This document shows positions 1 through 33,567 of a stretch of DNA of 33,567 nt, piece after piece. Every line of letters begins with the position of its first letter. Positions within the stretch are counted from its first letter, which is position 1. Below the pieces are notes generated by a model. The model saw only the letters and a program-made list of their open reading frames with translations, searched no databases and was not told where the DNA came from. This stretch comes from a virus: positions 1 through 33,567 of IMG/VR virus record IMGVR_UViG_3300032046_004681. One strand, given 5' to 3'. The translations under genes were made by a program, and so were the position numbers.

Positions 1-1682
1 ATATCCTCTGTTGACAACCTTGGTAGTATTCGTATATACGAAAGTTTCTGTATACTATCGATGAATCCTATCTTTATCAATTCATCTTTTGTTTCTGTAT
101 CTTCAAAAGATCCTCTAATCGCTCGTAAAGTTACGGTATAGACTCCTGCACTGTCATATGTATGTACCGGATTTTGTTCTGTAGATGTGTCACTGTCTCC
201 AAAATCCCAGGCCCAACTCGTAGGCGTACCTAAAGAGATATCCGTAAAAGATACTGTTAGGCTATCCACTCCTACTACAGGGGTAGCGGTAAAGTCAGCT
301 ACCATATTTACTGTGATGTAATTGGTTCTTGTTTTTGTTGAGGCTCCGCTATTAACGGATAAAACTACAGTGTACACTCCTGCTACAGTATATGTGTGAG
401 TTGGATTTTGTAAAGTAGACGTACCTCCATCACCAAAAGTCCAATTCCACGAGGTAGGAGACCCTAAAGATTGATCGGTGAAAATGACAAGTGAACCAGC
501 GTTAACTGTAGTGGGAGTAGCTGAAAAATCAGCCACCATATTTACTGTGATATAGTTTGTTTTAGTCTTGGTAGCTGCACCACTATTCACAGACAACGTG
601 ACAGTATACGTACCAGCGACAGTATATATATGAGTTGGGTTTTGTAGAGTAGATGTCCCACCGTCACCGAAATCCCAATCCCACGACGTAGCGCCAGTAG
701 ATAAGTCAGTGAAATTAACCGTTAATGAAGCATCGCCGGAAAGTGGCGTCGCCGAGAAATCAGCTGCTACTGTTGGTGCGCCCCATACCGATAAATATGG
801 GCCAGATGATTCGTTGACAAAGATTAAGTCATTTCTTCCAGCTACACGCGCATCATAGTAAGTGCCGGTATAAGTAATGGAATCAAGGACCGTACAAGGG
901 TTAGTCGTTATGTCTATCTTTTCAACTTTAGGTGTTCCACTTACGTTGGAAACAAGATATAAGTATGTCCCATCATAATCAAGGTTTACTCCGCCATAGT
1001 CCATGTATCTATTAGTAACAGCTCCATTAGCATATAAAAAACCGCCAAGGGTATAGAATTTTACACTTCTCTTACTAAATAGTTTCGTACCTCCCCCACC
1101 GAAACTCATACTTATACTACCAGGTGTAGGTCCTGGGTTTACAGTAGCAGCTCCAAGATATCCAGCATCCGAAACTTGATATGTACCTCCTGTAAAGGAG
1201 CCATACATCATTTGATGAGGTGTGAAATGAACGAATAATCCAAATGGATTTGGAGTAAAAGTCCCATAGTACGTAAAACTACCGCTAAACGTAAATAACA
1301 TCATATGACCGTATGGGTAGGAATCAGCAGAATTTATTACAATCTGTGTCCCTCCCCATTGCACTGCCATAGCCGATATACTACTGCTATAAGGAATAGC
1401 TACTGATCCTACTTCTGCAAATACAGATCCATTGAACGTGTATGCTTTTAGGTTCGATCCAACTATCCTAAAAAGGTATGTACCGTTGTAGTATATTGAT
1501 CGATTACCATAAATTGAAACTGAGGGTACCAGATAACTCGTTATTAAAGATAGGGTCGAACCTGTCCATTGGTAGGCATACATACCAGTAGAAGGGTCAT
1601 CTATGATGACATACCCGGAGTTGTCTACAACAATATCCCCAGGTGGATATAGAACAGAATCAAAGAGTTTTGTTAACGCCAT
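1..1682 (-). CDS. PKD-repeat fibre-like protein with propeller-like head (3' end beyond window)
   Basis: The frame is open from the ATG at 1682 to the window edge (560 codons, no stop), so the C-terminus is missing. Residues 1 to about 300 are Gly/Tyr/Ser-rich and recur in short beta motifs: YTFNG at 81, FTFSG at 130, FYTLGG at 209, and an xGTYL motif at about 65 and 236. This looks like a beta-propeller or similar repeat fold (inference). Residues 306-539 hold three PKD domains with an exact 78-residue period, each with the W-x-W-x-FGD core and an NPTH or NPVH-TY strand. PKD domains are Ig-like adhesion or spacer modules in surface proteins and phage fibres. The ATG overlaps the end of the glycosyltransferase gene by 10 bases, implying translational coupling. 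An AGGTGGGG stretch upstream can serve as ribosome binding site. Likely role: peripheral tail fibre or receptor-binding protein. GC looks lower here (33-40% in sampled lines) than in the wedge genes. Confidence 0.85.
   Translation of the reverse strand, partial: MALTKLFDSVLYPPGDIVVDNSGYVIIDDPSTGMYAYQWTGSTLSLITSYLVPSVSIYGNRSIYYNGTYLFRIVGSNLKAYTFNGSVFAEVGSVAIPYSSSISAMAVQWGGTQIVINSADSYPYGHMMLFTFSGSFTYYGTFTPNPFGLFVHFTPHQMMYGSFTGGTYQVSDAGYLGAATVNPGPTPGSISMSFGGGGTKLFSKRSVKFYTLGGFLYANGAVTNRYMDYGGVNLDYDGTYLYLVSNVSGTPKVEKIDITTNPCTVLDSITYTGTYYDARVAGRNDLIFVNESSGPYLSVWGAPTVAADFSATPLSGDASLTVNFTDLSTGATSWDWDFGDGGTSTLQNPTHIYTVAGTYTVTLSVNSGAATKTKTNYITVNMVADFSATPTTVNAGSLVIFTDQSLGSPTSWNWTFGDGGTSTLQNPTHTYTVAGVYTVVLSVNSGASTKTRTNYITVNMVADFTATPVVGVDSLTVSFTDISLGTPTSWAWDFGDSDTSTEQNPVHTYDSAGVYTVTLRAIRGSFEDTETKDELIKIGFIDSIQKLSYIRILPRLSTED
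66..767 (-). repeat. Three tandem PKD repeats, 234-base period
   Basis: Units at about 534-767, 300-533 and 66-299 each encode 78 residues. The first two are nearly identical in protein over their last 50 residues (44 of 50) but differ at many synonymous positions. A perfect 17-base match spans the linker encoding ITVNMV. The third unit is more diverged, with FGDSDTS in place of FGDGGTS. Confidence 0.9.
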
Positions 1683-2263
1683 GAATCACACCCCACCTGC
1701 ACATCTTCTCCTTCAATCCAAGTCATCCACGGTTTACGATTCTTTTCAACCATGACAGGATCGGTATAGTACTTCATCAAAGTTTCTGGAGCAATTGGCT
1801 TTATCCTATCGGCGCTTAGTCGGTAATGAATATAACAGTCATCTGGAAAAATACAGTGAGCCTCCGGTAAATACCCCGCTCTCACTATTTTCTTTATTGC
1901 GTCGCAGCAACCATTCGTTCCTATTATGAAATTACCAGCAAGATACGGTTTTCCCGGCGACATTTCAGGTATGTAATTCAAATACACGTCCGTATCCAGA
2001 TACAGTAGATTCGAAATATAAGACGCTTTTCTCCACCTCAACGGATCGCCTATTCTTGCAAAGGTTAGAACAGGACCATAATCCATATTCCATATGGGCT
2101 CATCGAAATACTGTTGTAGCTCCTCATTTTGCATCAGTTCAAACTCATGCCCATCCTCAGTAGCTATCTTATATGCCTGAGCTATGCACTCCATCCTTTT
2201 ACTTCTTGCAGGATCGGGGTAGGCTTTTACATGGGCATCGATCATTAGAATATGTAATTTCAT
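1673..2263 (-). CDS. Small glycosyltransferase (DxD type) in the tail fibre cluster
   Basis: This 196-residue protein has a DxD metal/nucleotide-sugar motif (D90-T-D92) in the context ASYISNLLYLDTDVYL. That resembles the 'sugar-binding region containing DXD' (GT32-like / capsular polysaccharide synthesis) transferases, preceded by the usual RWRKAS helix. A Gly-Asn-Phe-Ile-Ile-Gly stretch follows at about 110-115. No signal peptide or membrane segment is seen, so it should be cytosolic. It is shorter than typical GT32 enzymes (about 250-300 residues), but nothing looks broken. The start at 2263 has a good AAGGA site 7 bases upstream, and the stop overlaps the next fibre gene. Lying between PKD fibre genes, it might glycosylate a virion protein or host surface sugar; the acceptor cannot be read from sequence. 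Family call fairly confident, substrate unknown. Confidence 0.75.
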   Translation of the reverse strand: MKLHILMIDAHVKAYPDPARSKRMECIAQAYKIATEDGHEFELMQNEELQQYFDEPIWNMDYGPVLTFARIGDPLRWRKASYISNLLYLDTDVYLNYIPEMSPGKPYLAGNFIIGTNGCCDAIKKIVRAGYLPEAHCIFPDDCYIHYRLSADRIKPIAPETLMKYYTDPVMVEKNRKPWMTWIEGEDVQVGCDSWR

Positions 2264-2270
2264 AAAACCA

Positions 2271-2275
2271 TCCTT
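2271..2275 (-). promoter_or_regulatory. Ribosome binding site of the glycosyltransferase
   Basis: AAGGA on the minus strand, 7 bases before the ATG at 2263, in a 42-base gap. It is one of the clearer sites in this cluster. Confidence 0.6.
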
Positions 2276-2305
2276 AGCAGGTCACTAAAACATTCATGAA
2301 ATTTT

Positions 2306-2761
2306 TTATAAATTAACCTGCACAGTCATCTTAACAGAATAGTTACCGGGTATCCGATAAATATGCGTAGGACTCCTACTCGTAGATGTCTCCCCATCTC
2401 CAAAATCCCATACCCACTCATCAGGGGATATATTGATACTCGTGTCAGTAAAAACAACAGGCATAGGTGGAGTGCCTGATCTAGGCACTCCACTAAATTC
2501 TAAACTATACGGAGAAACAGTCACATATCCTGTCTTTGTCTCCGTATCAGATCCTACACCATCCGTCACCGTCAAACTAACCGTGTAGATCCCTGATCGC
2601 ATGTAATAATGCCTGGGATTCTGAGAGTGTATAACAGACGTCCCATCACCAAAATCCCATGCCCATCCAGTCACCCCTCCTGTGCTCAAATCTGTAAATT
2701 GAGTCACCAAGGGAATAGCCCCTGTAATCGGAGTACCTGAAAAATCTGCGTGTATAGCCAT
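2306..2761 (-). CDS. Two-PKD-domain fibre-like protein
   Basis: I place the start at the ATG at 2761 (151 residues, MAIHADF...) because an AGG-T-AGG ribosome site lies 6 bases upstream. A TTG six codons earlier overlaps the previous stop and has no nearby site. The protein is almost entirely two PKD domains, residues about 4-83 (WAWDFGDGTS core) and 84-149 (WVWDFGDGETS core). Between them sits a linker of the SDTETKTGYVTV kind common in multi-PKD surface proteins. No catalytic motif, signal peptide or membrane segment is visible. The start resembles the internal repeat starts of the gene at 1-1682, so it may be a detached piece of a longer PKD array. Likely a structural or adhesive component of the tail periphery; role inferred from domains and context. 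Confidence 0.82.
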   Translation of the reverse strand: MAIHADFSGTPITGAIPLVTQFTDLSTGGVTGWAWDFGDGTSVIHSQNPRHYYMRSGIYTVSLTVTDGVGSDTETKTGYVTVSPYSLEFSGVPRSGTPPMPVVFTDTSINISPDEWVWDFGDGETSTSRSPTHIYRIPGNYSVKMTVQVNL

Positions 2762-2767
2762 CGTGAT

Positions 2768-2774
2768 CCTACCT
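2768..2774 (-). promoter_or_regulatory. Ribosome binding site that fixes the start at 2761
   Basis: Minus-strand AGGTAGG ends 6 bases before the ATG at 2761 and overlaps the TGA of the upstream gene (2776-2778) closely. It supports the ATG over the TTG at 2779. Confidence 0.55.
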
Positions 2775-2775
2775 A

Positions 2776-3267
2776 TCAAACATCAGACAGATAAGCTCTC
2801 AAAGAAACAGTGTACTTCCCTACTAACGGATACACATGAGTAGGATCCCCTACCATCCCCGTAAAACCATCCCCAAAATCCCAAATAGCTCCAGTGAAAT
2901 GGCACCCAGACGGAGCTACGCTCTGCTCTGTGAAATGTACCACTAACGGAGCCGTACTCCTCACAGTATCCGCCGAAAAATCTAGCTTACCAAATCGAAG
3001 CTCATAAAACGGAGATACATATGATCCAGACGAGTCAGACACCGTAAGAACGACCCTGTAGATACCATACGAAGAATACGTATGAAGAGGCTCCCTGATA
3101 TCACTCGTACTCCCGTCCCCAAAATCCCAATGAAACGCTGTAGGATTCCCACTGGATACATCAACACTGAACTGTACGGAAACAGGTACGATATACATGA
3201 ATACACCGGACACTCCACACTGCCCAGTCTCACCTTGTTTATATAGCTGTATGTCCGCGGTGACCAT
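2776..3267 (-). CDS. Two-PKD-domain fibre-like protein
   Basis: A 163-residue protein with two PKD domains: about 1-92 (core FHWDFGDGST at 45-54) and 93-163 (core IWDFGDGFT at 128-136). The first has an extra Gly/Cys-containing stretch (about 10-25) not seen in neighbouring repeats. The ATG at 3267 is preceded by a GAGG site 9 bases away, inside the end of the upstream gene. The TAA at 3271-3273 that ends the upstream gene lies in the same reading frame as this gene, with only one codon between stop and ATG. The two ORFs therefore differ from one continuous protein by a single stop codon. No other domain is present. Probably a small structural subunit or a fragment of a larger PKD fibre. Confidence 0.8.
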   Translation of the reverse strand: MVTADIQLYKQGETGQCGVSGVFMYIVPVSVQFSVDVSSGNPTAFHWDFGDGSTSDIREPLHTYSSYGIYRVVLTVSDSSGSYVSPFYELRFGKLDFSADTVRSTAPLVVHFTEQSVAPSGCHFTGAIWDFGDGFTGMVGDPTHVYPLVGKYTVSLRAYLSDV

Positions 3268-3270
3268 GAC

Positions 3271-3930
3271 TTAAGTCCTCATGTCCAGGTACCCAGCTTT
3301 GCCTCGAGTACCCCTATGATAATCATATAAATCTCTCGATACAGACCACACCATCAGCTCGTCTATCTTCATAGTACTCTGAGCCGCTATCTCAGTCTTT
3401 GTCATCAAAGGTATAACCGGAGAGGTATTATATGATTTTGTACGCACAATCTCCCGATAATTACCCATATATGATCCCCAGTACATCTTCTCAGTCACAG
3501 GATCAAATTGTACCAAAGACCACTGCTTTATACCTATGACCGCATCCGAAGACCTGTATATGTACTGAGGAGTCTCAAAAACCAAATGAAACTGAGAATC
3601 TACGTAAAATCTCCAGTATGCCCCCGAAGACGCCTCAAAAGTCTGCATAATGACAAAACTAGGTGTAGGTACCACATCATTTACTATGATGTAGTCTACC
3701 TTGGTCTCACTATCCTGATCTACACTATCCCTGACTATCAATGTAACCGTGTACTTACCAGGTGCCGTATACGTGTGCTTCACTGAGGTATCATTACCAT
3801 CTACTACAGTACCATCCCCCAATACCCATGTCCGACCAGTAATAGTCCCCACAGAAACATCCGTGAACGTGACCGTATTGAACCTATCCGCGGCCCTATT
3901 AGATACTGTGAAATCAGCTGTGACGGACAT
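3271..3930 (-). CDS. PKD domain plus C-terminal half of a LamG-like domain
   Basis: A 219-residue protein. Residues 1-85 form a PKD domain with a slightly degenerate core (WVLGDGT at 35-41, HTYTAPGKYTVTL at 52-64). Residues 90-209 look like the second half of a LamG/concanavalin-like jelly roll: a beta-rich stretch, QWSLVQFD at 136-143, a YWGSY strand, then MKIDELMVWSVSRDLYDY (about 187-204). That last stretch matches the 'IDE-lrIwn-raLs' end of LamG_3 domains. The first half of such a domain is absent here but is found in the upstream gene at 3939-5051. The upstream TAG lies 8 bases before this ATG, in a different frame (this gene is in the -1 frame). The ribosome site is weak (TAGG), so coupling with the upstream gene is likely. 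Probable carbohydrate-binding fibre component. Confidence 0.8.
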   Translation of the reverse strand: MSVTADFTVSNRAADRFNTVTFTDVSVGTITGRTWVLGDGTVVDGNDTSVKHTYTAPGKYTVTLIVRDSVDQDSETKVDYIIVNDVVPTPSFVIMQTFEASSGAYWRFYVDSQFHLVFETPQYIYRSSDAVIGIKQWSLVQFDPVTEKMYWGSYMGNYREIVRTKSYNTSPVIPLMTKTEIAAQSTMKIDELMVWSVSRDLYDYHRGTRGKAGYLDMRT

Positions 3931-3938
3931 AGAAAAAC

Positions 3939-5051
3939 CTAAATAGTGATGCTTTTGACACGCTCAGACGTACCAGCTGCATTAGATGCTATGAGAGTAA
4001 TCAAATACGTACCGTGTGAGGAAAACGTATACGTCACGTCCCTAGAATGAATTTTCTCCCCACCCGAACCAAAATCCCACTCCCATGCCGTAGGAACCAT
4101 CGTAGACGTATCCGTGAACGTCACCCGCAACGAATTCACAGTATAAGAAAAATCTGCTATAGGAGGGACGTCCAAACGTATCCACGCCTGTACAGACCCT
4201 GTAAATCCTATAAATTTACTGTTTGTGTACGCCGACAGTCCGCCTCTATACGTCACAGAGTGACACCTATCTACTATACCATCCTCTACCACGAAAGAGG
4301 ATTGATCCTGAGACATGAAAAATATCCCAGTATCTCCAAGCCCTACTCCCGTATATCCTACCCCAGTATATCCCGAACCGGTAGCACCCCACCCCAAATC
4401 CCTCTCAAAAACAGCATAGTCCAACAAACTGATGTCATCTGTCTTGAATTTGCTGTAAAACAAGAGGTCAGTAGATGGGTAGTATCCCGTAGTGCCCTGC
4501 AGACCCATGGCCCCTACCGAACCCACTCCAGTGATCCCCTGAGAGCCCGTATATCCTATCAGGCCATCTATACCAGTCTCTCCTACACTACCTGTGTACC
4601 CATTGAGACCAGTATCTCCTACAGGGCCCTGAGTACCTCTATCTCCCTGCTCGAAATCTTGAGTGATAGAGAACGTAGACATTTTCGAGTACTGATTTAT
4701 CACCAGCACATCGAAACTACCGTAAGATTCCTGTATAATGAACTGAGCTATAGGCAGATAATTAGAAATAGCATCAGCTGTAACGTCCTGGATGAACGAT
4801 TCCGACTTTTTAACGAGATCAAAAACGAACGCGCCATCATCCACGTTATAGTAGGTATTGACAGCAGCATATTTACCTTTATCCTCTGGTAGAGTGAAAA
4901 AGGTCTGATCGCGTAGAGGTATGATCAGACTGCTGATGTTCAGGATCTGACCATTATACAGCACAGAGCCAAAGTCTACCGCGTAATCTGTGAGCCTTTG
5001 GATCCCCGTAGCCGTGCCGTGTACCTCATATATGAAATTTGAATTTTCCAT
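3939..5051 (-). CDS. Tail fibre-like protein: collagen-like repeats, N-terminal half of LamG, PKD
   Basis: A 370-residue protein. Residues 1-130 are an attachment-type beta domain (FGSVLYNGQILN..., FFTLPEDKGKYAAVN). Residues 136-189 are collagen-like Gly-X-Y triplets rich in GYTG/GDT with one imperfect triplet; a shorter Gly-rich stretch lies at 222-242. Residues 193-295 resemble the first half of a LamG_3 domain, from LLFYSKF to GSVQAWIRLD. At that point, where the LamG should continue, a PKD domain begins (298-370; core WEWDFGSGGE, slightly degenerate) and the protein ends. Collagen-like stalks trimerise and are typical of phage fibres. No Shine-Dalgarno site is visible: only three bases separate the upstream TAG from this ATG, so initiation probably depends on coupling. 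Likely a trimeric fibre mounted on the wedge protein encoded just upstream. Confidence 0.82.
   Translation of the reverse strand: MENSNFIYEVHGTATGIQRLTDYAVDFGSVLYNGQILNISSLIIPLRDQTFFTLPEDKGKYAAVNTYYNVDDGAFVFDLVKKSESFIQDVTADAISNYLPIAQFIIQESYGSFDVLVINQYSKMSTFSITQDFEQGDRGTQGPVGDTGLNGYTGSVGETGIDGLIGYTGSQGITGVGSVGAMGLQGTTGYYPSTDLLFYSKFKTDDISLLDYAVFERDLGWGATGSGYTGVGYTGVGLGDTGIFFMSQDQSSFVVEDGIVDRCHSVTYRGGLSAYTNSKFIGFTGSVQAWIRLDVPPIADFSYTVNSLRVTFTDTSTMVPTAWEWDFGSGGEKIHSRDVTYTFSSHGTYLITLIASNAAGTSERVKSITI
4485..4646 (-). repeat. Collagen-like Gly-X-Y repeat region
   Basis: About 18 triplets beginning GDRGTQGPVGDTG, with one two-residue break near GITGV. Proline is scarce and threonine common in the third position, as in many phage collagen-like stalks, which need no hydroxyproline. 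Confidence 0.88.
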
Positions 5052-5054
5052 GTG

Positions 5055-8000
5055 CTATTTGCGCAAAAGAGGTTTGTTCACCAGCCGATAAACAGAGATA
5101 GCTGTCTCTGCATCCTCGATATATCCAGGTTTATACTCAGCATCATTATCTTCGAAAAACCCTGTCTTGTTCTCTAAACGAGCTTTGTAGACTTTACTGA
5201 AAATCAGCAGCACCAACTCTCCCCTCATAATAGGATAGGTGATATCAGATCTCACCCGGGCTATCATCGGTACGAATACCTTTCTGGGAGTACCCTGTGT
5301 AACATTCTCAGCTTGGGCGATGACATCCACAGAGCACGATGAGTAATACGGCCTACCTACTTTGTCTCCGACATTATTGGGGCTGGATAACTCTATATCC
5401 TCCCCTATATACTGAGACAGTATGCCTGGCATCCTCACAAACCCGGTATTCACGCTGAAATTACTGAAATCTAGGTCATCTATATTGGAGAATACATTAT
5501 CGTTATTCACGGAGTCATCATTGACTGCTATATGCTCCGCGGGGACCTCATAAGGCTCCCCAAACACCACGCTACTGGCTCCCGTACCTAAATTCGTGAT
5601 AAATACCTGCTCTGACATGTTGACCACTTCTAGAGTCAGAGTGCCAGGTAGATTGCCTATGGTCTGATACGGGATGTACTTGTAGAAAGCCGTAGCTACC
5701 GATGTGCCAATAATAGCCGGTAGAGTAGCCAGCTTAACCAGCATGGGTATGAGGATGATACCCCCATTCAGAGCTTTACGAGGATCCATAGTAATCGTCA
5801 CAGCCGTAGTACCCAAACCCGTCACGGACGCTATAGGAGCCATCGTAAAATACTGATTCTGAGGCGGCAGAGAGGATGCCTGATACCACAAATAGGGCTG
5901 TCTCGCCGTCTCTTTAGTCTCACAAGATATGATCCCCAGCACCGTACCGTTTACCAGACCAGCTATCGTCGTGCTATTCAGATCGATAGTGACCGAGGTA
6001 GTCACCGTAGACCCAAGAGTAACGGGATACAGCACTCCCACATACATCCCACTCACAGATTTCGAGGCCACACTGAAATTAGATGTAAAAGACGTCCGTA
6101 GCGCATCCTGATTCTCACCAGTACTGGATACAGTGATACCCGTATCTATAGTAGTACCCCCGAGCACGCTACCCGGCACACACGCCTCGAGTGTCACATC
6201 TACAATAGCTTTCGCAGGGATGGTGAAAGCCTCATCCAGATATACCACTATGTTGTCTTTATCTAGGGCCGCATCTACGACCTCACGATCACGCAGAGCT
6301 AGGTCCCCTGCAAAATCCGTAGATATCTTATATGAGGCTCCAGTAACATTGTGTACCGATCGTACCCCGTATATCGCATATCCATTCAAATTTTTAGGTA
6401 TCCGTATCACGTTGGTAGACTCTGTAGTCTGCATATAATAATGATACTCTACCAGGGAGCCTCTAAACTGCTGCCCCTCGTATCTTCTAAAACTCTTCTG
6501 ATAATCAGGATCCGTCGACGCCGTGTGCCCTATAATCTCATATAGAGTCTGATCCTGCACGTTATCCAGCACTACTTTAGCCGAGTACAGCGTAGTGTAG
6601 TCTGTATACCCAGGTACGTTCTCAGTGAGAGTGTCCAACACCCTACTATCGCCCCTGGCGTCTATACCATTGAAATAGTACGTCGTATTGATATTTGTGG
6701 GGTCCGCCTGATACTTTACTGAGATAGGAGTCTTGGGCACCCTGGACAGTCCCTCACGAGAATAGTCCAGATAGTACGCAGTAACCTGATACTGTACATT
6801 GGTCAGGGTCCCACCCGCAGGGGTGAAATCATTCGCTATATGGAATATCACGGTATCGGTACCCATCCCCTCCCACGTACCACGTACCGGCTCACTAGAC
6901 ACGACTCCATTCCTCACTACAAAAGCGCTATAGTATGACAGATCATTTTCATACAGACCGTTATCTATAGGCCCGAATGTCATCTCCGCAGTAGTGATCT
7001 GTATGTTAGGATCTATCAGTTTCTGGTCCTGAGTGAGCACTGCCGAAGAAGATACTCCCCCTCGTACCAGATTCGTGATATCACTCGTACCCGTATACTG
7101 ATCAGACATCAAAATAGAGGTACCATATTGCAGCCCTTTTTGATCTTTGTCACTCAGATTAGTTCTGAGGTTATTAAACAGGAGCTTTTCAACATTCTTC
7201 TGTAATAGATAGCTGTATGACTGTACTACTATCTGACGACGTAGATCAGTGATATCCTCATCCACTATCTGCTCATAGGTCAGCCCATCAGGTCGAATAG
7301 CATTCAGATCAAAATAAGTAGATCCATTGATGTTGTTATTCACGTCAAACGCGCCAGAGTTCCGTCTGGATACGAAAAACATAGGGATAGCCCAGCTATA
7401 CCCATCATAGGTATTCCGGCAGCGTGCACGCCATAGCCCATAGTCCCCTGTATCGGATCCCATGTTCTCATAGACATAGTTTCCTGCTGCCGTGGTACTC
7501 GTGTTCGCTCCCTGACTATAGACATACTCATGCCCGAGTCCAGACTCAGGATGCTGAAAAGGATCCACTCCATCCGCTATCCTGATACGATACTGTATCT
7601 GTACCCTCTTTGTAGTCTCTACTCCCACCTGGGGATTTATGATGTCATCAGTGAGATACTCTTCAGCCTCAGATAGCACATTACCCTCAGGGAATATCCG
7701 ACCTTGTACCTTGGTGATTAGATCCGTACTCTGTACCTCTGTCGGGGGCAACAATGCTCCGTTGTATCTTACGATAGTCCCCTCATCCCCCAAAAACCAT
7801 CCTTTGACGTCTGAAACGAAAAAGAGATCCTTTAGATCATATCCTACACCCAGACCCAAAATCTCCCATTTAGACCCACTATTACTGCTGACCAGGGCCA
7901 CTCCATTGTCCCCCGCTATCCAGGCTTTATCCTCTACCGAGAAAGATAGCTGTGCGGGACTCATGCTAGAGAAAGACCCTGACGAGGGCCTAAAATCAGA

Positions 8001-9494
8001 GGGTTTCGCTGCCGGGGCATACTCTATGGAGCACTCGAATACACGTATCTTTTTACGCTGATTATCTGGGAGTGCCGCGTCATCTGCGCTGTAGGCACTC
8101 ACTATGTTATTTATGGCTTTACTCAGATTCTCCGCAGTAGCATAGGCGTCCAGATCCAACACCTGGATATAGTTGATGTTATCCTGAGTGCCCGTAAACT
8201 CCAGTACCAGAGAGTTAGGATAGTTCGCGGGGGATATCCTATACACAAGGTTTTTGAAATAGACTCTAGGAGCATAGGAGTACACTCCTATCACGAAGTT
8301 TATCCTGAACTCCTCACGTATGAAAACTCTGTTGAAATTGATCGTTTTACCAGGATATATGTCCTGTATGGTCCCATAAGCCCCATCATTCCAAATACGA
8401 GAGGACATATTAGCCCATGTGAACCCACTATCCGAGGTACGGAGAATGAGCCCGTCAGCTCCAGATATCACACCGTCATTCAGGTTGTAGAAAGCCACAG
8501 AGTACAGCGCTTTGGTAATCATAGTTCCTGTAGAGACATCTGTGACCGTATATCGCTGCCAGGAGTTACCACCATCCTTAGTCATCATCAGAGTACCATA
8601 GTCCCCGACTGCCCATCCTACTGCGAGATCAAAAAACGTGACACCATACAGGTTATTGGTGCTACCAGCAGTCTGAGACACTATGTTGAAATTGGTACCG
8701 TCTATGGTGAGCAGTATAGTACCGTTGTTACCAACTACACAGACGTTCTGATTGCTGATCAAAAAGAGATCGTTGAGGTCATCGGTCACTGGTGTCGCCA
8801 GCGTGAACCACGACTCTCCACCATCCAGACTCTTTATGATATGACCGTTATTGGAGATAGCGTATCCAGTATCCAGATCATAGAAACGTACTCTCTTGAA
8901 ACTCATATTGATGGGGGTATTGACCGTGATCCACTTGTTTCCACCATCAGTAGTTTTTAAAATAGTACCGTTGTCTCCTACTGCCCATCCAATGTTCTCG
9001 TTGTACATCCAAATGCCATTGAGAGCGCTGATCTTGGTCAGAGGCTGCGGTGCTACCGTCACCTCAGTCTGACTACTGTCCTGCTGAGGAGTGATGAGTG
9101 ATCTCCATACTTCCAGGAATACACCATCGACGCGAGATCCCGACCTCAGTACACTATCATTGAACAGGATCTTATTCACGTGAGACAGAGGAGTATTAGT
9201 ATCCGTGACATAGATAGGCCATCCATTTACCAGAGCCACCTCTGGTTTGGAGCCTGTGGGATCCTGAGTATAAAAGCTATTCCCGAGATCCTTTGAGGTA
9301 TAGTATGGGCGAAAACTGAGCCACCCAGACGGTAGGTGTGCTGTAGACCTCTGGGTGAGCATCTCTAGCTGTTGCTGTGCCAGATTCAGCTCAGAGTCCA
9401 GGACAGGTTTACCAGCCTGAAAAACTACCTTATCAAAGGCGTATCCGAGTCCCTCATAGGCTGTTGAGACATCATTGCCTTGGTTGTTGGCCAT
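5055..9494 (-). CDS. Baseplate wedge / fibre-attachment protein with nested YCF48-like beta-propeller
   Basis: The start is set at the ATG at 9494 (1,479 residues): an AGAGG site lies 8 bases upstream, but only 2 bases before the TTG at 9500. Residues about 15-135 match the N-terminal domain of large phage wedge/tail proteins (KVVFQAGKPVLDSELNLAQ; DGVFLEVWRS). That domain appears to resume near residue 595, with ETTKRVQIQYRIRI at 627-640 and RPDGLTYEQIVDEDI farther on. Between them (about 155-578) sits a run of YCF48/BNR-like propeller blades, each with a GWAVGDNGTILKTTDGG-type motif. I count about seven, with a roughly 140-residue insertion after the fifth. The remaining ~800 residues are beta-rich structural sequence. 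Position after the J-like gene and before the fibre genes fits a T4 gp7/gp8/gp10-like role at the wedge periphery. Exact orthology cannot be settled from sequence alone. Confidence 0.85.
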   Translation of the reverse strand: MANNQGNDVSTAYEGLGYAFDKVVFQAGKPVLDSELNLAQQQLEMLTQRSTAHLPSGWLSFRPYYTSKDLGNSFYTQDPTGSKPEVALVNGWPIYVTDTNTPLSHVNKILFNDSVLRSGSRVDGVFLEVWRSLITPQQDSSQTEVTVAPQPLTKISALNGIWMYNENIGWAVGDNGTILKTTDGGNKWITVNTPINMSFKRVRFYDLDTGYAISNNGHIIKSLDGGESWFTLATPVTDDLNDLFLISNQNVCVVGNNGTILLTIDGTNFNIVSQTAGSTNNLYGVTFFDLAVGWAVGDYGTLMMTKDGGNSWQRYTVTDVSTGTMITKALYSVAFYNLNDGVISGADGLILRTSDSGFTWANMSSRIWNDGAYGTIQDIYPGKTINFNRVFIREEFRINFVIGVYSYAPRVYFKNLVYRISPANYPNSLVLEFTGTQDNINYIQVLDLDAYATAENLSKAINNIVSAYSADDAALPDNQRKKIRVFECSIEYAPAAKPSDFRPSSGSFSSMSPAQLSFSVEDKAWIAGDNGVALVSSNSGSKWEILGLGVGYDLKDLFFVSDVKGWFLGDEGTIVRYNGALLPPTEVQSTDLITKVQGRIFPEGNVLSEAEEYLTDDIINPQVGVETTKRVQIQYRIRIADGVDPFQHPESGLGHEYVYSQGANTSTTAAGNYVYENMGSDTGDYGLWRARCRNTYDGYSWAIPMFFVSRRNSGAFDVNNNINGSTYFDLNAIRPDGLTYEQIVDEDITDLRRQIVVQSYSYLLQKNVEKLLFNNLRTNLSDKDQKGLQYGTSILMSDQYTGTSDITNLVRGGVSSSAVLTQDQKLIDPNIQITTAEMTFGPIDNGLYENDLSYYSAFVVRNGVVSSEPVRGTWEGMGTDTVIFHIANDFTPAGGTLTNVQYQVTAYYLDYSREGLSRVPKTPISVKYQADPTNINTTYYFNGIDARGDSRVLDTLTENVPGYTDYTTLYSAKVVLDNVQDQTLYEIIGHTASTDPDYQKSFRRYEGQQFRGSLVEYHYYMQTTESTNVIRIPKNLNGYAIYGVRSVHNVTGASYKISTDFAGDLALRDREVVDAALDKDNIVVYLDEAFTIPAKAIVDVTLEACVPGSVLGGTTIDTGITVSSTGENQDALRTSFTSNFSVASKSVSGMYVGVLYPVTLGSTVTTSVTIDLNSTTIAGLVNGTVLGIISCETKETARQPYLWYQASSLPPQNQYFTMAPIASVTGLGTTAVTITMDPRKALNGGIILIPMLVKLATLPAIIGTSVATAFYKYIPYQTIGNLPGTLTLEVVNMSEQVFITNLGTGASSVVFGEPYEVPAEHIAVNDDSVNNDNVFSNIDDLDFSNFSVNTGFVRMPGILSQYIGEDIELSSPNNVGDKVGRPYYSSCSVDVIAQAENVTQGTPRKVFVPMIARVRSDITYPIMRGELVLLIFSKVYKARLENKTGFFEDNDAEYKPGYIEDAETAISVYRLVNKPLLRK
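7761..9032 (-). repeat. YCF48-like propeller blades inside the wedge protein
   Basis: Blade motifs, with (A/G)-x-(G/N)-x-(D/N)-G-x-I-x-x-(T/S)-x-(D/S)-x-G-x-x-(W/F) character, recur near residues 174-188, 215-229, 255-269, 297-312 and 346-360. Two more lie at about 527-544 and 570-577, after an unrelated insertion (about 7971-8402 in DNA). Seven units would close a propeller. Confidence 0.8.
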
Positions 9495-9502
9495 TTTCAA
9501 GA

Positions 9503-9507
9503 CCTCT
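9503..9507 (-). promoter_or_regulatory. Ribosome binding site that fixes the start at 9494
   Basis: AGAGG on the minus strand, 8 bases before the ATG at 9494. It is too close (2 bases) to serve the alternative TTG at 9500. Confidence 0.6.
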
Positions 9508-9508
9508 G

Positions 9509-12500
9509 TTATATGACTGTGAGATCCTTCATACTGAGACTATCTACCGAGATATACTCTATAGTATTGGTTTTCAAATCCCCCACTATATTTACATCCG
9601 CCGGATAGTAGGTGTAATACGATGCTTTATAATGTTTAGTCTGTGGCGGCTGACCATCTGTAGTACTTACAATAATTTTACCATCAGCTTCTATATAAGC
9701 ACTCCCAGCACTCTTAGACACATCTCCCGCGATGCCTGCCATAGTGAGCAGCACATTATCTTCATACACACCTCTAAAGAGATTAGGGTCTCCACCACCA
9801 TCTGACGTACTGTAGGTCAGTACAGGTTTCACGGATCTAAATGAGGTGACTCCACTACTGCTGGTTTTCTGATACACCTCAAAAGATAGTATACCCAAAT
9901 CATCCAGAGGTATAAAGGAGCTGTTCCGTTTCATCATCCTGGTCAGAGGTAGCCGTATCTCTTTTACTCCATCTACTCCCTGCACCACTCCTACCAGGGC
10001 ACCCTGCGTAAATGACTCTCCCATCCTCAATCCTGCCACATAATTCGCTACCGCTGTCTGTAGACGAGATTTGAGGAGACTCTGGTCTGACCCTGTCTTT
10101 CTGACTACCGTGAAACTGATATCGACGAAATTTTGCACTGCTTCTTTCACGATAGCATCCGCACAGGCATGCTTCATACCATTGATAGCTGTCTGTACCT
10201 GCTGTACTAGACTATTGTGTACATACGTCACATCGAAATTCTCACTGGCCTGATAAGATACCAGGACGGTGTCCCCATGACGTATCTTGCTACCCTCCAA
10301 AAGATTCAGATACGTATAGGTGGAGTCACTCCCCACAGTAATCGAATAATCTACCCCATCTATATAGGTAGTACCACTCGTCGGCTCGACTACGATAGTG
10401 GACGTGTCTACGCCTTTTTGTAAGAGCCTGGCGGGGGTGTCGTACAGCATAACATGCTGTTCATCTGTTATTGTAACAAATTCAGGTATGTTGTCATTAG
10501 CATTGAAAAAGAATTTCACAGAATCCTGTGCTATACTCGACCCACCATCCTGGAGTATATCCTCTGTTTTCACTAGAGCATACTTTGAAGAGTCTATCAC
10601 GGTCCCATCTGACGCTACCACCAATACTACCGACTGTACGGGCTGATTAGCTAGTACGATATTGTTAGAGCCCCTATAAAGATAGTCTACCTCTATAACG
10701 TCCAGGGTAGCCATACCTATACCGAGATTTTGATAGTTTTTCTCCAAAAGTATTGTATTCCCGCCATTTACGACACTGATATTGGCCAGACTGTAATCCT
10801 TAGCTCTAGTGACATTCCTGGCACTGGTCACAGTCACGATAGGACTACTATCCGTGACTTTAGGGTTGGTACACCTGAGCATGAACTCGCTAGCGTTCAC
10901 GACATAGAATCTCTCGCTCAGTTTATTACCGTACGTGTCCGTAGGATACTCATACTTAAAAGCGACCTGATCTACGTACTGGGTCTCAATCACCCCTTTG
11001 ATATATATATCCACCTTACCACCTATATGCTTACCGGTTTCCCTATCGTAATCCCTCATCATCAGGGAGTCCCCACCTGACTCTATTTTCACCTGCTGTA
11101 CTCCAGGTACGTCCAGAGCGGTGCCCACATACCCCCCCTCAGTACCAGAGTCGAAAGATATTTTCGCCAGCTTTATCCTGTTAGCCAGTTGCTGATTCGA
11201 TTCTCTATCTGTGCCAAACAGAGTAGGAGCGTTATTCGTGACCTGTATGGTAGAGGATAGATTCCTGGTGATAGTGATAGATCCCGCAGGTACGTTACTC
11301 GTGCTCCCCGTCAGCTGAGCCTGTATATTTGCCTCAATCTCATACCTTTTCTGGGTGGGATTATAATAGTGCTGGAGGTTGCTGATATCTATAATCTGAC
11401 TCCCCTGCACAGAAAAGCTCATCGAGGCAGCTCCCGTATCAGGATTCGCTACCGACGTCACCACTGCCCCATTTGGTATGAGTATGCTCGACGTAGGAGT
11501 TATCTCTGTATAGAACAACACTGTCCCGATCGCGTAGGTAGCTCCCTTACGTATCTCATTGAAATTTGATGCCAGTTTATCAAACTGCTGATCTATGAGT
11601 AGCTGCAAATTTACAGGGTCTGTAATACCCAGAGCATTCATCAGAGCACTTTTACGAGGGCTGAGCACCACCGCATCACTGACTCCATCTCCATTAGCGT
11701 CATCGAACAATAGGAGAGTGTCTGCTGAAAGCGTAGAAAATATGAAATCCTCTATGATATAGAATTTCTCAAACTCTAACGATACTGGATCCAATATGTC
11801 TCGTATAACAGATCCCGGGACCACATTGATGAGGGAGTTATTGAGCATCATATCCCGAGAGATAGAGAACAGCACGTCCCCTCGGGATCTTTTCGGTAGA
11901 ATCTGATACGTAGTGGAGTACTGTAAAAACTGCGCTTCCAGCTCTACTGAGTAAGGGCTCTCTACAGCTTCATTAAGGTTACTATCGAAAGCCATCACCG
12001 TGGCTATGAAATAATACACGACATCATTACTCAGGGTCTTACCGTCAGACAGGAACACATTAGGAATAGCCCCCGTCTGTACCAGCCTGATCAGCACGCT
12101 TTTATCGAGTGTGTAGGAGTAATATGTATTCGTGTACTGAGTTTTTTGTACAGTGTCTATCTCTATATTATTCGTGACATCTGCAGAGAGAGTACTCGAC
12201 ACTACGGTCTCATTGGTTTCCACAGGATCTATGGAGGTTACCAGGGCAGTATTCATGAGGACATAGCCCCCCGTACCGCCACCTGCTGTGATACTAACGT
12301 AAAAATTGCATCCCGCGAACGTACTGTTATCGTTCAGCTGAATGCCACCCACCGGCACTATAACTTTGATATTGTCTATAGCTCTTTTTAGGCTGACTCC
12401 AGTTACAGGGTTCGCGGTAGCCTGTATCTGATTCTCCGGGACTATGACCACGGTAAGAGTAGGCCTGTTAGGATCAGGACTAGGATCGGGGCTACGGTCT

Positions 12501-12868
12501 ATTATAGGGCCTACTTCCCCGTTATAGCTGCTCAGCTCCACCGTTCTAAATTGGAATGAAATGGTCTCATTATAGGAGTAATTTATGATACCGTCAGTAT
12601 CTAAAGACCACGGTATAGACGTCACCGTAGCGGATGTAGAGCCTACTGTTATCCCCGCGAAAGAGTACGCGCTCCAGGCACCTGAACCAGACGAGTTATC
12701 TATGTGATAGCGATACTGTACACTGAGGAACGTATTTCTTACTATACCCGCGGGTGCTACAGGGATAGACCCGGAGATTAACTGGTACAGACTATCGGAA
12801 TAGTACGTGTACGATCCAGTAGGCGTCCAACTCGTCATGGGATATAGGATTATAGGCGCTGAGACCAT
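9509..12868 (-). CDS. Baseplate J-like / gp6-type wedge protein
   Basis: A 1,119-residue protein. Residues about 440-600 carry the Baseplate_J pattern: IPNGAVVTS, NVPAGSITI, VTNNAPTLFGTDRESNQQLANRI (in pieces), then GGYVGTALDVPGVQQVKI. Residues about 895-980 match the family's C-terminal part (DISFTVVRKTGSDQSLLKSRL..., then GVDGVKEIRLP). J-like proteins (P2 gpJ, T4 gp6) link wedge to wedge and form the ring around the hub. The protein is about twice the usual size of T4 gp6. The extra material includes an N-terminal beta-rich region (1-320) with an FnIII-like strand pattern near 283-310 and a loop of calcium-binding appearance, DANGDGVSD, near 390-398. Modules of the type DGVDYSITV...VLVSYQ near 838-872 resemble modules in the giant protein. 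The gene follows the gp25-like gene, the normal order in contractile tails. Confidence 0.9.
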   Translation of the reverse strand: MVSAPIILYPMTSWTPTGSYTYYSDSLYQLISGSIPVAPAGIVRNTFLSVQYRYHIDNSSGSGAWSAYSFAGITVGSTSATVTSIPWSLDTDGIINYSYNETISFQFRTVELSSYNGEVGPIIDRSPDPSPDPNRPTLTVVIVPENQIQATANPVTGVSLKRAIDNIKVIVPVGGIQLNDNSTFAGCNFYVSITAGGGTGGYVLMNTALVTSIDPVETNETVVSSTLSADVTNNIEIDTVQKTQYTNTYYSYTLDKSVLIRLVQTGAIPNVFLSDGKTLSNDVVYYFIATVMAFDSNLNEAVESPYSVELEAQFLQYSTTYQILPKRSRGDVLFSISRDMMLNNSLINVVPGSVIRDILDPVSLEFEKFYIIEDFIFSTLSADTLLLFDDANGDGVSDAVVLSPRKSALMNALGITDPVNLQLLIDQQFDKLASNFNEIRKGATYAIGTVLFYTEITPTSSILIPNGAVVTSVANPDTGAASMSFSVQGSQIIDISNLQHYYNPTQKRYEIEANIQAQLTGSTSNVPAGSITITRNLSSTIQVTNNAPTLFGTDRESNQQLANRIKLAKISFDSGTEGGYVGTALDVPGVQQVKIESGGDSLMMRDYDRETGKHIGGKVDIYIKGVIETQYVDQVAFKYEYPTDTYGNKLSERFYVVNASEFMLRCTNPKVTDSSPIVTVTSARNVTRAKDYSLANISVVNGGNTILLEKNYQNLGIGMATLDVIEVDYLYRGSNNIVLANQPVQSVVLVVASDGTVIDSSKYALVKTEDILQDGGSSIAQDSVKFFFNANDNIPEFVTITDEQHVMLYDTPARLLQKGVDTSTIVVEPTSGTTYIDGVDYSITVGSDSTYTYLNLLEGSKIRHGDTVLVSYQASENFDVTYVHNSLVQQVQTAINGMKHACADAIVKEAVQNFVDISFTVVRKTGSDQSLLKSRLQTAVANYVAGLRMGESFTQGALVGVVQGVDGVKEIRLPLTRMMKRNSSFIPLDDLGILSFEVYQKTSSSGVTSFRSVKPVLTYSTSDGGGDPNLFRGVYEDNVLLTMAGIAGDVSKSAGSAYIEADGKIIVSTTDGQPPQTKHYKASYYTYYPADVNIVGDLKTNTIEYISVDSLSMKDLTVI

Positions 12869-12884
12869 AGTATCCGTACACTTT

Positions 12885-13610
12885 CTAAAATGTAGAAAAA
12901 TCCATCAGCTGAGAGAATTCTAACGACTGTCCACTCTGAGCTGTAAAAACCACAGTCACTTGTATGATCGTAGGATCATCCGTCTGGTCCACCGTGACAC
13001 TCCTCACCTGACCAAAAAGCTCCCCAGGATCCACTATCCTACCAGAGGATACCATACTCTTTTGAACGTTTTTCAGCTTTGATATTGCAGACGACACCTG
13101 ATCCAAAATTTTTGACTTTATAAAAGACAGATCCGTAATCTTTGTGCCTATGAGTGACTTCAGGCTCGTACCGTACCAGCTATGGAAAGGATTAGAGGTA
13201 ACGTCTGTGACTATGGCTTTCTCTACCTCTTGTAGGAGGAGATACTCTTTCTGAGCCATTTTAAAATCACCAGACATAGTATACGCTACATCATCTATCG
13301 TCTTTACCCCCGTACATTTGGGGCACACATTAGCGAACGTCAGATAATTCACCTCTATAAAGGGTTCCCAGTCCTTCACTTTATTCTGCATCACTATAGA
13401 TGACGTCAACTGCGGTGACAGAGGCTTTTTAACAGTCGCTACCGTGTATAGGCTCGGTGATATCAATACGTTACTGATTCTCATGCTCACCGACCTGACT
13501 GCGGACACTGGGTGCCCCAAAACTATTGTCCTTAGGTCCGTGTTAATGGCATAGCTCTCCCAGTTTATCCTATGGTCGCATGTATTTTGTAATTTAGGAT
13601 CGTACGACAT
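12885..13610 (-). CDS. gp25-like baseplate wedge protein with CPKC motif
   Basis: A 241-residue protein. Residues about 112-235 fit the gp25-like/lysozyme-like wedge family: a helix QEVEKAIVTDVTSNPF followed by WYGTSLKSLIG (positions 126-155), then a C-terminal strand pair VRSVTVDQTDDPTIIQVTV. In T4 the roughly 130-residue gp25 nucleates sheath attachment at the inner baseplate. Here about 110 residues precede it, with a CPKC knuckle at 96-99; only one further Cys (C11, next to H13) could complete a metal site. The gene lies directly upstream of the J-like gene, which strongly supports the call. No clear ribosome site precedes the ATG at 13610, and the 38-base gap before it shows only a small TAGC...GCTA inverted repeat. 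Confidence 0.8.
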   Translation of the reverse strand: MSYDPKLQNTCDHRINWESYAINTDLRTIVLGHPVSAVRSVSMRISNVLISPSLYTVATVKKPLSPQLTSSIVMQNKVKDWEPFIEVNYLTFANVCPKCTGVKTIDDVAYTMSGDFKMAQKEYLLLQEVEKAIVTDVTSNPFHSWYGTSLKSLIGTKITDLSFIKSKILDQVSSAISKLKNVQKSMVSSGRIVDPGELFGQVRSVTVDQTDDPTIIQVTVVFTAQSGQSLEFSQLMDFSTF

Positions 13611-13648
13611 AATAAAGGAAGAGTATTAATAGCTTATCGGCTAACTGG

Positions 13649-14644
13649 CTATTTACCTGTCTTGGCCGCAGCCATAGCGGCTTTCTGGAGCTGTCTGCCT
13701 TGCTGAGACGTCTTTATTTTACCTGTATACGGGTCTAAATCTTTAGTCAATGCAAAAATATTAACCCCATTCACTGTAACTACAGTCTCATCACAAAAAG
13801 GCAGCTTACCCTGTCCGAGTTTATTACGTACTTTCGTACGGACGGTAGCCTCCAGGACCCTCTGTCTGTCTACATCAGAAGTCACCGGCATCCCCTGTAG
13901 AGATACTCTCAGGAGTGCGTCAGTGTTGTTCTGTATGAAAACGGGACGGATACCCTTCATACCTCCTAGTACCATCCCTTTGAACTCATCTACTATCTTT
14001 TGTAGTGCAGCATTCTGTATCCTGTTCGTCTCTTTAATCTCTGTAATGAGGGTCGCGTCTATTGACCTACCGTTAGGGGAATTAGCTCCCGCCACTTTCT
14101 TCTCCAAATCAGTCTTTGTCTGGGCATCCGTGAGCAAATCACTAATATTCTTATTCCCTATACCGGCACTACCACGGAAAGCATCCAGAGCTGCTTTTAC
14201 TGTAGTTTTAATACCTACGACGTATCCGATGATAGAACCCAGGCTACTTACGATGCTGTCTCGTATCAAGCATGCATCCACATATTGAGCAGGGAGCACA
14301 CTAGCGCTACCCCCTCCAGCAGCTTCTCCAAAATAGGTAGAAATAGTCGTAAAATATTCCACGAGTTCACTCTGATTTATGTCAGTGCTCACACCCGAGT
14401 ATCTAGACATATCCCCAAAATTTTCTTTCATGTTATCAGATTGGTTTTTTATGTGCTTCTTTTTTCCAACATAATAGGGAGAATACCTAAACGCGTTACT
14501 GTCATGACTTTTTTGATATGAGTCTTGAGTCAGCCCCGACGGTACTATAGTAAACATATAGTTAAATTCTTGCAGAGACTTTAACAAGTCAACCAGATTT
14601 TCCAGATCTCTTCGTACAGCTGTATAGTCGTCTTTTACACTCAT
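13649..14644 (-). CDS. Unrecognised baseplate-region protein
   Basis: I choose the ATG at 14644 (331 residues, MSVKDDYTAV...) because GGGGAG lies 7 bases upstream. A GTG at 14659 overlaps the previous stop and has no site of its own. I do not recognise the family. Visible features: an N-terminal helical segment with heptad character (about 5-30), a Tyr/Lys-rich central part, a small-residue hydrophobic stretch SIVSSLGSIIGYVVGIKTTV near residue 140 that is too polar for a convincing membrane helix, and a basic Gln/Ala-rich C-terminus ending in AAMAAAKTGK. Lying between the coiled-coil protein and the gp25-like protein, it is probably a wedge or tail-completion component, by position only. Confidence 0.7.
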   Translation of the reverse strand: MSVKDDYTAVRRDLENLVDLLKSLQEFNYMFTIVPSGLTQDSYQKSHDSNAFRYSPYYVGKKKHIKNQSDNMKENFGDMSRYSGVSTDINQSELVEYFTTISTYFGEAAGGGSASVLPAQYVDACLIRDSIVSSLGSIIGYVVGIKTTVKAALDAFRGSAGIGNKNISDLLTDAQTKTDLEKKVAGANSPNGRSIDATLITEIKETNRIQNAALQKIVDEFKGMVLGGMKGIRPVFIQNNTDALLRVSLQGMPVTSDVDRQRVLEATVRTKVRNKLGQGKLPFCDETVVTVNGVNIFALTKDLDPYTGKIKTSQQGRQLQKAAMAAAKTGK

Positions 14645-14651
14645 GTAAAAT

Positions 14652-14657
14652 CTCCCC
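14652..14657 (-). promoter_or_regulatory. Ribosome binding site that fixes the start at 14644
   Basis: GGGGAG on the minus strand, 7 bases before the ATG at 14644. It overlaps the alternative GTG at 14659-14657, which it therefore cannot serve. Confidence 0.65.
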
Positions 14658-14658
14658 A

Positions 14659-15147
14659 CTATGCAAGGTCATCGTTCTGCAGATATGAATCCAAAGCCTG
14701 CTGTGCAGTCAGCAAATCGAATTCTAATTGAGCTTTCATCAATTTCATTTTCTTGAGCTCATCAATACGATCGTTGATCTCCCAATCTATAGTGATCTGT
14801 ATCTGATTTTTTAAAAGGGCAAACAACTCGTCTGGTATATTCTTCCTGAGAGCTTTCTCTATCTCTACAGTACCTAAGTTCTGGTCAGCTACAGTATCAG
14901 GATATACATCATCACTCAAAATACGACCTACCACCTGGTACGCTGTCTGATCTATGTTGTGCTTCTGTATAAACGCCAGCAGACTTTCCCGCTTTGACCT
15001 TATCTGCATGGAGATATTAGTGAGTCTCCTACTCAGATACATTATCGTATACTCAAACTCTTCTTTATTATCCGCTGTGATGCTAGCCAGGTGCTGCATC
15101 TCACCTATAGTATCTTGAGAATGATATGCATCGATTCGTAGATTCAT
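14659..15147 (-). CDS. Small coiled-coil protein of the baseplate operon
   Basis: A 162-residue, highly helical, charged protein with no recognised family. Two predicted coiled-coil stretches frame it: about 28-65 (EEFEYTIMYLSRRLTNISMQ...) and 110-155 (LLKNQIQ..., DELKKMKLMKAQLEFDLL). A short acidic linker lies between them (about 80-92). No Cys or enzymatic motif is seen. The ATG at 15147 has an optimal AGGAG site 6 bases away, suggesting high expression compared with neighbours. Helical rods of this size in wedge clusters could serve as a bundle partner of longer wedge proteins, as T4 gp53/gp7 segments do, or as an assembly chaperone. Which one is inference. Confidence 0.72.
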   Translation of the reverse strand: MNLRIDAYHSQDTIGEMQHLASITADNKEEFEYTIMYLSRRLTNISMQIRSKRESLLAFIQKHNIDQTAYQVVGRILSDDVYPDTVADQNLGTVEIEKALRKNIPDELFALLKNQIQITIDWEINDRIDELKKMKLMKAQLEFDLLTAQQALDSYLQNDDLA

Positions 15148-15153
15148 GAAGTA

Positions 15154-15158
15154 CTCCT
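15154..15158 (-). promoter_or_regulatory. Strong ribosome binding site
   Basis: AGGAG on the minus strand, 6 bases before the ATG at 15147, overlapping the TAG of the upstream gene. It is the best-matched site in the window. Confidence 0.65.
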
Positions 15159-16881
15159 ATTTCAAACCTAGCAACTTCATCAAAACAGATATAGCCTGCT
15201 CAGTAGTCTGTAACTGAGTTTTATATTTATCCAGATCCTCTGGTTTTACTATCTGCAATAATCTCTTCGGATCTGACACGTCCGGTATAGCAAACAAGAG
15301 TATGACTCCAAACATGATCCCTTGCTCGGTATACTGAGCTATACCACCATTCGCGGTAGATGTAGCAGGCCCTTGAGTCTTGACCCCTGACTTGGTATTA
15401 CCTATCTGACACGCCTGATTGAACCTCTGTAAAAACCCGTCCATACCCCCAGGTTTCACAGGCATCGATAGACACATGAAAGTCCCGCGGAGATTATAAG
15501 ACATCAGCTCTACAATGACCGCCCTGATATCAGTGACTATCTCCAAAATTTTAGATATTTTCTCGGCATAGAAATCCAAATAGTCAGACATGGCACTACT
15601 GCCTGTATTGACCATCCCTGTGAGTTTATCCGCTAAAATATCTATCCCTTTAAACGCTCCATCTAACGACGACCCTAATAAACCCCTCACTGTGATCGAT
15701 TTCCAATCCCCCTCAAAATTGATAGCATCTATCAGCTCTCCATTCAAACCCAGAGTAGTGTATTTAGCTAGCTCCGACACAGGAATACAGTTACGAGCAT
15801 GCGCCATTATCGTAGTGGTGGCCGCGGGGCTATTGATACCCTCCCACTCAGGATGATCATCAAAAAAGTCACTCCCTATCATACTGTACACTTTATAGTA
15901 ATATCTCGTACCATCCTGTACTGAAAAATCTATATATTTGTATCTGCGTTTACCAGGTATAGCATGTACATCTGACAGCTTATCCTCCAGTACTCTTATC
16001 GTGACAGGAGGAGTTGATGAGACCGTCGACATATGCCCAGTCGATACAATATCCCTGTAAATTCTATACCCCGTGACTGGCGGTGCCTCCGGGGTCTCCC
16101 ATGATAACTGTACTCCCATCTCGTCTTTAGCGGTTTTATGATTCCTGTAAAATCCCGGCAGTACCTTGAAATTTTTAGGAGCAGACGGCAGAGGGTTCTG
16201 AAAACCGAAAAATTTTGACAGCACTTTAAAATTGTGCATCAAATTAACCAAAAAATCCGGGTCACTCACCCCACCCACCATAGCTAAAATTACACCGCCC
16301 ACACTGTCCGCAGGGCTGTTGAAATTCGGAGCATGAGGATCAGTACTCGAGCATGTAGCGTTTACCCTCTGTATGAATTCTCTGTAACCTCCCCACACTG
16401 GGATAGTATATTTAGGGAACTTTTTATGAAAATTAGGACAGATAACGCTCACATACACACCCGTAGACGCCAGAGAATCCAGCAATGCTTTTAACTCTTT
16501 CGCTATAGCCGCTATCAAGATCTTTATAAACATTGCTATAGACTTCTCGCCACTACTAAATAGCTGCACTATCTTTAGTATCTGTGTTATTATTTTGGCT
16601 AACTTGTCTACTTTTATCAAAAATTTCTCTATAGCATCCGCTAAAGTTTTTATGCTATTCAGATTGAGATTCAAAGACCAACTATTCCAGCTATACCCCC
16701 CACCAGCAGCCTGCTGCTGAGGACTCACAGTAGCAGTACCAGACGTAGGCACTATATTCGAGTTCTGATTAGCCGTACTGGGAAGCGTGAGATCCTTCGT
16801 GGTGATATTAGTCACCTTCAGGTTATCCAGTTTAGGCTTCACCAGCTCAGACTGCACATCATATTTTACACGCTCAGCCAT
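15157..16881 (-). CDS. FnIII-containing structural protein with an internal duplication
   Basis: A 574-residue protein. After a Ser/Thr/Gln-rich start, residues 75-138 are long amphipathic/hydrophobic helices, followed by a beta unit (142-216) that contains GGYREFIQRVNATC and VGGVILAMVGGVSDPDFL. Residues 232-355 are a fibronectin type III domain (SAPKNFKVLPGF, GVQLSWETPEAPPVTGYRIYRD, RYYYKVYSMIG). Residues 405-460 are again helical, and 465-552 repeat the beta unit (GGMDGFLQRFNQAC; IMFGVILLFAIPDVSDPKRL). The protein is thus unit A, FnIII, unit A'. FnIII modules are common surface decorations of phage tail proteins. The start overlaps the 77-residue gene by 8 bases, implying coupling. Likely a baseplate structural part; no family name can be given. 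Confidence 0.8.
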   Translation of the reverse strand: MAERVKYDVQSELVKPKLDNLKVTNITTKDLTLPSTANQNSNIVPTSGTATVSPQQQAAGGGYSWNSWSLNLNLNSIKTLADAIEKFLIKVDKLAKIITQILKIVQLFSSGEKSIAMFIKILIAAIAKELKALLDSLASTGVYVSVICPNFHKKFPKYTIPVWGGYREFIQRVNATCSSTDPHAPNFNSPADSVGGVILAMVGGVSDPDFLVNLMHNFKVLSKFFGFQNPLPSAPKNFKVLPGFYRNHKTAKDEMGVQLSWETPEAPPVTGYRIYRDIVSTGHMSTVSSTPPVTIRVLEDKLSDVHAIPGKRRYKYIDFSVQDGTRYYYKVYSMIGSDFFDDHPEWEGINSPAATTTIMAHARNCIPVSELAKYTTLGLNGELIDAINFEGDWKSITVRGLLGSSLDGAFKGIDILADKLTGMVNTGSSAMSDYLDFYAEKISKILEIVTDIRAVIVELMSYNLRGTFMCLSMPVKPGGMDGFLQRFNQACQIGNTKSGVKTQGPATSTANGGIAQYTEQGIMFGVILLFAIPDVSDPKRLLQIVKPEDLDKYKTQLQTTEQAISVLMKLLGLK

Positions 16882-17107
16882 TAAATCTCATCCTCTCTAC
16901 CTGCCTGCCCATCTCCTCCATCTCTTTCTTTACTAGCTTCGTCACAAGAGATAGCACAGGCTCAAACAACTCTTTCTCAAGAGTCCTCTTAGTACCAGCC
17001 TCTACTATTTCCCAAGTAGGCTGGTTTTCTACAGCTCCCCCAAAATGTCCTGCTGATTCTTCTTGGAGGATATCTGCTTTTTCAGTGCTATCACTCTCTG
17101 GTCGCAT
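16874..17107 (-). CDS. Small helical protein starting inside the giant gene
   Basis: A 77-residue protein of unknown function. It begins 79 bases upstream of the giant gene's stop, in another frame, and ends 8 bases into the next gene. Evidence that it is real: a GGGAG site 5 bases before the ATG at 17107, no other way to fill 16882-17028, and a sensible composition. That composition is an acidic, flexible N-terminus (MRPESDSTEKADILQEE) and a charged amphipathic helix from about 42 to 73 (TLEKELFEPVLSLV..., KKEMEEMGRQVERM). The out-of-frame overlap with a conserved C-terminus is unusual for this otherwise barely overlapping operon. It could be a small subunit or assembly factor of the giant protein. 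Confidence 0.7.
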   Translation of the reverse strand: MRPESDSTEKADILQEESAGHFGGAVENQPTWEIVEAGTKRTLEKELFEPVLSLVTKLVKKEMEEMGRQVERMRFNG

Positions 17108-20100
17108 CCAATCTCCCGGTGAAATTTCATATATAGCCAGAAATACTTGTTAGATACCAGAGCCTCATTCACAATACTATCTTTGATCTCGTTATATCGC
17201 ACAGTTTTCAAATATCCCAGGAAATGAGCCATGTCTATAGCATACGGATTATCACTACCATCATATCGCTCAGGTGTATAGTAATCGAGTACCGGTAAAC
17301 CCTGAGAGTCTTTCCAGGGACGACCTAGCCTCTCTTTCACATAGTTCAACTGAGTATGTAAATTCTTGTCCGATATCTGTATCCACTGTATATCCCCCAA
17401 CACTCCGAAATATACGTGCGCAGGAGTATTCCCTACGGTGAGCGCCTTCTGGTGCGTGACGTCAGGTAAACCATACGACACTCTATCAACTTTGAGAGGT
17501 AGAGTGTCTATCGATATCATACCCTGTGTGTAGCTACCATAAAGCGTACCATCTATCCATCCATAAATATCTTTACCCACAGGCATACCACCATCCGAAT
17601 ATATACCAAATGACGTCACAACTATATCATTCGTGGACACGTCAATAGTAGCAGGGTACTCCATGTTCAGTATATTCATAGCCACTATATCATTCAATTT
17701 AGCATAGAGTAAAGTCCCAGATACTATAGGTTTATCTATAACGTCCAATAATCTCGCAGCCTCCCTAAATTTATATGATTTGTGTACCAGATGCGCCTGA
17801 AACAGCGAAGCGAATATGGCATCTGGATAAACTGTGATACTCGATATAAACGCTACCAATCCCCCTACAGTGAGACTACTGATATCATACCCTACCAGAG
17901 AATATGTATCGTGATAGTGTATGGTACACGTCAAAACCAATTTGTCACGTGTGACAGGGATCTGATATCGAGGATTCTCTATGGTGAAATTAACACCAGA
18001 TAGATTCCTGATTTTGAGCTGCAAAGAACTCTGCAACTGAGACAGCACCTCTACAGAGAGATCTACATATACCCTGTGTATAATGTGCGACCCCGTACCC
18101 CCGTCAGTAATAATGACAGGTAGACCGCCCAACGTAGCCGATACCCTGAGAATCCTATACCCATCTACCACAGTGACAGACGTCACATAGTAATCAGTGG
18201 CAGGAAGCAGAGGAATAGGTAGAGATCCCCCAGAATTCGTAAATCTCACCAAATCGTTTACCATCCAGTCTGTCATATACACCTGGAGATCATAACTCTG
18301 CCTGGCCACAGTATGAGCCCCAGTACCCGCACCCGCCACAGTGAACGCTACCCCACCTACAGAGTCCGATATCTGCAAACTGATAACAGGAGCGGTACCT
18401 GACACCCCCACCACATAATAATCTACCCCCACACTCATCGGGACCGGCGGTAGCGGGAAAGGCTGTTGTACAGACGGTAGAGTCCCTGTAGTAGTGAAAC
18501 GTACCACATCGTTTACGTGCCACGTACCCAGAGACACGAGGAAATCAGATGTCAGAGGGACAGCGGTGACTCCACAGGACATATGAGCTGAGACTATGGG
18601 CTCTGTAACCTCAGCCACGTCCCCGCTATCCGCTAGCAGGCTAGTAGTGATATCGGTACCGTGCGCACCTACCACATTAGCCTCAAATACAGATGCTCCC
18701 AACTGAGCCGCAGTATCTACATTTATAGCTGCAGATAGACCAGCGACAGTAGTTAGACTATTGAAATCATACTCTTTTGAATAGGGGTAGTCATATGACC
18801 AGTCGCACGACAAATCTATAGTTTTGGCGGTATTATCTACTGTGTACGAGGACGTAGAAAAATTGTAGATCGTACCAGGACCGATAGTCATTACAGAGTC
18901 ATTCCGGAGCATCACACTATCGAGAGTGGATTTTGGCACATTCGAGTGGAAATTAGGTAGATATCCGTACTCAAAAAATCCTGGGTTAGAGTTTACGGTG
19001 TGCGTGCTCTTATTAGAGTATCGTGTGAAATTCAGATTAGCGTAAAACCACTTGTTAATGAGATTGTGCTGGTTTATCCTAGTCACCAGAGTCCCGACAT
19101 TCTCAGTAGGAGATGCTGTATCATTCCTAGACCCCGCCAAAGGTATGCCACATCCCAGGGTCTTATCAGGCTGACCTAAATCAGCCGCTGCTGAATATCC
19201 TACGTGAGCGCTCCTGAAATACATCCAGTTATCTTTTACTTCATAGTATCCCGAGTCGTCCCAGCTGTACACATCAAAAGCCAAGGTATCTTCCCGGAAT
19301 CCTTTGGGATTGTTGGTCAGGGTGTCTACATAGGACACGTCAGGAGGATTCATGGTAAACGGATACGTCTGCCCCGGACTATACCTTTTAGCCGACATAC
19401 TCAGAGTGACAGGGGTACCTACTGGACTAGTTTTTGTAGTGATCTCCCACCCTATCAGTTTATTTACGTGTGGAGTTTCACTACCATTAGCCTCTACAAC
19501 CACAAAACTACGCACTATGGGGGTATACTCTGCGTCTAGCTCATAACTCTTATACTGACCCTGTACGGTCGCTAATCCTATCCCACTCGCCGTGAAATAC
19601 TGTACTGGTCCTGTAGGATCCAACACTCCTGCCTCACTAAACTTAGCTCCATTTATAGGGCCCTTCGGATCAACTAGTGAGGCGATAGTACTATACTGTC
19701 TGAGATTCACTTTCAGAATACCAACAGTCTGCCTGGTAATAGTATAGGGGCCTGTACCCACGGAGATCAGATCTATAGCATCACCATCAGACGTCAAAGA
19801 TACTTTCAGCTCTACAGTGCCACTAGTCCCTACTTTACTGACTATGTAGTAATCGGTGCCTACTGTGAGGGGGACGGGTAGCTGCCCTGTAGTAGTAAAC
19901 CGTACCACATCCCCCACAGACCAATCCGATAGAGTCACCGTCAGTTTATCAGTGGTCACATTCGCCGTAAATGCCTCAGAGATGTTAGTGACATCTGCGT
20001 ACGGAGCCCTCTTCAGTACCAACTCCTTTATGATAGTCACCTGAGGCTGCTTTCCTACATCAAATCCACCAGAGCTCAGGCTGGTATATTGAGCAGCCGT

Positions 20101-23100
20101 GATAGACCCTCCAGCATCTATTTGTGCTACTATCTGCGCAGGATTATAGTCTTTATAGTTCCCACTATCAAAATTATTGTAGGTCACGTCCCACGTAGTG
20201 CCGTTATTGCACTCTATAGTCATCACAGGCTCATTAGCCGTGGTACTCCAACTCCCCGATACCGGGATGCCGTCTATAGGCTGCTTATTGACATTCCCGT
20301 TTGAGGTGTACATTAGATGAGAGAAAAAAGCATTTTGGTTACTCAGTACACTGAGAGGACTAGTAGGATCTGTGATATCCACAGTGACCGTGTCTACATA
20401 TACGTCCGTAGCAACTTGGATCCCCAGGGGGACATACGTATCAGTCACTACCAGGTACTCAGTAGAGAGAGTACTGCCAGGGCTATGCTGTATTGGGAGC
20501 CCGGCCTCCGCACTTTCCTTCCCGCTTAGCACGGTCCCGACGATATTCTCCTGTGACTTCGGCGTACTTTGAGAAATGGGTGTAGCCGAAAAAAGCGGAA
20601 CATTCTTATATTTACGCGTAGATATCTCGGTACATAGCTTAGCTATAGTTTTGAAAGACCTATCAGGATTCTGTAGCTTAAAAATTAGGCTATCGCTGAT
20701 TTTGGTCGGGTCCGTAACTATCACTGACCCGTCTTTGTATATCTGAGTAAAACTCATCTCCATTTTTTTAGTGAAATCAGTGTCATAGTACACCCTATAC
20801 TGACTCTGATTTATATCCGTGTCTATTACATCCAAATCGTTAGATACATGCGAGTAGAGCGTGCATATAAATTCCCACTCACCCCCAACAGAAACACCAT
20901 TTATAAACGTATCGTTCGTACTCAAGTATTCAGCGGACAGTGCCCCGTAGGGAGCCACATCATACTTCAACTCAGCACCGAAGATAGGGTAGCCGCCTTG
21001 GAAAGCGAATTTATTGATGTTATCGATCAACGCCTGTAGAGTTATATAAGCTCCCGCTACATAGTCATATAGAGGAAACTCAATCGGTATATCTGTACTA
21101 GTATTCGAAATTCTAAAATTCAGTGTCAAGGTCCTGTTCCCACTACCGTCTAAAGACACACGGAAAGACAACCCTCCCACATACGTACCTGGTAAAGTAG
21201 TAATGAGTAGTGCAGATCTCTCTGTGCTATAGGTATAGTAATCCCCCAGGTACGTCAGAGCGAATCCTGGTACATCACGGATACCATGGGTGTACACCCT
21301 ATCCTCTATACCCCTATTCAGGAATAGCACGCGAGGATCGGAGTCCCTATGATCCGGTACAGAGGTCACTGTCAGGGCCACTCCCTGGACGGGGTCTATC
21401 GCTACACCAGATACCCCAGTCATATTAGAGACTACAAAATTCTCGTAATACGGGAACACGTTAGAGCACGAGAACAACTGAGACCCGGCAGCATTAGGAT
21501 ACCTATAGACGTTTATGTCGTTGGTCACCTCATCCAAATCTTTATACGAATCCGCTGTTTTCTTCAGATCGAAACGTATTGGTAAATCTGTAGGAGCTGC
21601 TAAAAGGTTAGCGGCCTCTACAATAGAGCAGTCGATCCGTATGTGTTTACCAGAGTAGTCACTGTATACCGTCACAGTAGCACTTTTGCAGTAGTGTGAC
21701 CCACCCGTTACCAGCCCTATTTTCAACGCAAGCAACTCTTTCAGACCTACAGTGATAGTACCTGTATTCTGCTCGTACATCTGCTTGGCATCTTTTTGAT
21801 AGACCAGCCCAGGCTCGAGCCCCAGGACCCACCTTACGTATTCTGTCCTCCATGTATTATTATTCTCGTTGTTTAAACCCTTAAAGAACTGCTCCGTATC
21901 CCATGCCCCCTTATACGTATTCCAGGCTATAGAAGTCTTTTGAAACGTCGTAGCAATAGCAGAGGAGGCTACGTTTTCTGGGTGCACATAGTCGGGATAC
22001 AGGGTCTGATACACAGGCCCCTGTGTGTTTATTAGAAATGCCAGTTGTTTCTCGTAAGCGGGGATACGTGTCATCAAAACGTCAGATACACCTGGAGCAG
22101 TACCTACAGAAAGCCTGGCCAAATACCCCTGATACGTGCTATTTGTAACGTTTAGATTACCTTGATCGAATGCACGCGCTATCTTATCACTATGATCATA
22201 TAGATCTTTCAATATGAGCTCTTCTGTCTGCCATGCCTGTTTCTCTATGAGTATCCGTTTATACATACAGTCAGGATCAAAGAAATTCCTATATTCATTA
22301 GCTGGGTCAAATCCATAGTCCCCTACTATAGCCTGATTGTTGTCCCCATCTCCGTTAACTATCTTAAACCACCACTCCTTATTCTTAGCCCTGAATACGA
22401 TCCCCTGATAGTATCCACCCTTTGTGTTCGCATCATAGATATTCTCAAAACTCAGACAGAAATTTATATGAAACCCTTTACTATCCTCTTCTGTTATCTC
22501 ATATATGTATTTAGGGCGAATAGTAGAAGGAACAGCAGGTGGAGGAATCGGAGGAATAACTGCTTTTAATGTGAAATCAAATCTCAAAGCATCCATCGTG
22601 TCATCTACATTACGCACCTCTTTGAACGTGAGCTTACTAAGATCAATTTCCCCGTTATCCAGATCCACCCACCCTGACTCAGAGTCTTTCTTTACCTGTA
22701 CTTTAAACTTTTTTGTAGGCTCTGGTATGAGATCTGTGGGTGCGAATGGAAACAATAACGCCAACAAAGCCTTCAACATAGGCTTTTTGATACGGCGTGA
22801 GTTCGTGATGTGCCCGTCTATATGCTCCCCATACGCGGACGCTCCCAGACTCCCGTAATCATCCGACATAGGAAAGCTCTCTATCTGCTGGCGCTGCACA
22901 TAGATATTGAATCCGTCCGGAGGTAAAGAGTCCAACAAATCATCAGGAGTTATGTTGTCATCAAATGAGTGATATTTAGCAGTTTCAAAAGTACGAGAAT
23001 AAGGGTTACCCTTTTTAAGAACAGACACTAGTCTAGTGTGGTCCCGACCAGGACGCGTCTCTTGCACAAGGTGTATGTCATATGTCTTGATACCTTTACG

Positions 23101-26100
23101 GCGCTTCTTAGTCTTCTTACCCGTAGTAAACGGTGACGCCAAAATCAAATACTCGTAGTTTTTTCCCACCGGAGACACTATCTGAGCTATCTGTATAGAA
23201 TCCTGAGCCGTACTCAACTGTATACTATCCCCTACCGATACCCTTTTCAAAAAAGTATAGGTATTAGCATCAAATGTCCTGTCCGCCGACGGCACGTCTA
23301 CCTGATACTTCCCTACACCTATACCACCATCACCCACACTATCGTCAGACCACACCTTGAAATCAAGCCCCACACCCCAATACGGTATCTCAGATTTTAC
23401 TATACCCACTGTCTCTACGCCCGTAACAGGATTGGTCCAGGTAATATTGCAACAATACACATCATTATAAGACAGATACTGCGCCCCAAACCGATCGTAG
23501 TATTTAGGAGCAGCATCACTATACCCTACAGGAAAAAATTTAGAGAAACCATTGACTATCTGACCAATATCGTCATCCGAAGTGAGCGTGTAATCATTGG
23601 TCTCTACATATTCATCATCCAGAGTGTAGTTTCCATCAGGATCCAACCCCAGAGCGTTACTGTGAGCAAACTTAAATCCCACCATGAGCTGCAACTCCGC
23701 AGACAAATCCCGTAGCCTCTCTTTGTACCACTGGTAAAACCTGAGGTACAACTGCATCTTTATCTGCTCATCCCTAAGCAAATAGTACAGATCCGCTACG
23801 CCACCCTGCCAGTTAGGGGTAGTGTTATTGTTCGCACCACTATCACTACTCTGCCCACCACTACCCATCTGATCCAGAATATCCGATATCTGAGGTATCA
23901 CCACCAACTGCGAGAATTTTCTCTCAGTCAGCTTCTGAAAGTAAAACTGGTCTATATTCAGATAATCCAGATACACGTCTACCCTGGATCCCGTAGGCAA
24001 CTCAGAGAAATACCTGCACGTGCACGTAATCGCAGACCCCTCATACTCCGCCAGATTCCACAGACCCATATAATTCAACCTGTACCTGTCCAAAGGCACT
24101 ACCGCATCCGTGAGATCTATAGTCCCCGTACTAATCTCATAATCCGTACCAGCCACCAGACTACGCTCATTCAAAACCCCAACAGTATACCAATGAGCCC
24201 CGTCCTCAGTACCAAAAACCTTTGTAGGAGCCTCTACAGCCTCGGCGGAGTACGAGACCACATGCGTACTCCCCCACAGCCCAGCCCCGAAAAGATCAGT
24301 ATTTAAAGGCGTACAGGAGTAGGAGTGTACAGTCGGCGATACCAATGAAGGCACTCCAGGAATCACTCTCGTAGCGAAATCTACCAAACTCTGAGCACTC
24401 GAGTAAGCTCGACGCTCCTCATGAGAAACATCCTGACCGTCTTTGTAGGCTACGATAGTCTCTGTCAGCACCACCTCTGTAGGCAGTACCTTTATGGTTG
24501 CAGACCCCACATGACCCGTAGGGGCCGTATAGGCTATAGATAGGGAAGACACCGTCACCTGTATAGTAGCGGGTAGGGTCATACCCCTGCCTATAGTAGG
24601 ACTCAACCTATAGTTTTTAAAACCATCCCCTACGAAAGAGGGGGCAAAAACCTCTGGTATCGCGACTGTGTACGGAGTAAAACCACCTATAGCAGTAGGT
24701 ATAGCCTGTATCGCTGTGACGAGTACCCCTATATCCGCATAGTCAGCAAAAGCAAGATGCACAGGCTTTACATTGAAATTATCCAGGGTCTCCGTGAGCG
24801 TGATCTTGGTAGCGTCAATTTTTACAGTAGCTGTCCCCGTGTGCCCCACAGGAGCCGTATACTGTATCGATATGTACGGCTGAGGACCCGGGTCATCCAG
24901 ATACACAGGGACGGTGCTCTGCTCTACATACCCACTATACGTCTCCATCTTTACATGAGTATCTATCACGGGAGACAGCGTGACCGTATAGCTACCAGAG
25001 TCCACAGTCATACTCTTTATCTGGTAGATATACGATCCCTTTATACGTAACATGGTACTCGTCCTCATATTATTCTGAGGAGTACCAGCAAAAGTAATCG
25101 TAGAATTTTTGTAATCTATGCTCGCGATAGCGCTACTAGCACTCATCCAAGATATAGAGTCATATTTGTAGACAGTAGGGTTGAGGAGATTCTTCCTGAA
25201 AGTATCCGACAGCGATACCTGAGTATCTTTGATCGTAGCATCTTTTAGATTTGGTACCAGTGCTGTACCAGTCACCTGATAGAAATACAAATCACCGTAT
25301 ATCCTATCCCTGAACGCCAGTAACTGCCCCGCGGCAAAGTACTTTGTCCGATCAGCGTGTACCACCCTGAAATATCCCTGATTCACGGATGCCTGCAGTA
25401 AAGACCATTTAAAGAGCTCTGGCACGATCCTGAACGTATACGGTAACCCGAGTGGGGTGGCATCCTCAAACGGTATGATCGTACTCGTACTCCATGCCCC
25501 AGGAGAGAGATAGTAATCATCCTCTATGTTACCCGTAGGATATATAGTGAATGGATTGTAATCCGGCACATTAGCCAAAGGCACATTCACCCTATAGGTA
25601 GACGGCGTAGCCTGTATCGCTTTAGCCAGAGAGTATATGTCAGAGTAATCCGACAACTGATACGTATATGACTGAGGATTCGTTATCCCGCGGATAGACT
25701 CTGTGAGGACTATTTTACTCTTGTCGACCAGAATTTTAGCACTACCCTCAAACCCAGACGGAGCCTGATAACTCAACGTAAACGCAGGCTGCGTAGGATC
25801 CTGCATGATATGATACTGTGCACGCAGATTTGTATCCCCCGTATTATGTACCGGGAGCGCCGAGTACTTTATGCTGCCAGTGATAGGCTGCAGTAGTGAC
25901 GGGAATATCCCTATAGTAGACTGCTTACCCGACGTGACCACGGACGTCACTGTGTAGATCTGCTCATCATTTACCAGTATCAGGCTATCTTTCTTTATGC
26001 CCTGTTTTACGTGGAGAGGGTCCCCTGTCAAGACTATAGACTCCGACAGTACCGGCGTAGAGGTGTCTGCTGTTGTGACGGCGGGGAGAGAAGTCCATAC

Positions 26101-28368
26101 TATGTTATCATCAAACAGATAAAACGTGGGGTTGATGATAGTCTCAGGAAACGTCCCGTAGAACGTGATAAGGGTATTCCCGTAGGTATACGTGACAGAC
26201 TGTATCTTGTAATAGAGCGTGTGCTCTGGATCGTAATTGTCTATGCGGAGGGTCATGCCCGCTTTGAGTACATCAGTCCTGTCGAATCCCTCTATTAAAA
26301 TGTAGTTGTCCCCCGCATTGAAAATCGTATTGATCACCTGTATCGGGGCGTACGGCAGCAGCTCTGACTCAAAACTATACGTAGCTACGATAGTGTCCGC
26401 TATATTTGGGATCTGTTTACTATGCGACGGGTCCAACGTCAGCTGTCGAGGCACATCTTTCACATCATCATATGTGTACCCAGTCACCCCGTAGTTTACA
26501 GTACCTGTCATATCCCTGACCCATAGCAAACTTTTTGGGAGTACCGTCCCAGAGAACGTATAATTAGAGTTGGTCACAGGGTCCGGGAAAGTAGCCTTGG
26601 TAGGTATAGATACCACAGGATTATTGATCTGAAACACGAGTTTCTCAGGATTTATCACCTTCAGGACATCATCTACTATGGTCATCCTGTATAGCAGGGT
26701 CTGTCCAGATACCGGCTGTAATATCACATTTATCTGAGCCATAGGAGTATAGCTCGCTTGGAGAGACACTATCTCCTCATCCCCAGAGATACTGATGAGC
26801 GTGATCCTACCCGTGATATACGAGAAAGTATAGTCCTGTCCCTCTATCAGCACTCTCGTAGAGGTGACCTGCTTGTTATCTATCGTAGAGGTATACTGCT
26901 CGGTTATTACAACAGTACCGTTGAGTACGGGATACTCACTCACTCGCATGTTATCCAGAGAGATCTTTTCTGAGGATACGTCATTACCCTCTACGTAGTA
27001 TGAGACTAAAACAGACTCTGTATCCTTCAGGGGAGCCGTCAGACTGATGACACCTGCTTCATCATTGAGTACGTAGTCTACATTTCTCACCAGATCATTT
27101 TGGGCATTGTCTTCATAATACACCATCCCAGTGATACCCGCCAGGCCCTTTATAGGCTGTATGACCAGGTTTTTCATATCCTGGACCCCTGAGATACCCA
27201 CACCCTTTATCACACTCATACCATCCCACATGAGATCCTGGGTGTAGGCTATAGACTCTATCAGGGGCTCGGAGTTCTTGTGCTTCACGAATCGTACGAT
27301 ACCCGCACCAAAATCAGGGATATATTCGAAATTGCCTTTCTTCTGTACTCCACCCACGTCCATGACAAACGTATCTGTAGGGACTATATTACTGATCGGC
27401 TGCGTCAGATTTACGTTGTTGTGAGAGGTACTCCTGGTGATAGAGATGTTTCCCTCAAATGTAGCGTCTATCGCGGATACCTGTACCTCATCAGTCAGCT
27501 TATCCAGGAACTTTATGTACGCTCCCTGACGATCCTCGTAGGGCGGTATCGGGTGCACAAAATCAGGGTTTTGGCTATAGTTTACAGCGTAGTCCTCATA
27601 CTCCGTCTTTTGTACTACCGTACCGCCAGACTTGCCTATAAAAACTTTTAGGCTAGTATGAGGATAGGGGAGAGGACTGAGACTAACCTCTCTGACGGGG
27701 GACGTATTATTGTCTACGATTGTTTTATAGACTGTGCCTACAGTGAGGAGGTCTGGTTTGGATGCCTGCGTTCCAGACAGAAACTGTAGATGCATGCCAG
27801 TCTCACCCATGTAGGGTGTCACTTTGCTCGGGGAAGTGATAGGCCCTGTAGGATTTATGCCTGTGATACCCCAAGCAGAGTTATTTCTATCATAATAAAT
27901 GTGATTACTGAGATCAGGATTTTTTACAGTTTCATACTGTACGCTATCCAGTTTTACTTTCCTGACTGTAGTGGGACCAGACTGGACGTCCTCGGTACCG
28001 GTAGGTTTGATAAATTTGCTGGTCAGATAGATGTTCGTACCCTGCATCCCTGTGACTGTATAGAAAGCTATATCTGAGTCCAGCCTGACTATATCACCGT
28101 GTCTCACATCCTGAGGGCCTGAGTACGCGGTCACTATGTCGCTATTATTCGTGAACGTACCGACACCTTTGAGATCGTTGGCGGACAGAGATGCCTGTAT
28201 CAGATACTCCGCATTGACCCCAGTCTCCCCTGTTTTTATCTGAGGGTTGTCTCCGGGGTTGACTATTACTGTCTTAGTCTCTTTGGCATTTTTAATGCTC
28301 AAGCGAGACCCACGGACGACGGTGTCGTCCATGTACAGGGAATTCAGTTTAAAAATCTCGGATCCCAT
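17029..28368 (-). CDS. Giant (3,779-residue) repetitive beta-rich tail/baseplate protein
   Basis: One uninterrupted 11.3 kb frame, starting at an ATG with an AGGA site. No enzyme motif is seen. It is mostly beta-strand modules: (i) small domains with a 'D.L.l....Y.V.sV....T.tl' pattern near residues 86-135, 698-757, 783-836, 1008-1073, 1100-1157 and 1707-1753; (ii) modules of the type '..G.DY.....G.I.L......V.V.Y' near 396-460 and 483-543; (iii) three 'YxAPxGxxGxAxIxV' repeats near 861, 1164 and 1273; (iv) three 'VND-VRFTTTG-LP-GTDYYV' repeats near 2806, 3272 and 3359. A Gln/Tyr-rich helical patch lies near 1516-1570. The last ~140 residues are helical and charged, with a LamG-like stretch just before (SDGGMPVGKDIYGWIDG). 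Placed between spike and wedge genes, it is most likely a long baseplate or tail-tip structural protein. Exact role unknown. Confidence 0.88.
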   Translation of the reverse strand: MGSEIFKLNSLYMDDTVVRGSRLSIKNAKETKTVIVNPGDNPQIKTGETGVNAEYLIQASLSANDLKGVGTFTNNSDIVTAYSGPQDVRHGDIVRLDSDIAFYTVTGMQGTNIYLTSKFIKPTGTEDVQSGPTTVRKVKLDSVQYETVKNPDLSNHIYYDRNNSAWGITGINPTGPITSPSKVTPYMGETGMHLQFLSGTQASKPDLLTVGTVYKTIVDNNTSPVREVSLSPLPYPHTSLKVFIGKSGGTVVQKTEYEDYAVNYSQNPDFVHPIPPYEDRQGAYIKFLDKLTDEVQVSAIDATFEGNISITRSTSHNNVNLTQPISNIVPTDTFVMDVGGVQKKGNFEYIPDFGAGIVRFVKHKNSEPLIESIAYTQDLMWDGMSVIKGVGISGVQDMKNLVIQPIKGLAGITGMVYYEDNAQNDLVRNVDYVLNDEAGVISLTAPLKDTESVLVSYYVEGNDVSSEKISLDNMRVSEYPVLNGTVVITEQYTSTIDNKQVTSTRVLIEGQDYTFSYITGRITLISISGDEEIVSLQASYTPMAQINVILQPVSGQTLLYRMTIVDDVLKVINPEKLVFQINNPVVSIPTKATFPDPVTNSNYTFSGTVLPKSLLWVRDMTGTVNYGVTGYTYDDVKDVPRQLTLDPSHSKQIPNIADTIVATYSFESELLPYAPIQVINTIFNAGDNYILIEGFDRTDVLKAGMTLRIDNYDPEHTLYYKIQSVTYTYGNTLITFYGTFPETIINPTFYLFDDNIVWTSLPAVTTADTSTPVLSESIVLTGDPLHVKQGIKKDSLILVNDEQIYTVTSVVTSGKQSTIGIFPSLLQPITGSIKYSALPVHNTGDTNLRAQYHIMQDPTQPAFTLSYQAPSGFEGSAKILVDKSKIVLTESIRGITNPQSYTYQLSDYSDIYSLAKAIQATPSTYRVNVPLANVPDYNPFTIYPTGNIEDDYYLSPGAWSTSTIIPFEDATPLGLPYTFRIVPELFKWSLLQASVNQGYFRVVHADRTKYFAAGQLLAFRDRIYGDLYFYQVTGTALVPNLKDATIKDTQVSLSDTFRKNLLNPTVYKYDSISWMSASSAIASIDYKNSTITFAGTPQNNMRTSTMLRIKGSYIYQIKSMTVDSGSYTVTLSPVIDTHVKMETYSGYVEQSTVPVYLDDPGPQPYISIQYTAPVGHTGTATVKIDATKITLTETLDNFNVKPVHLAFADYADIGVLVTAIQAIPTAIGGFTPYTVAIPEVFAPSFVGDGFKNYRLSPTIGRGMTLPATIQVTVSSLSIAYTAPTGHVGSATIKVLPTEVVLTETIVAYKDGQDVSHEERRAYSSAQSLVDFATRVIPGVPSLVSPTVHSYSCTPLNTDLFGAGLWGSTHVVSYSAEAVEAPTKVFGTEDGAHWYTVGVLNERSLVAGTDYEISTGTIDLTDAVVPLDRYRLNYMGLWNLAEYEGSAITCTCRYFSELPTGSRVDVYLDYLNIDQFYFQKLTERKFSQLVVIPQISDILDQMGSGGQSSDSGANNNTTPNWQGGVADLYYLLRDEQIKMQLYLRFYQWYKERLRDLSAELQLMVGFKFAHSNALGLDPDGNYTLDDEYVETNDYTLTSDDDIGQIVNGFSKFFPVGYSDAAPKYYDRFGAQYLSYNDVYCCNITWTNPVTGVETVGIVKSEIPYWGVGLDFKVWSDDSVGDGGIGVGKYQVDVPSADRTFDANTYTFLKRVSVGDSIQLSTAQDSIQIAQIVSPVGKNYEYLILASPFTTGKKTKKRRKGIKTYDIHLVQETRPGRDHTRLVSVLKKGNPYSRTFETAKYHSFDDNITPDDLLDSLPPDGFNIYVQRQQIESFPMSDDYGSLGASAYGEHIDGHITNSRRIKKPMLKALLALLFPFAPTDLIPEPTKKFKVQVKKDSESGWVDLDNGEIDLSKLTFKEVRNVDDTMDALRFDFTLKAVIPPIPPPAVPSTIRPKYIYEITEEDSKGFHINFCLSFENIYDANTKGGYYQGIVFRAKNKEWWFKIVNGDGDNNQAIVGDYGFDPANEYRNFFDPDCMYKRILIEKQAWQTEELILKDLYDHSDKIARAFDQGNLNVTNSTYQGYLARLSVGTAPGVSDVLMTRIPAYEKQLAFLINTQGPVYQTLYPDYVHPENVASSAIATTFQKTSIAWNTYKGAWDTEQFFKGLNNENNNTWRTEYVRWVLGLEPGLVYQKDAKQMYEQNTGTITVGLKELLALKIGLVTGGSHYCKSATVTVYSDYSGKHIRIDCSIVEAANLLAAPTDLPIRFDLKKTADSYKDLDEVTNDINVYRYPNAAGSQLFSCSNVFPYYENFVVSNMTGVSGVAIDPVQGVALTVTSVPDHRDSDPRVLFLNRGIEDRVYTHGIRDVPGFALTYLGDYYTYSTERSALLITTLPGTYVGGLSFRVSLDGSGNRTLTLNFRISNTSTDIPIEFPLYDYVAGAYITLQALIDNINKFAFQGGYPIFGAELKYDVAPYGALSAEYLSTNDTFINGVSVGGEWEFICTLYSHVSNDLDVIDTDINQSQYRVYYDTDFTKKMEMSFTQIYKDGSVIVTDPTKISDSLIFKLQNPDRSFKTIAKLCTEISTRKYKNVPLFSATPISQSTPKSQENIVGTVLSGKESAEAGLPIQHSPGSTLSTEYLVVTDTYVPLGIQVATDVYVDTVTVDITDPTSPLSVLSNQNAFFSHLMYTSNGNVNKQPIDGIPVSGSWSTTANEPVMTIECNNGTTWDVTYNNFDSGNYKDYNPAQIVAQIDAGGSITAAQYTSLSSGGFDVGKQPQVTIIKELVLKRAPYADVTNISEAFTANVTTDKLTVTLSDWSVGDVVRFTTTGQLPVPLTVGTDYYIVSKVGTSGTVELKVSLTSDGDAIDLISVGTGPYTITRQTVGILKVNLRQYSTIASLVDPKGPINGAKFSEAGVLDPTGPVQYFTASGIGLATVQGQYKSYELDAEYTPIVRSFVVVEANGSETPHVNKLIGWEITTKTSPVGTPVTLSMSAKRYSPGQTYPFTMNPPDVSYVDTLTNNPKGFREDTLAFDVYSWDDSGYYEVKDNWMYFRSAHVGYSAAADLGQPDKTLGCGIPLAGSRNDTASPTENVGTLVTRINQHNLINKWFYANLNFTRYSNKSTHTVNSNPGFFEYGYLPNFHSNVPKSTLDSVMLRNDSVMTIGPGTIYNFSTSSYTVDNTAKTIDLSCDWSYDYPYSKEYDFNSLTTVAGLSAAINVDTAAQLGASVFEANVVGAHGTDITTSLLADSGDVAEVTEPIVSAHMSCGVTAVPLTSDFLVSLGTWHVNDVVRFTTTGTLPSVQQPFPLPPVPMSVGVDYYVVGVSGTAPVISLQISDSVGGVAFTVAGAGTGAHTVARQSYDLQVYMTDWMVNDLVRFTNSGGSLPIPLLPATDYYVTSVTVVDGYRILRVSATLGGLPVIITDGGTGSHIIHRVYVDLSVEVLSQLQSSLQLKIRNLSGVNFTIENPRYQIPVTRDKLVLTCTIHYHDTYSLVGYDISSLTVGGLVAFISSITVYPDAIFASLFQAHLVHKSYKFREAARLLDVIDKPIVSGTLLYAKLNDIVAMNILNMEYPATIDVSTNDIVVTSFGIYSDGGMPVGKDIYGWIDGTLYGSYTQGMISIDTLPLKVDRVSYGLPDVTHQKALTVGNTPAHVYFGVLGDIQWIQISDKNLHTQLNYVKERLGRPWKDSQGLPVLDYYTPERYDGSDNPYAIDMAHFLGYLKTVRYNEIKDSIVNEALVSNKYFWLYMKFHREIGCDQRVIALKKQISSKKNQQDILGEL
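17113..17117 (-). promoter_or_regulatory. Ribosome binding site inside the giant gene
   Basis: GGGAG on the minus strand, 5 bases before the ATG at 17107. It lies within coding sequence of the giant protein and supports the long overlap. Confidence 0.6.
18059..19953 (-). repeat. Three copies of a ~80-residue 'FTTTG...GTDYYV' module
   Basis: Copies at about 19722-19953, 18292-18571 and 18059-18291 within the giant gene; the last two are adjacent. Shared features are W-x-V-(G/N)-D-(V/L)-VRFT, G-x-LP-x-PL or PM, DYYV or DYYI, and a G-x-GTG-x-(H/Y)-x-I/V-x-R end. Similar modules recur in many phage tail proteins. Confidence 0.82.
24290..25788 (-). repeat. Three copies of a 'YxAPxGxxGxAxIxV' module
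   Basis: Copies begin near 25788, 24879 and 24550. Each has a Y-(Q/T)-AP-(S/V/T)-G-(F/H)-x-G-(S/T)-A core, then a (K/E)-(I/V)-(V/T)-LTE strand, a helix ending AIQA(T/I)P in the first two, and a closing (Y/Y)-x-LSP. The first copy is separated from the other two by about 200 residues of other modules. Confidence 0.8.
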
Positions 28369-28381
28369 ATCACATCCTGTC

Positions 28382-28999
28382 TCAGCTGATCTTTGTGAAA
28401 ACAGAGGGCACGCTCACAACCGCTATAGGTCCTGTAGGAGCCACTGGCGCTATAGCTCCTGTTACTGCCACGGTTATTTTAGGAGCAGATTTTATATGAT
28501 TTACGAGACCAAAAGCTATGCAGTTAGCCAGATCTACATTATTTCTTCCTTTTAGATATTTCGAAACTTCCTGGCTCAGTAGTATGTTTGACATAATGTC
28601 TGTAACAGCTGCAGAAAAAGTACCAGTACCTGTCCCTACTCCTATCCCCGCAGCGGTCCCAGTAAGAGTCAGCCCTACCAGAGAGATCATCAGCCCTAAT
28701 GATGCTGCATCAAAAATAGTAGAAATGCTCCTACCTGTTAGTTTTTTCGATGCGGCTTGGCCCATCATCAGGCCGCTTATACCTGCTGGGACTATCCCCA
28801 GAGTCACTATGCTATTTATGTTACCTATGGGTCCCATTGTCCCGCTTAATGTACAAGTTACTATGTTTGGTGTAGTAACAAACATATACGTGGCCATACC
28901 TACAGCATTAGCCAGGTCTATGTTATTTCTACCAGTGAGACGACTACGCATGAACTGCGCGTATATGTTATTAGCTATTCCACCAGAGGATAGTGCCAT
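28382..28999 (-). CDS. Tail-tip protein with three ~64-residue repeats
   Basis: A 205-residue, Gly/Ala/Ile-rich, weakly hydrophobic protein. Three similar units can be aligned by their GR motif: RLTGRNNIDLANAVG (20-34), KKLTGRSISTIFDAAS (85-100) and KYLKGRNNVDLANCIA (148-163). Each is followed by a helix and then a strand ending in TLSG, TLTG or AVTG. Units 1 and 3 are closest. The hydrophobic stretches are broken by Gly, Thr and Pro, so a membrane protein is possible but not required. Its ATG overlaps the spike stop (TAATG), so the two are probably made in equal amounts. A triplicated chain next to a trimeric spike suggests a pseudo-threefold adaptor at the tail axis; that is inference. I do not recognise a named family. 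Confidence 0.78.
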   Translation of the reverse strand: MALSSGGIANNIYAQFMRSRLTGRNNIDLANAVGMATYMFVTTPNIVTCTLSGTMGPIGNINSIVTLGIVPAGISGLMMGQAASKKLTGRSISTIFDAASLGLMISLVGLTLTGTAAGIGVGTGTGTFSAAVTDIMSNILLSQEVSKYLKGRNNVDLANCIAFGLVNHIKSAPKITVAVTGAIAPVAPTGPIAVVSVPSVFTKIS

Positions 29000-31023
29000 T
29001 ATGCTGTAGCCGTAACTGTTTGAGATTTCCCAAGATAGGACCCTGTGATATAATCTTGGTGAGTCTTTCCTGTTACTATTCCGGTGGTAGCACTCGTCTT
29101 ACCCTTGATATTTAAAGTCCCACCTGTCAAATTCACATTGGACGCTACCATAGTTTTAATATCTATATTCAAAGAGGCTTTCACTCCTACAGACCCCGTT
29201 TTAGTCTGCATGGCTACCTGACCTGACTTGGTATTCATCTTCAGATCACCGAGCTTGGTCTGTACACTATGACTACCCGTAGTGATACTCGTAGTCCGAT
29301 TTCCTATTTTTACTGTCTCCTGTATATTCCCCAACTTCACACTAGTGAATCTACCCCCCTGCATAGTTATAGTTTCCTTGATGTCTCCCTGTATAGCCTT
29401 TATTGTCAGCTCCGAGCTACCTTGAGTCATAGTGGTTTTCCTGTTACCAAACGCCTCTTGCTTCTCTTTAGACACTTTCTCAGTAAACGCATCCCCCACT
29501 ACTATATTCATGTTGGCACCTACACTCAGAGTATGCGCCCCCATGATTTTCTCTACCCGAGCTCCGTTTACACGGATCTTGTCATAGCTCCCTATAATAG
29601 TCTCTCTACCATGCTGTACCTCATGACGTTCTTTACCACTGATCTTCTCTATCTTGAAATAGTTCCGAAGATCTTTCACGTAAGTATCTGCTTTATCAAA
29701 ATCTTTCAGAGTGTCCGGTAGAGATGCCCCATACATGTAAAACACAGAGCTACTCGTGCGTACGTCCATGCTACGATTTGAGTAAGGATTCCCATCCTTT
29801 TCATCATGTGATCCTATATTCCAAAGGACTCCACCCGTAGTTTTCAGATCCCACGAGTTAGCGTATCTGGTATCTGCCTCCCAAATCTCTTTTTTACTGC
29901 CTCTAGCCACGATAGACATAGCCCTACCACCACCCAGCCCGCCTCCTGTAGCCGCTGGTATGTACTGATAGAAATGCCCCTCTTTATCTATACCAAAGAA
30001 AGCTCCTCCCTCAGGATTCGTGCGCTCTGGCTTGAACCAGCTTATCGCTACACCATATGTATCTATATCCGAGCCCGACACCGGCTCTAGTGCGAAACCT
30101 CCAGTAGTATCATCCACATCCGTAAACAGTACCGGTCTCAACAATCTACCGTACGATCCAGAGACGTTAGGATTATTGCCTACCAGATTACCCATAGAAA
30201 AGATACCCACGGGTCTTCTGGCGATCCTATTGGAGTCCCCGTTCATATCATTTTCAGGCTGCTGAGAGTATCCTGTGTCCTCTACTTCCAGGGAGTACTC
30301 CGTATAGTAGGGAGCTACGTCGAGGTTGGGTCCTCCGGGTCTCAGGACATATCTATGCATGCCTCTGGACAGAGCTTCTCGGTAGACGTTAGGGATTTCT
30401 GTGAGGTCGGTAGCGTCTACGGAGTTTCGTACTATGATACCTGAGTTGAGCCATATACCGCTCCCGAATGTACTATGGTTACAGGCGGTACTGATGATGG
30501 AGTTCTCATCGCTTTTCAATACAAACTTATTACCAAACCTATCATCCAGCACGAACTTCTCACCCAGGTGCATCTCTATGCCACCTTTGGATCCCAGAGC
30601 TATTTCGCCGTGCTGTAGTTTCTTTACTCTAAAAAAGTACTCATTCTTTTCTGCAGTATTTATGTTATCTGGCCATATCTTTACGTTTCTGTTTTCGAGC
30701 CCGTGAGTATAGTTGGGGAGATATGCTATGGGGAACCTACGATTGTCCTGGTATCCCATTACCACCATGGAGCCTTCTTCTGGGAGGCCCATGATGAAGC
30801 TGGAGTTTCCTGCAAAAGGCTGAGATATGGTGACGTTTTGCAGCACGCCCAGCTTACCGTGCAGTCTCACGGTCATTTTCATTTTTTCTGGGTCGACAGT
30901 GAGTATATCACCTACTATGAACGTGATATCCTTACGCTCCCTATGACTGAGAGTAGGACCCTCCCCAGGGGCTATATATCTGCCTTGGAGTCTCGCTGGT
31001 TTTCCGCCTGGTAGCCATGCCAT
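28999..31023 (-). CDS. Baseplate spike protein: OB-fold plus beta-helix (gp5/VgrG type)
   Basis: A 674-residue protein. Residues 33-108 form the gp5/VgrG OB-fold (FIVGDILTVDPEKMKMTVRL, then GLPEEGSMVVMGYQDN, PIAYL). Residues about 460-650 show short repeating strands (ETVKIGNRTTSITTGSHSV, KLGDLKMNTKSGQVAM), as in the triple-stranded beta-helix of the membrane-piercing needle. The C-terminus, GKTHQDYITGSYLGKS, resembles tip sequences of such spikes. In T4 gp5 a lysozyme domain lies between these parts. Here the ~350 intervening residues are beta/Gly-rich and I see no lysozyme or other hydrolase motif. It follows the hub gene with a 10-base gap, the standard hub-spike order. It should form a trimer at the tail tip that punctures the cell envelope. 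Confidence 0.9.
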   Translation of the reverse strand: MAWLPGGKPARLQGRYIAPGEGPTLSHRERKDITFIVGDILTVDPEKMKMTVRLHGKLGVLQNVTISQPFAGNSSFIMGLPEEGSMVVMGYQDNRRFPIAYLPNYTHGLENRNVKIWPDNINTAEKNEYFFRVKKLQHGEIALGSKGGIEMHLGEKFVLDDRFGNKFVLKSDENSIISTACNHSTFGSGIWLNSGIIVRNSVDATDLTEIPNVYREALSRGMHRYVLRPGGPNLDVAPYYTEYSLEVEDTGYSQQPENDMNGDSNRIARRPVGIFSMGNLVGNNPNVSGSYGRLLRPVLFTDVDDTTGGFALEPVSGSDIDTYGVAISWFKPERTNPEGGAFFGIDKEGHFYQYIPAATGGGLGGGRAMSIVARGSKKEIWEADTRYANSWDLKTTGGVLWNIGSHDEKDGNPYSNRSMDVRTSSSVFYMYGASLPDTLKDFDKADTYVKDLRNYFKIEKISGKERHEVQHGRETIIGSYDKIRVNGARVEKIMGAHTLSVGANMNIVVGDAFTEKVSKEKQEAFGNRKTTMTQGSSELTIKAIQGDIKETITMQGGRFTSVKLGNIQETVKIGNRTTSITTGSHSVQTKLGDLKMNTKSGQVAMQTKTGSVGVKASLNIDIKTMVASNVNLTGGTLNIKGKTSATTGIVTGKTHQDYITGSYLGKSQTVTATA

Positions 31024-31033
31024 AGGTCACCGC

Positions 31034-33490
31034 CTACATAGTAATTTGTTGCTGTGTCGGTGATGAAAATTTCAACGAAGCATTATACGCAGGAGCAATT
31101 GATTCTGGACCCGAGTTCAGCAACTTAGTTATTTCATCATTACTCATTTCATCTGTTGTTGCTGGTCTAGTTGGAACATTAACTGGACCCGGATTATTTT
31201 GATAACTGGCTTTATAATCAGCCGTATATTGTTCTTGAGTAAGTTCAACGGGCTGATCAAAACGAGGCGCACCCTCTGTACTCGTAGCGCCTGGCACACT
31301 CTGGTCTGCCGTAGTGCTCTGTGTAGAGGACGGAGTACTCGGAGTACCCGTAGCGTCCACCTGTATCATAGTCTGCATAGCTCCTACCTGTACAGCATTA
31401 GTTGCATCAATAGTCGTACCGTTCTTCATCACTACGAGGTTAGCCCCATACGGGAAAGCCCCTATATGTCGATAGCCGTTTTTATCAGTATATGGCACCG
31501 TTTTGTCTGTGATCATCAGGAGCTCATTTGATACCGTAGCCGTAGAGTTATCAGGATTTGTGATAGTAGTGGCTGTTGATTTGACTTCAGCTTTAGATAT
31601 TCTCCAATATCCGAGTATATCTGGCCCAGAATATGTACGATTGAGTTTTTTATGCTGCTGCTCTTTAGCCTCATTCAACAGTTTTTCCAGATTTTTCTGA
31701 CAATTTTTATCATTAGGATCCAAACCTAAATGTTTAAAAGTGCTAGCATCCACTACTTTACTAATTTCTGTTTTTGTAGTAGCAGCTGCATTATCTGTAA
31801 CTATTTTACCTATATCTGTCAGTCTCTCCCTGAAAACGCATCCTGTTAAAACATCTCCTTCATTACTATTAATCAGGCCAGTAGTACCGTCCTCAAAAAT
31901 TCTCTCTCTCCTGAACTGCAGGGTCAAATCTGTAGTAGCAGAGGACCCATACGCATACGAATGATTGATCCCTGTCACATAATAAAACATATCTACATGA
32001 GGTAGATAAACCGGGTATCCCAGTCTCATCTCGGGTCTGAGAGGCATACTCAGGCTACCTGTGTATGCTTGCCCATTCCTGCGACCCATTTCTGCTACCG
32101 CTATCATCTTTAACTGATCGCCATTCATACCGTAGGGCACGGAGACTGTCTCTGACCGTATACCATATTTTTTAATAGAGTCAAAGTCAGCGTGCAACCC
32201 TATCGCTTCCATTTTCAAAGCCTGTAACAGAGGTCCAGTCACCACCAGATAATTCAACACTGCACTAGAATCAAAACCAGCGTTGAAATTTACTATCTCC
32301 TCCGGACCTATCCTATAATAAGGTATATCTCCCGTAGCCACGTCCAGATTATAGAGAGGGGGTTTAAATACGAAACTCCCACTGGTATCTACGAAAAACT
32401 CCATATTTACTTTTTCACAAACAGCACTAGCTATCTCCAACTTTGACAGTATCTGGGGTTCTGCTCCATCCCCATACAGGTCAAACAATCCATAGGGTAA
32501 TACATTCGCCAGCATCCCATAATCCAGAGGGGCTGAGGTCAAACTATTAGCTTGGTATACTAAACTTTCTCTATCTGGATCTAAATGAGCTTGTATCCTT
32601 TCAGCTATAGTAGCAGTAGACACAGCCCCTTTCATACCGTACATTTCCAGAGGGATACTTTGTATGAGGCTAGCAGCATACTGTGCAGGGTCTTTTGAAT
32701 CGGTTACGCCATACCCAAATCTTACATTCCAATAATCCACAACATTCTGAGAAAAGGAACTCCATGTTTCTTGCAGATTTCTTGTTGTAGGAGCTTGGTA
32801 GATATTAGACCACTGAGGATATACCATATTGTAGTGAGCTATTTTACCAGTTTCTTTATCCCTTTGCATAAAAAAAGTATCAGAAAAGAGTGCTAGTATT
32901 ATCTCCCATGGGGACATACTTACAAAGGTACTCGGGAATCTGTCCAGGTGTGCGCCCCCATAGTACATCGTTACAACAGACGACTGCAGGGTTACTTTCT
33001 GATACTTCCACCAGCTCAGGAGATCCTCACATGTCAGTGAGATAGTAGACACGCCCGCGTTATAGTTTTCTTGTATTCCTACTATCATGCCCCAAAACAC
33101 CGGGTAGTACCTGGGGGCATAGTTATACTCTTGCTCCAGGTACCTGCCTTTCATATATACCTTTATCTCCATCATAGGAGTGAATATAGGCACCCTGGCA
33201 CCGTTAGGTAGCGTGGTGTAGTAATCGTCATGGAGGCCCTTATACTGTGGAGCTATCACCTCTATAGTAGCTCTGTTGGCTCCAGCGGGGCTGACAGCAC
33301 AGCTTACGTTTATGCTGGTTATGCCTCCACGAGTATCTGTATTTTTATAGCCTCCGGATTCCACTGGAGATATTACTCTAGTGTTCAGGGCATCACTGAT
33401 AGTTATGAACGCATCAGGTGCTATACGTAGCACATTACGCCGGTAGTTGAACTCTCGTACTGAGAACATTCCAGACTGTGTATCAGCCAT
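31034..33490 (-). CDS. Baseplate hub protein (gp27 / late control D type) with C-terminal extension
   Basis: An 818-residue protein. Residues about 10-530 show the hub pattern: a strand-rich start, PVFWGMIVGIQENY-x-STISLTCEDLLSWW (130-161), MEFFVDTSGSFVFKPP (363-378), VNFNAGFDSSAVLNYLVVTGP (in part, 400-420) and the closing domain GYPVYLPHVDMFYYVTGINHSYAYG (491-515) followed by LTLQFRRERIF. Hub trimers join the tail tube to the spike. Residues 545-818 are an extension absent from minimal hubs: a charged coil (about 555-615), a small beta part (624-712) and a Ser/Thr/Gln-rich linker. The DNA of part of this extension is AT-rich (about 27% GC in the sampled line at 31681). The start at 33490 is preceded by AAAGGT 11 bases away. 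The gene stands 28 bases after the presumed end of the upstream gene. Confidence 0.85.
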   Translation of the reverse strand: MADTQSGMFSVREFNYRRNVLRIAPDAFITISDALNTRVISPVESGGYKNTDTRGGITSINVSCAVSPAGANRATIEVIAPQYKGLHDDYYTTLPNGARVPIFTPMMEIKVYMKGRYLEQEYNYAPRYYPVFWGMIVGIQENYNAGVSTISLTCEDLLSWWKYQKVTLQSSVVTMYYGGAHLDRFPSTFVSMSPWEIILALFSDTFFMQRDKETGKIAHYNMVYPQWSNIYQAPTTRNLQETWSSFSQNVVDYWNVRFGYGVTDSKDPAQYAASLIQSIPLEMYGMKGAVSTATIAERIQAHLDPDRESLVYQANSLTSAPLDYGMLANVLPYGLFDLYGDGAEPQILSKLEIASAVCEKVNMEFFVDTSGSFVFKPPLYNLDVATGDIPYYRIGPEEIVNFNAGFDSSAVLNYLVVTGPLLQALKMEAIGLHADFDSIKKYGIRSETVSVPYGMNGDQLKMIAVAEMGRRNGQAYTGSLSMPLRPEMRLGYPVYLPHVDMFYYVTGINHSYAYGSSATTDLTLQFRRERIFEDGTTGLINSNEGDVLTGCVFRERLTDIGKIVTDNAAATTKTEISKVVDASTFKHLGLDPNDKNCQKNLEKLLNEAKEQQHKKLNRTYSGPDILGYWRISKAEVKSTATTITNPDNSTATVSNELLMITDKTVPYTDKNGYRHIGAFPYGANLVVMKNGTTIDATNAVQVGAMQTMIQVDATGTPSTPSSTQSTTADQSVPGATSTEGAPRFDQPVELTQEQYTADYKASYQNNPGPVNVPTRPATTDEMSNDEITKLLNSGPESIAPAYNASLKFSSPTQQQITM

Positions 33491-33518
33491 TTTATACGAT
33501 ACCTTTTAATAAAATATC

Positions 33519-33567
33519 TTACAAAGCATGCGCGGAAGAAAATTTACTAGCATAATTCTGGACTCTA
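33519..33567 (-). CDS. Possible C-terminus of the upstream gene (5' part beyond window)
   Basis: One minus-strand frame is open from the window edge through 15 codons (RVQNYASKFSSAHAL) to a TAA at 33519-33521, leaving 28 bases before the hub ATG. That spacing suits this operon. A second frame is also open (to about 33506), so the choice is uncertain. Nothing can be said about function; hub genes are often preceded by tape-measure or tail-completion genes. Confidence 0.35.
   Translation of the reverse strand, partial: RVQNYASKFSSAHAL

What the first reader, a model, noticed from the sequence alone, without database searches (positions are those of the whole stretch)
3304..4475. A LamG-like domain split between two genes by inserted PKD domains
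The 370-residue protein carries what looks like the first half of a LamG_3 jelly roll, ending at GSVQAWIRLDV (about 4167). The next gene carries what looks like the second half, starting after NDVVPTP (about 3669) and ending with the IDE-type strand MKIDELMVWS. Between them lie PKD, a stop, a start and PKD. The flanks match as if a continuous ...RLDV-PTP... loop had been opened. Either the halves assemble in trans as a two-chain domain, or a PKD cassette insertion plus a -1 frame change broke one gene in two. A two-chain receptor-binding lectin fold joined through PKD arms would be unusual.
Basis: partly seen in the sequence, partly recalled or inferred. Interest (0 to 1): 0.75.

Follow-up and report, generated by a model that had tools for sequence, protein, structure and literature searches.

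The report
One lectin-like domain, two phage genes
In a group of large, so far uncultured phages, one lectin-type protein domain near the tail tip appears to be encoded in two halves on two separate genes that must fit together after translation; this has held across 14 diverged phages, suggesting that domain completion is used to join tail-fibre parts.

Summary
Gene A (3939-5051, - strand) carries the first half (h1) of a ConA/LamG-like domain, then a PKD domain. Gene B (3271-3930) carries a PKD domain, then the second half (h2). I found relatives of both genes in 16 other IMG/VR contigs (14 distinct phages in all, h2 identity to the window down to 28%). In every one h1 and h2 lie on separate ORFs. 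Gap and frame vary; in three, h2 sits in a larger, different protein, and in two of these other genes lie between. This rules out a sequencing error and, as a general rule, frameshift or read-through fusion. Both halves are under purifying selection. A read-through AlphaFold model of one relative matches ConA/LamG structures (Z 9.7-11.7) over ranges running from h1 to h2. B modelled alone gives no such match and loses its last strand. Weak profile matches place h1 on the N-terminal and h2 on the C-terminal part of LamG, and h1 and h2 co-diverge beyond the rest of A. Most likely the two chains complete one domain in trans, docking h2-bearing proteins onto a collagen-stalked fibre. Physical assembly is not shown; no intact single-gene version was found.

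The parts
3939..5051 (-). gene A, 370 aa: N-terminal domain, collagen-like stalk, h1, PKD
4653..5051 (-). A N-terminal domain (res 1-133), conserved in all relatives, presumed baseplate attachment
   Evidence: attachment role inferred from gene order
4485..4649 (-). collagen-like Gly-X-Y stalk (res 135-189)
   Evidence: Pfam Collagen E 9e-7
4161..4487 (-). h1: first half of a ConA/LamG-like domain (res 189-297)
3942..4160 (-). PKD-A, C-terminal domain of A
   Evidence: Pfam PKD_4 E 1.5e-10
3931..3938 (-). 8-nt gap between stop of A and ATG of B; 2-16 nt in the relatives with a minimal B next door
3271..3930 (-). gene B, 219 aa: PKD, h2
3673..3930 (-). PKD-B, N-terminal domain of B
   Evidence: Pfam PKD_4 E 6.5e-13
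3274..3669 (-). h2: second half of the ConA/LamG-like domain (B res 88-219)
2776..3267 (-). gene C, two PKD domains, the last lacking about 23 C-terminal positions; third gene of the conserved block

Best explanation
h1 (in A) and h2 (in B) are the two halves of one ConA/LamG-like beta-sandwich that is made as two polypeptides and assembles non-covalently. A is the stalk: an N-terminal domain presumed to sit on the baseplate, then a collagen-like, presumably trimeric, rod, then h1 and a PKD domain. B brings h2 with its own PKD domain. The chain break lies between the two PKD domains, so each PKD hangs from one side of the opened loop. Completing the sandwich docks B onto the stalk. In some relatives it would instead dock a larger h2-bearing protein, so the split domain would work as a joint through which tip modules are attached. 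Shown: separate genes, conservation, purifying selection on both halves, relocation and change of h2 carriers, co-divergence, and fold match of the read-through model. Inferred: the physical complex, trimeric state, docking role and any ligand binding.
For: 17 contigs (14 distinct phages), none with h1 and h2 in one ORF. Synonymous sites are saturated while dN is 0.13 (h1) and 0.21 (h2) between window and L001. h2 sits in a minimal B directly after A in 11 of 14; in L016 it is the C-terminus of an 834-aa protein two genes away, in L058 of a 401-aa protein one gene away, in L015 it is inside an 874-aa protein; well-supported branches force at least two such changes. In the read-through model of L020, ConA/LamG-fold chains align over the span of both halves: AbnA 5hp6 Z 11.7, 150 residues, model 8-382; laminin LG 2wjs Z 9.8, 129 residues, 15-372; agrin G2 3pve Z 9.7, 121 residues, 52-372. 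B alone (pLDDT 88.7) gives no such row among the 50 shown, and the MKIDELMVWS strand, a strand in the joint model (362-370), is not assigned as one. hhalign puts h1 on LamG columns 38-80 and h2 on 112-204 (P 0.006 and 0.0016; controls 0.67-0.84). h1 and h2 distances correlate after removing A's N-terminal domain (partial r 0.56, p 0.0002), PKD-A with PKD-B do not (0.10, p 0.23).
Against: No Pfam LamG model matches either half. The profile matches are individually weak. The joint model has mean pLDDT 71; residues 17-71 of h1 are below 50 and the rest of h1 is about 50-79. It joins the halves in cis, which favours contact. Aligned ranges give only end points, and coordinates could not be inspected. 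h2 in B alone already has high pLDDT (75-95). No single-gene homologue was found to show the ancestral intact domain. The co-divergence permutation does not fully remove shared ancestry.
Confidence: 0.7

Rival explanations
1. h1 and h2 are two independent small beta domains (or h1 is a loop-rich stalk cap and h2 a complete compact domain) that only resemble the ends of LamG; A and B are ordinary separate fibre proteins.
For: B alone is predicted with high confidence (pLDDT 88.7); h1 is poorly predicted in parts; no Pfam LamG hit.
Against: Alignments of the joint model to ConA/LamG chains span both halves, whereas B alone gave no such row; h1 and h2 match complementary, ordered parts of LamG; h1 and h2 co-diverge.
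Confidence: 0.22
2. The halves are joined into one chain by frameshifting, stop read-through or ribosome hopping at the A/B junction.
For: Short gap; in the window the B frame is open for 22 nt upstream of the stop of A; in L020 A and B are in the same frame with one TAG between.
Against: Frame relation and gap vary; L001/L013, L020 and L026 carry a B-frame stop at or after the end of A; in L016 and L058 other genes lie between, in L015 another 480 residues come first. The gap is not conserved beyond the stop.
Confidence: 0.04
3. One gene was recently broken by an insertion or a sequencing or assembly error.
For: Frame offset between A and B in the window.
Against: Same split in 14 distinct phages with saturated synonymous sites and low dN/dS on both halves.
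Confidence: 0.01

Closest known systems
Laminin G / ConA-like lectin-glucanase domains (Pfam Laminin_G_3 PF13385; laminin LG, agrin G2, AbnA C-terminal domain)
   Same: Predicted fold, strand order, SAWV-type and W...DE-type motifs; intact copies occur elsewhere in the same phages (L014 918-aa protein, L020).
   Different: Two genes and two chains, with PKD domains at the break; sequence below Pfam cut-offs.
Split phage genes ('genes in pieces'): Aeh1 nrdA, T4 topoisomerase gene 60 region, gene 43A/43B of Aeromonas phages 25 and 44RR (PMC2988022)
   Same: One ancestral polypeptide appears as two that must reassemble.
   Different: Those are enzymes split by homing endonucleases or intercistronic sequence, with intact relatives known. 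Here it is a virion domain, nothing endonuclease-like was recognised at the break, no intact relative was found, and one half has changed carrier proteins.
Two-chain legume lectins (pea, lentil, faba bean; PMC8834014)
   Same: ConA-type jelly roll made of a heavy and a light chain.
   Different: As I recall, there a single precursor is cut after translation; here there are two genes.
Donor-strand complementation in pili (from general knowledge)
   Same: An incomplete beta fold is completed by another subunit as an assembly step.
   Different: Here about half a domain, not one strand, is supplied.

Membership tests
Pfam Laminin_G_3 (PF13385) | score above the curated cut-off of 27.6 bits | tested here: not met
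   No LamG model among hits of A or B at E up to 1 (window) or up to 10 (relatives); each half was tested on its own protein.
ConA-like / LamG fold | two-sheet jelly roll matching solved LamG/ConA domains | tested here: met
   Read-through model of L020: Z 9.7-11.7, 121-150 residues, ranges spanning h1 and h2. Predicted, in cis, partly low confidence.
ConA-like / LamG fold | each half alone is not the complete domain | tested here: inconclusive
   B alone gives only PKD/Ig-type rows, but rows for h2 may be crowded out; h1 alone was not modelled.
LamG carbohydrate or ligand binding | binds a glycan or protein receptor | not testable with these tools
   Needs binding assay.
PKD domain (PF18911/PF00801) | score above cut-off | tested here: met
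   41-49 bits against 27 for PKD_4 in A and B.
Phage genes-in-pieces | two ORFs whose products correspond to one domain or protein | tested here: met
   Complementary profile matches and joint fold.
Phage genes-in-pieces | intact single-gene homologue in relatives | tested here: inconclusive
   None in IMG/VR scans (8), GTDB contigs (2) or INPHARED searches; pattern scans miss distant ones.
Phage genes-in-pieces | mobile endonuclease or intron at the break | tested here: inconclusive
   Gap of 2-16 nt in 11 of 14, so no room for one. Of the genes between the halves, the 514-aa one of L016 and the 139-aa one of L058 have no Pfam match; the 174-aa one of L016 was not scanned.
Phage genes-in-pieces | products reassemble into a working protein | not testable with these tools
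   Needs co-purification or structure.

The most novel reading that the evidence does not exclude
The phages use half-domain complementation as a general attachment joint. A stalk protein displays half of a lectin-like sandwich, and any protein carrying the other half can be plugged in, so tip modules can be exchanged without changing the stalk. Other incomplete folds in the same block (gene C always ends in a PKD lacking its last strand) may work the same way.
Probability: 0.35. Interest if true: 0.82.

Novelty: new variant of a known kind. Interest (0 to 1): 0.66.

Why it matters
A stable two-gene beta-sandwich in a virion would be a natural split-protein pair, conserved over wide divergence. 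It would show a way to join fibre parts by fold completion, would explain how tip proteins are exchanged in PKD-rich large phages, and would offer a natural complementation pair for engineering. It also warns that domain searches run gene by gene will miss such domains.

Tried and rejected
Pfam on A, B and relatives: no LamG hit even at E 10. PDB sequence search with h1 and h2 profiles: only weak pectin lyase rows for h2 and nothing for h1. INPHARED searches with A: only collagen-like matches; with B of three phages: none. GTDB scan with A: one hit, L062, in which none of the h1, h2 and PKD profiles matched and A's N-terminal domain only weakly (E 0.25). The megaphage LR745208 and Tunturi_5 share the baseplate J protein but showed no convincing h1 or h2 near it. 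Foldseek rows of the joint model were dominated by Ig/FN3 arrays matched through the PKDs. First alignment for folding misplaced PKD-A on PKD-B and was replaced. First LamG profile contained a locus read on the wrong strand; corrected. Rejected: sequencing error, recent disruption, programmed frameshift, stop recoding (reasons above). Two literature searches for phage PKD/LamG/collagen fibres found nothing; others gave no description of a two-gene LamG domain.

Full report
WHAT IS THERE. The window is a 33.6-kb virus record covering a baseplate and tail-fibre region, all main genes on the - strand: Baseplate_J protein (9509-12868), a 1481-aa BNR-repeat protein (5055-9500), A, B, C and further PKD genes. 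A (370 aa) has an N-terminal domain, a collagen-like stalk, a stretch h1 (res 189-297) and a PKD domain; B (219 aa) has a PKD domain and a stretch h2 (res 88-219). A stops at 3939, B starts at 3930.

IS THE SPLIT REAL. The closest relative, L001/L013, has the same two genes, 72-74% identical, with the same 8-nt gap but different letters in it. Synonymous sites are saturated (dS 2.1 for h1, 1.8 for h2) while dN is 0.13 and 0.21, so both halves are selected as proteins. Profile scans then gave 16 other contigs, 14 distinct phages with the window after removing near-copies. In each, h1 lies in an A-type protein and h2 in another ORF. In 11 of 14, h2 is in a minimal PKD-h2 protein 2-16 nt after A. 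In L016 it ends an 834-aa protein with two other genes between; in L058 it ends a 401-aa protein with one gene between; in L015 it is inside an 874-aa protein that follows A. No joined form was found.

CAN THE HALVES BE JOINED BY RECODING. In L001/L013 the B frame has a TGA just before its ATG. In L020 and L026, A and B share a frame and are separated by stops. Elsewhere the offset is 2. No single shift or read-through rule fits, and none can work where other genes or domains intervene. Separate chains are the only general reading.

IS IT ONE DOMAIN. Pfam sees no LamG in either half. A LamG profile built from intact domains of the same phages gives weak but complementary hits: h1 on columns 38-80, h2 on columns 112-204 of 240, P 0.006 and 0.0016, against 0.67-0.84 for the N-terminal and PKD domains. 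For a fold test I used L020, where reading the single TAG through gives h1-PKD-PKD-h2 in one frame, with h1 and h2 of the other phages as unpaired rows. The model (pLDDT 71; h2 high, h1 moderate, one h1 loop low) aligns to AbnA (5hp6, Z 11.7, 150 residues), laminin LG (2wjs, Z 9.8, 129 residues), agrin G2 (3pve, Z 9.7, 121 residues) and other ConA-type domains over ranges that begin in h1 and end in h2. h2 is only about 130 residues, so the longer alignments must use residues outside h2; only the range ends are reported, so the share from h1 is inferred. B alone (pLDDT 88.7) yields only PKD/Ig-type rows. The terminal MKIDELMVWS segment is a strand in the joint model (362-370) and not in B alone, which fits the loss of a partner strand supplied by h1. 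That pairing is inferred from the known LamG topology, because coordinates could not be read.

DO THE HALVES BEHAVE AS PARTNERS. Over 14 phages, h1 and h2 distances correlate at 0.78, and at 0.56 after removing A's N-terminal domain (partial Mantel p 0.0002). The corresponding value for PKD-A with PKD-B is 0.10 (p 0.23), and for h1 with PKD-B 0.16 (p 0.21). Well-supported branches force at least two changes of h2 carrier. The other carriers bring different companions: FN3-like (L058), Gly-rich, Ig and LamG-like (L015), PKD plus an unrecognised long N-terminal part (L016). The pairing therefore outlived relocation.

HOW IT MOST LIKELY WORKS. Inference: A is a presumably trimeric stalk fixed to the baseplate. 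It exposes h1 and PKD-A. B, or a larger h2-bearing protein, completes the sandwich and is thereby docked; the PKD domains sit at the opened loop and may add contacts. C and the PKD-rich genes after it would extend the tip. Homology with L001 ends at the end of C, where gene content changes.

COMPARISON. Split phage enzymes that reassemble are known (Aeh1 NrdA, gene 43A/B; PMC2988022), and so are two-chain ConA-type lectins in legumes (PMC8834014), which as I recall are cut from one precursor. A two-gene ConA/LamG-like domain in a virion with an exchangeable half was not found in the papers searched. I do not file the halves as members of Pfam Laminin_G_3, because that test was not met; the claim is a LamG-like fold.

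VERDICT. The in-trans reading is favoured at about 0.7; the joint (docking) reading at about 0.35; broken gene and recoding are essentially excluded.

Noticed in passing
2776-3267 (gene C); same gene in L013, L014, L019, L020, L022/L027, L024, L056: The last PKD of gene C always stops about 21-25 profile positions early, so it lacks its final strand. A strand from another chain might complete it.
   Followed up: partly
L001 9099 onward / window 3-2830: Homology between the closest relatives ends at the end of gene C; the following PKD-rich tip genes are replaced by others, suggesting a variable tip region.
   Followed up: partly
1673-2263: A 196-aa protein without a clear family hit lies between PKD genes; glycosyltransferase-like genes seem to lie at similar places in L011 and L012 (read by eye, not tested).
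   Followed up: no
L059 11846-12748: A 300-aa ORF with a papain-like C1 peptidase look (HALLAVGFDD...FKNSWSKNWG) two genes after A in a virion gene block.
   Followed up: no
9509-12868: Baseplate J protein is 30% identical over 87% to that of a 485-kb uncultured phage (LR745208) and matches Tunturiibacter phage Tunturi_5 and Bacillus phage G, so the source is probably a large-genome phage.
   Followed up: partly
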